A stretch of DNA of 64,000 nt. Origin: Levilinea saccharolytica (lineage in GTDB: Bacteria > Chloroflexota > Anaerolineae > Anaerolineales > Anaerolineaceae). The translations under genes and the position numbers were made by a program. The stretch lies in the NCBI RefSeq assembly GCF_001306035.1, contig NZ_LGCM01000060.1, forward strand, positions 124,001-188,000. The letters run 5' to 3'. Below the pieces are notes generated by a model that worked only from the letters and a program-made list of their open reading frames with translations, ran no database searches and was not told the origin of the DNA. Shown in pieces: positions 1 through 64,000 of this stretch (the stretch's first letter is position 1; each line of letters begins with the position of its first letter).

Positions 1-413
1 AGATATAACTCACGCCAGGTCAGTGTATCCAGCGGTTTATGCCGCCAGCGCCGCCAAAGAATGCCCATCGTGCCGGTAACCAGGATCACACTGACCCCCA
101 TCGGCACTCCCACCCCCCCTTGCAGAATGCGAAAAACAGCCAGCATGCCCATCGTGACCAGGGTGGGAAGTGTGCCGAAGAACAGCCCGGCAATCCCCAG
201 CAGCACCGAACGGGTGTCAAAGAAAAGACCAGGTGCCAGCACCCAGGGGGGCAGCATTAAAACAATACCTAATCCTCCCAACAACAGGCCAATTAATACT
301 TGCCAGATCTTTCGCTGGCTGAGTTGCCTGCGCTCCAGGCCCAAATCAAACAAAAAAGCCGTCGCCAGCAGCAGCGCCCCGTTCTGAATGAGGTCAAGAT
401 AGGAGGTTGTCAT
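1..413 (-). CDS. LytS/YhcK-type 5TM sensor protein, N-terminal part (cut by window edge)
   Basis: From the ATG at 413 the minus strand stays open to base 1, giving about 137 residues of a protein whose output domain lies outside the window. It is hydrophobic, with the blocks DTRSVLLGIAGLFFGT and VFRILQGGVGVPMG separated by membrane segments; this pattern is that of the 5TM-5TMR_LYT receptor domain, which sits in front of histidine kinase, GGDEF or PAS modules. The start overlaps the 3' end of the upstream PAS-sensor gene by about 20 bp, so the two are probably co-translated and may work together as a sensory pair. The kind of output domain cannot be told from here. Confidence 0.8.
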   Translation of the reverse strand, partial: MTTSYLDLIQNGALLLATAFLFDLGLERRQLSQRKIWQVLIGLLLGGLGIVLMLPPWVLAPGLFFDTRSVLLGIAGLFFGTLPTLVTMGMLAVFRILQGGVGVPMGVSVILVTGTMGILWRRWRHKPLDTLTWRELY

Positions 414-3192
414 GTTGGCTCTCTCCCGAGTCTGGGCTGTGGTAGCGCGGCGGCTGTCCCATTTGAGTCAGCAGCTCGTTGACCTCACGTTTCAACTCCA
501 GGACGCGGCCCTCGCGCCCCAGGGTGGCCTTTTGCCAGCGTTTCAATTCATTCAGCTGCTCATTGATTCTCATTTCTGCCTGCTTGCGAACGGTGATATC
601 CTGGGCATGGACAGCAATATCTTCACCCATCGAGACGATGACCAGGCGCAGCCATTTCGGCCTTGAGAAATTGTCTCCCACATAGACATCTTCAATGATT
701 TCAGGATTCCCAGTAAGGGCCGTATGAATATACGCCTGAAAAAAGGAGGTGCCCCGATACGTTGGAAAAAGATCCAGAACCCGTTTGCCGATGACTTCCT
801 GCGGATCCCTTCCGTTGATCCGTGCGATGACCTGGTTTTCATAAATCCATGTGAAGTCAATAATCTCGCCTTTGTCGTTTTTCAGAGGATGAAGGATGGT
901 AAACCCATCCGGAGACATTTCCTGCGCAACGCGGAAGCGTTCCTCACTGGCCTGCAGCGCTTCTTCAGCCTGATAACGCTCGGTGACATCCTGGTTGACG
1001 ACAAAGGCTGCTTCTACCTGCCCGCTGCTGTCCAAAATGGGGGCGGAATAATTCAGAATGATCTTGGTTTTGCCGTCAAAGGCGTCAATTTCCAGAAGTT
1101 CATCCACAACGGTCACGCCCTCGTTCACGGTGTGCGCCAGAGCCCAATCATCCGGCGCGATTTCTGCTCCGGAAGGCAGCCGCCTGGCCTTGAAAACGCC
1201 GTAGTCGCTCTGAGAAACTTTGGGTTCCATCCCCCAAATTTTCACACCGGCCGGGTTACCCTGAATAAGCGTTCCGTCCTTATCCGCCAGCCACAAGCCG
1301 ATGGGCAGGATTTCAAAGATTTTCTTGAATATGCTTTCGCTTTTCCGCAGGGCTTCTTCCGCCTGCCTGCGCTCAGTGATATCGTTGATGACCGCCAGAA
1401 AAACCTGCTCCCCTTCATATTCAAACAACTGCAAGTGCACATCCACCGGGTAACGGCTGCCATCTGCCCGCTGGTGGAAGGTTTCAAAAACCAGGTTTGC
1501 AGTGTCGTGGCTCAACAGCGGTTCCAGCTTTTGTCGAAAGGTTTCAGCGGTGAACTCGGGTTTGAGACTCAACGGGGTCATTCCGTGCAGTTGGTCCATG
1601 CTGTAACCCAGGTTTTTGATCGCACCGTCATTCGCAAAGCGGAAACGCAGGGTTTGGGCATCAAACAGATAAATTTCGTTGAGACTGGTGGAAATCGTAA
1701 AGTTGAGCAGCGCCCGCTCTCGCTGCGCGGCACGTTCTTCTGTTTGGTCGCGAAAAACCAGCACAACACCGGTGATCTTTCCCTCCGCGCTGCGGATGGG
1801 CGCGCTGCTGTCGACGATGGGGCGTTCGCCGCCGTCCCGGTGAATCAGGAGCGTGCGATTGGCCAATCCAACAATGCTGCCCTCGCGCAATACGCGTTCC
1901 ACCGGGTTCTCGACCCGCAAACGCGTTTCCTCGCTAATAATGTGAAAGATCTGCGCCAGCGGTTTACCCTTCGCCTCCGCCTCGCTCCAGCCGGTAAGAG
2001 CTTCGGCGATGGGATTCAGCAGGGTAACCAGCCCTGCGCCGTCTGTGCAAATGACCCCATCGCCAATGCTGTAAAGGGTTGTGCGGGTTTCTTCCTGAGC
2101 CTGACGCCGCTGCTGTTCTTCCATCAGCAAGTTCTGAAGCAGAACCCGATGGCGGTGATTAAAAGTGTACACTGCCAGAACCGCGGTCATCAGCACAGAA
2201 AGCAGCACCACCAACAGCACAGTCAGCCCGAGCGAACGAACGCCAGTCAGGATTTCAGCTTGATCCACCTTGGCCACCATGAACCAGGGGGTATCGGGTA
2301 TGGGAAGAAGATGCGACAGCACCTGCACACCGCGGTAGTCTAAGCCTTCAAATTCGCCGGTACGCCCCAATGCCGCTCGAACGGCCGGAACCTGGGTTTC
2401 GGTCAGTGGAATTCGGATGGTCAAAGGTGGATCTGAACGGAAGCGCAGTGTATTGAGGAATAAGACGTCCGTGCCTTGTTTTTGAACTAATAAAGTTTCT
2501 GCGCTTTGGCTGGGAACCGGCCAGGATTGGATCAAAGGATAAAGGTATTCCTCAGGGTCAATCTGAAACACAATCACGGCTGCCGGCGGTTGCTGCCCAT
2601 CGGAAAACGGCGCAGCGATGGCCAGGGTAACTTTTCCGCTCACAGCGCTGCGCGCAAAATCTGCCATCCGTATTTCGCCGCTGGCCGCTGCCTGAGCCGC
2701 CAATTTTTGCGTGTCTGCCTCCAGCGAAGTCACCTGTGGATCTGCGGAAAGCAGCAGATTGCCTTGCGGGTCTGTGAGAATTACATTTTGGTATTCTTCC
2801 TGGACGGTGATCATCTGAAGGCGTTCCAGCAGCTCAGCCGTCAGCCTGTCATCCGTCGGGTCAGCCAGCCACTTTTGCAGGGCCTGATTGAAGAAGGGGC
2901 TGGTGGAATTCATGCGCGCGTCTGTCAGCCGTTCCATCCGCCACCGAATAATTTGCTGTACCTTTAAAGCCGCGATGGATTGCAGTTCATTGGTCTTCTG
3001 CGCGTGCAGCGACTGGGCCTGTTGGGTATAAAACCAGTACCCCGCGCTCACAAACAGCAGCGCCAGGGCAGTGAAGAGAAACACGAGCAGCGGGCCGGAA
3101 ACGCGGCGGGAGTTAGGCAGATTAGATTGAAAACGCTGGGAAAATTTTGGAAATGTCATCGGCTCAACCGCCTTTCCTGCCGCATCAGCCAA
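394..3192 (-). CDS. Membrane-bound multi-PAS sensor protein without output domain
   Basis: This 932-residue protein has a transmembrane helix at about 33-55, an extracytoplasmic Cache-like sensor region (about 60-318), a second helix at 321-343, then four PAS/PAC domains (about 368-490, 498-615, 622-745, 750-870). Linkers such as DQTEERAAQRERA and ITERRQAEEALRKSE are typical PAC ends. It finishes with a coiled coil (about 872-915, ending in LKREVNELLTQMGQPPRY) and shows no HisKA, HATPase, GGDEF or EAL domain. It may pass its signal to the overlapping downstream 5TM sensor. A TATAAT-like -10 box lies about 90 bp upstream (3282-3287 on the minus strand), with no clear -35. Confidence 0.88.
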   Translation of the reverse strand: MADAAGKAVEPMTFPKFSQRFQSNLPNSRRVSGPLLVFLFTALALLFVSAGYWFYTQQAQSLHAQKTNELQSIAALKVQQIIRWRMERLTDARMNSTSPFFNQALQKWLADPTDDRLTAELLERLQMITVQEEYQNVILTDPQGNLLLSADPQVTSLEADTQKLAAQAAASGEIRMADFARSAVSGKVTLAIAAPFSDGQQPPAAVIVFQIDPEEYLYPLIQSWPVPSQSAETLLVQKQGTDVLFLNTLRFRSDPPLTIRIPLTETQVPAVRAALGRTGEFEGLDYRGVQVLSHLLPIPDTPWFMVAKVDQAEILTGVRSLGLTVLLVVLLSVLMTAVLAVYTFNHRHRVLLQNLLMEEQQRRQAQEETRTTLYSIGDGVICTDGAGLVTLLNPIAEALTGWSEAEAKGKPLAQIFHIISEETRLRVENPVERVLREGSIVGLANRTLLIHRDGGERPIVDSSAPIRSAEGKITGVVLVFRDQTEERAAQRERALLNFTISTSLNEIYLFDAQTLRFRFANDGAIKNLGYSMDQLHGMTPLSLKPEFTAETFRQKLEPLLSHDTANLVFETFHQRADGSRYPVDVHLQLFEYEGEQVFLAVINDITERRQAEEALRKSESIFKKIFEILPIGLWLADKDGTLIQGNPAGVKIWGMEPKVSQSDYGVFKARRLPSGAEIAPDDWALAHTVNEGVTVVDELLEIDAFDGKTKIILNYSAPILDSSGQVEAAFVVNQDVTERYQAEEALQASEERFRVAQEMSPDGFTILHPLKNDKGEIIDFTWIYENQVIARINGRDPQEVIGKRVLDLFPTYRGTSFFQAYIHTALTGNPEIIEDVYVGDNFSRPKWLRLVIVSMGEDIAVHAQDITVRKQAEMRINEQLNELKRWQKATLGREGRVLELKREVNELLTQMGQPPRYHSPDSGESQHDNLLS

Positions 3193-3420
3193 CAGGCCGA
3201 ACCAATCGCAGTTATCTTGTCGGCAAGGTTTCGCAGTTGGCTAGCACATTACATTAAAACCTTCGAAAATCTTGTATACATATTATAGGGTGTTTGTCTT
3301 CTAATGCTGCTGTTTTTTCGTGGCAAATCAAAGCAAAATTCCCTACAATCTACAAACAATCGATGGAAACCTCACCATTCTTTGCCCAGGCTGCCGTTGC
3401 CTGTGAGTATGAGGCAGCTT

Positions 3421-4443
3421 TTATCCGCCTTCCCCGTTATCCACAAAGATACAGTTGCGGCCCGCATCTTTCGCCGCGTATAAAGCCCGATCTGCATGCT
3501 GCAGAAGGGTCTCAAGATCGCCGTTTTTCAGATCAAGCTCTGCAATTCCAATACTGATCGTGACCGTTAACGTCTGATCCGCGATCTGCATAGGCTGGGA
3601 GACCGCCTGGCGCATCCGCTCGGCAACCACGCAGGCACCCGCAGAAGACGTTTCCGGTAACAGGATGGCAAATTCATCACCGCCGTAACGGCCCAGAATA
3701 TCCACCTTTCTTAACACAGAATGGCACCGCGCCGCTAACTCGGCTAATGCTTTATCGCCAACCGAATGACCGTAGGTGTCATTGATGGTTTTAAATTTGT
3801 CCACATCAAACATCATGGCGGACAAAGGATGGTGATAGCGCATGGCCTGAGCGACTTGCTGCTCTCCCTTATCAAAAAAGCCCATGCGGTTATTTTGGCC
3901 CGTGAGCATATCCGTGGACGCCAGCATTTGGATCGTGCGGTTGAGACTTTCAAGTTCGGCGTTTTTCTTCATCAGATCGCGCTGCAAATTAATTAATTCA
4001 TTGTTCAGACGGCTGATTTGATCGTAAATGGATAATTGTTCCAGAGACTCGCTTTCATGGGATTCAAGGTGACTTTGGATCGCGGCACGCAGAAGGGCTG
4101 CTGGTTCTGGATCGATTTGGATCAATTCGTCACACATGCGCAGCGAATCGATCACATCCCGTGACCCCAAGATCATCAAACAGCCTTTATGACTGACCCC
4201 TGAGAATGGGATCGTTTCGGTACGCTCATCCACCAGGATGTTGACTTCCCATTGGACCGCGGCACCTTTTGCGCGCAAGTCCGCGATGAAATTTAAAACT
4301 TTGATGCGGCTTCCAGGATCCGCAATTCTTCCAATGAACTGGCCGACCGCCAAGGAACGCACGCCGATCTCGTCCATGAGTATGGTTTTGATAATCCCAT
4401 GGGGATCGCAGATAAATGCCAAGCCAGCGGGTCGGTCATTCAT
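3421..4443 (-). CDS. Diguanylate cyclase (GGDEF) with N-terminal sensory domain
   Basis: The C-terminal half is a GGDEF domain that should make cyclic di-GMP from two GTP. The active-site loop GRYGGDEFAILLPE has an intact G254-G255-D256-E257-F258, preceded by DVDKFKTINDTYGH. No RxxD inhibitory site is evident just before the loop. The first 150 residues look like a PAS-type input domain (LAFICDPHGIIKTILMDEIG) followed by a coiled coil around 155-185. There is no membrane segment, so the enzyme is likely cytosolic. It is the last gene upstream of the PAS sensor on the same strand, separated by about 230 bp, so it may have its own transcript while feeding the same signalling theme. Confidence 0.93.
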   Translation of the reverse strand: MNDRPAGLAFICDPHGIIKTILMDEIGVRSLAVGQFIGRIADPGSRIKVLNFIADLRAKGAAVQWEVNILVDERTETIPFSGVSHKGCLMILGSRDVIDSLRMCDELIQIDPEPAALLRAAIQSHLESHESESLEQLSIYDQISRLNNELINLQRDLMKKNAELESLNRTIQMLASTDMLTGQNNRMGFFDKGEQQVAQAMRYHHPLSAMMFDVDKFKTINDTYGHSVGDKALAELAARCHSVLRKVDILGRYGGDEFAILLPETSSAGACVVAERMRQAVSQPMQIADQTLTVTISIGIAELDLKNGDLETLLQHADRALYAAKDAGRNCIFVDNGEGG

Positions 4444-4620
4444 GGTTAGTGTGTCTCCTTGGAGGGCGCTTGATGTTTGGGCACAGGTTTCACGTTAACG
4501 AAGCATGCCAGATCATAGGGGCTACAGCACCATTATACAAGGAGAACACAAGGTATCAGATGTGCAGACAGCGCCAGCTTTCTCCACCGCAGAGCCTCAC
4601 TGTGCCTGCCAGCGCGCCGC

Positions 4621-4899
4621 CTAACGGAATAGTCGCAGCCCCAGCCAGGCCCCCAGGGTGCTGCCCAGCAGATCCAGGTCCAGGTCAGCCAGCTGAAACG
4701 CGCGCCCCGGCACGAAGTGCTGGTGAATTTCATCCAGCAGGGCGTACCCCAGGCACAGCAGAACCGCCCGCAGCGGCACCCGCCCGCCGTACGGCCGCCA
4801 GGCGCGCACGGCCAGCAGGAGTAAGTTCTCGCCCACAACAGCCAGACGATGCCAGCGATTTTGGTGATGGATGCGCTCTGATCCATTTGCCCTGCCCAA
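4621..4899 (-). pseudogene. VanZ-like family fragment lacking its N-terminus
   Basis: The frame encodes DEIHQHFVPGRAFQLADLDL followed by DLLGSTLGAWLGL, the hallmark of VanZ-like membrane proteins (conserved DE.HQ.FVPGR and a final membrane helix), preceded by a weakly VanZ-like helix (HRLAVVGENLLLLAVRAW). Only about 90 residues remain, and the first helix expected in the family is missing. No ATG occurs in frame; only a TTG at 4899 is available, without a clear ribosome binding site. The frame also stays open backwards into a terminator-like hairpin. I read it as a decayed remnant, though a very short functional protein cannot be excluded. Confidence 0.5.
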
Positions 4900-4951
4900 A
4901 GTGAGGTGTTGCGTTATTACATCCGTTCCAGCGGCTTCGTGTTTAAACCAA

Positions 4952-4973
4952 AAACGACCAGAAATGGTCGTTT
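4952..4973 (-). terminator. Rho-independent terminator after the LysM gene
   Basis: A perfect 9-bp stem (AAACGACCA / TGGTCGTTT) encloses a four-base loop. Read on the minus strand it is followed by a T-rich run and lies about 70 bp past the stop codon of the LysM gene, so it may end the long polysaccharide transcript. Confidence 0.6.
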
Positions 4974-5044
4974 GCAGCGGCGTTCTCTCACTGGATCGGC
5001 ACAGGGCTAAATGCTGCGCTGCCTATCCCTTAACCCGCCCAAGA

Positions 5045-5902
5045 TCAACGGCGCATGTGTGCCACCAAAACCCACTGGCCGTTGGCAAAAATTTCATTCT
5101 CTGCCAGGTGATTATAGCGCGCCATGAGCGCAGCATCCACATTCAATTGCTGCGCCAAGGCAGCCACCGATAGGTCATCCGCCGTCACCTGGTACACCTC
5201 AAAAAGAGGCAGTCCTGCCACGTCCTCAAATTGATAAGGCACGACCACCAGCCAGTTCTCCCAAAGGGGCACCGGCAGCATCAAGTTGATCGCACGGATG
5301 GCCGTCTCCGTGGTGCCGTAGCGCCGTGAGATGATCGTCAGGCTTTCCCCGGCCGTCACACGGTGAATCACAAAAGCCGGGTCACTGCCGATGGGGGTTC
5401 CCAGCCCCGGCAGAGGGGTAACGGAAGATGTTTCCTGCGGCGGCAGCGGCGTATGGGTAGGGGTTGGTGAAGGCAGAGCGGTTGCCGCAAAGCCTGCGAC
5501 GGTCGGCGTGACCGCCGCCGAAAGCAGGCCCAGCGTGGGCGTGCTGATCCACTCCGGTGAGACAGGCAGTGAGCCTGCGAATCTGGCGTTGATGAGCACA
5601 TCCCGATAGATCCAGGCGGCAAAGGCCAAAACTAGAAGAGCCAGGGCAGCCAGCACAAGAAGAATCAGGCGGCGGCTTCGCTGGCGGCGCCCCTGAGCAT
5701 ACAGCACCTCGCGGGCCAGGGCATCTTCTGGGTTCAGAAAAATTGGGCAGCTCTGGTGCGAACCCGACAGGCAGTACTGCTCCTGGTGACGGTTGATCAC
5801 CGTTCGCAGCGGAATCACCTGATAGCAGCAATTCCGGTCGGTTGGGAACAGCGCCGGCGTTTTGGGGTCGTGCGTCAAGCCAAGGAAGGGGCAGATTTTC
5901 AC
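5045..5902 (-). CDS. LysM-domain membrane protein with cysteine-rich N-terminus
   Basis: This 285-residue protein starts with a cysteine-rich segment (CPFLGL at the start, a CC pair near 25, then QYCLSG and HQSCPIF by residue 55) that could bind a metal. It continues with a transmembrane helix at about 80-100 (LILLVLAALALLVLAFAAW), a Pro/Thr/Ser-rich stretch, and a LysM repeat (HRVTAGESLTIISRRYG) followed by a second LysM-like repeat (YQVTADDLSVAALAQQLNV). LysM domains bind cell-wall or other GlcNAc-containing glycans, so the C-terminus is probably outside the cell. It lies 32 bp downstream of the BY-kinase gene and is likely co-transcribed, suggesting a role in anchoring or controlling the surface polysaccharide. 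The N-terminal module is not one I can name. Confidence 0.82.
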   Translation of the reverse strand: MKICPFLGLTHDPKTPALFPTDRNCCYQVIPLRTVINRHQEQYCLSGSHQSCPIFLNPEDALAREVLYAQGRRQRSRRLILLVLAALALLVLAFAAWIYRDVLINARFAGSLPVSPEWISTPTLGLLSAAVTPTVAGFAATALPSPTPTHTPLPPQETSSVTPLPGLGTPIGSDPAFVIHRVTAGESLTIISRRYGTTETAIRAINLMLPVPLWENWLVVVPYQFEDVAGLPLFEVYQVTADDLSVAALAQQLNVDAALMARYNHLAENEIFANGQWVLVAHMRR

Positions 5903-5934
5903 AGCAGCGAACTCACCACAAAGGAAACAGCGGA

Positions 5935-7848
5935 CTATTCTTGCCCAGATTCAGCGGTTTTTTCTTCTTGCGTCTGGTTCTTACGGGTTCGCCAGCGGAA
6001 TGTTGAGTGCTTTTTGCCGTTGCCTCGCGCCTCATCGTCATAATAGCTGTATTCGCCCTTGTAATACCCGGAGTAATAGCGGTAGCCGCCGTAGTAATTG
6101 GGGCGGTTGCGCGGAATGCGGTTGAGCACCAGCCCCAGCACATTGGCCCCCACCCGGCGCATCTGTTCCAGGGTGGCTTGGGCAGCGTCCACCGGCGTGC
6201 GGCCCGGGTGGATCACAAACAGCACACCGTCTACCCGCGAAGCCAAAATGGAAGCGTCTGCCACCAGGAACGGTGGAGCGTCCACTACCACCACGTCCGC
6301 TTCTTCCAGGGCCGATTGGAGAACAGCCGCCATGCGGTCAGACGCCAGCAGATCAGTGGGGTTAGGGGGCAGCCCGCCGCTGGTGATCACCTGAAGGGTG
6401 GTTTCCTTCCACTGGCCCATCACCTCATGCAGCGATTTCGCGTCGCGGAACAGGTTGCTCAGGCCAACCCGGTTGGGCAGATTGAGGTATTGGTGCACGC
6501 GCGGACGGCGCAGATCCGCGTCAATCAGCAGGGTTTTCTTACCGCCCTGGGCCATGGTGATCGCCAGATTGGTCGCCACCGTAGATTTGCCTTCGCCAGG
6601 GTGCGCACTGACCACCAGGATGCTGCGGATAGGGCGGTCTACCCCCGCGAATTCCAGGTTGGTGCGCAGGGTGCGAAAGGCCTCAGAGACCGGCGAGCGC
6701 GGGTTCTCGGCCACATAGGCTTTATCCTGATCATGCTCCAGCTCGGCGATGAAGCCAATCACCGGCACGCCCAGTGCCGCCTCTGCCTGCTCCGCCGATT
6801 TGACCGTGTCATCCAAATACTCAATCAGGAAAACGATGCCAGCCGCCAACAGCAGGCCGACCGTCCCCCCCAGCAAACCCGTGCGCACGGGTTTCGGGCT
6901 GAGCGGCTCTTCCGGCGGGATCGCCGGTTCGATTGAAACGATATTAGACGTGCTGCTGAGGCGCGCCAGGCGGATGTTTTCATAGCTGGAGAGCAGGTTA
7001 GCGTGGATCTGGCGGTAAAGCGCCAGGGTGGACTGCATTTGCTCCTGCTCCACATTGGCCGAATTTTCATTGCGGCTCTCGCCCAAAACCACCAGGTTAG
7101 TATAGATTTGCTGGTACAGATCGTAGGTGGTCTCCAGCTCTTTAAGCTCCAGTTCTTTTTGGTTAATCTCCGCGCGGATCTCTGGAGAAGGGGTGGGTGT
7201 GGAATACCAGCCTGCCTCCGCTTTGGGGGAGCGCAGCGTATCCAGAGCGGTGCGAATGGCCAGGATTTCCGTTTGCAGGCGGTCCAGTTCCGATTTGGCT
7301 TTTTCAATCTGCTGTTCAGACTGTTCGGTGGTCGCGGCTGTGGAACGGGACTGCAGGGCTTCAATCTGCGCGTCAATCTGCGCAATCTGCGCCTCCAGGC
7401 TGCGTTCCGATTCGTTGAAGCGCTCCGCCTGCATGCGGCTGTTGCGTTCGATAAAGACTTCCACCAGGGTGTTGGCGATCGAAGCCGCGCGCTGCGGGTC
7501 GGTATCGGTGACAAAAATGTCAATTAATTGGGTGTTTTGAACAATTTGCGCGCGGATCTGCTCTGGGGTGATGGCAGTGTTGATTCGCTCCGCCACGGCA
7601 TCCAACACAGGGCGGCTACGCAGCGTCTGCACATAGGTTTGGGCCAATTGGTTTTGCTCGACATACGAGTTGTAATCCATGTTGGGAACCGTTTTCACCG
7701 CGCTGACAATCTGCACACGGATGGAGCTTTCATAGATCCGGGTCTGGCTATTCGCAAAGAAGAAAGCGCTGACTGCCCCCAGGAGCAATCCCAAGATCAG
7801 CAGCCAGGCCCACCGCCGCGCAATTTGAAGATATTCTTTAATTTCCAT
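5935..7848 (-). CDS. Polysaccharide co-polymerase/tyrosine autokinase (Wzz-BY-kinase fusion)
   Basis: This 637-residue protein controls chain length and export of capsule or exopolysaccharide. The N-terminal Wzz domain has a membrane helix at about 15-35, a long periplasmic coiled-coil region, and a second helix near 340. The C-terminal cytoplasmic BY-kinase carries a Walker A (GEGKST, G418-T423), a Walker A' (LLIDADLRRP) and a Walker B-like VVVDAPP. It ends in a tyrosine cluster (YYGGYRYYSGYY) that is the expected autophosphorylation tail. A Shine-Dalgarno AAGGA stands 8 bases before the ATG. It is encoded downstream of the glycosyltransferases and upstream of the LysM gene; a cognate low-molecular-weight phosphatase is not in the window. 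Confidence 0.95.
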   Translation of the reverse strand: MEIKEYLQIARRWAWLLILGLLLGAVSAFFFANSQTRIYESSIRVQIVSAVKTVPNMDYNSYVEQNQLAQTYVQTLRSRPVLDAVAERINTAITPEQIRAQIVQNTQLIDIFVTDTDPQRAASIANTLVEVFIERNSRMQAERFNESERSLEAQIAQIDAQIEALQSRSTAATTEQSEQQIEKAKSELDRLQTEILAIRTALDTLRSPKAEAGWYSTPTPSPEIRAEINQKELELKELETTYDLYQQIYTNLVVLGESRNENSANVEQEQMQSTLALYRQIHANLLSSYENIRLARLSSTSNIVSIEPAIPPEEPLSPKPVRTGLLGGTVGLLLAAGIVFLIEYLDDTVKSAEQAEAALGVPVIGFIAELEHDQDKAYVAENPRSPVSEAFRTLRTNLEFAGVDRPIRSILVVSAHPGEGKSTVATNLAITMAQGGKKTLLIDADLRRPRVHQYLNLPNRVGLSNLFRDAKSLHEVMGQWKETTLQVITSGGLPPNPTDLLASDRMAAVLQSALEEADVVVVDAPPFLVADASILASRVDGVLFVIHPGRTPVDAAQATLEQMRRVGANVLGLVLNRIPRNRPNYYGGYRYYSGYYKGEYSYYDDEARGNGKKHSTFRWRTRKNQTQEEKTAESGQE

Positions 7849-8119
7849 TTACAGTGTCCTTATGATGGAGAACTTCACCACAAAATTATCAATAGTGGTT
7901 CTATGAAATGCCCCCTAGCTTATGATTATGAAAACCCTCTGACATTAAATATCTGGGAATGATCAAGGCTCCTGCAAACAAAAAGCGTCCAATCGATTCA
8001 TTTCATGATCATATGAGGCAGGCTATCTTATTTTCGCACTCAAGGAGTGAGAAATAGGGAGAGGAACCAATGTTTTAATTGGAAATATTAACCATTCTAG
8101 TGATGTGATCAATAACAAA

Positions 8120-8947
8120 TTATTGTGGTTTTCTCGCAATGCCTATCAGAGTCGGAGATTCTTCTAGTGCTAGTAACCGCTGAAATATGGTCTTAGATTC
8201 GCGAAAGGAAAGTTTCGTTGGAAAGTACAATCGCCTTTTATATACATTCACTTTTTCAAAACCGCTTTCTGTCAAAATACTTTCTAATGCTTTTTTTGTA
8301 AAGAAATTGATATGAACTGGTGGAGAGCCCAAAATTCCGAAATCACTTTTTTGGTATGCTGTACGGTAATAGTTGGGGGTACTTAAAAGATACATTCCGC
8401 CCGGTTTTAGTGTCCGATAAATTTCATCAAGGTAACCTTTTACGTCATAAACATGCTCAATAACTTCCCACATCACGACCAAATCATACTCAGCAGAGGG
8501 TAAGGAAGGAGGGTTTGCCGACGAAAAACAGTTGCTTTTAATCCCCAGATCATGCGCAAAATTTACAGCGGCCTCAGACACGTCAAAATCCGTGTAGTCC
8601 CATCCTCGCGATTCTGCATAGACTCCAAAGGATCCAATTCCGCCTCCAATTTCGAGCATTTTTCTCCCTTTAAGGCGGGTTTCAATAAATTTTAGTAAAA
8701 GATGTCGATATGGGCTGCGTGGAACTTTTCCTTGCTTTATTAGTCTAAATTCTTCACGATGCTGATCATACCCACCAACACTAAAAAGTTCATCGTATAT
8801 TTTTTTTACCTGGTCAGGCGTTGGTTCACTCAAAACACCAATTGATTCACACTTTGGGCATGAAAACAGCTCGTAGCCATTTACGATGCGCCCAATTGAG
8901 GTGGGTTGTAAACTCTCCCCACAAAATCTGCAGTTCAGTTCAATCAT
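8120..8947 (-). CDS. SAM-dependent methyltransferase with N-terminal zinc ribbon
   Basis: The first 45 residues contain two CxxC pairs (CRFCG and CPKC) that form a zinc-ribbon-like module. The rest is a class I SAM methyltransferase with motif I MLEIGGGIGSFG, an acidic post-I position (YTDFDVSE) and the conserved VVMWEVIEHV and LKPGGMYLLSTPN of the Methyltransf_23 type. The likely substrate is a sugar nucleotide or a glycan end, given the polysaccharide setting. I chose the ATG at 8947 because GAGG lies five bases upstream; a GTG at 8962 would add five residues. The gene is AT-rich, like the neighbouring glycosyltransferase, in contrast to the kinase downstream. Confidence 0.85.
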   Translation of the reverse strand: MIELNCRFCGESLQPTSIGRIVNGYELFSCPKCESIGVLSEPTPDQVKKIYDELFSVGGYDQHREEFRLIKQGKVPRSPYRHLLLKFIETRLKGRKMLEIGGGIGSFGVYAESRGWDYTDFDVSEAAVNFAHDLGIKSNCFSSANPPSLPSAEYDLVVMWEVIEHVYDVKGYLDEIYRTLKPGGMYLLSTPNYYRTAYQKSDFGILGSPPVHINFFTKKALESILTESGFEKVNVYKRRLYFPTKLSFRESKTIFQRLLALEESPTLIGIARKPQ

Positions 8948-8984
8948 AAAGACCTCAACCACGAAATGATTTTAATTACCGAAA

Positions 8985-10091
8985 CTAAAATACCCCAATC
9001 TTTTGTAACCATTCTACTTGATCGTCAATAATTTTATTGATTTCAAACCTTCTTAAGAAATCTTCTTTAGCATTCTTACTCATTTCATATTGAAGGTTAG
9101 AATCCAATAAAATTTTGGTTATTGCAGATGCAAATCCGGCTTCATCCTCAGGTTCCACAAGATAGCCTGTTACTCCATCAATCACAATCTCGGGGATTCC
9201 ACCCACTTTAGAAGCGACAACAGGAACGCATTCACTTAAAGATTCAATAAGAGCCAAAGGACAATTATCCATCCGGCTCGGTAATACCGACAGTTTTGAC
9301 GATCTTAGTTGACTAATCACCTCATCTGGAGATACTCGGCCAAGAAATTTAATGGAATTATTCAATTCCAATTCAAGGACTAAATTCTCATATTGCTCCC
9401 GCAATTTTCCATCACCTAAAAGAATCAATTTCGCGCCAGGTACATCAACAATCACCTTCCTAAATGCCCGAATAAGAACATCATGTCCTTTTGTGTGATC
9501 AAACCTGGCAACGCAAATCAACTGATTTTCTTTACTTGCTAGACATAGTGATTCATACAATCGGTTCATTAATCCATTAAGAAAAACTTTGCTTTTATTA
9601 TAAATCCTGTAGGTATGTTCAAAATCTTTCTTGGCAGCGTTTGATACTGGAACAATGCAAGTCGCTAATCTATATATGAATCTTTTTCTTTCTCGTAAAT
9701 ATAAGAATTTTAACTGAGAGTCAGACCAATCCAATCTCAATTGAGTATTTAATGTGTGATACCAGACGATTCGAAAAGGTATCCTCATTAGCCATCCGAT
9801 TAAGACCATAATATTCGTTGCAGCAAATTGGGTGATCAAACAATTAGGATGGTATTTGTTGATCAGTTTGATTAGAAATAGAGCATCCTGTATTTTTGTC
9901 GGGCGCTTGGAGGGCCAGTTGTAAATATGCGGATAAACAGATTTCTCCTCATCCATTTTTCCCTGAACTAGAAGCACAACTTGCACTCCTTTCTCAACTA
10001 ATCGATCCGCAAGGGCCTTAAATTGAGAGGGAACGCTTGAATTATTAAGCCAAGATCCGCCGACTGCTATAAACACACATGAGTTGTTCAT
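8985..10091 (-). CDS. Glycosyltransferase family 4 (GT-B)
   Basis: This 368-residue GT-B enzyme transfers a sugar from a nucleotide donor in polysaccharide assembly. The C-terminal donor-binding half has LICVARFDHTKGHDVLIRAF, a KLILLGDGKLREQYE block, and LPSRMDNCPLALIESLSECV followed by GGIPEIVIDGVTGYLVEPED, all typical of GT4. A strong AGGAGG ribosome binding site lies four bases before the ATG. No membrane segment is evident. It is AT-rich and pairs with the methyltransferase downstream (about 37 bp apart), suggesting that the two were acquired together. The sugar specificity cannot be read from the sequence. Confidence 0.9.
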   Translation of the reverse strand: MNNSCVFIAVGGSWLNNSSVPSQFKALADRLVEKGVQVVLLVQGKMDEEKSVYPHIYNWPSKRPTKIQDALFLIKLINKYHPNCLITQFAATNIMVLIGWLMRIPFRIVWYHTLNTQLRLDWSDSQLKFLYLRERKRFIYRLATCIVPVSNAAKKDFEHTYRIYNKSKVFLNGLMNRLYESLCLASKENQLICVARFDHTKGHDVLIRAFRKVIVDVPGAKLILLGDGKLREQYENLVLELELNNSIKFLGRVSPDEVISQLRSSKLSVLPSRMDNCPLALIESLSECVPVVASKVGGIPEIVIDGVTGYLVEPEDEAGFASAITKILLDSNLQYEMSKNAKEDFLRRFEINKIIDDQVEWLQKIGVF

Positions 10092-10310
10092 AATTCCTCC
10101 TAATCACACTAAGTGGAGTATGTGAGGTCTTGTTATTATGAAATAATGGAATGACTACCTTCGGTCGTACTTCAAACTAAGTGCTTCTTTATAATTAGGC
10201 TGAATGAGCGCCAAATAATGGGTGTTGAAAACCTTCAAAGATTCAAGTAACGCTGCAGCCGTCCATGAGACAGGCACAATTTTCCGTGCAAGCGGGGGAG
10301 GTCAACTGTA

Positions 10311-11360
10311 TCAGTCATTAAAACTAATTGCGGGCACCTTTCCCTGTTTGTCCCCCCAACGGTTCCAAAATTTGAACAGGCCGAGCAGAAAACCCAGGCC
10401 GTAACTCAGATGCAGGATGGCAAACGCGATAGGTAAGAGGAAATAGTGAGCCGAAAGCGGGGAGCGATTGGATTTTTTCGCGCGAAGGGCGGTGAGTACA
10501 GAAGCGCCCAGGTTGGCCGCAAGATAGGCTGTGGGAACAGCCAGAGAAAGCCAGCGCACCGCGGGGATGGCCGCCAGCAGCGCCGACGCCAGCAGCGCCA
10601 AAACAAAGGCTGGCGGCACAAATTGACGCAGACTCATTTGGCGCGGGTGCTTTTGCAGGACCCGTACTTTGTATAAGCCGTATTGGAAATATTGACGCCA
10701 AAGCTTATGCAAAGATCCGCGACTATAATATTTAGATCTCACATCAGCAGCCAGCAGAAGCTTCCCCCCGAACTCGCGAAGGCGGTAATTATACTCGTCG
10801 TCCTGGTTCCGAACAAGCTCCTCATCATAAAGACCAACTTTCTCAATGATCTTGCGCGTGTAGGCAGGGAATGGTACGGAATCCGCCAACATTGTCTTTG
10901 CACTGATGGTTCGAAAAGCGGAATTACCAACGCCAAAGGGCGAACTCATAGAAGTGGCAATCACTTCCGCTAACGGGGTTTCGCCTATTGTCACCATGGG
11001 GCCACCAACCCCATCCACGTTGTCTGTTTGAAGGTGAGCTACGCACTTACTGACATAATCCGCAGCAATCTCACAATGCCCATCCACGCGGATGATGATA
11101 TCCCCTTTGGCAAGCGGGATCAGGCGGTTCAGTCCGGTAGGCACGATCTTGCCGGGGTTATCAATGATGTGGAAATTAGGATATCTTTGTCGATATGCCT
11201 CAACGATCTGCCGGGTGGCGTCGGTTGACATGCCGTCTGCCACCAGGCATTCCATCTCCCCGGAATAATCTTGATGGAGAACGGCATCCAGGCAGCGTTC
11301 AATGTACGCAGCTTCATTGCGGATGGGGATGAGGATGGAAACGTAAGGTTTTCTATTCAT
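10311..11360 (-). CDS. Glycosyltransferase family 2 with C-terminal membrane helices
   Basis: This 349-residue protein starts with a GT-A fold: YVSILIPIRNEAAYIERCLD, then ECLVADGMSTDATRQIVE, a DxD-like IIIRVDGHCEI and the QDDEYNYRL acceptor motif. Three to four hydrophobic helices follow (about 245-340), an arrangement known from ExoA-like succinoglycan enzymes that work on lipid-linked sugars at the membrane. The start overlaps the end of the CapK-like gene by 8 bp, so the pair is translationally coupled. Its base composition is GC-richer than the glycosyltransferase genes on either side, fitting an older backbone part of the locus. Confidence 0.9.
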   Translation of the reverse strand: MNRKPYVSILIPIRNEAAYIERCLDAVLHQDYSGEMECLVADGMSTDATRQIVEAYRQRYPNFHIIDNPGKIVPTGLNRLIPLAKGDIIIRVDGHCEIAADYVSKCVAHLQTDNVDGVGGPMVTIGETPLAEVIATSMSSPFGVGNSAFRTISAKTMLADSVPFPAYTRKIIEKVGLYDEELVRNQDDEYNYRLREFGGKLLLAADVRSKYYSRGSLHKLWRQYFQYGLYKVRVLQKHPRQMSLRQFVPPAFVLALLASALLAAIPAVRWLSLAVPTAYLAANLGASVLTALRAKKSNRSPLSAHYFLLPIAFAILHLSYGLGFLLGLFKFWNRWGDKQGKVPAISFND

Positions 11361-12726
11361 TGAGTTTCGAAACCACAGCCTTCATTTTTCCAGATTTTGT
11401 GCGAGGAATATGCTCCACCTGTTCCACCGTCACATCCACCGCTTTCCCCAACCGCTGCTGCACACGCGCAATAATATCTGCTTCATCTGCCGGATTATAA
11501 CCCTCGGTGGGTACGATTTTGACCCGAATCTGGGTCAGCGCCTCCTGGATGATCTGCCCTTCCCGTACATGCGGTTGACCTGCAAAAATGCCGTGAAACC
11601 GCACCATCTGCCGGCCGTCTGGACCGATTACCACATCTTCAATGCGTCCCACGACCTCTTGAATGATCGGCATCTGTCTTCCACAAGGGCAATTTTCATC
11701 TGACAAGGCCGCCAGATCCCCCAACCGGTAGCGGATGAGCGGCTGGTAATCCCTGATCAAACAGGTGGCAACGACTTCACCCACCTCACCTGGGGCGCAA
11801 GAGGATCCGTCCGGTCTCAGGACCTCAACAATTCCAGCATCTGGGCTGATATGCAGGCGGCCGTGTTCGCATTCACTTGCGAACAGCGCATTTTCAACCG
11901 TGCTGTATTCTTCAAACACCCGACAGCCGTATGCCTTTTCCATCACCACACGCATTTCAGGCGTCAATTTTTCACTGGTGGTGATGATCGCTTTTAAGGG
12001 TGGAACGTCAATTCCTTGCTCCAGGATGAAATTTGCCAAAAGATAATAAGAAACCGCATACCCGGTCATCCACACGATATGGTGCTTCCATAAAGCATCT
12101 ACGTAACGGCGGGCCGTATCTGGTTTCAGGTGAAACGCCGAAAAATACACCTGCCGTTCGATTGCATTAAAGCGATAGAACGGGCCCGGGCTTTCAGGAT
12201 CTGGCTCCACCATGCGGCCAGAAAAGGTGGCACGCGGCATGGAAAATGACACACCGGCCCAATTGGCTGACCGGACTTCTCGCAACGCCAGTGATTTTCG
12301 GTTTTCCTGGCGCGTCCAAATGCTGGCAATCGGCGTTCCAGTTGTGCCGCTGGTAAGAAAAGTGTACTCCCTGGCAGAGATATCCCGGCGCACCAGTGCG
12401 CGCGGATCTTTTCTGATTACATCTTTTTCCAGAAGCGGTAATGAACTCAAATCGCCGTTACGCGCCGCTCGTTTTTGCGCATCTGTGTAGGTCTCAGCAT
12501 AATAGGGAACGTTTTCCACCGCATGGGTCAGCAGCTTCGTCAGGCAGTTTTTGGTCCACACCCGCCATTCATCGGCTGAATAATGCTCGCGATCACGAAA
12601 ATCCTGTACATACGCTGGATAGCCAGGCCCAAAACGCAGCCAATACCAGTATGCGCCGTAGCCAGAAACTCCGATATTTTGCGCCCAAACCGGCAGCTTG
12701 CCATAGAGCGAATCCAATTTACCCAC
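11353..12726 (-). CDS. CapK/phenylacetate-CoA ligase-like adenylate-forming enzyme
   Basis: This 457-residue protein belongs to the CapK/PaaK-like branch of AMP-binding enzymes. The phosphate-binding loop TFLTSGTTGTPIASIW, the acid-binding VFEEYSTVENALFASEC region, YQPLIRYRLGDLA and the C-terminal PRTKSGKMKAVVSK lysine loop are all visible. Members of this branch occur in many capsule and exopolysaccharide loci, where they may activate an acid used to decorate the glycan, but the substrate is unknown. The start is a GTG at 12726 with GGAG six bases upstream. The gene is coupled to the GT2 gene by an 8-bp overlap. Confidence 0.88.
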   Translation of the reverse strand: MGKLDSLYGKLPVWAQNIGVSGYGAYWYWLRFGPGYPAYVQDFRDREHYSADEWRVWTKNCLTKLLTHAVENVPYYAETYTDAQKRAARNGDLSSLPLLEKDVIRKDPRALVRRDISAREYTFLTSGTTGTPIASIWTRQENRKSLALREVRSANWAGVSFSMPRATFSGRMVEPDPESPGPFYRFNAIERQVYFSAFHLKPDTARRYVDALWKHHIVWMTGYAVSYYLLANFILEQGIDVPPLKAIITTSEKLTPEMRVVMEKAYGCRVFEEYSTVENALFASECEHGRLHISPDAGIVEVLRPDGSSCAPGEVGEVVATCLIRDYQPLIRYRLGDLAALSDENCPCGRQMPIIQEVVGRIEDVVIGPDGRQMVRFHGIFAGQPHVREGQIIQEALTQIRVKIVPTEGYNPADEADIIARVQQRLGKAVDVTVEQVEHIPRTKSGKMKAVVSKLNE

Positions 12727-12808
12727 GATCTGCTCCGCTTAAACATTTCTCAAAGAGGCTCTCCAACTGCGGTAAAATCACAGCCCAACTAAGCTCAATA
12801 ATTTGCAT
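12719..12808 (-). pseudogene. Possible 3' relic of a displaced glycosyltransferase
   Basis: Between the AT-rich glycosyltransferase gene and the CapK-like gene lies a 29-codon open frame whose residues ELSWAVILPQLESLFEKCL resemble the usual last helix of GT4 enzymes (SW..I...L..LY). Its stop overlaps the GTG start of the CapK-like gene, as expected for the end of a former upstream neighbour. The similarity is judged by eye from a very short stretch. Confidence 0.33.
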
Positions 12809-12848
12809 TCTATCTTATTCATAAAGTCCGAGGTTAACCGTAAACCTC

Positions 12849-14075
12849 TTACTTTACTGTCTGTTGAAGAATTTGAGACAACCTTTTGCCAGTCTTCTCC
12901 AAATCGAACATCTGGCATGCCCATTCCCTCCCAGTATGAGCATATTCAAGCCGCAGAGATTCATCTGTCATTAATTTGAGTATGGCCTTCGATAAAGCAT
13001 TTACATCACCACTTGGAACTAACACCCCACACTCGCCGTGGTTCAATAACTCAGGTATCCCTGCAACATCCGATGCAATTACAGGTAATCCTAAAGCTAA
13101 GGATTCTTTAATCACTGTTGGGACCGCATCTCCTAATCCCAGCGACGGATGCACAAGAATTGTGCTGTTTCTCATATAACCGATTACTTGATCAAAAGGG
13201 AGATGTCCCAATAAAATGACTTTTTCCTTTACCCCTAATTTGCAAATCAAGTGATCAATTCTCTTCCGCTCGGGTCCCTCGCCAATCAAGATTAAAACCA
13301 AATTAGGAAGTCGTTCAACAACCTGTGCAAAAGCCTTTATTAAGAGATGAAAACCTTTTGCTGGGAATAAGCTGCCAACCGCCAATATTGTAGTCTCTTG
13401 CCTTCCATCTGGGCAGAAAGAAAGGTCTTTTAGATTCACTCCTAAATGGTGTATTAAAACCCTTTCTTCAAAGAAGGGGTAACTTTGTGGGTACAATGTT
13501 TGAAGAAATTTCTTATTAAATTCACAAACGCTCAGAACCACTGACGCTGCAAGAATTTTTTGTTCTAAGAATATTTGATCCCGATATAAATCTGTACCCG
13601 CATGAAGGTAAAAAGAAAAAGGGGCTTGGCTCCGAGAAGCTTTCTTTGCCAAATAAGCGTAAGTGGCAGCGTAATTTCCCCAAAACGATAGGAATATTTG
13701 ATATTTGTTTTCAACGCACTTTGCCCAATTAAGCGCCTGTTGAATCACATAATATGATTTACCCCACTGAGAAAGCCCAAAACGGCTTGAGTCTCTCAGA
13801 ATTTGGGAAACATCCTTTCGTAAATAAGTGGGAATCCCCCTAATAGGATAAGGTGGCTGGTAGACTAATCCAGCGCTTTCTTTAAGAATATCTTGATATT
13901 TTTGCGGAACAAATTCCCAATACTCTTTTTTTATCGGATACACGGGAAAAATATCAACATCGAAACCGCCCTGCATTAGAGCAACAATATCACGAGCAAA
14001 AAAAGTATTCACTTTTCCCGGAAATTGATTGGTAAAAACTGCAATTTTTATTTTACTGGATGAGTTTTCAACCAT
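12849..14075 (-). CDS. Glycosyltransferase family 4 (GT-B)
   Basis: This 408-residue GT4 enzyme has an N-terminal acceptor domain beginning IKIAVFTNQFPGKVNTFFAR and a donor domain with ILAVGSLFPAKGFHLLIKAF, LVLILIGEGPERKRIDHL, and HPSLGLGDAVPTVIKESLAL followed by VIASDVAGIPELLNHGECG. No membrane helix or signal is present, so it probably acts at the inner face of the membrane on a lipid-linked glycan. It is much more AT-rich than the CapK-like gene downstream, and a short relic resembling a glycosyltransferase tail lies just beyond its stop. Together these suggest that it was swapped into the locus. No clear ribosome binding site precedes the ATG. Confidence 0.9.
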   Translation of the reverse strand: MVENSSSKIKIAVFTNQFPGKVNTFFARDIVALMQGGFDVDIFPVYPIKKEYWEFVPQKYQDILKESAGLVYQPPYPIRGIPTYLRKDVSQILRDSSRFGLSQWGKSYYVIQQALNWAKCVENKYQIFLSFWGNYAATYAYLAKKASRSQAPFSFYLHAGTDLYRDQIFLEQKILAASVVLSVCEFNKKFLQTLYPQSYPFFEERVLIHHLGVNLKDLSFCPDGRQETTILAVGSLFPAKGFHLLIKAFAQVVERLPNLVLILIGEGPERKRIDHLICKLGVKEKVILLGHLPFDQVIGYMRNSTILVHPSLGLGDAVPTVIKESLALGLPVIASDVAGIPELLNHGECGVLVPSGDVNALSKAILKLMTDESLRLEYAHTGREWACQMFDLEKTGKRLSQILQQTVK

Positions 14076-14342
14076 AATTTGCTGGATTCTTTATTCGTAT
14101 GGGCATTCAATGTATTTTGCGTAAAGAAACACGCAATTCAGATCAAATTTCCGTATAAAGCCTGATTACTTTGTAATACACTGTAGAATAGCTACCTATC
14201 AGCTCCGTATTAACTTAAGTTACCCTACCGTTAGAAAAGCTTATAGTCGAAGATAATTTCATAATCCATTCAAAGTAAACTAATCAAAATAAATACTAAT
14301 TTGCAAAACCGATCCAATATTTTAGGGCTAGAAATAGCCTTA

Positions 14343-15527
14343 TTATGTCCTCTCTAACCAAGATATGATCTTCTTAATCATCTCTTTTGCGCGAGCATCC
14401 AGCGTATTTTCCTGCGCCAATTGTCGCCCATTGTGAATTAACCGCTTACGTAAATCCGAATCAGAAAAGATGCGCATAAGGGATTCTGCCAGCTCAGCTG
14501 GACAATTTGGTGTAGCAAGAAGAGCATCCTGCCCGTTTTTTAAAAATATGGGAATTGAACCCACCGAAGTCGCAATGACCGGCGTACTCTGAGAAAATGC
14601 CTCCCAGATTGTTCTTGGAAATCCTTCACTGCTTTGGGATGCGATAATAAACACATCTGCCTGGCGATAATAAGAAAATAATTCCTCTCCAACAGATTTG
14701 AATCCGTGATACCGAATCCGGTCTCGAATTCCTGATTTCTCAGCATGTGACCATAGTTCTGGCATGAACTCTATGTTTTCCGGCATGCCGACCAGATCCA
14801 GAATAAAATCCACTTTTTGCTTACTTAATAAAGATAAAGCTTCTAAAATATCATATATTCCCTTCTCAGACGTTATTCTGCCTGAGAATAAAATGTGATA
14901 GGGAGGCCTTTGACAGGTATCTTCGCGAACAACGATATCCTTTTCGGAAATTGTTGTCGTCCTGGTCTGAATCAATTTTGGGACAGAACCGTGCAGGTTA
15001 TTGTAAAGCCTGGCAGAATTTACGAAAGTCAGGCTTTGTTTTGCAATCTTCAACTGCTGCGATTCATTCCAAAAGGACCATAAACGGATCAATTCCTTGC
15101 GCCAGCGCGGTTGTGGAAGGGAATCCACTCCATCCATATAGCTGGCCACCAGCAGCAAGGCTTTCGGAAGTTCCGGCACGCGACGAGCCATGGCAGGAAG
15201 CAGCGGTGAAGGGCCGCGGATCAGCAACGCATCCAGTTCATCTTTCCTTTCAAACAATGGGGCGGTATGGCTTCTGGAATACAGCATACGCTGCGGTACA
15301 GAACCATGCAGTCCAATATTGACGAGTTCAACATTTTTAGACTGAATTTTACTGCTGCATTGATAGGCCTCTTCTGCGTGTGGAGAATGCAAGAAACAGA
15401 TGATTTTTTCACAGTATGGAGCCAGACTGTCAATGAATACTGCCTGATATCCAGGAGTATAAATTTCATCCTCTTTTAATAATGCGGGAACGTGGTAATG
15501 AAACCCCAGCCTTAACCCCATGCTCAC
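14343..15527 (-). CDS. Glycosyltransferase family 4 (GT-B)
   Basis: The 394-residue product has the GT4 donor domain: HILFSGRITSEKGIYDILEA, DLVGMPENIEF, ADVFIIASQSSEGFPRTIWE with its EX7E pair (E-GFPRTIW-E), and ATSVGSIPIFLKNGQDALLA. It should add a sugar during repeat-unit assembly. Its start overlaps the end of the polymerase gene by 62 bp, unusually long. The overlapping part encodes the conserved opening LRLGFHYHVPAL, so the overlap seems real rather than an over-called start. Composition is intermediate, like that of the polymerase gene. Confidence 0.87.
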   Translation of the reverse strand: MSMGLRLGFHYHVPALLKEDEIYTPGYQAVFIDSLAPYCEKIICFLHSPHAEEAYQCSSKIQSKNVELVNIGLHGSVPQRMLYSRSHTAPLFERKDELDALLIRGPSPLLPAMARRVPELPKALLLVASYMDGVDSLPQPRWRKELIRLWSFWNESQQLKIAKQSLTFVNSARLYNNLHGSVPKLIQTRTTTISEKDIVVREDTCQRPPYHILFSGRITSEKGIYDILEALSLLSKQKVDFILDLVGMPENIEFMPELWSHAEKSGIRDRIRYHGFKSVGEELFSYYRQADVFIIASQSSEGFPRTIWEAFSQSTPVIATSVGSIPIFLKNGQDALLATPNCPAELAESLMRIFSDSDLRKRLIHNGRQLAQENTLDARAKEMIKKIISWLERT

Positions 15528-16818
15528 CTCCTGGAAAGCTATGCGTTCTTTCGATCATAGCAACATTCAGCGCATAGATAAACCAGTTTGCCGTATTGGT
15601 CAGCGAAGAGATGCTCCACATATGCACACTCATGCTGATAAAACATAGGTAAACCCCCAAGGCCCAATATTCACCCGCCCGCAGCAGCCGAATGCAGCCA
15701 ATGCCCCCTGATACAGCAAGGGAGATCACCAGCATAGCGAAAGGAATGCTGGCGATGAGCCCACCTTCTGCCAAAAAACCAATATAGGAGTTGTGGGCGG
15801 ATAGCCTATTAAAGTGTTCCTGGCTGCCGTAAGACAAATAATCTGGCAGGTCAAGCTCGACAAACTCCCATCGAAACCTGCCTGGACCAACCCCCACCAA
15901 AGGGGATTCCGAGAATAAACGCAGCCCTTTTTGAGTTTGCAGCAAACGGATCCCATAGGATTTATCCGTATCCAGGGTGTCGAAGGTGCCAAAACGAGAG
16001 TCAAAGGCCGCCACCACATTGTACGGCATCAAGTTTCGAAAGCTGAGGTACCCCACGGATATCACCAGCAGCACCAGCAAAAATGTTCCCAATGGTTTGA
16101 CGGAGCGCATGGAAATCACAGCCAGAATGAGAAAGGCCGCCAAAGAGATCCCCAAGGCGATCCAGGAACCGCGTGAACCGTTGACCAGCACCGCCAGTAA
16201 AATTACCAAAAGTCGAATCACCGCAAACCACTTTTCCCTGCCGCGCTTTTCCAAGATTAGATAGTAGTTGGTTGGCACAAACATGGAAAACAAAAAGCCA
16301 TAGGTATTCTGAGGGAAAAATCTCGTCCCCGTCCAGGCGCCAATTTTCCCTAAAAAGGCCAGCTCAAAAACACGCAGCAGCGCCAGGATAAAGACTGACA
16401 TTCCAAGGATTTCAACAACCTTTTGAATCGAAACTACTCCTTCAGACAGCAGGTACAGCACCACCACAAACAGGAACAGCCAGTACAGGTAATGCACGGC
16501 GATACTTGCGCCTTCAATGTCGGTTCCCCCGCTCAGGAAGCCGTTCAGGAAGAAAGAAAGCAGAACGCCAAACGCAATCCACACCGCCAGCAAAAGCCAG
16601 CCCTGATATTTTGAGAAAGAGTATCGTTTACTTCGGATGGATAACAGGAATATCAACGCAAACAGCACGGCTGAAAGCGAAAAGCCAAACACCGGAACAT
16701 CCACCAACGGCAGCACCAGATAAATCGAAAAAAGCGCGAAGAGAACGCGCATAGTTTTACCTGCATCGCGTGGCGTGCTGCGGCTTTTGATGTACGATGT
16801 TGAAGAATCTCTACTCAT
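15466..16818 (-). CDS. O-antigen ligase/polymerase family membrane protein (Wzy/WaaL-like)
   Basis: This 450-residue integral membrane protein has about ten to twelve hydrophobic helices and one large external loop carrying the family signature: SPLVGVGPGRFRWEF followed by FNRLSAHNSYIGFLAEGGLI (the Wzy_C pattern of G-GPG...HN.Y...E.G). Such enzymes join repeat units into polymer or ligate them to an acceptor. Because the locus also encodes an ABC-2 exporter, either role is possible; a Wzx flippase is not seen in the window. The ATG is preceded by TAGGA. The gene lies just downstream of a glycosyltransferase-like relic. Confidence 0.88.
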   Translation of the reverse strand: MSRDSSTSYIKSRSTPRDAGKTMRVLFALFSIYLVLPLVDVPVFGFSLSAVLFALIFLLSIRSKRYSFSKYQGWLLLAVWIAFGVLLSFFLNGFLSGGTDIEGASIAVHYLYWLFLFVVVLYLLSEGVVSIQKVVEILGMSVFILALLRVFELAFLGKIGAWTGTRFFPQNTYGFLFSMFVPTNYYLILEKRGREKWFAVIRLLVILLAVLVNGSRGSWIALGISLAAFLILAVISMRSVKPLGTFLLVLLVISVGYLSFRNLMPYNVVAAFDSRFGTFDTLDTDKSYGIRLLQTQKGLRLFSESPLVGVGPGRFRWEFVELDLPDYLSYGSQEHFNRLSAHNSYIGFLAEGGLIASIPFAMLVISLAVSGGIGCIRLLRAGEYWALGVYLCFISMSVHMWSISSLTNTANWFIYALNVAMIERTHSFPGGEHGVKAGVSLPRSRIIKRG

Positions 16819-16843
16819 TCAAATTTCCTAGATATAGCTGCTC

Positions 16844-16936
16844 TCAGCGGTCGACATGCTGCTGCCAGGAAAAACTCTCCACGATGCGCTGAAGCGGCTT
16901 GCGCCTCCATCGTTTCGCGCAGGATATCTTTATGTC
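16844..16936 (-). pseudogene. 3' relic of a displaced glycosyltransferase
   Basis: Between the stop of the AT-rich glycosyltransferase gene (16972) and the start of the polymerase gene (16818), one minus-strand frame reads KRWRRKPLQRIVESFSWQQH and ends at a TGA at 16844-16846. ESFSWQQHVDR is the kind of terminal helix seen in GT4 enzymes. No start codon or catalytic part remains. GC content is higher than in the preceding gene, consistent with a leftover of an older neighbour. Confidence 0.42.
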
Positions 16937-16971
16937 TTCTTGGCAAAAAGAGAGAACTCATTGGTTTCTGC

Positions 16972-18129
16972 TTACTTTTTCTCATAAATTGAAATCTCTT
17001 GCCTGAAATGATTAGCGATTGTTTTTCCATCAAAATACCTTAAGGCAGCAATTGTATTTTTTGAAAGATTTTCTCTTAAATGACTGTTGTCTTGCAATCG
17101 AAGAAGAGCAGATCTTATTTCACCAGCTCCACCATTTACACAATACCCACAATGATATTCTTCAAAAAACCTTGAAACAAAATAATGCTTTTCACTATGC
17201 ACCAGAATGGGTTTTTGACACACCAAATACTCAAGTGTTTTCGTTGGAAAACCAGTAACACCTTGTAATTCTCTTTCCTTATGCTTGGTGGAAATCATTA
17301 CTGGTAAGAATAAAATATCACATTTTGACAGCTCTTCCATAAGTTTTTCATTACTCGGTATAAACCGACATTTTGAATTGGGTACCAACAATCCCTCATT
17401 CTTTAAAAGTTCAGTTGGTGAAGGTGTGAAATAATCAATTTCAAATTGATCATCACCACCAATTGCCTCACACAATACTTTCAATGATGGGAGCCGATCA
17501 ATGTTCACAATACCCAAATACCCAATTTTCAATGGGGGCGACGCCATCGAAAAATTTTGAGTAGTAATATTGGCATCATTAATACAGTGAGGAAGAACGA
17601 CCGGCCTTAAACCATATTGATTTTCAAAATACTCTTTCATTGCCTCTGTCAATACAAAAACCCGGCTGGCATTCTTGAAAATCCTGGGTTGGAGCCACTT
17701 TGCCAAACTATTATCAAAACCTTTGGGATAATTTTCCAAATAAATATCACAAAAATAGGCATGTAAAGGTAGTTTAGTAAGTTTATGTAAGATATATCCC
17801 GTAAAAAGTGAACTTTGATCCCGATAAAATACCAGCAAAGCTTTTATGTTATGAACTCTTACTGCATATAAACCAGTAAAAACACCCATGATAACCGAAA
17901 GAAAACGCCATAATCTTTCTCCCCGAAAGCCAACGGGGGGAACTGGAATCTTGTATATCGGATACTGGAATTGAATATTGTTAACTCTCTCTGTTTTTAA
18001 AACTGGGCGTCCCATTAGAACGACTTCATCGCATTCGAAATTTTCCAAAAAATTTCGAATAACAACAGGTGTGCCAGATGCTCGATTCGGGATCGAATAC
18101 GAGACTACAAGAAAAGGTTTTTTGGCCAT
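16972..18129 (-). CDS. Glycosyltransferase, GT4-like (GT-B)
   Basis: The 385-residue protein opens with PFLVVSYSIPNRASGTPVVI and has a GT-B donor half: LKIGYLGIVNIDRLPSLKVL, CDILFLPVMISTKHKERELQ and GFPTKTLEYLVCQKPILVHS, the last matching the KxLEY donor-site helix of a GT4 subgroup. It lacks the classical EX7E spacing, so the exact subfamily is uncertain. It is strongly AT-rich and is followed by the relic of another glycosyltransferase, which suggests recent replacement. The genes upstream are similarly AT-rich and closely packed. Confidence 0.82.
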   Translation of the reverse strand: MAKKPFLVVSYSIPNRASGTPVVIRNFLENFECDEVVLMGRPVLKTERVNNIQFQYPIYKIPVPPVGFRGERLWRFLSVIMGVFTGLYAVRVHNIKALLVFYRDQSSLFTGYILHKLTKLPLHAYFCDIYLENYPKGFDNSLAKWLQPRIFKNASRVFVLTEAMKEYFENQYGLRPVVLPHCINDANITTQNFSMASPPLKIGYLGIVNIDRLPSLKVLCEAIGGDDQFEIDYFTPSPTELLKNEGLLVPNSKCRFIPSNEKLMEELSKCDILFLPVMISTKHKERELQGVTGFPTKTLEYLVCQKPILVHSEKHYFVSRFFEEYHCGYCVNGGAGEIRSALLRLQDNSHLRENLSKNTIAALRYFDGKTIANHFRQEISIYEKK

Positions 18130-18153
18130 TTGATTTTTTAAGAGTAATTTTTC

Positions 18154-19413
18154 TTACATTACACTTCTTAACAGTTGATCAAATTTCTTCGACAATGTTT
18201 CCCATGAATATTTTTCTTTATTAATAACCTTTATTTCATGTCCATTCATACACTCGACAATAAAATTAGCAATTTTTTCTACTTCATCATGGGAAAAAGA
18301 TTTCACTCCAACCTCAGTTAAAACGGATTCAACTGCGCTTCCCTTTGGAACGATGGACAGTATGGATGCTTCCATTCCAATCAATTCAAAGATTTTTCCT
18401 GGTATTACTCCTTTGTCTTCAATAGTTGGCACACCCGCATCAGAAGAAAGCACTACATTAAGTGAAGCCCCCTTTGCGTATGACAATACTTCTTTTCTTG
18501 GACAATTTCCATGGATAACAGAATCTTTTTGCAGTCCCCATTCTGCGATCTCATTCTTAACGACATCGGTATTTACTCCAAAATAATGAAATTTCCACTT
18601 GGGAGTCCTTTCTTTTTGTTTAATTGTTCGTAGGACTCTAAAAATTGTTGCAAGGGTCATTTTTGCAGATATCAAACTTCCTGAAAAAATGATAGAAAAG
18701 TGATCAAACGATTTAGCCTGAATATTTTGAATATCATTAATATCATATCCATTTGTAATAGTGAAAACTTTTCCAGTTATCCCATATTTATTTTCCAAAA
18801 CGGTTCCAGAGATGGGGGAAACAATTGTAACGGCTGCGCTTTTTTTCAGTAACTTTCTTTCTTGTTTCATTACCCACTTTCTATTGATCGGGCTCCAGGG
18901 ATTATTCGTCCATAAATCTCGATAGTCCATAATGTACGGCTTATTCAGTCGTTTGGATAATCGGTATGCTACTTCAAAGCCCCAAAATGGTGCACCCGTC
19001 GCAAGTATTACATCCACATCCGCAGGTTTTAATTTCCGGCATGCATGCAACGCACTTGGCACCCACCCTATCCAGTTTTGAATTCCCAATGATCGCGTTA
19101 CGACTCTTAAAACTCCACCAAAGAACCAAAATAGTTTACCTTGAGGGAGTTTGTACCTCCACGGAGCCAAACATTTAAGAAGATGATCTGTATAGATCAT
19201 CCTAATTCCCATCTTTTCGATATCATTTTTTATGCATTCAACATTGTCCAGGTTGCTCAGATCCCAAATAGAGATTTTTGGCGTTACCACGGTTACATCC
19301 CAACCTAAATCAATCAGGCAACGAGCCAGATTCCAGGGACGGATGCTTCCGGAAGAGATACGAACAGGAGGAAAATATCCTGCAAGCAGTAAAAGTTTTG
19401 GCCGACGAGTCAT
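18154..19413 (-). CDS. Glycosyltransferase family 4 (GT-B)
   Basis: I place the start at the ATG at 19413, which overlaps the TGA of the upstream glycosyltransferase gene (TGATG) and directly precedes the family-like opening RRPKLLLLAGYFPPVRISSG; a longer frame from 19434 exists. The donor half includes HFSIIFSGSLISAKMTLATI, WKFHYFGVNTDVVKNEI and KGVIPGKIFELIGMEASILS, the K.FE helix position of this group. The product of about 419 residues has no membrane segment. Translational coupling to its neighbour suggests that the two act in consecutive steps. Confidence 0.83.
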   Translation of the reverse strand: MTRRPKLLLLAGYFPPVRISSGSIRPWNLARCLIDLGWDVTVVTPKISIWDLSNLDNVECIKNDIEKMGIRMIYTDHLLKCLAPWRYKLPQGKLFWFFGGVLRVVTRSLGIQNWIGWVPSALHACRKLKPADVDVILATGAPFWGFEVAYRLSKRLNKPYIMDYRDLWTNNPWSPINRKWVMKQERKLLKKSAAVTIVSPISGTVLENKYGITGKVFTITNGYDINDIQNIQAKSFDHFSIIFSGSLISAKMTLATIFRVLRTIKQKERTPKWKFHYFGVNTDVVKNEIAEWGLQKDSVIHGNCPRKEVLSYAKGASLNVVLSSDAGVPTIEDKGVIPGKIFELIGMEASILSIVPKGSAVESVLTEVGVKSFSHDEVEKIANFIVECMNGHEIKVINKEKYSWETLSKKFDQLLRSVM

Positions 19414-20519
19414 CAATTTTCCTGTTTCAGGCAATTACTGTTTTCAAAATATGCAATCAAAGTTTGTTGGGCAAATCGTTCGGGAGTGAATTGGGATAGT
19501 TTATTAAAAGCTTGCTGTCCTACTCCCTCCACATCCTGCGACGCTGCTTTCTCCATAACTTCAGCCAGGCAGTCTGGATTATCTGGCTGAAACAACCATC
19601 CAAAGTCAGGAGTTACTAATTCAGGTAGGCACCCCATTCTGGGAACAATCACCGGGCGGGCAAAAGACATCGCAAGATTTGCAGTTCCAGAAGTTAAGAT
19701 CTTTGCAAAAGGCAAAACGATAATATCCGATGCATTGATATAAACCTGAATTTCATCATCAGGAATTGGCTTTAAATAGAGTTTAATCCGTTCATCTCCT
19801 GCTGCCATATCTTGAAGCGATTGAGCATACGCTTCAGGCGGAAATATATCTCCGGCTATTACCAAACGATAATTATCATTCTTAAGCTTGAGGAAAGCCT
19901 GAATCAAAATATCAACCCCTTTGTTTGGGCGTACTCCCCCAAAAAATGCAAAAGTTAAAGAAGTATCAGGAAGATGAAGTCTTTTCCGTGCTGCCTCTTT
20001 TGAAATTCTATTAGGATAATGATTGATTAAATTTGGATGATCAACATAATAGATACCTTTACGCCGGCCGTACCTTTGTGCCAATAATTTTCGAGCCTCA
20101 TTGCAATAAACAATGACTCGGTCTGAAAGATTCGCTGCAATCCAATGACCCAAATAGTCCATCCAGGCTGGTTGAACCACATAAGTTCCTTCAAGATTAT
20201 GGAGTGTGAATACTGTGCGATAGCCTAACACACGAGCAGCAATCATATACCATGCAAATAAGAATAATTTGATCAACTTCTTAATATTTGTCGATGATTT
20301 ATAAAATTGTTGAACAAAATGAAGATTGAGTATCTTAACATTATGGCGGTTATCTATCAACCATTTCAAGTTAAATGAATCTGGAGTATGGGAACAGAAA
20401 ATTACGCCTGTCTTCTCCAACTCTCTTGCAAGCATCGGCCAATAAGGGTTTCCCGATAACTTTTCAACGTTTGGAAAAAACGCTACCCCTTTTTCTCTCA
20501 AAGACATTTTTTTAACCAT
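19413..20519 (-). CDS. Glycosyltransferase family 4 (GT-B)
   Basis: This 368-residue protein carries the GT4 features LTFAFFGGVRPNKGVDILIQ, YRLVIAGDIFPPEAYAQSL, and IIVLPFAKILTSGTANLAMS followed by PRMGCLPELVTPDFGWLFQP. The early segment YRTVFTLHNLEG is typical of enzymes in which a His lies near the acceptor site. A GAGGGTGA stretch precedes the ATG. It starts 12 bp after the previous gene and ends in a TGATG overlap with the next, so the run of glycosyltransferases here is one tight translational unit of AT-rich composition. Confidence 0.86.
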   Translation of the reverse strand: MVKKMSLREKGVAFFPNVEKLSGNPYWPMLARELEKTGVIFCSHTPDSFNLKWLIDNRHNVKILNLHFVQQFYKSSTNIKKLIKLFLFAWYMIAARVLGYRTVFTLHNLEGTYVVQPAWMDYLGHWIAANLSDRVIVYCNEARKLLAQRYGRRKGIYYVDHPNLINHYPNRISKEAARKRLHLPDTSLTFAFFGGVRPNKGVDILIQAFLKLKNDNYRLVIAGDIFPPEAYAQSLQDMAAGDERIKLYLKPIPDDEIQVYINASDIIVLPFAKILTSGTANLAMSFARPVIVPRMGCLPELVTPDFGWLFQPDNPDCLAEVMEKAASQDVEGVGQQAFNKLSQFTPERFAQQTLIAYFENSNCLKQEN

Positions 20520-20531
20520 TCACCCTCGCAT

Positions 20532-21794
20532 TTAATGATGGGCTTTCTGTGCATAAACTTTATCTGCTTGCAGGCTTTCGACTAAATATTCCTCAATTGA
20601 ATCTATATACCGGTCGAATTCATGCTCCTGCTCGATTTGACGTCGTGCGCTCATCACAATTTTTTTATATTTTTCTGCATCGGTTATCAAATTCACTATC
20701 ACATCTGCTGCTTCAACGAAATTACCCTCTGAAATCACAAAACCTGTTTCATGATCGTGAATAATCTCTTTCGAACCTTCATTGCCATAGGTTATGAGCG
20801 CACATCCACTTGCCATTGCTTCAAGCGAAATGCGTGAAAACCCTGTCTGAAAGTAACTGGGAAAAAAACAAATATCTGAATTACGATAAAATTCTGCCAG
20901 CTGCAATTGAGGTACCATTGGCAAATATTCGATGACATCATCAAGACCATCTTTCTTGATCATGGTTTTGATTTCAGTAAAATATTCTTCTGATTGAATT
21001 TTGCCAACAATCCTGAGCTTTACCTTTATTCCCCTCTTCAAGAGTTCTTTTACCAAATCCAATGAATCTTTTGTGCCTTTGATTGGCTTGATCCTACCGG
21101 GAAGGAGAATGTGTACAGGTGAACCCACTCCCTCCCGCAATTGAAAAGGGAATTTTTGCACATCAATACCCGAATAAATAACCCTTGCATTTTCAACCGG
21201 AACACCGCCTTCTTGAGAATATTTCAATGCAGAATTACAGTTAAAATAAATCCGCATACTTTGAGGCCAGGTCCAATGTGGTACGATTAGGTTAGCAGTA
21301 ACGAGGCTGACAAGCAGGTAAATAAACTCTTTCAACGTATTCTTAATGAAGGAATCCTTCTCGTTCTTATAGAAATACAATCCTCTGTTGTGGATTTTAG
21401 TTAAATAAAGAAGTCCCCCGCCACCCTCATCGTAAACAATTTGAATATTCTGACGTGAAAAATAGGGCAATATTGCATTTGAGAGGGGTTGAATTCCCCA
21501 TAAATAAATGATATCAGGTTTATACTCTTTTACTTTTCGATCTATGAATTTCAGGTCATTCGCATCCTTGTAAATTTGACTTAAGATATTCCGGGATTTA
21601 GATTTTAGGTGCAATTTCCTTTCAATCAATAACTCTTCTTCGTGAGTCTCACAACTCTTCTCTGAAACTCGGGAAGTAAGTATTAAAATTTCATGTCCTC
21701 GTTTTGAAAGGCTATCAACTACATCTTTACACCGAATTTCATACCCTCCCACTTGATATGGAGGGTAGGATGCAGTTATTACCAATAGCCTCAT
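20532..21794 (-). CDS. Glycosyltransferase family 4 (GT-B)
   Basis: The 420-residue product begins RLLVITASYPPYQVGGYEIR, the usual glycine-rich opening of GT4 enzymes. It has a clear donor domain: HILLPGRIKPIKGTKDSLDL, VKLRIVGKIQSEEYFTEIK, ICFFPSYFQTGFSRISLEAM and YGNEGSKEIIHDHETGFVIS. An EX7E-like arrangement is degenerate at its first position. Its ATG overlaps the stop of the upstream epimerase gene (ATGA at 21791-21794), implying coupled translation. The sugar it transfers might be the product of that epimerase, but this rests on position only. Confidence 0.88.
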   Translation of the reverse strand: MRLLVITASYPPYQVGGYEIRCKDVVDSLSKRGHEILILTSRVSEKSCETHEEELLIERKLHLKSKSRNILSQIYKDANDLKFIDRKVKEYKPDIIYLWGIQPLSNAILPYFSRQNIQIVYDEGGGGLLYLTKIHNRGLYFYKNEKDSFIKNTLKEFIYLLVSLVTANLIVPHWTWPQSMRIYFNCNSALKYSQEGGVPVENARVIYSGIDVQKFPFQLREGVGSPVHILLPGRIKPIKGTKDSLDLVKELLKRGIKVKLRIVGKIQSEEYFTEIKTMIKKDGLDDVIEYLPMVPQLQLAEFYRNSDICFFPSYFQTGFSRISLEAMASGCALITYGNEGSKEIIHDHETGFVISEGNFVEAADVIVNLITDAEKYKKIVMSARRQIEQEHEFDRYIDSIEEYLVESLQADKVYAQKAHH

Positions 21795-22762
21795 TTTCGC
21801 CCTGCCGCGCTATTTTTCTCTACCTGTGCTTTGATCCAGGGATAGGTTTCAGCAATACCATCTTTAAGAGAGTATTTCGCTTTCCAGCCAATGGAATAGA
21901 TCCTTGCATTGCTGAAATTTCGAGAATGCACACCGACAGGTCCATCAATACTTTTCGTATGCACGTTTTTTCCAGCAATTTCACAAACCGTTTCAACTAA
22001 TTCATTAACACTAACATATTGTGGACAGCCAATGTTCACCGGCCCTTCCAGGTCAGAATGCATCAGCAAATAGATTCCCTCTATCATATCAGCGACATAC
22101 GTATAAGAGCGAATCGCTGAGCCATCACCCCACACCTCAATTTCCCCACCATCATTCGCTTCTGCAATCTTCCTGCAGATTGCAGCAGGAGCCTTTTCTC
22201 TTCCGCCATGCCATTCCCCTTCGGGGCCGTAGCAATTTTGAAACCTGGCGATCCTGACCTTCATATCACTTTTTTTACTGTACGCTATTGCCATGAGTTC
22301 AGAATATAGTTTCTCCCATCCATATTCATTATTAGGTTTGGCAGGAATCGCTTCAAACTCGTGCATTTCCGGCTCGCCCGGCTGCATATCCCTGTAAACA
22401 CAAACCGAAGAGGAAAAGAAGTACCTGGGAACACCAAATGTTGCGGCGTTGTGGGTCATGTGAGTATTGATCAATATATTGTTATGCATGATCTGTGTTT
22501 CGGCTGAGTGAATAAAACCCAATCCACCCATATCTGCAGCCAATTGATAAACTTCGTCAAAGGTACCGTGATCAACAGATAATGCTTTTTTGCAGTTCTC
22601 CTCTTCGCGAAGATCAAGAAGAAGAAATTCATCTGCTTCAGAGGTAGAAAATTGGTGCTGATTAATATCAACTCCACGTACCCAGTAACCCTCTTTTTTT
22701 AACTTTTTAACCAAATGACCACCGATGAAACCTCCAGCGCCATTAACTAATGCTCTTTTCAT
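21791..22762 (-). CDS. GDP-mannose 3,5-epimerase-like NAD-dependent epimerase
   Basis: This 323-residue extended-SDR enzyme has the Rossmann motif GAGGFIGG near the start, an SSSVCVYRD active-site strand and a YGWEK (YxxxK) catalytic pair. AADMGGLGFI, GGREKAPAAICRK, EVWGDGSAIRSYTYV and VNIGCPQYVSVNELVE closely follow plant GDP-mannose 3,5-epimerase, which converts GDP-mannose to GDP-L-galactose. Here it would supply a rare sugar donor for the polysaccharide. Other NAD-dependent sugar epimerases share the scaffold, so the exact reaction is a strong guess rather than certain. A GAGG ribosome binding site precedes the ATG, and the gene is coupled to the following glycosyltransferase. Confidence 0.82.
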   Translation of the reverse strand: MKRALVNGAGGFIGGHLVKKLKKEGYWVRGVDINQHQFSTSEADEFLLLDLREEENCKKALSVDHGTFDEVYQLAADMGGLGFIHSAETQIMHNNILINTHMTHNAATFGVPRYFFSSSVCVYRDMQPGEPEMHEFEAIPAKPNNEYGWEKLYSELMAIAYSKKSDMKVRIARFQNCYGPEGEWHGGREKAPAAICRKIAEANDGGEIEVWGDGSAIRSYTYVADMIEGIYLLMHSDLEGPVNIGCPQYVSVNELVETVCEIAGKNVHTKSIDGPVGVHSRNFSNARIYSIGWKAKYSLKDGIAETYPWIKAQVEKNSAAGRK

Positions 22763-22804
22763 AAAACCTCGCTCAACGAAAAAATATGCGATTTTGATAA
22801 CTAA

Positions 22805-24085
22805 TTAGTTAATCATCCATTTACTTTCAGCAAAAAACCTACCCCTTGTGGTTAATAATTCTCGGTTCAATTCTTTTTGCTTTAGAACTCTAAAATTGAA
22901 GCATCTCTCCACTTTGTCCACCCTGGTGTGATGAAGTCCTACCCAAAGATTGATCACATAATTATCTGGGAATAAATGGAGGGGTGGAATTATCGCTGTT
23001 ACAATCGGATTTTCGTTCGAGATCTTATTTGCCATCTCAATTTGGGGTTCATATTCACTCTCAAAATGATAAAGGGGGTAATCGTTTTCATCTAATATTT
23101 CGATTGCATAGTTTAAGTTAAGTCGTAAAGGATTGCTAACTCTAAATTCAATTTTGATTTCTTTATCCATTTCAAAACTGAGAGATGGGTTATTTTCAGA
23201 GTTTATCATTCGCGCCCAGGTTATTCTTGCTTCTCCACTACCAGAATGAGGCAAATCACTACAATCGATCTCGCCAGGGGTGCTATTTCCAATACCTTCT
23301 TTTGTTGATTCGAGGTATTTGTTTATTACCTCCGTTGAATCACCAGTATATTGGATCACTCCTCTTTTTATTATTAAGGATTTCGGGCACAAATTTCTCA
23401 CCGCACCCATATTGTGGCTCACGAAGAGTACTGTTCTCCCCTCTTTGGATGCCAAGTCGCCCATCTTGCCCAGGCACTTTTTCTGGAACTCGGCGTCGCC
23501 CACGGCCAATACTTCATCAATCAGTAGGATTTCAGACTCTAGGAATGCGGCGACTGCGAATGCAAGCCTTACGAACATACCGGTGGAATAACGCTTGACG
23601 GGTGTCCCTATGAACTGTTCGATCCCTGCAAAAGCCACAATCTCATCAAATTTGCGGCGCACCTCCTGGCGGGTCATGCCCAAAATGGCCCCGTTCAGGT
23701 AAATGTTCTCGCGGCCGGTCAGCTCGGGGTGAAAGCCGGTGCCCACCTCCAGCAGGCTGGCGATGCGCCCGCGCACCTTCACCTGGCCGCTGGTGGGCGC
23801 CGTCACCCGCGAGAGAATTTTGAGCAAAGTGCTCTTACCCGCCCCGTTGCGGCCAATGACCCCCAATACCTCACCCTGATCCACCGTGAAGGAAACGTCC
23901 CGCAGCGCCCACATTTCCTCACCCATGCGGTTGCCGTGGTCGGTTTCGCCGATGCGCAGCAGCGGGTTGGGCTTGCCGCGTACCCTGGCCCACCACACCG
24001 ACAGGTCGCGCGCAAAGGTGCCCGTGCCGATCTGGCCCAGGCGGTAGGATTTGGATAAATGTTCAACGGAGATGACAGGGGGCAT
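22805..24085 (-). CDS. Polysaccharide ABC exporter ATPase with Wzt-type C-terminal domain
   Basis: The first 240 residues form the nucleotide-binding domain: Walker A GRNGAGKSTLLK, the Wzt-type signature RYSTGMFVRLAFAVA, Walker B EILLIDEVLAVGDAE and the H-loop LFVSHNMGAV. Residues from about 255 onward form a beta-rich domain like that of Wzt, which recognises the finished glycan. The likely start is the ATG at 24085 (PPVISVEHLSKSYRLG); a TTG at 24106 would lengthen it. The 5' part is GC-rich and the 3' part strongly AT-rich, with the change around 23.4-23.6 kb, so the gene looks recombinant. Its permease partner lies upstream, separated by the GxxExxY gene and repeats. Confidence 0.92.
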   Translation of the reverse strand: MPPVISVEHLSKSYRLGQIGTGTFARDLSVWWARVRGKPNPLLRIGETDHGNRMGEEMWALRDVSFTVDQGEVLGVIGRNGAGKSTLLKILSRVTAPTSGQVKVRGRIASLLEVGTGFHPELTGRENIYLNGAILGMTRQEVRRKFDEIVAFAGIEQFIGTPVKRYSTGMFVRLAFAVAAFLESEILLIDEVLAVGDAEFQKKCLGKMGDLASKEGRTVLFVSHNMGAVRNLCPKSLIIKRGVIQYTGDSTEVINKYLESTKEGIGNSTPGEIDCSDLPHSGSGEARITWARMINSENNPSLSFEMDKEIKIEFRVSNPLRLNLNYAIEILDENDYPLYHFESEYEPQIEMANKISNENPIVTAIIPPLHLFPDNYVINLWVGLHHTRVDKVERCFNFRVLKQKELNRELLTTRGRFFAESKWMIN

Positions 24086-24129
24086 AAGTGAGAGAAACCT
24101 CAACAACTTTCATTGGAAAAATCATTTTC

Positions 24130-24160
24130 GAACCGCTAAGCAACAAAGCACGCCAGGAAT
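24130..24160 (+). repeat. Inverted partial match to the 94-bp tandem repeat
   Basis: The stretch GAACCGCTAAG followed two positions later by a CAAAG block matches, in reverse orientation, the part of the 94-bp repeat reading ACCTTAGCGGTTC. It lies just downstream of the GxxExxY gene, so that gene sits between oppositely oriented copies. The match is short and imperfect. Confidence 0.35.
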
Positions 24161-24167
24161 GAATGGT

Positions 24168-24557
24168 TTAATGCTGATGGACCATTCGCTTGATGCCCTG
24201 TTTGATTAAGAGCACATTCCAATTGATCAGAAATCCTAGAGAGCAAGCCTGCAATTTCATGTAGGTCAGCAGTTGAGCTTCATGGATGGGCAAAATAGCG
24301 GCGGATGTTTTGTTTTCAACGATTACACATTCCTCGACCAGCATGTCGATCCGGTAGCCTGCATCGATGAGAATTCCATCATAAGCCACTGGCAAGGATA
24401 CTTCGCATTCTACTTTCAGGCCGCGTTTACGCAGCTCGTGAGCCAGACAAATTTGGTAGGCAGATTCAAGCAGGCCAGGGCCTAATGCCTGATGGACTTT
24501 TAGCGCCGCATCCACAATTTGCTTGCCAATTTCGTCTTTTTCTTCTCTTGTTTTCAT
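24168..24557 (-). CDS. GxxExxY family protein
   Basis: The product of about 129 residues contains ALKVHQALGPGLLESAYQIC, which includes the family-defining G-x-x-E-x-x-Y motif, and downstream residues such as DAGYRIDMLVEECVIVENK that resemble a PD-(D/E)XK nuclease-like core (D, then E-x-K). The biochemical role of this family is unknown. The longer frame to 24662 runs backwards into the tandem repeats and its extra residues are repeat-derived, so I prefer the ATG at 24557, although no strong ribosome binding site is visible there. It interrupts the permease/ATPase pair of the polysaccharide exporter and is flanked by repeats. Confidence 0.78.
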   Translation of the reverse strand: MKTREEKDEIGKQIVDAALKVHQALGPGLLESAYQICLAHELRKRGLKVECEVSLPVAYDGILIDAGYRIDMLVEECVIVENKTSAAILPIHEAQLLTYMKLQACSLGFLINWNVLLIKQGIKRMVHQH

Positions 24558-24586
24558 ATTCACTGCCGCAAGCTTTTTCTTTTTCG

Positions 24587-24941
24587 CCGCCAAGAAGCCA
24601 AGGACGCCAAGGTTTTTTACCCGATCTTTCTTTGGACCCTTCGCGCCTTCGCGATTCTCCAATACGAAGGCACTCTTTTTACCGCCAAGACGCCAAGAAC
24701 GCTAAGGTTTCTACTTCATCTTTCTTTGCGTCCTTTGCGCCTTCGCGGTTCTCCAATACAAAGACGCTTTTTTTACCGCCAAGACGCCAAGAACGCTAAG
24801 GTTTCTACTTCATCTTTCTTCGCGCCCTTTGCACCTTAGCGGTTCTCCAATACAAAGACGCTTTTTTTACCGCCAAGACGCCAAGAACGCTAAGGTTTTT
24901 TATCAGATCTTTCGTTGCGCTCTTCGCACCTTCGCAGTTCA
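24587..24941. repeat. Tandem repeat, about 3.8 copies of a 94-bp unit
   Basis: Units begin at about 24587, 24682, 24776 and 24870, each with CGCCAAGACGCCAAGAACG (or a close variant in the first), then a T/C-rich middle and CCTTTGCGCCTTCGCGG. The middle two copies are nearly identical, the outer ones more diverged. The array fills the gap between the GxxExxY gene and the permease gene. Repeats of this CGCCAAG/CTTCGCG style are scattered through many bacterial genomes; I recall them near GxxExxY genes. Confidence 0.9.
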
Positions 24942-24965
24942 CTACTCACCGCGAAAATATCCGGC

Positions 24966-25841
24966 CTACACCGTGTCCATAAACGTGGCCTCGACTCGGT
25001 TAAAAATCACCGCGCCCAGCAGCACCACCACCAGCATAAAGCCAAAGCTATACAGCAAATGCCACAGATCCACCGTGCCCGCCCCCAGGAACGCATAGCG
25101 GAAAGTCTCCACAATCGGCGTCATAGGGTTGATCTGAATCACCCACTGCCAGCCCTGGGGGATCGAAGAGACCGGATAAATCACCGGCGTGGCGTACATC
25201 AGCAGCTGCACCCCAAACTGCACCAGAAAGCGCAGGTCGCGGTATTTGGTGGTCAGCGACGAAATGATCACGCCAAACCCCAGGCCCAATCCAGCCATCA
25301 TCATAATCAGCAGCGGCGAAAACGCCACCCACAGCCAGTTTGGCGAAATCTGCGACCCTTGCACAGCGAAGAACAGGGCAAAGATCAGGAACATGCCAAA
25401 CTGGATGACGAAAGTGATCAAATTGGAAATCAGAATAGAGACAGGCACCGCCAGGCGCGGGAAATACACCTTGCCGAACAGGTTAGCGTTCTGCACAAAA
25501 GTGTTGGAGGTTTTATTCAGGCAGTCGGCAAAGTAAGACCAGACCACCGTGCCGGACATGTAAAAGAGAAACTGCGGCAGGCCGTCGGTGGGCAATTGGG
25601 CAATGTTGCCGAAAATCACCGTGAAAGTGATGGTGGTCAGCAGCGGCTGGATCAAATACCACAGCGGGCCAAGAATGGTCTGCTTGTACACAGCCACAAA
25701 ATCGCGCCGAACAAAAAGCATCACCAGATCGCGGTATTTCCACAATTCACCCAAGCGCAAATCGAACAGCCCGCGCTGCGGTTCGATAATTAAATCCCAA
25801 GAAGCATCTTCAGGAGGGGTTTGCATCAACGTTTCTGTCAT
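24966..25841 (-). CDS. Polysaccharide ABC-2 exporter permease (Wzm/TagG-like)
   Basis: This protein of about 291 residues begins with a cytoplasmic segment ending LWKYRDLVMLFVRRDFVAVY and KQTILGPLWYLIQPLL, the standard entry of ABC-2 export permeases, and continues with six hydrophobic helices. TNPxTP-like INPMTPIVETFRYAFLG sits before the last helix, as in Wzm/TagG proteins. With the Wzt-like ATPase it should export a finished glycan across the inner membrane. The frame extends to 25985, but the added residues are basic and unlike the family; I take the ATG at 25841, without a clear ribosome binding site. Confidence 0.9.
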   Translation of the reverse strand: MTETLMQTPPEDASWDLIIEPQRGLFDLRLGELWKYRDLVMLFVRRDFVAVYKQTILGPLWYLIQPLLTTITFTVIFGNIAQLPTDGLPQFLFYMSGTVVWSYFADCLNKTSNTFVQNANLFGKVYFPRLAVPVSILISNLITFVIQFGMFLIFALFFAVQGSQISPNWLWVAFSPLLIMMMAGLGLGFGVIISSLTTKYRDLRFLVQFGVQLLMYATPVIYPVSSIPQGWQWVIQINPMTPIVETFRYAFLGAGTVDLWHLLYSFGFMLVVVLLGAVIFNRVEATFMDTV

Positions 25842-25956
25842 TCGGAAGGATCGTTCGCCTTTTTCCATGCATCCGCCCCGCCGACATCCGCTTCGGATCT
25901 CAGCCAGGGTAGAAATGTAGATAACCGCGCCGCGCCTGCTGCCCTTGCCGGGGCCT

Positions 25957-26472
25957 TCAGGCAATTTGCTTTTTCTTCTGCACAAAACCGGTGGGCAGTT
26001 CCACCGGGATTTGCCGTCCGCGCAAAAACTGGATCAAAACGCGCACCCGCTCCTTATCGGAGAGGCTGGCGTCAAAAATGGCCTCATAGCCGGCAAACGG
26101 CCCACCATCAATGCACACCCGGTCCCCAGCCTTCAGCTCGTGCAGCTGCTCGCCGCCCGAATCCTGAATGGCAGACACCCGCTGGCGGATCGCGCCGATC
26201 AACCCCTCCGGCACGCTGGCCGGCTCAGCGCCAAAACACACCAACCCGGCCGAACCCGGCATCCAATGGAAAGTGGAGGAACTGACCTGGTCCAGATCGA
26301 CATGTACAAAAAGGTAACCCGGAAAATACGGCTTCACCTTTCGCGCGCGGGGGTTAACCGTGCGCACCGGGATGCGCGGCAGAAAGGCTTCCAATTGGTG
26401 AGCCGCCAGTTGACTGAAAAAGAAACTTTCTTTATTCGGTTTACTGCGCAGCACATACCATGATAGGGCCAT
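25957..26472 (-). CDS. NusG/RfaH-like transcription antiterminator
   Basis: This protein of about 171 residues has the NusG N-terminal domain (SWYVLRSKPNKESFFFSQLA, PYFPGYLFVHVDLDQ) and a C-terminal KOW domain (LKAGDRVCIDGGPFAGYEAI). It resembles specialised paralogues such as RfaH and UpxY that bind RNA polymerase and prevent early termination in long polysaccharide operons. I use the ATG at 26472, seven bases after GAGGAA; the frame could start at 26496. It is the first gene of a minus-strand run of about 21 kb ending with the LysM gene, which fits an operon-specific antiterminator. Confidence 0.9.
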   Translation of the reverse strand: MALSWYVLRSKPNKESFFFSQLAAHQLEAFLPRIPVRTVNPRARKVKPYFPGYLFVHVDLDQVSSSTFHWMPGSAGLVCFGAEPASVPEGLIGAIRQRVSAIQDSGGEQLHELKAGDRVCIDGGPFAGYEAIFDASLSDKERVRVLIQFLRGRQIPVELPTGFVQKKKQIA

Positions 26473-26815
26473 TGAGGCTTCCTCACAGAGGGTCACTCAA
26501 AATCAACAGCGAAAACCAACAGCTATGCACAATTATAGGATGATTCTACACGATTCGAGTCAAGCAGTCTTTTCCCCCACAGAATGTCATCTTACCGTTA
26601 CCGCCAGAGGGTGACTCCTCATCAGCGTTATTATACTATCATGTTATGATTTTAAAGAAGTAATATTCGACCGAAATTAATCGTGACAGTTGTTAAAAGG
26701 CAACCTTCCCGGTGCAAGCTTCCCCTCCTCCCCCACCTTCGACACGCTCTTTCTATTCCGTCCTGAATCCCATAAAATAAACACATCAAAAAAAGCGAAA
26801 CGGACAGGCACACCC
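26473..26815. other. Divergent intergenic region with repeated 13-mer
   Basis: This stretch separates the polysaccharide operon from the plus-strand thioredoxin-like gene. It holds a minus-strand promoter-like sequence (26630-26658) and two near-identical 13-mers, CAGAGGGTCACTC at 26486-26498 and CAGAGGGTGACTC at 26605-26617, in the transcribed leader of the operon. These could be operator or antiterminator loading sites. No gene was found inside. Confidence 0.5.
26630..26658 (-). promoter_or_regulatory. Candidate promoter of the polysaccharide operon
   Basis: On the minus strand a perfect TATAAT lies at 26635-26630, with a weak -35-like TTCTTT about 18 bases upstream. It would give a leader of roughly 150 bases before the NusG-like gene. 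Confidence 0.45.
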
Positions 26816-27268
26816 ATGACATTCCCCACCGTGAGCGGCTCCAATTTACTCCGCGAAAAGAAAACCCTCCCCCAGGATTTTCTGGGCGAGCTCAACCTGC
26901 TGTTCATCCCCTTCCAACAGTGGCAGCAGCGGGAAGTGGATTCCTGGTTAGGCCTGGCCAGCCAGTTGGAGCAGCAGCACAGCAGCCTGGCCGCCTACGA
27001 GCTGCCCACCATTGAAGACCGCAATGCGTTTTCCAAACTGTTCATCAACGAAGGCATGCGCGCCGGCATTCCCAACCCGAAAACCCGCCAGCGCACCATC
27101 ACCCTCTATCTGGATAAGGCCGATTTCCGCGCCGCGCTGAACATGCCGGATGAGGAGCATATTTACGTCCTGCTGGTGGACCGCCAGGGCAAAGAGCTGT
27201 TTCGCGCCCGCGGCCCCTACAGCCCCGAGGCCGAAACCGCCTTGCGCCAAATCCTTGCGCAGGGATAA
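26816..27268 (+). CDS. Thioredoxin-fold protein, ATP10/peroxiredoxin-like
   Basis: This 150-residue protein reads FPTVSGSNLLREKKTLPQDF then GELNLLFIPFQQWQQREVDS, the shape of a thioredoxin-like domain that has lost the CxxC. It ends with YVLLVDRQGKELFRARG, a typical final strand pair. No cysteine pair, signal peptide or membrane helix is present, so a redox role is doubtful. I chose the ATG at 26816 because upstream codons look non-coding. It is followed after 16 bp by the tocopherol-cyclase-like gene, so the two are probably co-transcribed. The function is not established. Confidence 0.65.
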   Translation: MTFPTVSGSNLLREKKTLPQDFLGELNLLFIPFQQWQQREVDSWLGLASQLEQQHSSLAAYELPTIEDRNAFSKLFINEGMRAGIPNPKTRQRTITLYLDKADFRAALNMPDEEHIYVLLVDRQGKELFRARGPYSPEAETALRQILAQG

Positions 27269-27284
27269 CCCCAGAAAGGTCGCC

Positions 27285-28253
27285 GTGTCCATTCATTCCA
27301 CCCTTAACCCCGGCATCTATCACGGTTTCAAACGAAAGCCGCCCTTTTTTGAAGGCTGGTATTACAAGCTGGTCAGCGCAGATGAGCGCCATAAGGTGGC
27401 CGTCATCCCTGGGGTGATTTTGGGGCGGGATGAGCATGCCTTTGTGCAGGTGCTGGACAGCGCCCAGGATACGGCCGGCTATCTCAAGTTCCCCGCTGCG
27501 GATTTCCGAGCAGACGACCAGCGCTTCGCGATCGAGATCGGCGAAAACCGCTTCGACGACCGCCACCTGCACCTCGCGCTGGATCATCCCCACTGGCAGC
27601 TCACCGGTGACGTTCACCTGGGCCCCCTCGACCCTTGGCCGGTGACCTGGTCTTCGCCCGGCATCATGGGCTGGTATGCCTGGGTGCCGCGCATGGAATG
27701 TTATCACGGGGTGCTCAGCTTTTCCCATTCTCTGCAGGGCACGCTGACCCTCAACGGCAAAGTCATGGATTTCAGCGGCGGCCGCGGCTACATCGAGAAG
27801 GACTGGGGACAGTCCTTCCCCGCCGCCTGGATCTGGTGTCAGAGCAACCATTTCGCCAACCCCTCCGCCTGCCTCACCGCCTCCGTGGCCGTTATCCCCT
27901 GGGTGGGCAGAGCCTTCCGGGGGTTCATCGTCGGCCTGATGCTCGACGGCCAACTGCACCGTTTTGCCACCTACAGCGGCGCGCGCATCGAATCTCTGGC
28001 CATTTTCGACGAGCATGTGGATTGGGTGCTGCGAAACCGCCAATCCCGCCTGATCCTCAAAGCCTGCCGCGTTCAGGGCGGCTTGCTGCGCGGACCCACC
28101 CGCCTGGATATGGGCCAGCGCGTGCTGGAAACCCTGAACGCCACCGTCCACGTGCGCCTGGAAACCCTGCAAGGTCAGGTGCTGTTTGATGAAGTCGGCG
28201 CCCACACCGGCCTGGAAGTGATGGGCGACCTGCCGCGCCTGCTGCGGGGCTGA
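27285..28253 (+). CDS. Tocopherol cyclase-like family protein
   Basis: The 322-residue product matches the tocopherol cyclase (VTE1-like) family: PPFFEGWYYKLVSADERHKV near the start, AWVPRMECYHGVLSFSHSL in the middle, and GRGYIEKDWGQSFPAAWIWC with QSNHF. In phototrophs this fold closes the chromanol ring of tocopherol; in other bacteria the members are uncharacterised and may act on another prenylated or lipid substrate. No prenyltransferase or quinone methyltransferase is next to it. The start is a GTG at 27285 with AAAGG five bases upstream. A 216-bp partial copy of its 3' end lies about 7 kb downstream (35214-35429). Confidence 0.85.
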   Translation: MSIHSTLNPGIYHGFKRKPPFFEGWYYKLVSADERHKVAVIPGVILGRDEHAFVQVLDSAQDTAGYLKFPAADFRADDQRFAIEIGENRFDDRHLHLALDHPHWQLTGDVHLGPLDPWPVTWSSPGIMGWYAWVPRMECYHGVLSFSHSLQGTLTLNGKVMDFSGGRGYIEKDWGQSFPAAWIWCQSNHFANPSACLTASVAVIPWVGRAFRGFIVGLMLDGQLHRFATYSGARIESLAIFDEHVDWVLRNRQSRLILKACRVQGGLLRGPTRLDMGQRVLETLNATVHVRLETLQGQVLFDEVGAHTGLEVMGDLPRLLRG

Positions 28254-28362
28254 GCGATACGGTCAACACCGCGTCTTGTCATCGGCGCCCAGCCACCCAT
28301 AAATTCTCCTTCGGTTTTCCATATCCCGCTGCAAATCGGCGCGATGTATAATCAAGCTCAGA

Positions 28363-31035
28363 ATGTCCGCGCCCATTTTGGCCACAAAACTCTATATCCC
28401 CCCACCTCGCGTGGGAATGGTCGCACGCCTGCGCCTGATCGAGCGCCTAACGGCCGTCCTGACGCCCGGCTGTAAATTAGCCCTCATCTCGGCCCCCGCC
28501 GGCTTCGGGAAATCCACCCTGGTCAGCGAATGGCTGGCTGCGGTGAAAATTCCCATCGCCTGGCTGTCATTGGACGAAAGGGATGGGGACCCGGCGCAGT
28601 TCATCACCTATCTCGTCGAGGCCTTACAGAAGGTCACCCCAGGTATCGGCGGCAGCCTGCAGGCAGCGCTCCAATCCCCGCAGCCCCTGCCCATCGAAAA
28701 CATTCTGACCCTGCTGATCAATGAAATCTCGCTGATCGAAGGTGATTTCCTGATCGTCCTGGACGATTACCACTGGGTCGATTCGCCGCCGGTGGATCAG
28801 GCCCTGGCTTTCCTGATCGACCATCAGCCGCCGCAAATGCACCTGGTTATCACCACTCGCGAAGATCCCAACCTGCCCCTGGCCCGTCTCCGCGCCAGAA
28901 GGCACTGCATCGAGCTGCGCGCCGCCGATCTGCGCTTTTCTGCCAGCGAAACTGCGGAATTTCTGAATCGCATCATGAAATTGAGCCTTTCTGAACGGGA
29001 AATCAACGCGCTGGAAACCCGCACCGAAGGCTGGATCGCCGGGCTGCAAATGGCCGCGCTCTCCATGCAGGGGCAGGCAGACACCGCCAGTTTCATCAAA
29101 TCCTTCACCGGCAGCCACCGCTTTGTCCTGGATTACCTCATGGAAGAGGTGCTCAACCGTCAGCCTCCCGCGGTTCAGTCCTTCCTGCTGCGCACTTCCA
29201 TTCTGGATCGTTTATGCGGCCCCCTCTGCGGTGCGGTGCTGGGCGCCTCCCCCGCCCTGGGTCAGGAAACGCTGGAGTATCTCGAACGCGCCAACCTGTT
29301 CATTGTCTCCCTTGATCAGGAACGGCGCTGGTATCGCTACCATCACCTCTTTAGCGACCTGCTGCGCCAACGGTTGGGTCAGCCCCAAGAGCTTGCCGAG
29401 GATCATCTGCGTGCCAGCGTCTGGTATGAAGCCAACCATGATCTGGCCGAAGCCTTTCAGCATGCTCTGGCCGCGGGTGATTTCGTCCGCGCCGCCCACC
29501 TGACAGAAGCGGCTTGGCAGGGCATGGAACGTAATTTCCAGACCACCGCCTGGTTGGGCTGGGTGAAAAAGCTGCCCCCGGAGGCCGTGCGTTCCCATCC
29601 CTGGTTGTGCGTCCATATTGGATGGGCCTATTCGGACATCGGCGAGTTGGAACCCAGCGAAACCCATCTGCAATACGCCGAGCGCGCCCTGGCAGAAGCC
29701 GCAGAGTCTCAAGATTTCCAGGCCATCCCCACCAACATCGCCCTGATCCGCGCGGGGAACGCCCAGATCGAAGGCAACCTGCCCGAAACGGTGCGCTATG
29801 CCAAATTGGCCCTTCAGCTCATTCCCAAAGGTGAACTGTTGATCCGTTCGCAGGCGGCCATCACCTTGGGCTTCACCCAGTGGGCCGTCGGTGAGGTAGA
29901 AGCCTCGCTGCAGGCCATGTTGACCTGGATGGATGAAATGCAGCAGCTGGGCAATCAAATGTATGTGATCGCCAGCGCTTTTGTGGTGGCAGACATGCAG
30001 GGGATCTTGGGACATCTGGGCGAAGCGGAAAAAGCGCTTCAGCAAACCCTACAAAAAGCTGCGGCGCTGGGGCCTGAGGCCGAAGTGGTGACTGCCCATC
30101 ATCACCTGGGGCTGGCCATGCTTGCCCATGAACGCGGCGACGATGCCGAAAGGGATCTGCGCCTGCAAAAAGCCGCCGAGCTGGGGCCGCACACCACCCT
30201 GATTGACTGGCAGTACCGCTGGGGGTTGGCTCGGGCTCGGCTCAAAGAATCCGCCGGGGAATGGGATGCCGCGCTCCAGGCGCTGGACGAAGCCAGGCAG
30301 GGGTACATTAAAAATCCTATCCCCATCCTGCAGCCCATCGAGTCTCGCAAAGCGCGCATCCATCTCAAACAGGGGCGCGTGGATCAGGCCCAGGCATGGG
30401 CGCGCGAACGCGGCCTATCCGTAACAGATCCGGTGAATTATCTCTGTGAATATGAAGTTCTCACCCTGGTGCGAGTTCGCCTGGCAGAAGGCTCTCTGCA
30501 AGGGGTCGGCGGATTGCTGGAACGCCTGCTTGCCCTGGCTGAAACGCAGAAACGCACAGGCAGCCTGATTGAGATTCTGCTGACTCAAGCCCTCGTGTAC
30601 CAGGCGCAGGGCAGCCCTCCCCAAGCCAGTCTCGCCCTGGAGCGTGCCCTGACCCTGGCGGAGCCAGAGAGCTACTTGCGCATCTTTATAGATGAAGGCC
30701 AGGCCCTGCGCGCATTGATCGAAAAACTGCCGCGCAGCCGAGACTATCCGCTGAAAAGCTATGCGGATTGGCTTTTGGTTGCCTTTGCCTCATCAGCGGC
30801 CGCGCCAAAATCAACAGCCGCGCGTCAAAAATACAATACCGCCGAGCCTTTGAGTGAGCGGGAGTTAGAAGTGCTCAAGCTGCTCCGCAGCGAACTGAGC
30901 GGCCCAGAGATGGCCGCACACCTGGTGGTGTCGCTGAACACCCTGCGCACCCACACAAAGAACATTTTCAACAAATTGGGGGTCACCAACCGACGCGCGG
31001 CAGTGCGCCGCGCCGAGGAACTTGAACTGTTCTAG
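28363..31035 (+). CDS. MalT-like LuxR-family ATP-dependent transcriptional regulator
   Basis: This 890-residue protein is a signal-transduction ATPase of the STAND class. An N-terminal ATPase has Walker A (GFGKST, residues 47-52) and a Walker B-like FLIVLDDYHW. A winged-helix region and a long TPR-type helical array follow (about 350-800). A C-terminal LuxR helix-turn-helix closes it: EPLSERELEVLKLLRSELSG then NTLRTHTKNIFNKLGVTNRR. Such proteins bind an inducer through the helical array and activate transcription. The target is probably the downstream membrane-protein genes, but this is positional inference. It ends at an intrinsic terminator. Confidence 0.93.
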   Translation: MSAPILATKLYIPPPRVGMVARLRLIERLTAVLTPGCKLALISAPAGFGKSTLVSEWLAAVKIPIAWLSLDERDGDPAQFITYLVEALQKVTPGIGGSLQAALQSPQPLPIENILTLLINEISLIEGDFLIVLDDYHWVDSPPVDQALAFLIDHQPPQMHLVITTREDPNLPLARLRARRHCIELRAADLRFSASETAEFLNRIMKLSLSEREINALETRTEGWIAGLQMAALSMQGQADTASFIKSFTGSHRFVLDYLMEEVLNRQPPAVQSFLLRTSILDRLCGPLCGAVLGASPALGQETLEYLERANLFIVSLDQERRWYRYHHLFSDLLRQRLGQPQELAEDHLRASVWYEANHDLAEAFQHALAAGDFVRAAHLTEAAWQGMERNFQTTAWLGWVKKLPPEAVRSHPWLCVHIGWAYSDIGELEPSETHLQYAERALAEAAESQDFQAIPTNIALIRAGNAQIEGNLPETVRYAKLALQLIPKGELLIRSQAAITLGFTQWAVGEVEASLQAMLTWMDEMQQLGNQMYVIASAFVVADMQGILGHLGEAEKALQQTLQKAAALGPEAEVVTAHHHLGLAMLAHERGDDAERDLRLQKAAELGPHTTLIDWQYRWGLARARLKESAGEWDAALQALDEARQGYIKNPIPILQPIESRKARIHLKQGRVDQAQAWARERGLSVTDPVNYLCEYEVLTLVRVRLAEGSLQGVGGLLERLLALAETQKRTGSLIEILLTQALVYQAQGSPPQASLALERALTLAEPESYLRIFIDEGQALRALIEKLPRSRDYPLKSYADWLLVAFASSAAAPKSTAARQKYNTAEPLSERELEVLKLLRSELSGPEMAAHLVVSLNTLRTHTKNIFNKLGVTNRRAAVRRAEELELF

Positions 31036-31056
31036 CTGATTCAGCATCGTTTCCGC

Positions 31057-31097
31057 AGCCCTGGCCGGTGGCTTCTGCCGCCCGCCGGGGCTTTTTT
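31057..31097 (+). terminator. Rho-independent terminator after the LuxR gene
   Basis: A GC-rich stem (AGCCCTGGC pairing with GCCGGGGCT, extended inward by GGTGGC/GCCGCC with wobble pairs) is followed by six T residues, starting 21 bases past the LuxR stop codon. Confidence 0.7.
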
Positions 31098-31237
31098 GAT
31101 TCAACAATCACCACATGCCTCACAACATATGGTGATGACGCCTCACCACATCCGGCAGTATCCTATCGGCAGGTCAAAAACGATTGAAAGCAGGCCGCTT
31201 GATACCTGGATTTTATCCAGCAAAGCAAGGATAGGAA

Positions 31238-31810
31238 ATGGACACCAGCACCACCCCTGCAAATATCTCTGCAATGAACGGCCCACAGCCTTCTTTCCGA
31301 TCAATCCTCTATCGGACGGTGGTTACGCATACGGTCACGTATTTTGCGGTCGGGGTGGCCGCCTCGCTTCTCTTTGGATATGCCGATCGGATGATCCGGC
31401 CCGATGTAGCCCCGATCGTCCGAAAAATGACGGATCCAATCCTCATCGCCAGCCCATTGTTCCAGCCCTTGCGGGCGGCATTATTCGCGGTTGTGTTTTA
31501 CCTGCTGCGAGATGTCTTATTCAATAACCGAAAAGGCTGGCTGATCCTGTGGTGTATGCTCGTCGTTTTTGGCGTCCTTGCACCGTTTTCAGCCAGCTGG
31601 GGAGGCATGGAGGGGATGATCTTTTTCAATCTGCCTTTAGGCGATCATCTCGCCGGTTGGCCGGAGGTGTTTACACAGACCTTGCTTTTATCCGTGCTTC
31701 TCACCTATTGGGCAGATCATCCCCAGAGCAAGCGTCTTCAGGTCATTTTGCTGGTGGGTTTCGTTCTGACCGTGCTGCTGCCGGTATTGGCGTTGTTAAC
31801 GGCCGGATAA
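31238..31810 (+). CDS. Hypothetical integral membrane protein
   Basis: This 190-residue protein is not one I recognise. It has about five hydrophobic segments (near 30-50, 75-95, 103-120, 140-158 and 168-188) separated by short loops, and a soluble first 20 residues (DTSTTPANISAMNG). An AGGATAGGAA stretch precedes the ATG. The first residues resemble those of the next gene's product (NTSTTPAKK), although the rest does not obviously align. It is the first of a run of small membrane-protein genes downstream of the MalT-like regulator. Confidence 0.6.
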   Translation: MDTSTTPANISAMNGPQPSFRSILYRTVVTHTVTYFAVGVAASLLFGYADRMIRPDVAPIVRKMTDPILIASPLFQPLRAALFAVVFYLLRDVLFNNRKGWLILWCMLVVFGVLAPFSASWGGMEGMIFFNLPLGDHLAGWPEVFTQTLLLSVLLTYWADHPQSKRLQVILLVGFVLTVLLPVLALLTAG

Positions 31811-31977
31811 GCAGCTTCTGCGGCCGTCATCCCATGCTGCGCTTTTTCAGCGAACTGCCTGGGAAAGTCCTCGCTCTACAGATGACCGCCGGCAATGGAT
31901 TCAAAAACAGGTTCTGACCTCAACCAGCAGTTCGATTCACATCAAGTCATGTAAATTGCTTCACAAAAGGAGAAAAA

Positions 31978-32406
31978 ATGAACACAAGCACAACCCCCGC
32001 TAAAAAACTGGATACCAAAGTCCTGCTTTCCACCCTGTGGATCGTGGTGATGATCAACATGCTGAAAGCGGATATCCTCGGCGGGTTCATCCCTGGTGCT
32101 CTTGAAGAGGTGGAGAAAACCGCCGTCAGTGTGGGCGCATCCGTTCCTCAGCTGATGCTGGGCGGAGCCGTCATGGGTCAGCTCGGCATCGCCATGATCC
32201 TCCTGTCCCGCGTGCTGGACCAGCGCGTCAACCGCTGGGCCAATATCATCGTGAGCATTATCACCATCGCTTATATCTGGGGCGGCATGTCGACCTATCC
32301 CCACTACCTGTTCATCGCCAGCGTCGAGACCCTCTGCCTGCTTTTCATCCTCTGGACCGCCTGGAAATGGCGCGGCGCCGAAATCGAATCCCAATCAACC
32401 AAATAA
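31978..32406 (+). CDS. DUF6326-like small membrane protein
   Basis: The 142-residue product has four predicted helices: VLLSTLWIVVMINMLKADIL near the start, then LMLGGAVMGQLGIAMILLS, ANIIVSIITIAYIWGG and FIASVETLCLLFILWTAW. The opening block with MLKADIL..FIPG resembles the DUF6326 family of unknown function; this assignment is from memory of the pattern. A strong AAAAGGAG ribosome binding site precedes the ATG. It is followed after 10 bp by another small membrane-protein gene, so the two are likely translated from one message. Confidence 0.65.
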   Translation: MNTSTTPAKKLDTKVLLSTLWIVVMINMLKADILGGFIPGALEEVEKTAVSVGASVPQLMLGGAVMGQLGIAMILLSRVLDQRVNRWANIIVSIITIAYIWGGMSTYPHYLFIASVETLCLLFILWTAWKWRGAEIESQSTK

Positions 32407-32416
32407 GGAGAAGAAC

Positions 32417-33076
32417 ATGAAAACCTTACAAAAATCGGGCGGTATCGCCGCCCTGTACATGGCCGTCAGCCATCTGATCGGAATCGTCATCTTTCTCGTC
32501 CTCCTGGACTACCTCAGCCTCACCGACCCGGCCCAAAAGGTGGCTTTGAACGTTGAAAAGCAGGGGATTGTCTTCTCGACCAACCTGCTCATGTACGTGT
32601 TCTTTGGCTTTGCGCTCATCGTCCTGTCGCTGGCGCTGTACGACCGGCTGAAATCGGGCGCGCCGGCCCTCATGCAGGCGGCGGCCGCGGTGGGGATCGT
32701 CTGGGCCGGGTCGCTGATTGCCAGCGGTATGGTGGCTAATGCCGGTCTGTCCGCCGTCGCCGCGCTCTACGCCCAAGATCCTGCCCAGGCGGTTTTGACC
32801 TTTCAGGGGGTTGAAGCGGTCACCAACGGGTTGGGCAACGCCAATGGTGAAATCCTGGGCGGCGCCTGGACCCTGCTGGTCAGCCTGGCCGCCCTGCGCA
32901 GCGGGGGGCTTCCCAGAGCCTTGAGTATCTTCGGCCTGGTGGTCGGCGCAGTGGGTGTCGCCACGATCCTGCCTGCGCTGAATGCTGTGACTGGCGTCTT
33001 TGGCCTGGGTCAGATTCTCTGGTTCGTCGGTCTGGACATTCTGCTGCTGCGCAGCCCTTCGCGCGCGGCAGCGTAG
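32417..33076 (+). CDS. DUF4386-like membrane protein
   Basis: This 219-residue protein begins KSGGIAALYMAVSHLIGIVI and shows six hydrophobic helices, a layout close to the DUF4386 family of small multi-pass membrane proteins whose role is unknown. A TAAGGAG ribosome binding site lies before the ATG. The following gene encodes a protein of similar size and topology, so the two may be diverged paralogues or subunits of one complex. There are no recognisable catalytic residues. Confidence 0.6.
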   Translation: MKTLQKSGGIAALYMAVSHLIGIVIFLVLLDYLSLTDPAQKVALNVEKQGIVFSTNLLMYVFFGFALIVLSLALYDRLKSGAPALMQAAAAVGIVWAGSLIASGMVANAGLSAVAALYAQDPAQAVLTFQGVEAVTNGLGNANGEILGGAWTLLVSLAALRSGGLPRALSIFGLVVGAVGVATILPALNAVTGVFGLGQILWFVGLDILLLRSPSRAAA

Positions 33077-33094
33077 ATGAATGGGGAGCCTCTA

Positions 33095-33778
33095 ATGACA
33101 ACCTACCGAAAGACAGCCGTGCTGATCGGTTCCGCGTTCCTGTTTTCCAACATCACCTTCATCCTGGGCACCATTGGGATGGTGGAACCGGCCCTCGGCT
33201 CACCCAACGACCTCAGCCTGATTTCCGCGAGCCGGGCGCCGGTGGTGTTGGGCGTGCTTCTCAGCTTTGCCAATGGGCTGGCGTATGTGGGCATCGCCGC
33301 CCTCCTCTTCCCAATCCTCCGGCAGCGGTTTGAAAGCCTGGCTGTGGCCTATGTCGGCTTCAGATGCATGGAGCTGATCACCCAAATTCTAGCGGACATC
33401 AGCCCGCTGGCGCTGCTCACCCTGGCCGAGAAGGCCGGTGCGGCGGTCACGGCGCAAGGGTTGGGTGCAGTCCTGCTCGCGGAGCGTTTCTGGGCGTTTC
33501 AAATGCTCAACCTCATCTTCAGCCTAAGCGCCCTGCTGCTGAACCTCATGCTTTTCCGTTCTCGACTGATCCCTGGGTTCATTTCCATCTGGGGGTTCAC
33601 CGCCGCGGCGTTGGTGCTGCTCAGCACCGTGCTGGGTTGGTTCAGCCCCGCCCTGGGCGAATCGTTGGGCATGGTCACTGGGCTGCCCATGCTTTTGAAC
33701 GAGGTCTTCTTGGGAATCTGGCTGATCCTCCGGGGTTTCAGCCCATCTGCTATACTCAAACCAGCCTTGCAATCATGA
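33095..33778 (+). CDS. DUF4386 family membrane protein
   Basis: The start is taken at the ATG at 33095, six bases after GGGAG; an ATG at 33077 would add six residues. The 227-residue product opens TTYRKTAVLIGSAFLFSNIT, has VVLGVLLSFANGLAYVGIAA and VAYVGFRCMELITQILADIS, and seems to span the membrane six times, matching the DUF4386 pattern. The gene lies close behind the preceding one and 13 bp before an MDR oxidoreductase gene. The function is unknown; regulation by the MalT-like protein upstream is possible. Confidence 0.7.
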   Translation: MTTYRKTAVLIGSAFLFSNITFILGTIGMVEPALGSPNDLSLISASRAPVVLGVLLSFANGLAYVGIAALLFPILRQRFESLAVAYVGFRCMELITQILADISPLALLTLAEKAGAAVTAQGLGAVLLAERFWAFQMLNLIFSLSALLLNLMLFRSRLIPGFISIWGFTAAALVLLSTVLGWFSPALGESLGMVTGLPMLLNEVFLGIWLILRGFSPSAILKPALQS

Positions 33779-33791
33779 ATGGAGCGTTGAG

Positions 33792-34748
33792 ATGAAAGCT
33801 GTCGTTTACACGGAATACGGCCCGCCGGAAGTGCTGCGGTTTCAGGAAATAGAAAAACCCACCCCGCGAGACCGTGAGGTGTTGGTGCGGGTGCAGGCCA
33901 CCACTGTTACCATCGGCGATACCATCATGCGCAGCCTCAATCTGCCCGTCTCGGGCTGGCAGAAAATCATGGGCCGTCTGATCCTCGGGTGGCGCCGGCC
34001 TCGGCGGCCCATCCTTGGCATGGAACTGGCCGGAGAAATTGAGGCCGTCGGGCGGAAAGTGACCCGCTTCCAGCCCGGTGACGCCGTGTTTGCCTCAACC
34101 TTCGCCGTCCATTTCGGCGGCTATGCCGAATACAAATGCCTGCCAGAAAATGGCATGCTGGTCCTCAAACCCGCAAACCTCACCGCCGAACAGGCGGCTG
34201 GCGTACCCGGTGCAGGCATGACGGCCTGGCATTGTCTCCAGAAGGCAAAGATCCAGCCTGGGCAGAAAGTGTTGATTTACGGTGCATCCGGCGCGGTGGG
34301 AACCTATGCGGTGCAAATTGCCGGCCGCCACTTTTGTGCGGATGTGACCGGGGTGTGCAGCGGTGCCAATGCGGGCCTGGTCCAATCCATCGGGGCCAGT
34401 CAGGTGCTGGATTACACCCGGCAGGATTTTGCACTGCCCGATCAAACCTACGACGTCATCTTTGATGCGGTCGGAAAACTTTCCCCTGCGCGGGGCAAAG
34501 CGGCGCTCAAACCTGGCGGGGTCTATCTCAATGTCCATGCCGATTCAGACGGCGGCGAAAAGCGCGAATATCTGCTGCTGCTCAAGGAGCTGATCGAGGC
34601 GGGCAAAATCAGGCCTGTCATCGATCGGGTCTATCCCTTCAGCCAGATCGTGGAAGCCCACCGCTACGTGGACACGGGCCGCAAAAAAGGCTGCGTCGTT
34701 ATCCAAATCGCCCAGCCTCCTGCCAAGCCGTGTCAACAGGAGAGTTGA
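33792..34748 (+). CDS. Zinc-independent MDR oxidoreductase (quinone reductase-like)
   Basis: This 318-residue enzyme belongs to the medium-chain dehydrogenase/reductase superfamily, quinone-oxidoreductase branch. It has the N-terminal GroES-like domain (MKAVVYTEYGPPEVLRFQEI, GMELAGEIEAVGRKV, FQPGDAVFASTF) and the NAD(P)-binding motif LIYGASGAVGTYAVQIA. The zinc-binding cysteine lobe of classical alcohol dehydrogenases is missing, as expected for this branch. It probably reduces quinones or enones with NADPH. The operon context with small membrane proteins gives no clear substrate. Confidence 0.9.
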   Translation: MKAVVYTEYGPPEVLRFQEIEKPTPRDREVLVRVQATTVTIGDTIMRSLNLPVSGWQKIMGRLILGWRRPRRPILGMELAGEIEAVGRKVTRFQPGDAVFASTFAVHFGGYAEYKCLPENGMLVLKPANLTAEQAAGVPGAGMTAWHCLQKAKIQPGQKVLIYGASGAVGTYAVQIAGRHFCADVTGVCSGANAGLVQSIGASQVLDYTRQDFALPDQTYDVIFDAVGKLSPARGKAALKPGGVYLNVHADSDGGEKREYLLLLKELIEAGKIRPVIDRVYPFSQIVEAHRYVDTGRKKGCVVIQIAQPPAKPCQQES

Positions 34749-34889
34749 CCCTCCAGAAATGGGCCGTTGAATTCGGCGTTTTGTGCGTGTGATCTCTGAT
34801 CACGGCGGCCAAGGCGGCCTTTCGATAAATTGTCATCGGGCGCCGCACATTCTCATATGGCGGCAGCATGAACCGGCTGAAAGGCTCAC

Positions 34890-35168
34890 ATGAAAGCAAA
34901 GTCAAGCGAACCCGAACCCCAATCCACTCCAGATCAACCCGCGGTCTATGAAATCCGAATCATGGGGCATCTGGACAGTCAATGGGCAGACTGGTTAGGC
35001 GGCCTGACCCTCACGCTGGATCAGGATGATACCCTCATCACCGCTGTGGTGGCAGATCAAGCTGCGTTGTTTGGGCTGCTCCGAAAAGTGCGCGATTCTG
35101 GCTTACCGCTCCGATCTGTAAACCGGATGGCCGCCCCAGCGGACCGCCCCGAGGATCCAATTGAGTAA
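34890..35168 (+). CDS. Conserved-looking small protein of unknown function
   Basis: The 92-residue product is not one I can name. The core reads YEIRIMGHLDSQWADWLGGL then TLDQDDTLITAVVADQAALF and LLRKVRDSGLPLRSVNR; the alternating strand and helix pattern suggests a compact alpha/beta domain. I have seen similar small open frames beside MDR or LuxR genes in Chloroflexota-type genomes, but I attach no function. It has acidic tails at both ends and no membrane segment. It lies about 140 bp after the MDR gene and shortly before the partial tocopherol-cyclase copy. Confidence 0.6.
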   Translation: MKAKSSEPEPQSTPDQPAVYEIRIMGHLDSQWADWLGGLTLTLDQDDTLITAVVADQAALFGLLRKVRDSGLPLRSVNRMAAPADRPEDPIE

Positions 35169-35213
35169 AGGATAGAAAGCCCACAGCCCTCACGATCTGC
35201 GCATGGCCCGATC

Positions 35214-35429
35214 CGCCAATCCCGCCAGATCCTCAAAGCCTGCCGTGTTCAGGGCGATTTGCTGCGTGGCCCCACTCACCTGGATATGGGCCAGCGCGTG
35301 CTGGAAGCCCTCAACGCCACCGTACACGTGTGGCTGGAAACCCTGCAAGGTCAGGTGGTCTTTAATGAGGTCGGCGCCCACACCGGCCTGGAAGTGATGG
35401 GTGACCTGCCGCGCCTGCTGCGGGGCTGA
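35214..35429 (+). pseudogene. Truncated copy of the tocopherol-cyclase-like gene (3' end)
   Basis: These 216 bases align without gaps to 28038-28253, the 3' end of the tocopherol-cyclase-like gene, with about 18 mismatches counted by eye. The reading frame is still open and ends at the same stop codon (GDLPRLLRG then stop), giving 71 codons with about seven amino-acid differences. There is no in-frame start or upstream domain, so it should not make a working enzyme. Confidence 0.92.
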
Positions 35430-35570
35430 CCGAGCAGACTTTTTCCATGCGTGCATGTCCAGAACAGTTGATTTGGCGGCATGAGAACCATCTCATGTCC
35501 GCCTCTTTTGCTTTTTCCCCATGACGACTTGGATCCCAAATGCTTTTGCTACAGGGAACGGGTTGCTCTC

Positions 35571-35598
35571 TTGACAGATCCCGCGAAAACGGTATAAT
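35571..35598 (+). promoter_or_regulatory. Sigma-70-type promoter of the MFS gene
   Basis: TTGACA at 35571-35576 and TATAAT at 35593-35598 are both perfect consensus hexamers, separated by 16 bases. The TetR-type operator lies just downstream and covers the expected transcription start. Confidence 0.85.
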
Positions 35599-35607
35599 CC
35601 ACACAAC

Positions 35608-35625
35608 TTACCGACCGGTCGGTAA
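35608..35625. promoter_or_regulatory. TetR-type operator
   Basis: TTACCGACCGGTCGGTAA is a perfect 18-bp palindrome placed ten bases after the -10 box. Its form matches known operators of TetR/AcrR repressors. The TetR gene at 37090 is the likely binder, giving repression of the MFS gene and of itself. Confidence 0.85.
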
Positions 35626-35660
35626 CTCAATCAATCATAATGGTTTTTCAGGAGACTGAA

Positions 35661-37067
35661 ATGGAGCCGCGTCAACGCAATTTAATCCTTACCGTTTTGT
35701 TTATCGGCGTTTTGATGGGCGCACTGGACATCGCCATTGTCGGCCCAGCCTTGCCCGCCATCCGCGCTCAGTACCAACTGAACGAGCGCTCTCTTTCTTG
35801 GATCTTCAGCTTATACGTGCTGTTCAACTTGATCGGCACCCCGCTGATGGCCAAATTCTCGGATCAGTTTGGGCGGCGCAGCATCTACGTTCTGGATGTG
35901 GCCCTCTTTGCTGTTGGTTCGCTGGTGGTGGCCCTGGCCCCCAGCTTTCCTTTCGTCCTCATTGGGCGCGCCGTGCAGGGTTTTGGCGCAGGGGGCATTT
36001 TCCCGGTCGCCAGCGCGGTGATTGGCGATACCTTCCCGGCCGAAAAGCGTGGCGGCGCCCTGGGCCTCATCGGCGCAGTTTTCGGCCTGGCCTTTCTGAT
36101 TGGTCCCATTTTAGGTGGCGTCATCCTCTCGCTGGCCTCCTGGCAATGGCTGTTCTTAATCAACCTGCCCATCGCAGCGGTGGTGATGATCTTGAGTCTC
36201 AAATATCTCCCCGCAACCCGCCCCGCCGAAAGCAAGCGTTTTGATTGGGCAGGCGCCCTCACCCTGACCTTGATGCTGGCCAGCCTGGCGCTGGCTGTCA
36301 ACCAGTTGGATGTGCAGCGCTTCTTCGCCAGTCTGATTTCCATCACGACCCTGCCCTTCCTCGCGGCCTTTGTAGTCTTGTTTGTCATTTTGACTCGTTT
36401 TGAAAAAACAGCCGAAAACCCAATCGTTCCGCCCAGCCTTTTCGACCGCCCACAACTGCGCCTGACCTATGCCTTATCCGCGGGCGCAGGCTTTGCCGAG
36501 GCCGGGCTGGTCTTCCTCCCCTTGCTGGCGGTGATCTCATTGGCAGGGTCGGGCATTCAGGAAAAAAACGCCTCCTGGATGCTGATGCCCGTAGTTTTGG
36601 CCATGGTGGTAGGCTCGCCCACCAGCGGGCGCATGCTCGACCGCTTCGGCTCCCGCGCCGTCATCTTGGCCGGCACCAGCCTGTTGACGGTTGGCATGGT
36701 GTTGGTGGGTCTTTTCTCCAGCAGCCTGGCCATGTTCATCTTCTCCGGCGTGCTGATTGGTCTGGGTCTTTCGGCCTTGCTGGGCGCGCCGCTGCGCTAT
36801 ATCATGTTAAATGAATCCCGTCTGGAGGAACGTTCCGTAGCCCAAGGGGTGGTGGCCATTTTCTCCAGCGCCGGGCAGCTTTTGGGCGGCGCGCTCACCG
36901 GTGCGATTGCCTCCTCGCGCACCAGCGCTGGCGGAGCAGGCGCGGGCTACAGCCTGGCCTTTCTGGTCATTGGCGGGATCAGCCTGTTTTTGGCGGTGAC
37001 TGCGCTGCAATTAAAGAGTCGTAAGGCAGAACAGGCCGCCGTTCAAGCGCCTCAGACAGCCGGGTAG
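35661..37067 (+). CDS. MFS multidrug efflux transporter (DHA2-like)
   Basis: This 468-residue integral membrane protein shows the opening GALDIAIVGPALPAIRAQY (motif D1-like), the MAKFSDQFGRRSIYVLDVAL loop (motif A), and GLIGAVFGLAFLIGPILGGV (motif C), all typical of drug/proton antiporters of the DHA2/EmrB-QacA kind. About fourteen helices are likely. The ATG at 35661 follows AGGAG by six bases; the earlier ATG at 35640 lacks such a site. It is controlled by the operator upstream and followed after 22 bp by its TetR gene. The exported compound is unknown. Confidence 0.93.
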   Translation: MEPRQRNLILTVLFIGVLMGALDIAIVGPALPAIRAQYQLNERSLSWIFSLYVLFNLIGTPLMAKFSDQFGRRSIYVLDVALFAVGSLVVALAPSFPFVLIGRAVQGFGAGGIFPVASAVIGDTFPAEKRGGALGLIGAVFGLAFLIGPILGGVILSLASWQWLFLINLPIAAVVMILSLKYLPATRPAESKRFDWAGALTLTLMLASLALAVNQLDVQRFFASLISITTLPFLAAFVVLFVILTRFEKTAENPIVPPSLFDRPQLRLTYALSAGAGFAEAGLVFLPLLAVISLAGSGIQEKNASWMLMPVVLAMVVGSPTSGRMLDRFGSRAVILAGTSLLTVGMVLVGLFSSSLAMFIFSGVLIGLGLSALLGAPLRYIMLNESRLEERSVAQGVVAIFSSAGQLLGGALTGAIASSRTSAGGAGAGYSLAFLVIGGISLFLAVTALQLKSRKAEQAAVQAPQTAG

Positions 37068-37089
37068 ACAGCCCCACGGAGGAAACCGC

Positions 37090-37695
37090 ATGGAATCAAC
37101 AAACGATGCCGGAATGCGCCATAAGATCTTACAAACAGCGGCCGCCTTGTTCACCGCGCATGGGTACGACGGTGTTTCGATGCGCGAATTGAGCGAGGCC
37201 TGCGGTCTCTCAAAACCGGGGCTGTACTACTATTACACCGATAAGGAAGCCCTCTTCCTGGCTGTGTTGGAAGACCATCTCAGTGAGCTTTCTGCGCTGC
37301 TGGACCGGCTGGAAGCTCAGGCGGGGAGCGCGCGCGAAAAAATTGCCGCCTTCATTCATGCTGTGCTGGTGGAATTCCCAGCGGAACAGCGCGCCGTCAC
37401 CCGGCTGGCTTCTCAGGAGCTTGGCAAATTGAGCGAAGCCAACCGCCTGTCCTTCAATCACCAGTACGAGGCGCACTTCACGGGGCGTCTGGCCGGGCTG
37501 ATCGCCGCCGGGAAATCCTCCGGCGAGTTCCGTCCGCTGGATGCGCAGATGAGCGTGTGGGCCTTGCTGGGGTTGATGTACCCATTCTTCAATGTGCGTT
37601 TTCCCATGAAAGGCATGGACTCCGCCGCGGCAGCGCAGCTGGTTGAGACCGTCTTTTTCAACGGCATTTCCGCTGGGGATGGGGCGGTTGGATAA
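37090..37695 (+). CDS. TetR/AcrR-family repressor
   Basis: The 201-residue protein has the TetR helix-turn-helix (LQTAAALFTAHGYDGVSMRE, CGLSKPGLYYYYTDKEALFL) and a helical ligand-binding domain. It lies 22 bp after the MFS efflux gene in the same operon. The palindrome at 35608-35625 overlaps the operon's promoter and is its probable binding site, so the protein should repress efflux until a compound binds. GAGG stands close to the ATG. Confidence 0.93.
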   Translation: MESTNDAGMRHKILQTAAALFTAHGYDGVSMRELSEACGLSKPGLYYYYTDKEALFLAVLEDHLSELSALLDRLEAQAGSAREKIAAFIHAVLVEFPAEQRAVTRLASQELGKLSEANRLSFNHQYEAHFTGRLAGLIAAGKSSGEFRPLDAQMSVWALLGLMYPFFNVRFPMKGMDSAAAAQLVETVFFNGISAGDGAVG

Positions 37696-37799
37696 ACGAT
37701 CTTGGATTGCGCCCAGGTGCGCCCTCTGCCCCGGCAGCGCACCAGGAGATGGAAACCGGCAATCGGATGGATGCCATATGGAACATAGGAGTGACAGGG

Positions 37800-38510
37800 A
37801 TGCCAGAAAATGTACGTGTTTGGGTTGAGGTTGTGTTCAATGTGAGCTATCTTGTGGTCATCTGGGGGTTGGTGCTCAGGATGACGCAGCGGCGCGGCGA
37901 GGTGGCCGAAGCAGACCGCGCGGTTGCTAACCGCCTGCGGTGGGCCTTTGCCCTTTTGGCCCTGGGGGATACCGGGCACGTGGGCTTTCGCGTGGTAGCC
38001 TACGCGCTGGGTGGGTTGGAAGCCAACCCCGCGTTGGTGGGCCTGGGGGCGCTTTCCACCGCCTACACAGTCACCCTGTTCTACATGCTTCTGGTGGATG
38101 TCTGGCGGCTGCGCTTCCAACACAGTTTGGGCTGGTTTGGCTGGCTGCTGCTGGCCGCCGGCACTGTGCGCATGCTGGTGATGGCCTTCCCACAGAACCA
38201 ATGGCAGCTGATTGTGCCGCCCTACGACTGGAGCCTGCTGCGCAACGCCTTCCTCGTTCTGCAAGGCCTGGGGGTCATGGCGCTCTTCTTCCGCGACTCA
38301 GCCCGGGCGGGCGACCGCACCTTCACCGCGGTGGCCTGGATGATCGCCCTGTCTTTCGCTTTTTACACACCGGTCATCCTGTGGGTGGGGCAGCTTCCAC
38401 TGCTGGGCATGCTCATGATCCCCAAGACCTGCGCCTACATCGCCGTCGCGGTGATTGCCTACCGCGCGCTTTATCCGCGCCGCCCAACGCTGGCAACAAA
38501 ACCCGCCTGA
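37800..38510 (+). CDS. Hypothetical seven-helix membrane protein
   Basis: The frame runs from 37707, but I place the start at the ATG at 37800, preceded by AGGAG and GGG, which opens a hydrophobic protein of about 236 residues (VEVVFNVSYLVVIWGLVLRM). Seven helices are likely, with short basic loops (RRGEVAEADRAVANRLR) and conserved-looking GDTGHVGFRVVAYALGG. I do not recognise the family by name; such proteins are common in Chloroflexota and Firmicutes as uncharacterised membrane proteins. It lies just downstream of the TetR gene and may belong to its regulon. Confidence 0.6.
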   Translation: MPENVRVWVEVVFNVSYLVVIWGLVLRMTQRRGEVAEADRAVANRLRWAFALLALGDTGHVGFRVVAYALGGLEANPALVGLGALSTAYTVTLFYMLLVDVWRLRFQHSLGWFGWLLLAAGTVRMLVMAFPQNQWQLIVPPYDWSLLRNAFLVLQGLGVMALFFRDSARAGDRTFTAVAWMIALSFAFYTPVILWVGQLPLLGMLMIPKTCAYIAVAVIAYRALYPRRPTLATKPA

Positions 38511-38873
38511 GAACACCCTGATCTGCAAAATTTAAAGCTAGCCGCCGCCCCCGCCAGCACATTGGCGGGGGCGGGGCGATTAATGAAATTGGCAGAGGGC
38601 GAATACCGACAAGCTGGGAGTGGAGCAGGCGCATTGAGGCGGCTTGGGTTCGCCGAAATCCACTGAATCCATTGGAGCCTGCGGTAAAGAAACGGTGTGA
38701 AATCATGGATAAGGCCATCTTCTCGGAGTGAGGATTGGGAATTTTCGGCTGACCTTATGCATCGCCGCTAATCCGCCTATCTGCAGAAGTTGCCTCAGCG
38801 TATGTTCTATGCTATCCTCTCAGTAGAAAGAAAAGTGCTTGATGTTCAGTTCAGATCAATCACAGGGCTCATC
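38511..38873. other. Intergenic region before the hybrid sensor gene
   Basis: Apart from the hairpin at 38545-38574 I see no gene here. The last 110 bases must hold the promoter of the hybrid regulator gene, but no convincing -35/-10 pair stands out. Confidence 0.4.
38545..38574. terminator. GC-rich hairpin, possible terminator
   Basis: A perfect 12-bp stem (CCGCCCCCGCCA / TGGCGGGGGCGG) with a six-base loop lies 35 bases after the membrane-protein gene. No T run follows, so termination may be weak or factor-assisted. Confidence 0.45.
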
Positions 38874-41800
38874 ATGCGTCTTTCGAAAGCTCCCCGCCCA
38901 ACAATTGGCATACTAGCAGGCTGGCAGTTCTACCGCACGGCTACAAATTTGAGCTATCTCATGCCCATATTTCGAGGGATGAGCCGGGCGGCCCAAATTT
39001 TAGATTGCAATGTATTATTCGGCTGCGGAATTGGCCCTTCTGCGAGCCCCAGTGACCCCTACCGTCCGGCGTGGCCAGAAGCTGCGGATGAACAGGATTT
39101 TGTGCCGATCGGCCCGTGGAATGTACACGCTCTCATCGTTGCCGCTCCCTTACATTCCCCGGCCCGAGCGAAATACCTTCAACAGCTTCGTTCCGCCGGA
39201 CTGCCTGTTTTATTTATCGGTTCTGGCGAGCCAGGGCCAACCATTCAGGCGAACAATACGGCCGGAATTTTTGCGGCCGTAAAGCATCTTGTAGATCATG
39301 GGCGCCGGCGAATAGCCTTTCTGGCGGGCTCATCGGATGATCTGCTAGGGGATTCGGGACAGCGGTTGAATACGTTTCGGCAAGTCAGTGCAGATTTTGG
39401 CCTGCCGCAAGATAACCGCCTGATCGTGTATGGCCGGCATGTTTATGATGGGGGTTTTGCCAGCGCCCAGCAAATCCTGGCCAGCGGGGCAGATTTTGAG
39501 GCGTTAATTGCCAGTAATGATGAATCGGCGATTGGCGCAATGGATGCATTAAGTCAGGCTGGCCGGCGCATTCCAGAAGATGTGGCTGTGATTGGTTTTG
39601 ATAACCGCCTGGAAGGAGCGGTACACCAACCTGCTTTAACCAGCGTCCATGTCCCGCTGTTCAATATGGGATATCAGGCGGTAGATCAAATGTACCGGCA
39701 CCTTACCTTGGAGCAGCCTTTAGCGGAATCTACCGAGGTAGATTCCTATCTGGTCATTCGATCGTCTTGCGGTTGTGGAGGGGGCACCTCCACGCAAATG
39801 TCCATCACCACACAGCAGCCCTTATTCCAGCAAATCGCCTCAAAAATCCAAAAGCAAGCTTTTGACCTTTCAGAAAACGAAACGTTGACCTTATGCCAAA
39901 ACCTAACCGAAGCGTTTGAAATCAGCTGCAATTCAGACAGCAGGGGTGCATTTTTTGCGACATTGGACGATGTGTTAGAGCGCACTGTCAAAAGCCAGGA
40001 CGGGGCTCACATCTGGCAGGATGCGATTTCGATGCTGGGAATGAGTCTCAAGGAATCTGATTCCGCGCCGCTCGGCCGCGATATGCTGGATGAAGCCCGC
40101 GTAGCCATCAGCGCGCAAATGCAGCAGCAATACCGACAGCATGTACTGAATGAACGCTGGAATTCGAGCCGATTAAGCTTGCTCACGGCCCGTTTGTTAA
40201 CTGCGCTGGAAGAAAAGCAAATTTATGAGATTCTTGCGCGCTATTTGCCAGATTTAGGCATTGAGCTGGCAAATGTAATTATTTTTGAAGGCGAAGGGGA
40301 TGACCCGTTTGCCTGGAGCGTTCTGCGCAACGCACTCAACGCCGAAGAACCCATGAGACGTTTCCGAAGTCAGGATTACCCGCCTGAAGGACAATTCTCT
40401 GAGGATTGCTCCTACCAGCTCACGCTTGTACCGCTGACAGATCAAACCGGCCAAATTGGTTTTATGGTATTCGATACAGGGCAGTTGAATTTGTTTGGCG
40501 CAATTGTCCAACAATTAGGAAGCGCCCTGAATACCGCCCGTTTATATCGGCAGGCCACTGAAGCGCGTCAAGCCGCCGAAGAAGCCAATCGCCTTAAAAG
40601 CCGCTTTCTTTCTACAATCAGCCATGAATTGCGCACGCCGTTAAATCTGGTTGTTGGTCTCAGCGGGTTATTGCTAGAAGAAGGTGACGAGGAATTTTCC
40701 TCCCTGCCAGAGCGCACGCGCCGTGATATTGAGCGAATTTTTGCCTATGCCCAATATCTCGGCGGACTGATTAATGACGTCATTGATCTGGCATCCAGCG
40801 GGGCGGGTCGGCTTCGCCTGCAATGGGAAGCCGTGGATCTCAATGAAACCCTACGCATCATTTCAGATAGCGGCGCCCAGCTGGCGCAGGATAAGGGGTT
40901 GAAATGGCGCACCGAATTTCCTGACGAACCAATTTGGGTGTGGGGTGACCGTACGCGCCTGCGTCAGGTGACTCTCAATCTGGTCAGCAATGCAGTCAAA
41001 TTCACCGCGCATGGTGAGGTTTGCCTAAAACTGACGCGCGCAAATGGTCAGGCTCGAATATCCGTACGCGATACCGGCTTAGGCATCCCTGAGGAAGAGC
41101 GGGATCGCATCTTTGAGGCTTTTCACCGCTCAGAGCGCAGTCTGGCAGGCGGTTACCCTGGCTTGGGGCTGGGTCTTTCGATCTGCAAGACCATCATCGA
41201 AATGCATGGGGGTCAGGTCGGCGTTCAATCAAGCGGCGTAGAAGACCAGGGCGCAGAATTTTGGGCTGAGCTGCCTGAATTCACAGCACACGAAACCCAA
41301 CAGCCCAAAGTGATCGCGGCAGAGGAAGAAAAAACCATTCTGCTGCTGTTCCAATCCCCGGCAGACCACCAATATTTACGAGAGCGTTTGCATCAGGAGC
41401 AAGTAAAACTGCAAGAAGCTCCTCTGGATCAACCCCAGGAATGGCAAACGCTTTTAGCAATTTCCCCGCCGCAAGCCATTGTGTTAGAAATTGATGACAA
41501 TTCCAATCTTGCCTGGCGTGCCATGAAGATGATCAAAGGCCTGCCCTCTGTACAGGACATACCTGTCATGTTTTACAACACTTCGGCCCAGGGCGAATCC
41601 TTACTCAAACTCGATTATTTAACCAAACCCATAGAGCCAGAAGTTCTTCTACGCGCACTTGATCAAAATCTGACCCTGGCCGAACCTGAAGCCCAAACGG
41701 TGCGCACCTTCTTGGTGGTGGACGACGATATCAACACTTTGGAAATGCATGCTCGCCTGTTGCGTTTACATTCGGACGCAAACCGTGTGCTGGCAGCGCA

Positions 41801-42407
41801 GAACGGGCGCGAAGCCCTTAACCTCTTGCTTAAAGAAAAGGTGGACCTGGTGCTTTTGGATTTGCAGATGCCAGATATGGACGGTTTTGCTGTCCTGCAA
41901 GCCATGCATGAAGCCCCCTGGACGCGCAACATCCCGGTCATTGTTATTTCAGGTAAAGATTTGACCGAAGAAGATCTGGCTCGCCTAAACGAAGGTGTTG
42001 CGGTGGTGCTGCGAAAGGGAATATTTGCCGCCAATGAAACCATTTCGCATATCAATGCAGTGCTGGAGCGAAAACGCCGCCTGAGCATGGATGCACAGCG
42101 CCTTGTACGAATGGCCATGTTGTTCATTCATGAAAATTATACTCAACCGATCACACGCAGTGACATCGCTCGACACATCAACATTGCCGAAGATTACCTC
42201 ACCTTCTGTTTCCGACAAGAATTAGGTACCACCCCGATCAAATATTTACAACGCTATCGGATCCATCAAGCTAAAAAGATGTTAAAAGAAACCACGCTCA
42301 GCGTGACAGAGATCGCTTTGGCTGTTGGGTTCAGCGACAGCGGATACTTCAGCCGCGTTTTTCACCGTGAAACCGGCTCACCCCCCGAAACCTTTCGACG
42401 TATTTAA
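38874..42407 (+). CDS. Hybrid sensor-regulator: LacI-type domain, histidine kinase, two receivers, AraC domain
   Basis: This protein of about 1177 residues (ATG at 38874; the frame opens at 38790) joins a whole two-component pathway. Residues 1-310 form a LacI/periplasmic-binding-type sugar sensor (VAVIGFDNRLEGAVHQPALT). A linker, perhaps GAF-like, is followed by HisKA with the phospho-accepting His584 in STISHELRTPLN, and a HATPase with LNLVSNAVKF and DTGLGIPEEE. A degenerate receiver comes next, then an intact one with Asp996 in LVLLDLQMPDMDG. The C-terminal AraC domain reads AVGFSDSGYFSRVFHRETGS. There is no membrane helix, so it senses a cytosolic ligand. It directly precedes the glucan importer and hydrolase genes and is their probable activator. 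Confidence 0.92.
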   Translation: MRLSKAPRPTIGILAGWQFYRTATNLSYLMPIFRGMSRAAQILDCNVLFGCGIGPSASPSDPYRPAWPEAADEQDFVPIGPWNVHALIVAAPLHSPARAKYLQQLRSAGLPVLFIGSGEPGPTIQANNTAGIFAAVKHLVDHGRRRIAFLAGSSDDLLGDSGQRLNTFRQVSADFGLPQDNRLIVYGRHVYDGGFASAQQILASGADFEALIASNDESAIGAMDALSQAGRRIPEDVAVIGFDNRLEGAVHQPALTSVHVPLFNMGYQAVDQMYRHLTLEQPLAESTEVDSYLVIRSSCGCGGGTSTQMSITTQQPLFQQIASKIQKQAFDLSENETLTLCQNLTEAFEISCNSDSRGAFFATLDDVLERTVKSQDGAHIWQDAISMLGMSLKESDSAPLGRDMLDEARVAISAQMQQQYRQHVLNERWNSSRLSLLTARLLTALEEKQIYEILARYLPDLGIELANVIIFEGEGDDPFAWSVLRNALNAEEPMRRFRSQDYPPEGQFSEDCSYQLTLVPLTDQTGQIGFMVFDTGQLNLFGAIVQQLGSALNTARLYRQATEARQAAEEANRLKSRFLSTISHELRTPLNLVVGLSGLLLEEGDEEFSSLPERTRRDIERIFAYAQYLGGLINDVIDLASSGAGRLRLQWEAVDLNETLRIISDSGAQLAQDKGLKWRTEFPDEPIWVWGDRTRLRQVTLNLVSNAVKFTAHGEVCLKLTRANGQARISVRDTGLGIPEEERDRIFEAFHRSERSLAGGYPGLGLGLSICKTIIEMHGGQVGVQSSGVEDQGAEFWAELPEFTAHETQQPKVIAAEEEKTILLLFQSPADHQYLRERLHQEQVKLQEAPLDQPQEWQTLLAISPPQAIVLEIDDNSNLAWRAMKMIKGLPSVQDIPVMFYNTSAQGESLLKLDYLTKPIEPEVLLRALDQNLTLAEPEAQTVRTFLVVDDDINTLEMHARLLRLHSDANRVLAAQNGREALNLLLKEKVDLVLLDLQMPDMDGFAVLQAMHEAPWTRNIPVIVISGKDLTEEDLARLNEGVAVVLRKGIFAANETISHINAVLERKRRLSMDAQRLVRMAMLFIHENYTQPITRSDIARHINIAEDYLTFCFRQELGTTPIKYLQRYRIHQAKKMLKETTLSVTEIALAVGFSDSGYFSRVFHRETGSPPETFRRI

Positions 42408-42441
42408 ATCCTTAGCCCTGATCCATTCTTCGCGACTGCCC

Positions 42442-42474
42442 CAGATTGTGCGATCTTATGATCTTCACAATCTG
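42442..42474. promoter_or_regulatory. Inverted repeat upstream of the sugar-importer operon
   Basis: CAGATTGTG and its exact complement CACAATCTG are separated by 15 bases, 35 bases after the hybrid regulator gene. It is a candidate operator for the AraC-type domain or a weak terminator; no T run follows. Confidence 0.4.
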
Positions 42475-42673
42475 TAAGGCTTTCTATTCATTCAACCGAA
42501 ATTTAGCGTAAGTTTCTGGGGGCTATCTTTCCGATCCACTGGATTCTATGTTTTATCCATTCATTTCTCGCTTTTCTCCAAGACCCCGCCGCGCCCTTTA
42601 CCGTATTGTTAACCATGTGCGTCTCAGTGCGTCAGGACACAATTCACTTAAATTCTTAAAAGGAGAAATACTG

Positions 42674-44011
42674 ATGTCCAAAAAAATGTTTTCATTCTTA
42701 AGTCTGTTGGTGGCGTTTGCCATCCTTCTGGCTGCCTGCAGTTCCCCCGCAGCTACTGGATCTCAGACGGAGCCGGCCGCCGCTGCGGGTGGCGATAAGG
42801 TGACTTTGCGCGTGCTGGTTCACCAGAATCCGCCGATGGTCGCTTTCATGGAAACCTTCAACCAGAAATTCCAGGAAAAGCACCCCAACATCACTGTAGA
42901 TATGTCCGTTGTGAACGCCAACGACCTCAGCACTGTTTCGCAAACCCGCCTATCGGCCAATGATATCGATGTGCTGGATATTTTTGGCTTCGCCAACGGC
43001 GCCCAGCCCTACATGAAGATGGTTGATTCCCCCAACTGGCAGCAATTGATCGAAGCCGGTCTGCTGATGGACCTGACCGGTCAGGATTTCCTCAAGAATT
43101 ACGATGAAAACGCCATTAAGGATGCAGGGTCCTACAATGGCAAAGTCTATTCCATCAATCTGGGGCGCGTGATCTACAGCGGTATTTATTACAATAAGCA
43201 GCTCTTTGAAGAAAACAAAATCGCTGTCCCCACCACCTGGCCTGAGCTTGCGGCCGCCTGTGAAACCTTCAAAGCGAACAATATTCCCTGCATGACCGCC
43301 GGCGGTAAAGATGGCTGGCCGATTTTCGTGGGCGCCTATGGGCTGATCGGAGCCATGTACCCCGATCAAGCTGCGCTGGTTGAGGGATTGTGGAACGGCA
43401 CCATCAAATGGAACGATGCGAAATCCCTGGAAATGTGGACCAAGATGCAGGTTTACGCTCGCGACATGATGGAAGAAGGCGCCAGCGGTATTGCGGGCGA
43501 TGCCGCCCCCGGCCGTTTTGCCTCCGGTGCGGTAGCGATGTTCCCCGGCGGCAGTTGGTATGCTCCTGCCATTGAAGCTGCGCAGCCCGCGTTCGATTGG
43601 GGTTACATCCCCTTCCCCGGCTCCGATACTGCTGCGGATAACCAGTACTGGTTCGGCAAATATGACCAGGGTTGGGCGATTGCTTCCAATACCCCCAACA
43701 AAGACGCTTCCGTGCTGTATCTGAAGGAGTTCTCTGACCCCGCTAACTATCAGGCATTTGTGGATGCCGTTGGCTTCATCCCGACCCAGCCCACTGCAAA
43801 ACTCAACACCAAGATTGGGGCGGATATTGCCCCCTTCCTCGGAAATTTCCGCGTGGGTTATGAACAGTACTGGATTGCGCCCAAAGGTGCTGGCCAGTTC
43901 GCGAACCCTTGGGCGTCTTATTTCAAGCCGTTCGGCACGGATGACGACCCCAAAGTTTTGGCAGATAAAGTGCAAGCCGATCTGCAGGCTGGATTGGACG
44001 CTGTAAAGTAA
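42674..44011 (+). CDS. Sugar ABC importer, substrate-binding lipoprotein (Family 1)
   Basis: This protein of about 445 residues has a lipoprotein signal (FLSLLVAFAILLAAC; lipid-modified Cys) and a Family 1 extracellular sugar-binding fold (TLRVLVHQNPPMVAFMETFN, IYYNKQLFEENKIAVPTTWP). The ATG at 42674 follows AAGGAG by eight bases; an in-frame ATG at 42548 lies too far upstream. It is anchored outside the cell and delivers oligosaccharides to the two permeases downstream. The ligand is probably a beta-glucan oligosaccharide, inferred from the neighbouring GH16 and phosphorylase-like genes. Confidence 0.93.
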   Translation: MSKKMFSFLSLLVAFAILLAACSSPAATGSQTEPAAAAGGDKVTLRVLVHQNPPMVAFMETFNQKFQEKHPNITVDMSVVNANDLSTVSQTRLSANDIDVLDIFGFANGAQPYMKMVDSPNWQQLIEAGLLMDLTGQDFLKNYDENAIKDAGSYNGKVYSINLGRVIYSGIYYNKQLFEENKIAVPTTWPELAAACETFKANNIPCMTAGGKDGWPIFVGAYGLIGAMYPDQAALVEGLWNGTIKWNDAKSLEMWTKMQVYARDMMEEGASGIAGDAAPGRFASGAVAMFPGGSWYAPAIEAAQPAFDWGYIPFPGSDTAADNQYWFGKYDQGWAIASNTPNKDASVLYLKEFSDPANYQAFVDAVGFIPTQPTAKLNTKIGADIAPFLGNFRVGYEQYWIAPKGAGQFANPWASYFKPFGTDDDPKVLADKVQADLQAGLDAVK

Positions 44012-44025
44012 CAGGCTTCTCTCCC

Positions 44026-44057
44026 ATTGGGCTTCCTGCTTCGGCAGGAAGCCCAAT
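44026..44057 (+). terminator. Strong hairpin between binding protein and permease genes
   Basis: A perfect 14-bp stem (ATTGGGCTTCCTGC / GCAGGAAGCCCAAT) closes on a TTCG tetraloop, 15 bases past the stop codon. Such hairpins protect the binding-protein mRNA or attenuate the downstream permease genes; a short T-poor tail argues against full termination. Confidence 0.75.
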
Positions 44058-44086
44058 CCTTAGTTTAGAAAGGAACAGGTGCTGTT

Positions 44087-45013
44087 ATGTCCTATCATTT
44101 TGGCCGCGGAAAGTCGAAGTGGATCCCTTACCTAATGCTTTTGCCGGGGCTTCTATTCTACTTCTTAATTGCGCTTGGTCCTTCCATGGCAACAGCTGTC
44201 TATTCTTTTACGGATGCCACTGGAATTAAGGGCGCTCCGATTCGGTGGATTGGCCTGGATAACTACCGTGAGTTTCTCTTCATGGGGCGCGCCTCGGTGG
44301 ACAACCTGGCGGCTCTTCAAAGAACTTTGATCTTCTGCGCTGCCGTCACCTTGATCCAATTCACGATGGGTCTGATCGTGGCGCTTCTTGTGAATCAAAA
44401 ACTCAGAGGGACGAATATCTTCCGAACCCTCTATTTCATGCCAGTCATTCTGGGCGTGGTGATTCAAGGTTTGATGTGGTCGCTCTTTCTTTACCCGCTG
44501 GGCGGCCCTGCTGCCAAGCTGCTTTCACTGCTCGGAATGCGTTCAGAATTTCTGGGGGGGCAGCCTGCCGAAGCATTTGCATGGGTCATCTTCATTCAGA
44601 TTTGGGCTAACATGGGCACAACCATGATGATCTTTATTGCGGGCCTGCAAACCATCCCTAGCGAGATGTATGAGGCTGCTCGCATTGACGGTGCAAACTC
44701 CTGGCAGGTTTTCCGCAATGTCACCTGGCCCCTGCTCACCCCAAGTGTGAATACCAACCTGCTGCTGAACATCATCGGCAGTTTACAGGCATGGCAGCTC
44801 TTTTTGGTGCTGGTTGGCTATCGAAATGGAACGCAGGTGCTTGGGTATCTCATCTACGCTACTGGCTTCGGGCAGACTTCCGGCAGCGTCAGCAGCAGTT
44901 TCCGTCAGGGTTACGCTGCGGCTGCTTCCATCATTCTGTTCCTGCTGGTTCTCGTCATCGGCATGTCGGTGCAATATATTCTGCAGCGCAGGGAAGCGAG
45001 GATTTTAGGATGA
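44087..45013 (+). CDS. Sugar ABC importer permease (MalF/UgpA type)
   Basis: The 308-residue membrane protein has six helices and the EAA loop EMYEAARIDGANSWQVFRNV, which docks on the ATPase. It opens with SKWIPYLMLLPGLLFYFLIA. It forms the translocation pore together with the next gene's product, whose ATG overlaps its stop codon. No ATPase gene lies in the locus, so a shared MsmK/MalK-type ATPase encoded elsewhere must energise it. An AAAGGAA stretch precedes the ATG. Confidence 0.94.
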   Translation: MSYHFGRGKSKWIPYLMLLPGLLFYFLIALGPSMATAVYSFTDATGIKGAPIRWIGLDNYREFLFMGRASVDNLAALQRTLIFCAAVTLIQFTMGLIVALLVNQKLRGTNIFRTLYFMPVILGVVIQGLMWSLFLYPLGGPAAKLLSLLGMRSEFLGGQPAEAFAWVIFIQIWANMGTTMMIFIAGLQTIPSEMYEAARIDGANSWQVFRNVTWPLLTPSVNTNLLLNIIGSLQAWQLFLVLVGYRNGTQVLGYLIYATGFGQTSGSVSSSFRQGYAAAASIILFLLVLVIGMSVQYILQRREARILG

Positions 45014-45846
45014 CCTCCCAAACGAAAGGGTTTCGAAAAATAAACTGGAGTAAGGTGGGCTCGTATGCCATCTTGATTTTGCTTGCGGTACTCTACGTGG
45101 GGCCGCTCTTCATGCTGGTCAATACCTCGCTAAAAACCATGCCGTCGTTCATGAAAGATGCCACCAGTTTGACGACATCTCTTAATTTTGAAAATTTCAG
45201 CGAAGCCTGGACCAAGGCCAACTTTCCCAAGTATCTGCTGAATTCCGTTCTCTACACAGTCGCAGCGACAACCATCTACATCATCACGGCTGTTTTTGTG
45301 GCTTTCCCCATTGCGCGCAAGTACATCAAGTTCTCTGGAGCGGTTTTGACCCTGTTTGTCATTGCCCTCTTTTTGCCGCCTGCGCTCATCCCGCAGTTCC
45401 AGCTCATCCTTAATTTGGGCTTATATAACAACCCCATTGGATACATCATGCTTTTCATTGTCAATCCAATTGGAATTGTGATTTTGGTTAACTACATCAA
45501 AACTGTTCCCAAAGAGTTGGATGAAGCGGCTGCCTTGGATGGCTGTGGCTACTTCCGTTTTGTCTGGTCGATTGTGCTTCCATTGATCCGTCCGGCCATC
45601 GCCACCGTTGTGGTGATGCATTCCATCGGGATTTGGAACGAGATCATTGCCCCGACCATTTACCTGACCAATAAAGATTATTATCCCATCACACGCGGGT
45701 TAATCGTCTTTCAGGGTGTGTACGGCAGCAACTGGCCCACTTTAGCCGCCGCCGTTCTTCTGCTGACCCTGCCCATGCTGGTTTTGTTCCTCGTTCTGCA
45801 GCGCTACATTGTCTCGGGGCTGACAGCCGGTGCGGTCAAGGGTTAG
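45010..45846 (+). CDS. Sugar ABC importer permease (MalG/UgpE type)
   Basis: I place the start at the ATG at 45010 inside the ATGA overlap with the preceding permease gene; the longer frame from 44791 is an overlap artefact. The 278-residue protein has six helices and the EAA loop ELDEAAALDGCGYFRFVWSI, and opens YAILILLAVLYVGPLFMLVN. It is the second half of the sugar pore. The tight overlap indicates a 1:1 complex with the upstream permease. It is followed by the GH16 lipoprotein gene after 21 bp. Confidence 0.93.
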   Translation: MTSQTKGFRKINWSKVGSYAILILLAVLYVGPLFMLVNTSLKTMPSFMKDATSLTTSLNFENFSEAWTKANFPKYLLNSVLYTVAATTIYIITAVFVAFPIARKYIKFSGAVLTLFVIALFLPPALIPQFQLILNLGLYNNPIGYIMLFIVNPIGIVILVNYIKTVPKELDEAAALDGCGYFRFVWSIVLPLIRPAIATVVVMHSIGIWNEIIAPTIYLTNKDYYPITRGLIVFQGVYGSNWPTLAAAVLLLTLPMLVLFLVLQRYIVSGLTAGAVKG

Positions 45847-45867
45847 ACTTTTTTCCAGGAAATTTGC

Positions 45868-46716
45868 ATGAAACGCATTTCCGTCTTCACATTAGCCCTC
45901 ATCTGCATCAGCCTGGTTGTGAGCACTTCTGGCTGTGCGCAGGCTTTGCTTGCACCCACCCCTACCCCGGCTCCAACGGCCACGCCCATCCCCCCGCTGG
46001 AGGGGTGGACCCTCGTCTGGCACGATGAGTTTGACGATGCGCAAATTAACCGTCAAAACTGGACTTTTGACCTGGGCGGAAACGGTTGGGGCAACGGAGA
46101 AATGCAATACTATACCGACCGGCCCGATAATGCCCGGGTCGAAAACGGCCTTTTGGTGATTGAAGCCCGTCAGGAAAAATATGAAGGCTCTTATTACACC
46201 TCGGCCCGCTTAAAAAGCCAGGGACTGCAGGAGTTTCAATACGGACGGCTGGAGGCCCGCCTGAAAGTGCCGGAGGGAAAAGGATTTTGGCCGGCGTTCT
46301 GGATGCTTGGCTCCAACTTTCCTCAAGCGGGTTGGCCCGATTGCGGTGAAATTGACATTATGGAATATGTCGGCAAAGATCCAGACTTGATTATGGGCAC
46401 GCTGCACGGCCCAGGGTATTCGGGCGCTCTGGGCCTTAGCAAGTGGAATCGTCAGACGTATAACATTGCCGATGACTTCCATACTTATGCGATCGAATGG
46501 GACAAGGATCAGATTACCTGGTTTTATGACGGCAGCGCATTTCACACGGTAACCCGCGAGGATGTGGGCGACCGCCCGTGGGCATTTGATCAGCCGTTTT
46601 TCTTCATCCTGAACCTGGCGGTTGGCGGCACATTGGGCGGTATGGTCAGCCCACAGACCGTATTTCCGTCTCAATATCTGGTAGATTATGTTCGCGTTTA
46701 TGAAAAGCTGCCCTGA
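45868..46716 (+). CDS. Secreted GH16 endo-beta-glucanase lipoprotein (laminarinase-like)
   Basis: This 282-residue enzyme has a lipoprotein signal ending SLVVSTSGC, a Pro/Thr linker (PTPTPAPTATPIPP) and a GH16 domain. The active-site strand reads GEIDIMEYVG, with nucleophile Glu161, Asp163 and acid/base Glu166, in the E-I-D-I-M-E form typical of beta-1,3-glucanases with the extra methionine bulge. LARLKVPEGKGFWPAFWMLG-like residues (RLEARLKVPEGKGFWPAFWM) and the carboxy-terminal VDYVRVYEK also fit. It should cleave beta-1,3 or mixed-linked glucan at the cell surface and feed the importer encoded upstream. Confidence 0.93.
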   Translation: MKRISVFTLALICISLVVSTSGCAQALLAPTPTPAPTATPIPPLEGWTLVWHDEFDDAQINRQNWTFDLGGNGWGNGEMQYYTDRPDNARVENGLLVIEARQEKYEGSYYTSARLKSQGLQEFQYGRLEARLKVPEGKGFWPAFWMLGSNFPQAGWPDCGEIDIMEYVGKDPDLIMGTLHGPGYSGALGLSKWNRQTYNIADDFHTYAIEWDKDQITWFYDGSAFHTVTREDVGDRPWAFDQPFFFILNLAVGGTLGGMVSPQTVFPSQYLVDYVRVYEKLP

Positions 46717-47503
46717 AACGATCTTCTTTGACGATTTCACTGCGCCGTATCTCAATCGAGATCGTTGGAATATCGAAATTTCAGGGAATATCCACAACCA
46801 GGAGCAGCAAGCCTATGTGGATTCAATCGAAACGGTATATGTTTCGCAAAATGAGGTGGATTGTGAAGGCGCTCTGGTGATCCAGGCGCGCTGCCAACCA
46901 GGCTTCTGTACACAGCAAGGCGACGTATTCGACTTTATCTCTGGGCGGATTCATACTCGCGGGAAGGTTGCTTTCCGGTATGGGTGTGTTTCCGCCCGGT
47001 TGAAGATGCCAGCCATTGAAGGGCTGTGGCCTGCCTTTTGGGCGCTGGGCACTTCGCGCGCATGGCCTGCCTGCGGTGAAATTGACATCATGGAGACGGT
47101 CGGTGAACCCGACTGGATCAGTGCGGCTGTACATGGAACGAATTTTTCTGGGGAAGCCGCTCTGGTAAATAAGAAGTATTTCTGCCCGCCCCACAATATC
47201 GCTGAATGGCATGTGTATGCCGTCGAGTGTTCACCTACCGGCCTGTCCTTCTTTGTGGATGAAGAACTGATCTATCGAATTACCCGCCCAATGGTAGATT
47301 TTTTTGGTCCTTGGGCCTTTGATGTGGATAAATTTATCATTCTCAACCTTGCGCTGGGCGGCACGTATCCGTTTAAAACCAACGGGGTACTCCAACCCTA
47401 TTACGGCCTTCCTGCTCATTCTGTGCAGGCAATTCAGGCCAATAAGGCTCGCTATGTGGTAGATTGGGTTAAAATAACCACGCTGAAGCGCGATGGAGAA
47501 TAA
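46688..47503 (+). CDS. GH16 family glycoside hydrolase without signal peptide
   Basis: The 271-residue product is a second GH16 domain, with FFDDFTAPYLNRDRWNIEIS at the start and the active-site strand GEIDIMETVG (Glu131, Asp133, Glu136). It is diverged from its neighbour and carries no signal or lipobox, so it is probably cytosolic, where it could trim imported oligosaccharides. The frame overlaps the preceding gene by 29 bp; an ATG at 46700 is an alternative start. There is no ribosome binding site, which suggests translational coupling. Export by another route cannot be excluded. Confidence 0.88.
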   Translation: MFAFMKSCPETIFFDDFTAPYLNRDRWNIEISGNIHNQEQQAYVDSIETVYVSQNEVDCEGALVIQARCQPGFCTQQGDVFDFISGRIHTRGKVAFRYGCVSARLKMPAIEGLWPAFWALGTSRAWPACGEIDIMETVGEPDWISAAVHGTNFSGEAALVNKKYFCPPHNIAEWHVYAVECSPTGLSFFVDEELIYRITRPMVDFFGPWAFDVDKFIILNLALGGTYPFKTNGVLQPYYGLPAHSVQAIQANKARYVVDWVKITTLKRDGE

Positions 47504-47508
47504 ATCAC

Positions 47509-50500
47509 ATGCCCTCAAAATACGCACCGACTTATCTTGGCGAAAGCTTGCTTACCCCCCCACCCGTTGAACCCACCGGGGGCTACGTTAACGTCCTTGG
47601 CGAACCATTTTACAGAATCCAGCATTACGATGCCATGCCGCCCTTCTTCATGAGCATCGTCAGCGGTGCGGATCATTGGCTGTTCATTGCTTCAACCGGC
47701 GGGCTGAGCGCTGGGCGGGTGAATGCTGAGCATGCGTTGTTCCCCTATTACACCGAGGATAAGCTCACCGAGAACAGCGAAACCACGGGGGTGAAAACCA
47801 TCTTACGGGTGACGCGCGGTGGCCAAACCTGGCTTTGGGAGCCGTTTTCCATTCGGCAGCACGGACAATATCAAGTTGAACGCAATCTCTACAAGAATAT
47901 CCCCGGAACTGCTCTGATCTTCGAAGAAATCAATCATTCTCTGGAGCTGGTGCTGCGCTATGCCTGGCGTACCAGCGACCGCTTTGGTTTTATTCGCACC
48001 GTCTGGCTGCGGAATATCAGTCCCTTAAAAACCCCCTGTGATGTCGAATTGCTGGACGGCTTCCAAAATATTCTCCCGGCAAACATCAGCTCGGCCACCC
48101 AAAACATCTTCAGCTGCCTGCTGGATGCTTACAAGCGCAGCGAGCTGGACGAAGAAACCCACCTGGGGTTGTATGCGTTGAACTCTCGCCTGACAGACCT
48201 GGCGGAACCCAGCGAATCCTTGGCCGCCAATGCGGTGTTCCAGGTCGGTCTAAAACCCCTGCATGTGCTGCTTTCTTCCAAACAGTTAGATCATTTCCGT
48301 TTCGGGGGAAGCCTGGAAACCGAGACGGAAGTTCGAGGTGTGCGCGGCGCATACTTCGTTCACGCTAAGCTGCATTTGGAAGCCGCCCAAGAGGTCAGCT
48401 GGTACCTGGCAGGGGATGTTCACCAGGATCACGCCGCTTTGGCGCGGCTGCGAGATTTTCTGAAGACATCCCCGGAGGCCCAGCAGCAGGCCATTGAGCA
48501 GGATATTGACTTCAGCATGTTTAACTTGCAAAAAATTGTGGCGAACGCTGACGGTATTCAGGTTTCTGATAAACTGCTTGCCAGCACCCACCATTTTGCC
48601 AATGTGCTGTTTAACGTCATGCGCGGCGGCATTTTCGCCCAATCCTACTGGATCGAAAAATCTGACCTGCTGGAATATGTTGCCGTCCACCAGCACAGCC
48701 TGCCAGCGGATCACGCTGAGTTCTTTGAAAGCCTGCCCAAGCGCTTCACCCTCGCGGAGCTGCGCGCCCGCGCCGCTGAATTGGACGCCCCCAACCTGCG
48801 CCGCTTGCTGAACACCTATTTACCCCTCACCTTCAGCCGCCGGCACGGCGACCCCAGCCGCCCGTGGAACCGGTTTTCCATCAACCTCAAAAAAGCTGAC
48901 GGCTCTCAGCGCCTGGATTATGAGGGCAACTGGCGCGATATTTTTCAAAATTGGGAAGCGCTGGTCTATTCCTACCCACAATTTGTTGAATCTACATTGG
49001 ATACTTTCTTATGCGCCACCACCGCGGACGGCTATAACCCCTACCGCATCAGCCGCGCCGGGTTAGATTGGGAAGTCCCCGAAGAGGGCAATCCCTGGGC
49101 CAATATTGGCTACTGGAGCGATCATCAAATTATCTACCTGCAAAAATTGATGGAAGCCAGCGACCATTTTCACCCCGGAGCGCTGCGCCAGCGGTTGAAC
49201 TTGCCCGTGCTGAGTTATGCGAATGTTCCTTACCGCATTAAGCCCTACGAAGAATTGCAGAAAGACCCTTACAACACCATTTCCTTTGACCACGCCCTGC
49301 ACGAACGCATTGAGAAGCTGACCCATCAGCACGGCAGCGATGCGCGTCTGCTGACCGCCCCGGACGGCAGCGTGATGCATGCTTCGCTCACCGAAAAGCT
49401 GCTCACGCTCGTGCTGGCCAAGCTGGTCAACTTCGTCCCCGAAGGCGGGATATGGATGAACACCCAACGGCCGGAATGGAACGATGCCAACAACGCCCTG
49501 GTGGGGTACGGCCTTTCGGTGGTCACTCTGGGCTACCTGCGGCGTTTCCTGGCCTTTTTCCGTCGCCTGATGGCAGAAGAAAAGGGCGAATTTGCCCTGC
49601 ACCGTGAAGTGGCGGATTTGCTCCAGTCCATCGCCGAGGTTCTTGAGGCCTTCAGCCCCGCCTTGGGCGGCGAATTCACCCCGGAGCAGCGCCGTGGGAT
49701 GATGGACGCGCTGGGCCAGGCGGGCAGCAGCTACCGGCTGCACATCTACGATCACGGCCTGAGCGGAGAGCTGCGCCAGGTGCCGGCGGGCGAAATAAAC
49801 GCCTTTCTGGCCGCCGCGCAAGACTACGTGGAACACAGCCTGCGCGCCAACCGGCGCACAGATGCGCTCTATCATTCTTATAATTTGCTGCGCCTCGAGC
49901 CGGGCTGCGCCCACGTGGACCGCCTGTATGAGATGTTGGAAGGGCAGGTTTCCATCCTATCTTCTGGCCTGCTGAACGGCGAGGAATCCCTGGCGCTTTT
50001 GGAAAGTCTGCGCCGCAGCGCGCTTTACCGCGCGGACCAGCACACCTACATCCTCTATCCCGATCGGGTTCTGCCCGCTTTCCTCAAAAAGAACACGCTG
50101 CTGCCCGAACAGCTCAGCCATTTACAGCTGCCGGCCCGATTGATCGAAGCTCAGGACACCCGCCTCTTTACCCAGGATCATCACGGCCTGTATCACTTTG
50201 GCAGCGGCCTGCGCAACCTTAAGGACGTCCGCACAGCGTTGGAGGCCCTCAAACGCCAGCCCGAATTTGCGGCGCTGGTGGATGCGGAGAGCGGCGCGGT
50301 GGAGCACGTATTTGAATCCACCTTCCGCCACGCCGAATTTACCGGGCGCTCCGGCACCTTCTTCGCTTATGAGGGTCTGGGGAGCATTTACTGGCACATG
50401 GTGTCGAAACTGCTTCTAGCCGTACAGGAAACCTGCCTGCGCTTTAGAGATGAACCAGAAGCGGAAAAGCTGTGCGCCTTCTACCGTGAGGTGCGCGCCG

Positions 50501-50976
50501 GGCTGGGCTATCAGAAATCGCCCGCCGAATACGGCGCCTTCCCCTCGGATCCCTATTCGCACACCCCCAAAGGGCGCGGCGCGCGCCAGCCGGGGATGAC
50601 CGGCATGGTCAAAGAGGAAATCCTCACCCGCCAGTTGGAAGTGGGTGTGCGCTTTGAAGAAGGCCGCCTGGTCTTTGATCCCTTCCTGCTGGACCCCGCG
50701 GAACTGCTCTCTTCGCCCCGCGCCTTTAACTATATGGATGTTTTCGGTGAACAGCAGACCCTGCACCTGCCGGCCGGCACGCTGACCGCTTTTGTCTGTC
50801 AGACCCCCGTAACGGTTCAATTTGGCCGCCGCGATGAAATCGAAATTCACTTTGCGGACGAAACCTCGCGCAAGCTCACCGGCCTGCGGCTAGATGCCGA
50901 GGCCAGCCAGCACATTTTCTGGCGCGACGGCCAAATCAGCCGCCTGGTGGTCACCTTTGCCCGCCCGGAGAAATGA
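47509..50976 (+). CDS. GH94-related large glycan phosphorylase-like enzyme
   Basis: This 1155-residue protein resembles the cellobiose-phosphorylase clan. The N-terminal beta-sandwich reads FIASTGGLSAGRVNAEHALF, and the (alpha/alpha)6 barrel contains RPEWNDANNALVGYG, where Asp659 sits at the position of the catalytic acid of GH94. It is larger than ordinary GH94 enzymes (about 800 residues) and closer in size to the GH149 and GH161 beta-1,3-glucan phosphorylases. With two GH16 genes and a sugar importer beside it, phosphorolysis of beta-1,3-gluco-oligosaccharides is the best guess. There is no signal peptide. The exact family is not settled. Confidence 0.8.
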   Translation: MPSKYAPTYLGESLLTPPPVEPTGGYVNVLGEPFYRIQHYDAMPPFFMSIVSGADHWLFIASTGGLSAGRVNAEHALFPYYTEDKLTENSETTGVKTILRVTRGGQTWLWEPFSIRQHGQYQVERNLYKNIPGTALIFEEINHSLELVLRYAWRTSDRFGFIRTVWLRNISPLKTPCDVELLDGFQNILPANISSATQNIFSCLLDAYKRSELDEETHLGLYALNSRLTDLAEPSESLAANAVFQVGLKPLHVLLSSKQLDHFRFGGSLETETEVRGVRGAYFVHAKLHLEAAQEVSWYLAGDVHQDHAALARLRDFLKTSPEAQQQAIEQDIDFSMFNLQKIVANADGIQVSDKLLASTHHFANVLFNVMRGGIFAQSYWIEKSDLLEYVAVHQHSLPADHAEFFESLPKRFTLAELRARAAELDAPNLRRLLNTYLPLTFSRRHGDPSRPWNRFSINLKKADGSQRLDYEGNWRDIFQNWEALVYSYPQFVESTLDTFLCATTADGYNPYRISRAGLDWEVPEEGNPWANIGYWSDHQIIYLQKLMEASDHFHPGALRQRLNLPVLSYANVPYRIKPYEELQKDPYNTISFDHALHERIEKLTHQHGSDARLLTAPDGSVMHASLTEKLLTLVLAKLVNFVPEGGIWMNTQRPEWNDANNALVGYGLSVVTLGYLRRFLAFFRRLMAEEKGEFALHREVADLLQSIAEVLEAFSPALGGEFTPEQRRGMMDALGQAGSSYRLHIYDHGLSGELRQVPAGEINAFLAAAQDYVEHSLRANRRTDALYHSYNLLRLEPGCAHVDRLYEMLEGQVSILSSGLLNGEESLALLESLRRSALYRADQHTYILYPDRVLPAFLKKNTLLPEQLSHLQLPARLIEAQDTRLFTQDHHGLYHFGSGLRNLKDVRTALEALKRQPEFAALVDAESGAVEHVFESTFRHAEFTGRSGTFFAYEGLGSIYWHMVSKLLLAVQETCLRFRDEPEAEKLCAFYREVRAGLGYQKSPAEYGAFPSDPYSHTPKGRGARQPGMTGMVKEEILTRQLEVGVRFEEGRLVFDPFLLDPAELLSSPRAFNYMDVFGEQQTLHLPAGTLTAFVCQTPVTVQFGRRDEIEIHFADETSRKLTGLRLDAEASQHIFWRDGQISRLVVTFARPEK

Positions 50977-50994
50977 GGAAGCCGTAGAAAATCA

Positions 50995-51040
50995 AAAAGA
51001 ACCCGCCCTGGATCTGCAAAGGCCCAGGGCGGGTTCTTTT
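50995..51040. terminator. Bidirectional terminator between converging genes
   Basis: A 17-bp perfect stem (AAAAGAACCCGCCCTGG / CCAGGGCGGGTTCTTTT) with A-rich and T-rich flanks lies between the phosphorylase-like gene (plus) and the P450 gene (minus), so it can end both. Confidence 0.88.
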
Positions 51041-51133
51041 GAGGCTGGCAAAACCCGGCCGGCTGCTCTGCGCGTGAATTCTAGGGTAACACTCGCGGCT
51101 CTGCGGGACGGTGGGTATTTGGAAAATTTGGGT

Positions 51134-52462
51134 TCAGACGGCCGCTTTCCGATAGTACGTCACCCAGGCCGGGGAAGGGTGGTTGGCGCCGTTGCCGTAG
51201 ACAATGTGAACCTCGGGGCTGCGCAGTTTCAGCTCGAACTGCTGGAAAAGCAGCGCGGTGATCACCGCCATCTCGTTCTTGGCAAAATTCATGCCGGTGC
51301 ACTTGTGCACGCCGCCGCCAAAGCCCACAATCGAAAATGGATTCTTTCCTTCGCCGCGCTCGGGCGACCAGCGCAGCGGATCGAAGCGCTGCGGGTCGGT
51401 GAAGACATCGGGCAGGAAATGCGAGTTGGCCGCGTTGACGATCACCCGCCAGCCGCGCGGCAACTGGTAGCTGCCCATGCTCAGCGGCTCTTCCACCGTG
51501 CGCATCTGCAAATCAGCCGAAGGACGGATGCGAGTGGTCTCGTCGATCGCCCAGGAAATATAGACCAGCTGGTTGATTTTCTCCTGATCCAGCGCCTCAC
51601 CCGCCTTCAGCGCGGCATCAAGCTCCGCCTGAACCCGGCTCAAAGTTTCGGGGTGCTGCAGCAGCAAAGTGACCAGCCAGGCAGCCTGCCCGGCGGTGGT
51701 TTCGTGCCCGGCGAAGAGCAGCCCGGTGAAGATGCTGACGATGGTCGAGTCGTCCATGAAGCTGCCGTCCTTGAGAGGCGTCTGCAGCAGAGTGGTGATC
51801 AGGTCATCGTAGCGCTCGGGGTGTTGGCGGCGCGCATCAATCAACCCCTGGAAAACTTTACGGATGGCGGCTTTCGCCCGGTCGCGGCGCTTGAACTTGG
51901 GCAGCGGCCAGTGCGGCGGCAGGAGCGGATCCAGGGAGCGGCTGATATCGCCGTACAGCGCCCAGAACTCAGCGCCTAACTCACGCTCGTAATCGGGGCC
52001 AATCAAAGCCCGCCCGGCCACAAACTGCGTCAGGCGCAGCATCTCGGCGGTCACGTCCATTTCACCGCTTTGGCCCAGGCCGTCCAGCCAGCGCTGCACT
52101 TCGATGTTCATCGCCTGAACGTATTGGGTCATGCGTTCGCGCCGGAAGACTTCCTGCAGCACCGGGCGCTGGTTGTAGTAGGTCTCTTTATTGGCCGTAA
52201 ACAGCACCTCACCAATCGAGGCCTTGAGAAAGGTGTAAGCCTCCTGCATGTTAAGGCTGCGGTCGGTCTGCGTATAAACGATCTTATTGTATTCAGCTCC
52301 GCTGACCACGGCGGCGTACTGCGGGCCAAGTTTGATGCTGAAAATGTCACCGTGTTCGGCATGTCCGCGCCGGAACAGATCCTCGCGGCTGCGCATCATT
52401 TCCAGGGCGTGGCCCAGAACGGGTAAACCGCCGGATACCAGCGGGGGGGTGGTTGGGTTCAT
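51134..52462 (-). CDS. Cytochrome P450
   Basis: The 442-residue haem monooxygenase has the I-helix oxygen-binding GLLFAGHETTAGQAAW, the K-helix ETTR (ExxR), the PERF-like TDPQRFDPLRW and the haem-binding FGGGVHKCTGMNFAKNE with Cys388. The haem loop and helix resemble the CYP51/CYP120-like group. No membrane anchor is seen. A ferredoxin or reductase gene is not in the window. The ATG follows AAGGAG by six bases and overlaps the stop of an upstream FAD-protein remnant (ATGA), hinting that both once formed an oxidative pathway. The substrate is unknown. Confidence 0.95.
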   Translation of the reverse strand: MNPTTPPLVSGGLPVLGHALEMMRSREDLFRRGHAEHGDIFSIKLGPQYAAVVSGAEYNKIVYTQTDRSLNMQEAYTFLKASIGEVLFTANKETYYNQRPVLQEVFRRERMTQYVQAMNIEVQRWLDGLGQSGEMDVTAEMLRLTQFVAGRALIGPDYERELGAEFWALYGDISRSLDPLLPPHWPLPKFKRRDRAKAAIRKVFQGLIDARRQHPERYDDLITTLLQTPLKDGSFMDDSTIVSIFTGLLFAGHETTAGQAAWLVTLLLQHPETLSRVQAELDAALKAGEALDQEKINQLVYISWAIDETTRIRPSADLQMRTVEEPLSMGSYQLPRGWRVIVNAANSHFLPDVFTDPQRFDPLRWSPERGEGKNPFSIVGFGGGVHKCTGMNFAKNEMAVITALLFQQFELKLRSPEVHIVYGNGANHPSPAWVTYYRKAAV

Positions 52463-52977
52463 ATCAAGCTCCTTATATTACCCATTATAGTCAGATCAAG
52501 TGCAGCTTCAAAGCTTCTAGTAATATGTTTGATTACGTCAGCTGCTGCCCAACCTGAGAGAGCAGCACCCTCAACGCGCCGTCCGCCAAAGGCGTCTCCG
52601 GCGAGAATCAATGGTGAAAATCGGCTCAGGATCATGCAGGGGCTCTCATGGATACGAATAGGTTGAAGGGAACGCCAGCCGTGAACCTTTAACCCAATCC
52701 CATCGGATCCCAGCCACGGCGCCGCGTCTAGAAGCAATTCAAGGCCGCTTTCTTTGATCGGCACAGCCACGCTGCGCAGCTGATTTGATCTTCGGGTTGG
52801 CTGACCGCCGCTTCTACCTGAAATGACTGATCATCCCAATCAGCCGCTGCACCCAATGCAAGTGTACCTGGGGGTAATTGCTTTTCTTTTAAGGAGAAAA
52901 AATACCGCTTCGCTTCCTGGATCGGCAAAACCGGCTCAATCAGGCCGCCTACCGCTACCGTGCCTGCCTGGACTTAA
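52459..52977 (-). pseudogene. Frameshifted FAD/NAD(P)-dependent oxidoreductase remnant
   Basis: Two minus-strand frames together encode the C-terminal half of a renalase-like or amine-oxidase-like FAD protein: first GTVAVGGLIEPVLPIQEAKR through to VSQPEDQI, then after a shift near 52.77 kb PIKESGLELLLDAAPWLGSD and LILAGDAFGGRRVEGAALSG with its family-typical GDAFGG. The N-terminal Rossmann GxGxxG region is missing and a stop codon directly precedes the fragment. It is therefore a 5'-truncated, frameshifted gene. The downstream end overlaps the P450 start. Confidence 0.75.
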
Positions 52978-53040
52978 AAAGTGAGAAAGTCATTCATGCG
53001 GTTCAGCCAAAATGCTTCGGCTTCGTTTCTGAGGCTGCCG

Positions 53041-53709
53041 CTATTTGCGGGTTTCAAACCCTGTTTCCGGCGCCCATTCGCAGGCCCCAGGGGCTTGATA
53101 CCAGCAGTCGCAGCAGGCATTGCCGTCCGCCAATGTCCCGCTGCGCCGAAAAGACTGATGGAAGTAATGGGAGAATAGATAATCCATGCGGCACACGTGG
53201 GGGAAGAGTTCACGGTAGCCAAAACGATCTGCAAGTTTCAGCATACCGCATTCATAGATATTGATGCCAAACGTATTTCGGTCGATGTCAATATACTCAA
53301 TACGCCAGTCAAAAGAATGCAGTTGGTTGGCCTTGCCAAGTTTCTCGGCAAGTTTGGCTTTATTCCGGAAGGTTCCCAGGTACATCGTTTTGCCAAACCA
53401 ACGCAGCAGCGGTTCAGGAAATCTGCTGACGAAATTCTCATTAATCTGCCAAATGAGATTCAGAGCATCTGGCTTTTCAACTCCCAGGTCTGTCAACGCC
53501 TGGTACCAGGCAAAGTAGCACGGGCCAAAAAGGTAGTTAAAGGCAAAAATACTGCTGCCGATGTTTGGAACCTGAGGCAGCATGTTTTCCAGATGGAATC
53601 TGGATCGGGCGGCGAATTGTTTGAAAAAATCGGCGCCGTAAGAAGCCTGGATGCCTTTTTTGGCAGTATGAGTCATAATTGTAAAAATGAAGCGAATTTT
53701 AAGAGCCAT
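53041..53709 (-). CDS. ATC-hydrolase family protein (L-2-amino-thiazoline-4-carboxylate hydrolase-like)
   Basis: The 222-residue protein shows the family pattern of ATC hydrolases: a helical N-terminus with YGADFFKQFAARSRFHLENM, then VCRMDYLFSHYFHQSFRRSG and GTLADGNACCDCWYQ, with the conserved C-x-x-D-Y and GTLA-GN--CDF-like endings. The named member opens the thiazoline ring of L-2-amino-thiazoline-4-carboxylate to give S-carbamoyl-cysteine. Most family members have unknown substrates. The ATG overlaps the TAA of the upstream methyltransferase gene (TAATG), so the two are coupled and controlled by the TetR gene. Confidence 0.8.
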   Translation of the reverse strand: MALKIRFIFTIMTHTAKKGIQASYGADFFKQFAARSRFHLENMLPQVPNIGSSIFAFNYLFGPCYFAWYQALTDLGVEKPDALNLIWQINENFVSRFPEPLLRWFGKTMYLGTFRNKAKLAEKLGKANQLHSFDWRIEYIDIDRNTFGINIYECGMLKLADRFGYRELFPHVCRMDYLFSHYFHQSFRRSGTLADGNACCDCWYQAPGACEWAPETGFETRK

Positions 53710-54317
53710 TATGGATTTCCTTCTTTGATTGCACTGCCTGAAAAATAGAACCCGGAGATCGGGAAACCATACTGCTGCTGTTGGAATGATTGAAGGGTCA
53801 AGCCGCTCTCGGCAATCAGCTTCAATACATCGCGGTTAACGTTGCAGCCGCAAGCCAAAAGGTTGTAAAGGGGGTTGAGCAGTTTTTGCAGCATGGCGAT
53901 GATCTGGCTTTGGCTTTTTCCGTGTTCCAAGAAGAAAAGCGTGCCCTGCGGCTTTAAAACCCTGGCGATTTCCTTGAGAGCGGCTCCAACATTTGGAATA
54001 CTGCACAGGGTAAACGTGCTGACGACGCTGTCAAAACTGGCGTCTGGAAAGTTCAGGTTTTCGGCCGACATGATTTGATAGCAGACGCGTATTTTGGGAG
54101 CGGCAGAAAATAGGCGCAGAGGAAGAACATCAACGGCGTTAATGGAACATACCTGGGCAGGGTAGCAATCCAAATTGAGCCCCGAGCCGAATCCAATTTC
54201 AAGAATTTCGCCATATACACCAGAAAGTGTCTTGCGGCGAAGGTGCTGTACCGCGCTGCTGCCCAGCCGCCGGTTCATAAGCGGTATAAAAATCTTATTG
54301 GCGTAAAAATTTGACAT
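53709..54317 (-). CDS. Class I SAM-dependent methyltransferase
   Basis: This methyltransferase of about 202 residues has motif I EILEIGFGSGLNLDCYP, motif II-like SFDSVVSTFTLCSIPN and motif III VLKPQGTLFFLEHGKS, as in Methyltransf_11/PMT2-like enzymes that act on small molecules or lipids. I use the ATG at 54317 (SNFYANKIFIPLMNRRLGSS); the frame extends to 54380 into the TetR 3' end. It sits between the TetR gene and the ATC-hydrolase-like gene, overlapping the latter in a TAATG junction. The acceptor is unknown. Confidence 0.85.
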   Translation of the reverse strand: MSNFYANKIFIPLMNRRLGSSAVQHLRRKTLSGVYGEILEIGFGSGLNLDCYPAQVCSINAVDVLPLRLFSAAPKIRVCYQIMSAENLNFPDASFDSVVSTFTLCSIPNVGAALKEIARVLKPQGTLFFLEHGKSQSQIIAMLQKLLNPLYNLLACGCNVNRDVLKLIAESGLTLQSFQQQQYGFPISGFYFSGSAIKEGNP

Positions 54318-54339
54318 CCTGTGAGTCCGAATTGAGAAA

Positions 54340-54933
54340 TTAGGCGATGATTGTGTTGATAAAAGTATCAACAAAGGCATCGATTATCAGGCTGGCTTCA
54401 GCCCCCAGCTCATCCCTGGCGGCATCGAGAACAAACAAGGCCTGCAGAAAAGAAAGAATTAAATTTACGTTTCCGGTCACCTGCACTCCGCGAAGTTTTA
54501 ATCTTTCGATCACACTGTTCAGAAAAGCGAGGTCTTTTTGCAGGTGGGCTTCGACGACCGCAGGGTCAACCCCCCTGATCAAATACATCCTTTCTTCTTT
54601 TTGCATCAACCGCAAGAAGGATTGCATCTTCTCGGAAAGGAGCAGTTGTTTCAGCACATCTCGGATGACATTTTTCGAGACTTCGGGAGAAGTATCAAGC
54701 CGCGTCACAAATTCTTTTTTCAGGCTTTCTTCCGTGCGCTCGTAGACAGCAAAGAAGAGGGCTTCCTTGGATGGAAAGAATTTATAAAATGCGCCTGTAG
54801 AAATACCCGCCGACTTTGCCAAATCCCCCACAGGCGTTTTGCGCACACCGCTGCTGGATAGGGCATCAAAGGCTGCGGATATAAGTTTCTCCTGCAGAAG
54901 GTACATCTGGTTTTCTGAGAATCCGCGGGGCAT
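54340..54933 (-). CDS. TetR/AcrR-family regulator
   Basis: The 197-residue protein has a TetR helix-turn-helix (ISAAFDALSSSGVRKTPVGD, AGISTGAFYKFFPSKEALFF). It heads the minus-strand run with the methyltransferase and ATC-hydrolase-like genes. A GGAGG ribosome binding site precedes the ATG by seven bases. Its promoter overlaps a 35-bp AT-rich inverted repeat, the likely operator for autorepression. The inducing compound may be linked to the substrate of the downstream enzymes. Confidence 0.92.
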   Translation of the reverse strand: MPRGFSENQMYLLQEKLISAAFDALSSSGVRKTPVGDLAKSAGISTGAFYKFFPSKEALFFAVYERTEESLKKEFVTRLDTSPEVSKNVIRDVLKQLLLSEKMQSFLRLMQKEERMYLIRGVDPAVVEAHLQKDLAFLNSVIERLKLRGVQVTGNVNLILSFLQALFVLDAARDELGAEASLIIDAFVDTFINTIIA

Positions 54934-54955
54934 AGGGTTTCCTCCAAGAATTATA

Positions 54956-54990
54956 AATATATGAATACATGAACAATTTATTCATATATT
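54956..54990. promoter_or_regulatory. Inverted-repeat operator of the TetR operon
   Basis: AATATATGAATA and its exact complement TATTCATATATT are separated by 11 bases. The repeat lies between the ribosome binding site and the -10 box of the TetR operon and overlaps the -10 box, as expected for autorepression. Confidence 0.75.
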
Positions 54991-55016
54991 ATAGAACTTT
55001 ACTTCCTTTGCGTCAA
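54988..55016 (-). promoter_or_regulatory. Sigma-70-type promoter of the TetR operon
   Basis: On the minus strand TTGACG (55016-55011) and a perfect TATAAT (54993-54988) are separated by 17 bases and precede the TetR gene by about 55 bases. Confidence 0.8.
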
Positions 55017-55282
55017 GGCTTTTGGCCTGCAATAGGCAAAGTCGCCCTGGCATCACCCCATCAAAATTGGGGTCAAATTCTGCTCGGGCGACTAAAACTC
55101 CTCGAGCTATTTGGAGAATAGCAGCCAGGGGTAGATAGAGAACCTCACCCAGCCAGATCTCAAGGATCACCCGCCAACCGGGGATGATATCCCAACGCCC
55201 CCGAATCAACGTCGAACCCCGCGCCAGACTGCCATCCTCGGCGCGGAATCAGTGAGATTCAAAATTCACCCCTTAAAACATA
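55017..55282. other. Intergenic stretch with a degenerate open frame
   Basis: Between the two divergent promoters lies about 270 bp without a convincing gene. A minus-strand frame (about 55240-54982; GWRVILEIWLGEVLYLPLAA) is open but lacks a good start, runs into the TetR promoter and matches no family I know. It may be a decayed gene end. Confidence 0.3.
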
Positions 55283-55316
55283 TTGACTTTGCCGCCGGAA
55301 TATGCTAATTTATTCA

Positions 55317-55350
55317 TGATATTTGATATTAGATATAATATCAAATATCA
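55317..55350. promoter_or_regulatory. 34-bp operator of the GntR-cyanophycinase operon
   Basis: The arms TGATATTTGATATT and AATATCAAATATCA are perfectly complementary (14 bp each) around a six-base centre. The repeat follows a TTGACT / TAATTT promoter-like pair (55283-55311, 17-base spacing) and stands about 100 bases before the GntR start, so autoregulation is likely. Confidence 0.8.
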
Positions 55351-55447
55351 AATTCAATCCCCTCTCCTCACCTTCATCCACGCTGTCTCAATCGTTGCAT
55401 CACTGCGGACAGCTTCCATCTGAACCAAGAAACCTGCCAGGTTAAAA

Positions 55448-56140
55448 ATGGACAATTCCTCCGCTCCTACCATCAGCCATAAACAGCTCGGTTTTTCCGT
55501 TGCTGAACGTCTGCGCACCGACATCCTCGAAGGAAAATATCCGCCTGGTGATTGGCTTCGGCAGGAAAAACTAGCGCAGGAATATGGAGTCAGCCAGATG
55601 CCCATTCGCGAGGCCTTCAAGATCCTTGAAGCCGAAGGCCTTTTGGAACATGTCCCCTATCACGGCGTGCAGGTGATTGATTTCGTGATCGATGACATCG
55701 CCGATCTGTACGACGCCCGCGCCTATTTTGAAAGTAAAGCCGCCCGGGCGGCTGCCGCCATCATCACCCGGTCCGAGCTGGATGAACTCCATCAGCTCTA
55801 CCAAAACATGCGCCAGGCGCTAGCGCCGGAGGATTTGCCCCTCTACCGCCAGCTCAATAAGACCTTCCACTTGAATATCGCGGCCGCTTCCAAACACAAA
55901 TATCTGATCCGCACGATCACCCAAATGTGGAAATCTTTCCCAAGCATGCTGTGGAGCAATTTTCTTCGTACTGCCACCAGCCCCCTGCCTGAGCGCGATA
56001 TGCACGACACGGATGAGCATCTGGCATTACTTCAAGCGTTGGAAAATCATGATCCCGATCAAGCTGAAACGGTTGCCCGTCGTCATATCGAAGCCGCCGG
56101 AAACGATCTCATTCGTGTTTTACGAAGCAGCCAAAAATGA
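55448..56140 (+). CDS. GntR-family regulator (FadR/FCD type)
   Basis: The 230-residue protein has an N-terminal GntR winged helix (SVAERLRTDILEGKYPPGDW, YGVSQMPIREAFKILEAEGL) and an FCD ligand domain with helical residues such as DLYDARAYFESKAARAAAAI and a metal-type His pattern (NKTFHLNIAAAS, DEHLALLQALENHD, RRHIEAAGNDL). FCD proteins bind small carboxylates or amino acids. It should bind the palindrome at 55317-55350 and control the cyanophycinase and dipeptide-importer genes. Its stop overlaps the ATG of the cyanophycinase-like gene by four bases. Confidence 0.92.
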   Translation: MDNSSAPTISHKQLGFSVAERLRTDILEGKYPPGDWLRQEKLAQEYGVSQMPIREAFKILEAEGLLEHVPYHGVQVIDFVIDDIADLYDARAYFESKAARAAAAIITRSELDELHQLYQNMRQALAPEDLPLYRQLNKTFHLNIAAASKHKYLIRTITQMWKSFPSMLWSNFLRTATSPLPERDMHDTDEHLALLQALENHDPDQAETVARRHIEAAGNDLIRVLRSSQK

Positions 56141-56940
56141 CGACATTGATGGCCATCGGCGGCGGTTTGGATCTGAACGGCCCCATTTTGGAGGCGTTCC
56201 ACGCACATTCCGGCGGAACGCTTGGGAAATACGTCATCATCCCCACCGCCTCCACGGATCCAGAATCTGCCAGCCGGGTAGCCAACCGTCTGATGGAACT
56301 GGGCTGCCAGGCACAGCCGGTCATTTTGCCCATCCATCAGCGTTTGGATACAGCCAAAGCAGACTACCTCCCCATGCTTCAGCAAGCCACAGGCATCTTC
56401 TTTACAGGGGGAAACCAAATGCGATTGAGCGCAGTTCTGGGAGGCAGCCCTTACCATGCAGAACTTCAGACAGCCTGCCGGCGCGGTTGTGTGATCGCGG
56501 GCACGTCGGCTGGTGCGGCCGCCCTTTCAGCAGCGATGATTGCCTCCGGGCGCAGCGGGCAGCTGCCGCGGGCTGACAGCCTGCACATGGCTCCTGGTCT
56601 GGGATTCATCGACACGATGATATTTGACCAGCATTTTTCGCAGCGCATCCGGTTGGGCCGCCTGATTTACGCGATCAACGCCAACCCGGCCCTGCTTGGC
56701 GTGGGCATTGACGAAAACACCTGCGCAGTCATCCACAGCGGCCAATTAAACGTCATCGGCGCTGGTTCGGTCACCATCGTGGATGGCACGCGCATGACTG
56801 CCACAGACGTTGCAGAACGAACCTCCCGTCAGATTGTCGCTTTTGCCGGGATGAGCCTCTCGATACTCACCGCTGGCTGCAGCTATGATATATCGCAGCG
56901 CACCGCTGAAATAAAAACCCCTATGTCCGAATCCGCTTAG
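56137..56940 (+). CDS. Cyanophycinase-like serine peptidase (family S51)
   Basis: This 267-residue protein resembles cyanophycinase, which splits the storage polymer multi-L-arginyl-poly-L-aspartate into beta-Asp-Arg dipeptides. It opens MAIGGGLDLNGPILEAFHAH; the GIFFTGGNQMRLSAVLGGS block and the nucleophile Ser124 in VIAGTSAGAAALS are intact. GLGFIDTMIFDQHFSQRIRL and GVGIDENTCAVIHSGQL follow the family. There is no signal peptide, so it acts in the cytosol unless exported otherwise. It is coupled to the GntR gene and precedes a peptide importer, which suggests uptake and use of such peptides. Confidence 0.92.
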   Translation: MTTLMAIGGGLDLNGPILEAFHAHSGGTLGKYVIIPTASTDPESASRVANRLMELGCQAQPVILPIHQRLDTAKADYLPMLQQATGIFFTGGNQMRLSAVLGGSPYHAELQTACRRGCVIAGTSAGAAALSAAMIASGRSGQLPRADSLHMAPGLGFIDTMIFDQHFSQRIRLGRLIYAINANPALLGVGIDENTCAVIHSGQLNVIGAGSVTIVDGTRMTATDVAERTSRQIVAFAGMSLSILTAGCSYDISQRTAEIKTPMSESA

Positions 56941-57015
56941 CCCATTCATCCGCATGGGAGCCGCTTTCGTTCCCATAATCAAACCCTTGTACCCACCAAA
57001 CTTGTAGGAGGATAA

Positions 57016-58770
57016 ATGAAAACCCTGAAACACATCTTGGCTCTGGTCGTCCTGGCCTCTGTGCTGCTGGCGGCTTGCCAACCCGCCGCACCGGCTGCCC
57101 CAGCAGCCCCTGCGGAGCAGCCCAGTGCTGCACCGGCTGAAAAGCCTACGGATATCCCTGCGCCAACAGCTGCGCCAACCACCGATCCCAACGCGGTCGT
57201 CCCCGGCGGTAAAATCGTCATTGGCACGCCGCAGGAGCCCGGCGTTCTCAACCCACTGCTTCAGGCCTCATCGGTTGAAGATTGGGTTAGCGCCATGATC
57301 ATTGAAGGCCTTGTGCTGGTCGACCCCGCGGGCAAGTACCAGCCCGTGTTAGCCAAAGAGCTGCCCACCGCAACCGCCGATGGCCTCACCATCACCTGGA
57401 AATTAAAAGAGGGCGTCAAGTTCAGCGACGGCTCTGATTTCAACTGTGATGATGTCAAATTTACCCTGGACGCCGTTCTATCGGACGCTTCGCAGGCCAG
57501 CACTTCGGGTTATAAAGATATTGAAACCCTGACCTGTGTCGATCCGTTCACGGTCGAGGCGAAATTCACAAAAGTCTATGCGCCGTACATGCGTCTGTTC
57601 AACTTCATTTTGCCTGATAATGCCGGCAAATTGGAAGATCTGGATAACTGGGCTTTCAACCGTGCCCCCATCGGCACCGGCCCCTGGGTGCTGAAAGAAT
57701 GGAAGGCTGGCGATCAAATCATCCTTGAGAAAAATGCCTCCTTCCGCGAAGAAGGCAAACCCTATCTCGATTCAGTGATCATTAAGATCCTGCCTTCTCG
57801 CGAGACCGGAATGCAGCTGCTGGGCACGAGTGAAATCAACGTTCTGTGGGATCTGGTCGAATCCGATTTCCCGGCCCTGGAAAAATTGGCCGACAAGAAT
57901 GTGGGTTACGCCGGCGCCGTCACGGGTGAAAACGAACTGCTCCTGCTCAATTTCGGCGTTACTGACGGCAGTGCGCCAGCCGACGCCACAAACGCCCCCC
58001 ACCCGATCCTCTCCGACTTAAAAGTGCGCGAAGCCTTGCAAATGGCCACCGATAAGCAAGCCATTGTCGATGCCCTGTTGTCTGGCAATGTCAAGATCGG
58101 CTCCACCGTTCTGCCCGCCGGCGACTTTGCCTGCCCGCAAGAACCCAGCGTTTACGACATGGAAAAAGCCGCTGCACTGTTGGATGAGGCCGGTTGGAAG
58201 ATGGGCAGCGACAATGTGCGCGAAAAAGATGGCGTCAAGATGGAGCTGAAAATCACATCCAGCTCGGGCAACCAGCTCCGCGAACAGACCGAACAAGTGC
58301 TGCAGAAAATGTGGGAACCCTTGGGCGTCAAATTGGTCATCGAAAACGTCCCAAGTGACACGCTGTTCGCTGGCTGGTCCTCCGGCGGCCTGCGCAAGGT
58401 GGGTAAATTTGACATCCTGCTCTACACCACCGGGCCTTTTGGCGGCGACCCCGACAGCCATTTGTTCTCCAACTACCACTCGCTCAGCATCCCCTCCAAG
58501 GATAATGAAGGCTCGGGCAGCAACTACTCGCGCTACAGCAACCCGGATGTGGATGCCTGGTTAGATGAGGCCTCCGCTACCACCGATATGGCCAAACGCG
58601 CCGAACTGTACTGCAATGTAGCCGGCCAGATCAACAAAGATCTCCCTCGAATTTTCCTGTACGAGCGCTTGCTGCTTTCCGGTTACAACAAGTCCCTGCA
58701 AAACTTCCAGATCTCTCCCAGTTTCGTGGACCTTTCCTGGGAGACTCAAAACTGGTGGTTGAAGAAATAG
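57016..58770 (+). CDS. Peptide ABC importer, substrate-binding lipoprotein (Family 5)
   Basis: The 584-residue protein has a lipoprotein signal (LALVVLASVLLAAC), an Ala/Pro-rich linker and a Family 5 (DppA/OppA-type) binding fold: GGKIVIGTPQEPGVLNPLLQ, TITWKLKEGVKFSDGSDFNC, FNRAPIGTGPWVLKEWKAGD, VREALQMATDKQAIVDALLS. It would capture a dipeptide or short peptide outside the cell. The TAGGAGG ribosome binding site is ideal. The position after a cyanophycinase-like gene points to an Asp-Arg type isodipeptide as ligand, an inference. Confidence 0.93.
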   Translation: MKTLKHILALVVLASVLLAACQPAAPAAPAAPAEQPSAAPAEKPTDIPAPTAAPTTDPNAVVPGGKIVIGTPQEPGVLNPLLQASSVEDWVSAMIIEGLVLVDPAGKYQPVLAKELPTATADGLTITWKLKEGVKFSDGSDFNCDDVKFTLDAVLSDASQASTSGYKDIETLTCVDPFTVEAKFTKVYAPYMRLFNFILPDNAGKLEDLDNWAFNRAPIGTGPWVLKEWKAGDQIILEKNASFREEGKPYLDSVIIKILPSRETGMQLLGTSEINVLWDLVESDFPALEKLADKNVGYAGAVTGENELLLLNFGVTDGSAPADATNAPHPILSDLKVREALQMATDKQAIVDALLSGNVKIGSTVLPAGDFACPQEPSVYDMEKAAALLDEAGWKMGSDNVREKDGVKMELKITSSSGNQLREQTEQVLQKMWEPLGVKLVIENVPSDTLFAGWSSGGLRKVGKFDILLYTTGPFGGDPDSHLFSNYHSLSIPSKDNEGSGSNYSRYSNPDVDAWLDEASATTDMAKRAELYCNVAGQINKDLPRIFLYERLLLSGYNKSLQNFQISPSFVDLSWETQNWWLKK

Positions 58771-58786
58771 CATCCTGATCCATTAA

Positions 58787-58814
58787 GGTACCGGCCGGAG
58801 TTCCGGCCGGTACC
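58787..58814 (+). terminator. Strong hairpin between binding protein and permease genes
   Basis: A perfect 12-bp stem (GGTACCGGCCGG / CCGGCCGGTACC) with a four-base loop lies 16 bases after the stop codon of the binding-protein gene. No T run follows. It probably stabilises the upstream mRNA or reduces permease expression. Confidence 0.7.
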
Positions 58815-58844
58815 ATTACCATCTCATTATGGGAGCAACGCCCC

Positions 58845-59816
58845 ATGGCTGAATATCTTCTGCGCCGCTTCTTACAGGCAGTTTTCACCCTGTTGATCAT
58901 CAGCATGATCATCTTCGGGCTTATCAGTGCGGTACCAGGCGGCATCATGAACGCCTATGAAGATAATCCAGACATCACCAAAGAAGATTATGCCCGCCTG
59001 CGGGCAAAGTATGGCCTGGATGATCCGGTTCCAGTCCGTTACGTGAAGTGGCTGGGGAACCTTGCGCAGGGGGATTGGGGCAATTCCTTTGTGTCCAAAC
59101 GCCCAGCCATTGAAGAAATTGGCGACCGGCTGCCCAACACGCTGCTGCTGATGGGTGTATCGCTGTTTTTTACCCTCGCCATTGCCATACCACTCGGCAT
59201 TTACTCTGCACTAAAACAATATTCCGTGATTGACCTCGTGCTGACCACCCTGGCCCTGGCGGGTCAGTCACTGCCTGTGTTTTGGTTTGGGCTGCTGTTA
59301 ATCATCGTCTTTTCGGTCAGTCTTCAGGCCCCAGGGGGTGGGCCGCTGCTTCCGGGATCTGGCATGCGAACTCCTGGTGAAGCTTTCAACCTTTGGGACT
59401 TAATTCGCCATATGATCCTGCCGGTAACCATGCTGTCGCTTGTTTCGGCAGCCGGGTACATGCGCTATATGCGCGCTTCCATGCTGGAAGTCATCCACAA
59501 AGATTATGTGCGCACCGCCCGCGGCAAAGGGCTGCCTGAAAATCTGGTCATGACCCGCCACGCCCTGCGCAATGCCCTGATTCCCATCATCACCCTCGTC
59601 GGTCTGGATCTGCCCTATCTATTTGGCGGGGCCATTTTCACCGAGACCATTTTTGCCTGGCCCGGCATTGGCCGTCTCTTCTTCGATGCCGCCCTTAAAA
59701 CAGATTACCCCGTACTGATGGCCGTCTTGATGATCTTCAGTGCGTTGATCATTGTTTCCAGTGTACTGGTGGACCTGATTTACACTGCGATTGATCCCAG
59801 AATCACGCTTTCATAA
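58845..59816 (+). CDS. Peptide ABC importer permease (DppB type)
   Basis: The 323-residue membrane protein opens EYLLRRFLQAVFTLLIISMI, has the family block LRAKYGLDDPVPVRYVKWLG, six helices, and the EAA-type loop HKDYVRTARGKGLPENLVMT. It ends VLVDLIYTAIDPRITLS, the DppB signature. With the next gene's product it forms the peptide pore. No DppD/DppF ATPase gene follows in the window, so ATP hydrolysis must be supplied from another locus. Confidence 0.95.
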   Translation: MAEYLLRRFLQAVFTLLIISMIIFGLISAVPGGIMNAYEDNPDITKEDYARLRAKYGLDDPVPVRYVKWLGNLAQGDWGNSFVSKRPAIEEIGDRLPNTLLLMGVSLFFTLAIAIPLGIYSALKQYSVIDLVLTTLALAGQSLPVFWFGLLLIIVFSVSLQAPGGGPLLPGSGMRTPGEAFNLWDLIRHMILPVTMLSLVSAAGYMRYMRASMLEVIHKDYVRTARGKGLPENLVMTRHALRNALIPIITLVGLDLPYLFGGAIFTETIFAWPGIGRLFFDAALKTDYPVLMAVLMIFSALIIVSSVLVDLIYTAIDPRITLS

Positions 59817-59829
59817 ACCAGGGAATAAA

Positions 59830-60786
59830 ATGACCGAAAAATCTTCACCCCAAAGCTCGTCTGCGCCGGCCTCGTCCAAAAATTCTGCTCCCAGCAAGTT
59901 GGAGCAAAAACCCCGCTCCTTTGGCCAGTTAGCGCTGCGCCAGTTTTTACAGCACCGCATGGCGGTTGTGGGTTTGGCCATTTTGCTGGTCATTTTGATT
60001 TTGGTCATCTTCGCTCCCCTTTTTACCCAATACTCGCCCACCGACATGGTATTAAGAGATCGGTTTCAGCCGCCGTCCGCCAGCCACTGGTTTGGCACTG
60101 ATGATCTGGGGCGCGATATGTGGACACGCGTTTGGTATGGCGGGCGCATCTCCCTTTCGGTAGGCTTACTATCCATGGCAACGGCCATAGCCATCGGCAC
60201 CCTCATTGGCCTGATCTCCGGCTTCTTTGGCGGTTGGTCCGATGCCATCCTGATGCGCATCACGGAAATTTTCCTCTCCATCCCGCGGCTGTTTGTATTG
60301 ATCGTCCTGACCACCTTTTTGCGCAAACTCGATCTGCCCTGGGCCAGAGCGGGCTCTTTTTGGCCCATTGCGCTTGTCATTGGCGTTCTGGCATGGATGA
60401 CGGTGGCGCGTCTGGTGCGCGGTGATACCATGTCCCTGCGTCAGCAGGAGTTTGTTCAGGCCGCGGTCATGATCGGCGCCTCCAACCGCCGGATCTTATT
60501 CCGCCACATCTTGCCCAACGTCACCTCGTCCATCATCGTCGCTGCCACCCTGGGCCTTGCCGGCGCCATCATCACCGAATCGGGGTTATCCTACCTGGGA
60601 TTCGGAGTGCAGCTGCCCACCCCCACCTGGGGCAACATGCTCAGCAACACCCAGAATCAGATGACCACAGCCCCCTGGACAGCCATCTTCCCCGGCATGA
60701 TGATTTTTATTACCGTCATCGCCATCAACTTCATCGGCGACGGTCTGCGCGACGCTCTGGATCCGTATCGCGTGGAACGCGGGTAA
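59830..60786 (+). CDS. Peptide ABC importer permease (DppC type)
   Basis: I take the ATG at 59830, preceded by CAGGGAA; a frame from 59791 overlaps the previous gene without need. The product of about 318 residues has a Ser/Pro-rich cytosolic start, then LALRQFLQHRMAVVGLAILL, HWFGTDDLGRDMWTRVWYGG (DppC signature), and the EAA loop QEFVQAAVMIGASNRRILFR. Six helices are likely. It pairs with the DppB-type permease. The operon ends at the hairpin at 60839-60870. Confidence 0.95.
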   Translation: MTEKSSPQSSSAPASSKNSAPSKLEQKPRSFGQLALRQFLQHRMAVVGLAILLVILILVIFAPLFTQYSPTDMVLRDRFQPPSASHWFGTDDLGRDMWTRVWYGGRISLSVGLLSMATAIAIGTLIGLISGFFGGWSDAILMRITEIFLSIPRLFVLIVLTTFLRKLDLPWARAGSFWPIALVIGVLAWMTVARLVRGDTMSLRQQEFVQAAVMIGASNRRILFRHILPNVTSSIIVAATLGLAGAIITESGLSYLGFGVQLPTPTWGNMLSNTQNQMTTAPWTAIFPGMMIFITVIAINFIGDGLRDALDPYRVERG

Positions 60787-60838
60787 GACCCATTTGGAAA
60801 ATCACCGCAGATCTTACGGATAAACCCACTCATCACAA

Positions 60839-60870
60839 AGGGCTGTCGGGAAAAATCACCCGACAGCCCT
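60839..60870. terminator. Hairpin terminator between converging genes
   Basis: A perfect 12-bp stem (AGGGCTGTCGGG / CCCGACAGCCCT) with an eight-base loop lies about 50 bases after the DppC-type gene and faces the minus-strand membrane-protein gene. The T tract is weak in both directions. Confidence 0.7.
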
Positions 60871-60929
60871 GATGTTGTAAATCAATGGCCAATGGCAGAG
60901 GATGCGAAAACCCGGGCGGCCGCGCCGGA

Positions 60930-61496
60930 TTAACGCAGGGTGCTGGTACGTTTCCCCTGCGTTTCCTCCTGCAAGACGATCTGCCGCCCGGCAAAAGCAA
61001 AGGCCAGCAGCACCCCCCCGGTCAGCCAGCCGCCCAGGCTGAAGATAGGCGGCCCGTACAGCGCCAGCCCGGCCCCGGCGATCACCAGGATTCCAGCCAG
61101 GAGGCCAAACAGCTTCATGCCGTATAACGTCAGAAAGGGCAGATAGTGAGAGCCCACCACGATCATCGCCGCGGGGTAAAACCAATCCGGTTTATACAGC
61201 ACAGCCGCGCCCACCAGCAGAAAGTTGATGGGAACGATAAAGGCAGTTTGACTGCCCAGCGGCCACAGCCCGTTTTCGGGGCCGACCCTGCCAGGCCGGC
61301 CCAGCAGGCGCAGAAAGGCCTGTGTCAGGGGGAAAATGCCCATGCTGCCAAAGAACAGCACCGCCATGCCAACCGTGTGCGAAAAAATGGAGCTGGCCAG
61401 CGAAGAGACCAGCCAGATCAAACCGGAAACAAGCTGCCCCGCAAAGCCGCCCAGGAATGCAGAGCGCATCTCCCGCTGGCATTCTTTGATTTCCAT
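60930..61496 (-). CDS. Hypothetical membrane protein, DUF7010-like
   Basis: The 188-residue protein has a short charged start (EIKECQREMRSAFLGGFAGQ) and about six helices, including LIWLVSSLASSIFSHTVGMA and YLPFLTLYGMKLFGLLAGIL. The pattern (AFLGG..GQ..SG..W, PLTQ..LRLLGRP, F..PA.MIVVG.HYLPF..LYGM) fits the DUF7010 family as I recall it; the family has no known function. GGAGG stands before the ATG. It lies 90 bp downstream of the CPBP protease gene and may be co-transcribed with it. Confidence 0.65.
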   Translation of the reverse strand: MEIKECQREMRSAFLGGFAGQLVSGLIWLVSSLASSIFSHTVGMAVLFFGSMGIFPLTQAFLRLLGRPGRVGPENGLWPLGSQTAFIVPINFLLVGAAVLYKPDWFYPAAMIVVGSHYLPFLTLYGMKLFGLLAGILVIAGAGLALYGPPIFSLGGWLTGGVLLAFAFAGRQIVLQEETQGKRTSTLR

Positions 61497-61586
61497 TCCC
61501 TAACCTCCTGTGGATTGCGATTTGATACCCAAGATAATTAGGCCTGACCTCTGCAGCCGGAAATCGCAGCGGCCCAGCGAATCTTC

Positions 61587-62663
61587 CTACTCCGTTATTT
61601 TCCACACCGGGTCGCGCAGGAGCAGCAGAACCACGACAGCGCCCAGCGCCAACCCCGGGAACCCCGCACCAAAAGAGAGCAAATTGTCATACGGGGTCAC
61701 CACAGCCATGAAGAAGAAGCTCAGCGCCTGGTTGTTCAGCGCGTGCAGGTAGGCCGCCGTCCACACACCCTGTGACTTGAAGACGCTGTGCGCGAAGAAA
61801 TAGGCGAGAAGCACACCCAGCCCCACCATCGCCAGCGACCCCAGCACCGGCTGGCCGGGGAAGTTGTACCCCATCCAGATCACCGGCCAATGCCACGCGC
61901 CCCAGATCACCCCCAGCAATAAGACGCCGCGGACGCGGCCGAGCTTGATCAATTCCGGCTGCAGGTAACCGCGCCAGCCGTACTCTTCGCCAAAGGCGAT
62001 GATTAATCCCAGGAACGGTCCGATCACCACGGTGTTGAGCGCCATAATGGGCAGCAATGCCCCGGCCGGCAGGTTCGCCGCAGCCATTTGCGGGAAAGCA
62101 GCCGCCAGGTCTACCACCTTTCCCAACCCAAGCAGGTAGTTGAGCAGGGTCTGGAAACCGTAATAGGCAACCAGCCCCAGTCCGTACAATGCCCAGATGC
62201 GGGCCTTGCCGCCCGCCATGCCTGCGCTGGCGAAGGTGTCTTTCCCGCCCACCAAACGCAGAACAATTAGCAGAACCAGTCCGAGCACACTGGGAATAAG
62301 CAGCAGCGAACTGATGGTCGTCGTCCTGTCAGGCTGGGCTAATGACACAATAGCGCCCAGCAGATAGAGAAAGGTGAGTAGAAAATAGTAATAGACAAAC
62401 CAGCGGGAGGCACTGCGGTGGGTACGGTAATAAATGGGGCTTTCTTTGAAGAAAAATGCACCCAGGAGCATCGCCGAGAAGGCCGGCAGCAGCATCTGGA
62501 ATTGCAGCATCAGCATGGTAGCCGGGTTGCTCAAACCGCCGTTCAAATATAAAACCAGATCCACCAGCCAGGATAATCCAAAAGCCAGGCCTAAGAACCA
62601 GGTGACGTGCGGCCAGTTGGGTTTCAAATCAGAAATAACGGGTGATTGTATTTGTGTTTGCAT
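61587..62663 (-). CDS. CPBP-family intramembrane metalloprotease
   Basis: This 358-residue integral membrane protein has about nine helices and the three CPBP (Abi) motifs: FGEEYGWRGYLQPEL with Glu226 and Glu227, the histidine motif GVIWGAWHWPVIWMG, and HALNNQALSFF. These place it with type II CAAX-prenyl-endopeptidase-like proteases, which cleave membrane substrates in bacteriocin immunity, signalling or other roles. The substrate is unknown. A second CPBP gene lies at the window end, separated by an SDR gene, so the proteases may be paralogues. Confidence 0.9.
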   Translation of the reverse strand: MQTQIQSPVISDLKPNWPHVTWFLGLAFGLSWLVDLVLYLNGGLSNPATMLMLQFQMLLPAFSAMLLGAFFFKESPIYYRTHRSASRWFVYYYFLLTFLYLLGAIVSLAQPDRTTTISSLLLIPSVLGLVLLIVLRLVGGKDTFASAGMAGGKARIWALYGLGLVAYYGFQTLLNYLLGLGKVVDLAAAFPQMAAANLPAGALLPIMALNTVVIGPFLGLIIAFGEEYGWRGYLQPELIKLGRVRGVLLLGVIWGAWHWPVIWMGYNFPGQPVLGSLAMVGLGVLLAYFFAHSVFKSQGVWTAAYLHALNNQALSFFFMAVVTPYDNLLSFGAGFPGLALGAVVVLLLLRDPVWKITE

Positions 62664-62741
62664 TTTTCCCTCAATCTTATGATCATCTTGTTCGAAGTAT
62701 CCGCTTTTTTTTCCATATCCCCTATCGTTTTAAAATTCAAT

Positions 62742-63500
62742 TCAAGCCGAATTCTCCTTTTTATTTTGTCTGGCTTTTTCTGAAAACATAGACATCAGTT
62801 TGCCCATAGGCACCCGCAGGTGGTAACTCATCTGGAGTTGGATGTTATGAACAAAGCCAGCTGCTAACATGGGGTTCGTTTTCCCGACCAGTTTGGCTAG
62901 CTTGCGCCCCACGGCTTCAGGATCAGCCATCATTTCGAATGGAATGCCGAAACCCGCGGCGGAATGGGTACGCGTCAGCGGCGGGTGCATAACATTGAAG
63001 GTGATGTTGCTCGGGCCATATTCCAACGCAAGAGTGCGAGTCAAGGCTTCAATAGCCCCTTTAGTGGAGGTGTACCCGGTCATTCCTGGCATACCCGTGA
63101 AACCAACCCCCGAACTAAGATTGTGAATTACCCCATAACTCTGTTTTTTCATAATCGGCAGCACTGCACGAATCAGGTTGAGATAACCAAAATAATTCAC
63201 TTCGAACTCGCTGCGGATGTCATCTATTGTGCGATCTTCAAAGGGAGTAAAAAAAGCCAAACAAGCGTTGTTAACAAGAATATCCACGCTCCCCCACCGA
63301 TCTACGATTTCGTCCACAGCTTTCTGGATCTGTGGCGGTTTGGTCACATCACAAACAAATGGGAGCAAGTTTGAGTTTTGAGGCAAATTCTCCAAGGCAA
63401 GATCCAAGACGGCAACACGATCATCCATTGCCAACAAAGACTGCGTCATTGCCAGACCAATACCGTTGTTTCCACCCGTGATGAGAATAACTCGTTTCAT
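62742..63500 (-). CDS. Short-chain dehydrogenase/reductase
   Basis: I set the start at the ATG at 63500, right after the stop of the upstream CPBP gene (63502); a GTG-type extension to 63527 lies inside that gene. The 252-residue enzyme has the cofactor motif TGGNNGIG, NNA in ILVNNACLAF, and the catalytic Ser-Tyr-Lys as LSSGVGF and YTSTKGA. An Asp after the second strand (VAVLDLALE) suggests NAD(H) preference. The C-terminus ends in a hydrophobic/basic stretch. The substrate is unknown. Confidence 0.92.
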   Translation of the reverse strand: MKRVILITGGNNGIGLAMTQSLLAMDDRVAVLDLALENLPQNSNLLPFVCDVTKPPQIQKAVDEIVDRWGSVDILVNNACLAFFTPFEDRTIDDIRSEFEVNYFGYLNLIRAVLPIMKKQSYGVIHNLSSGVGFTGMPGMTGYTSTKGAIEALTRTLALEYGPSNITFNVMHPPLTRTHSAAGFGIPFEMMADPEAVGRKLAKLVGKTNPMLAAGFVHNIQLQMSYHLRVPMGKLMSMFSEKARQNKKENSA

Positions 63501-63501
63501 G

Positions 63502-64000
63502 TCATCCAGCCGATCGTGCCGGGTCAATTTTTCGAGACCAGAATTTCCGAGCGGCCAAGATCCCAGCGGCCAGCAAAGCCAGGAATGTCGTCATGAATGC
63601 AAACGTTTGGACAGAGTACGGAACAAGCAGGCTGAGGGTGACGTTGTATGAAAAATGGATCAAAATGGCCGCTAAAACACTGCTCCGGTTCGCGTTGTGA
63701 GCCAGGGTCATCAAGATGCTCAGCAGGAAAACGTTCATCGTAAACATCCAGAACATACTGCCAAAAAGTCCCCACTCAAATTGGGTGGTGCCTGGCAAGA
63801 AGAATAATGGGAGGTGCCAGAGCCACCAGATGAGGAACAAGACCAAAGTTGAGATTGCCGCAGACCACTTTTTCTGAAATGTCTCAAGCAAAATTCCGCG
63901 CCAACCCAGTTCCTCTGCTAACGGTCCGCCGATCATCATCATGATAATGAAAACTGGAATCTCAGCCGGTTGAATTTTCAAGAGATTGAAATAATCCATG
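63502..64000 (-). CDS. CPBP-family intramembrane metalloprotease, C-terminal part (cut by window edge)
   Basis: About 165 residues of a CPBP protease are present, from just before the first motif GGPLAEELGWRGILLETFQ through LIWWLWHLPLFFLPG to LIHFSYNVTLSLLVP. The usual family length is 220 or more residues, so the true start very likely lies beyond base 64000 even though a Met codon sits at 63999. It is followed directly by the SDR gene, with stop and start about two bases apart, so these are co-translated. Confidence 0.88.
   Translation of the reverse strand, partial: MDYFNLLKIQPAEIPVFIIMMMIGGPLAEELGWRGILLETFQKKWSAAISTLVLFLIWWLWHLPLFFLPGTTQFEWGLFGSMFWMFTMNVFLLSILMTLAHNANRSSVLAAILIHFSYNVTLSLLVPYSVQTFAFMTTFLALLAAGILAARKFWSRKIDPARSAG

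Follow-up and report, generated by a model that had tools for sequence, protein, structure and literature searches.

A GxxExxY gene between the exporter genes wzm and wzt of Levilinea saccharolytica, bracketed by inverted iteron arms: a probable member of a family of one-gene mobile elements

Genes and repeats at the locus

The DNA analysed here (a 64-kb stretch of the Levilinea saccharolytica genome, called the window) carries the two genes of an ABC exporter, separated by a short gene and its repeats:

22805-24085, minus strand: wzt, exporter ATPase with a Wzt_C domain, the downstream neighbour (Pfam PF00005 and PF14524; ATG at 24085)
24130-24162, minus strand: lone iteron arm 3' of the GxxExxY gene, decayed, outer end GAACCGC (inverted repeat; half-unit at 24131-24156 on the minus strand, 18/23; fails the strict iteron rule given below)
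24168-24557, minus strand: GxxExxY gene, 129 aa, encoding a Cas4-like PD-(D/E)XK protein (TIGR04256, E 1.7e-40; PF13366 PDDEXK_3, E 5.8e-39)
24578-24940, no strand: amplified arm of 3.8 94-bp units on the 5' side of the GxxExxY gene (TRF; half-unit scan; strict iteron clusters)
24966-25841, minus strand: wzm, ABC-2 exporter permease, the upstream neighbour (PF01061, E 3.4e-21; stop codon ends at 24966)

The gap between wzt and wzm is 880 nt, and both TRF and the profile matches confirm the preliminary description of this DNA, which had placed a GxxExxY gene and about 3.8 copies of a 94-bp repeat between the two. The open reading frame listed for the gene starts at a TTG (24168-24662) and extends into the 94-bp array; since its domain match begins only at residue 44-45, the ATG at 24557 is the likelier start. 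A gene for a NusG/RfaH-type antiterminator precedes wzm (25957-26496, minus strand, by profile matches), a common placement in exporter operons. No Rfam match was found in 23900-25200 up to E 1.

TRF (minimum score 50) reports a single array in the window, at 24578-24940, with a period of 94 and 3.8 copies. The inverted partial match previously noted on the far side of the gene is also present: 24130-24162 is 76% complementary to the array. When the whole window was scanned with a 26-nt half-unit consensus at a threshold of at least 18/23, the only matches were eight in the array, on alternating strands (24585 minus, 24631 plus, 24680 minus, 24725 plus, 24774 minus, 24819 plus, 24868 minus and 24914 plus), plus an inverted one at 24131; there were no such matches in a Markov null of 5 x 64 kb. 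The array thus consists of half-units in alternating orientation, and the ninth, across the gene from it, is inverted; inverted arms therefore stand on both sides of the gene, and repetition of the arm pair produces the 94-bp period. Within each half-unit about three short iterons, mostly CGCNAAG, follow one another in steps of 8 and 9 nt. The preliminary description, which took the 94-bp repeat as the unit, is therefore corrected on this point: the meaningful unit is the arm, 26 nt long, with about three CRCNRAK iterons in steps of 8-10 nt, and the 94-bp period is secondary, a local tandem amplification.

Under a strict rule (at least three CRCNRAK at steps of 7-12), the array contains iteron clusters at 24683, 24777 and 24871 (plus strand) and at 24741 (minus strand), and the 3' arm contains none. 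No target duplication is seen at the window copy, which is best read as an old, partly decayed element with one arm amplified. A further strict cluster lies at 7364-7391 (minus strand), far from the cassette and from any GxxExxY match in the window, and may be chance.

Inverted iteron arms around GxxExxY genes

GxxExxY genes occur in 92 of the 151 genomes of the order and in 76 of the 400 genomes of a phylum sample. Loci were drawn from the window's genome, its order and named genomes, in each case from the top of score-ranked lists. In a pair test that assumes no motif, the 220 nt upstream of each gene were compared with the reverse complement of the 220 nt downstream; three of 102 loci had short flanks and were dropped, leaving 99. 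The median score was 20.5 for a gene's own pair versus 10.5 for mismatched pairs, with 65 of the 99 above the 95% point (and 37 above the 99% point) and 34 not passing the former. A first run with 28 genes and 200-nt flanks had given 19 versus 10, with 18 of the 28 above the 95% point, while 18 Wzm controls scored 7-14.5. The window's own arm pair scored 17.0, just below the 95% point of 17.5 (8.0 in the first run with 200-nt flanks).

The arms share a common plan, namely ACC or TCC followed by CRCNRAK iterons, with a core that varies between elements. Under the strict rule, inward-facing clusters were found on the left of 48 and on the right of 48 of the 99 genes, and on both sides of 32; outward-facing clusters numbered 13 and 12. 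The controls were nearly empty: 0 on the left and 1 on the right of 27 Wzm genes, never both; strict CRCNRAK arms at 0 of 28 IVP genes (PF05635); and 4 of 454 strand-windows far from the genes of the first set. The steps between iterons in the first set were all 8, 9 or 10 (245/245), though 7, 11 and 12 were allowed. With the rule fixed beforehand, a replication set of 40 loci outside the order, from the top of the phylum list, gave inward clusters on the left of 25, the right of 28, both sides of 24 and either side of 29, with outward clusters at 6 and 3; far strand-windows gave 4 of 158, steps of 8-10 made up 149 of 150, and 31 of the 40 loci lay above the 95% point of the pair test.

With the two sets combined, 394 of 395 steps are 8, 9 or 10. 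Strict inward arms stand on both sides of 56 of 139 GxxExxY genes (the window's not among them) versus 0 of 27 Wzm controls, the 139 holding one place twice (L115 in one set is L279 in the other). Inward arms were found on 149 of 278 GxxExxY flanks versus 8 of 612 far strand-windows. In these counts relatives are not independent and several loci are orthologs; much of the sequence, moreover, belongs to metagenome or many-contig assemblies, in which repeats give rise to chimeras. That this class of repeats is specifically linked to GxxExxY genes is thus borne out in both the order and the phylum sample. Gene orientation was given no weight: both neighbours are co-oriented with the GxxExxY gene at 53 of 92 loci (2 unclear), a count that has no genome baseline. 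Three GxxExxY matches lie within 6 kb on a single contig in one genome (G079:C14:59634-65354).

The arm core follows the protein

For comparisons of protein and arms we left out four proteins with stops (L037, L121, L122 and L267) as well as L115, which leaves 137 loci, 92 of which carry spaced iterons in both arms, at least two per arm. The left and right cores of these 92 agree at letter 2 in 86, letter 4 in 75, letter 5 in 88 and letter 7 in 87 (shuffled means 52, 36, 48 and 42). The core letters also change seldom on the protein tree:

Letter 7: 7 changes (shuffled mean 34, minimum 27 of 300)
Letter 5: 13 changes (shuffled mean 29, minimum 22)
Letter 4: 21 changes (shuffled mean 38, minimum 31)
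Letter 2: 16 changes (shuffled mean 24, minimum 19)

The first 59 elements alone gave 3 changes versus 19.9 at letter 7 and 14 versus 17.5 (minimum 9) at letter 2. Both arms of an element share a core, and the core follows the protein clade. Common descent of a gene with its arms would likewise group the core labels; recognition or ongoing conversion is argued for by the fact that the arms keep one core while the proteins fall to 33-40% identity. The earlier suggestion that the repeats are the target or substrate of the GxxExxY protein thus gains indirect support from the concordance of arm with arm and of arm with protein.

The GxxExxY protein

Membership of the window protein in the family is clear (TIGR04256, 138 bits against a cut-off of 35; PF13366, 133.5 bits against 22), and at E 0.001 or better PF13366 is its only Pfam match, beside TIGR04256. 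Residues E31, D71, E81, K83, Q95, G26 and G28 are present in 138 of 138 alignment rows, and Y34 in 136 (137 loci, the window's gene twice), counts that lean towards good copies, as the lists were ranked by score and the broken copies of genome G046 (see below) were excluded. The AF2 model of the window protein has a mean pLDDT of 96.6. Its top match by Foldseek and VIA-align is 4ic1 (SSO0001, a Cas4; E 2e-3, Z 9.6), followed by other nucleases and some unrelated chains. By sequence, the PADLOC Cas4 model matches weakly (E 1.8e-3 for the window protein, 4.8e-4 for that of L051), and no solved structure matches at E 1.

Among 18 locus pairs, dN/dS was 0.03-0.16 in the eight with usable dS; eight pairs were saturated, and two further pairs were too close (0.33 and 0.85). 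The low values, together with flanks kept in several elements, suggest some standing function. We found no function for GxxExxY proteins in the literature searched. No relatives of the window protein were found in phage records at E 1e-5. Seven plasmid records carry one, all typed non-mobilizable. Three of the seven were read. In a Sphingomonas parapaucimobilis plasmid the gene lies between fabD and fabG (L245:1155-1620); the iterons CACGCGAAGGCGCGAGGACGCGAAG immediately precede its ATG, and on the opposite side no arm was seen; the Gemmatirosa plasmid gene has iterons on its 3' side only, in the stretch read; and the Bernardetia plasmid gene, between ade and a mannose-1-phosphate guanylyltransferase gene, has short arm-like stretches on both sides.

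Gene-less copies of the repeat in the same genome

The window's genome (4.23 Mb in 65 contigs) holds three PF13366 genes and 29 matches to the 94-bp repeat at 18 places, 17 of which adjoin none of the three genes. The preliminary description had named repeats equally frequent away from GxxExxY genes, joined with the lack of an empty-site comparison in favour of insertion, as evidence against its proposal; the first half of this holds within this genome, where the repeats do lie mostly away from such genes, but the relatives and the genome survey point the opposite way. Beside the remaining two GxxExxY genes, L001 and L003, no half-unit reaches 18/23, though L001 has one at 16/23, and their pair scores are low (9.0 and 8.5); L003 has scattered iterons, enough for the label CGCAGAT.

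The gene-less copies (13 loci scanned) are strings of two to eight plus and minus half-units, with arms often in opposite order, and so are not simple internal deletions. When the stretches beside eight gene-less repeats were searched for in four relatives, three paired sites were obtained, all in G151, a genome of the same genus. There the L023 repeat region is absent, the L011 region has one half-unit versus five, and the eight-half-unit array of L010 (L010:1316-1662) recurs (counterpart in L317) with unit variants specific to each genome. An array homogenised differently in two genomes is concerted evolution, and arrays that grow, shrink and convert would account for the 94-bp array of the window. 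By eye, several gene-less copies (L009, L012, L015, L016 and L018) lie among other dispersed palindromes, of the GGTGCGTTCGATGAAG and GTCATTGCGAG/GAAGCAATC types, in mosaics of repeat families.

Mobility in a relative

The proposal of a small mobile unit is borne out, as regards mobility, in genome G046 of the same order (59% complete), by sharp ends, many end matches and duplications at some copies. This genome contains 32 PF13366 pieces. The pieces that were compared represent a single element, about 450 bp long, in copies 76-99% alike; it begins GTATTTGTTTACCGCC... and ends ...GCGGTAAACAGATAC. Matches to the element end (at most 3 mismatches) number 74, versus 1 for a reversed control. Several copies share a reading-frame break at the same residues, and internally deleted forms keep both ends; the complete units, of which there are 14, span 99-537 bp. 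Of five translated copies, four show a disrupted or truncated domain or no ExK motif, and L124, which is cut by a contig end, keeps ExK in its visible stretch. With eighteen of the 74 ends at most 140 bp from a contig's first base, the element seems to interrupt the assembly.

Duplications of 8 bp accompany four of the 14 complete copies: two are perfect at the exact ends, one is 7/8, and the fourth (L137) is a perfect 8-bp repeat with a left end 8 nt shorter. None was found at the remaining ten. A general 8-bp target duplication was looked for in 71 older elements and not found, with no excess at k=8 (0 perfect, 0.04 expected); only k=4 was in excess there (20 versus 7.6), on which we do not build. 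Joining the flanks of 11 copies gave a two-sided element-free site for L136 only, in G033 and G006, whose counterparts are too diverged for a duplication to be read.

Exchange at fixed sites and the wzm-wzt joint

Both flanks are homologous in 48 locus pairs, and at five loci among them similar flanks (81-98% identical) surround a very different gene (61-74%); exchange is counted by these loci, not by pairs:

L260/L271: flanks 95 and 98%, gene 61%; iteron core changes with the gene
L288/L291: flanks 95 and 97%, gene 68%; iteron core changes with the gene
L166/L194: flanks 91 and 95%, gene 69%; iteron core changes with the gene
L275 versus L282/L283/L284/L290: flanks 89-95%, gene 73-74%; core stays of the CACGAAG kind
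L168 or L174 versus L176/L177: flanks 82-90%, gene 61-64%; iteron core changes with the gene

At the last of these, flanks and gene give different groupings, and in L291 a stub of a CACGAAT-type arm persists outside its CACAGAT-type element. Allelic replacement at a fixed site, the mark by which homing endonucleases are judged, was thus found at five loci; other pairs look vertical (for example L176/L177, L191/L199, L178/L204 and L282/L284/L290).

The wzm-wzt joint was read next to ten Wzm orthologs of 65-82% identity. In four of these relatives wzt starts 26, 2, 0 and 3 nt after wzm (G163, G154, G021 and G025, the first two by eye), which supports the earlier view that the cassette is an insertion between normally adjacent genes. 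In G064 and G157 other sequence intervenes, and a wzt start lies at a distance of 1.2 and 1.3 kb. The joint of G165 holds an IVP gene (PF05635) with heptamer repeats (L057:974-1345, E 8.5e-31), after which wzt begins MPPVISVE as in the window. G027 has a GxxExxY element after wzm and an IVP gene before it, the next gene being TPR-like by eye; in G073 wzm is followed by a gene resembling that TPR-like one, without a GxxExxY element, and in G005 another gene follows wzm. Elements have thus inserted at this joint repeatedly, and they are of two kinds, GxxExxY and IVP.

Interpretation

We hypothesize, with a probability of roughly two in three, that the window cassette belongs to a family of one-gene mobile elements in which a Cas4-like PD-(D/E)XK protein reads the iterons and makes its cuts or nicks at them. 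An element consists of a GxxExxY gene between two inverted arms, each made of ACC or TCC and about three CRCNRAK iterons at 8-10-nt steps, as found in the surveys. Such elements can spread to many sites, with an 8-bp duplication at some copies and internally deleted copies left behind, as seen in G046, and are swapped for a different element at the same site, as at the five exchange loci. The protein most likely binds the iterons of its own element, to judge from the covariation of core and clade, and the putative nuclease, going by its modelled fold, may cut or nick at the arms during transposition or allelic replacement; the exchanges would then stem from nuclease-driven repair rather than from plain recombination between strains. 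The 94-bp array probably arose later, by unequal recombination between neighbouring half-units, for which the arrays shared with G151 offer a parallel within the genus.

The chief rival, which we consider unlikely, is that the elements are MITE-like units moved in trans by an unrelated DDE transposase, with GxxExxY as cargo that stabilises or regulates the element. Defective GxxExxY copies did multiply in G046, the gene is under purifying selection at fixed sites, and 8-bp duplications are usual for several DDE families. Yet the 14 complete G046 units (at most 537 bp, in a genome 59% complete) are too short for the usual DDE gene, and no longer inward-facing pair stands close together among the listed end matches, many of which are at contig breaks; moreover, the iteron letters covary with the GxxExxY clade in the order as well as in the phylum sample. 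A role of the arms in RNA is improbable: a folded transcript would be cut by RNase III and the element excised, or the operon mRNA processed, after the manner of rRNA intervening sequences, and the arms do form inverted repeats that are long though imperfect, the array folds more stably than shuffled sequence (z -5.25), and the Coxiella intervening sequence is cut by RNase III according to the available part of PMC4990558. A stem, however, needs neither 8-10-nt iteron steps nor a core tied to the protein clade. The arm-arm mismatches of 101 elements show no G-U bias (147 G-U versus 179 A-C, p 0.086 in the wrong direction); the RNA-stem role is not supported by this test, which argues for pairing at the level of DNA. 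That the repeats are ordinary dispersed intergenic palindromes, adjacent to GxxExxY genes by coincidence, is hardly credible: the 17 of 18 places away from such genes in the window's genome would fit it, but the counts of arms on GxxExxY flanks against far strand-windows contradict it, and the core letters follow the protein.

Beyond mobility by a GxxExxY nuclease, a more specific and doubtful possibility is that the elements compete as selfish DNA: each Cas4-like nuclease would read its own core, spare or use its own arms, and cut empty sites or elements with a rival core, the break being repaired from the element-bearing copy. If true, this would explain the same-site exchange, the locked arm-protein types and the persistence under purifying selection, would make the elements, along with the IVP ones, a class of mobile DNA, and would account for many of the CRCNRAK-type and heptamer repeats in these genomes. 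More generally, joining GxxExxY genes to iteron arms turns a family without an assigned function and a set of unexplained intergenic repeats into one system that can be tested for binding, cutting and movement, and would help to explain assembly breaks at such repeats and N-terminal extensions read out of them. If GxxExxY is the mobility enzyme, a class relying on a PD-(D/E)XK enzyme only would be added beside those with DDE, HUH, serine and tyrosine enzymes; should the elements instead be moved by a DDE enzyme, they would be a variant of MITE-like elements.

Comparison with known systems

We found no description of GxxExxY elements in the literature searched (in the available part of PMC11270868, no mention of S23 or PDDEXK), and the class is apparently undescribed. 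Terminal inverted repeats are common to the GxxExxY family and to DDE insertion sequences and MITEs, although the window's pair is weak (17.0 against 17.5), and 8-bp duplications are found at 4 of 14 G046 copies, with no excess in the 71 older elements and none seen in the window. The GxxExxY protein resembles Cas4 in its modelled fold and active-site layout (Z 9.6 to 4ic1, the sequence match being weak), but it has 129 aa versus 202-206 for the 4ic1 chains, and its neighbours here are exporter genes; Cas4 carries a C-terminal cysteine cluster.

The nearest kinds, the rRNA intervening sequences with S23p and REPIN/RAYT, both differ in their protein. In the part of PMC4990558 available, the 23S rRNA intervening sequences are selfish, with terminal inverted repeats and heptamer repeats beside the open reading frame. 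They resemble GxxExxY elements in being small selfish one-gene elements with terminal inverted repeats, but their four-helix protein (PF05635) is of another family, to which the window gene has no Pfam match at E 0.001, and those described there sit in rRNA genes, whereas the elements here sit between protein genes. In our set of IVP genes (L083-L112), many are flanked by inverted arms built of 7-nt tandem repeats, and the heptamer differs from element to element; in the pair test, 30 of them had an own-pair median of 18 versus 10, with 11 above the 95% point and 0 above a 99% point that was very high (86.5). A lag of 7 was found in 0.55 of 56 IVP flanks versus 0.00 of 274 GxxExxY flanks, and in 0.07 of 54 Wzm control flanks, including L057 with its IVP element.

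REPs flank RAYT genes, and RAYTs are HUH tyrosine enzymes. In REP/REPIN-RAYT systems, as far as the available part of PMC3116915 goes, a nuclease gene is associated with inverted palindromic repeats that also populate the genome; common to the two systems are inverted palindromic repeats that flank the gene and recur in the genome without it. GxxExxY differs in its PD-(D/E)XK fold, with no HUH match (only PF13366 and TIGR04256 at E 0.001), in arms that are iteron strings rather than a single stem-loop, and in the 8-bp duplications at some copies. Finally, homing by PD-(D/E)XK endonucleases like I-Ssp6803I replaces alleles at a fixed site, according to the part of PMC3943268 available. A small PD-(D/E)XK nuclease gene is shared with these, and no intron or intein family is among the matches of the four proteins scanned here; GxxExxY elements are set apart by their inverted iteron arms and by their occurrence at many unrelated sites.
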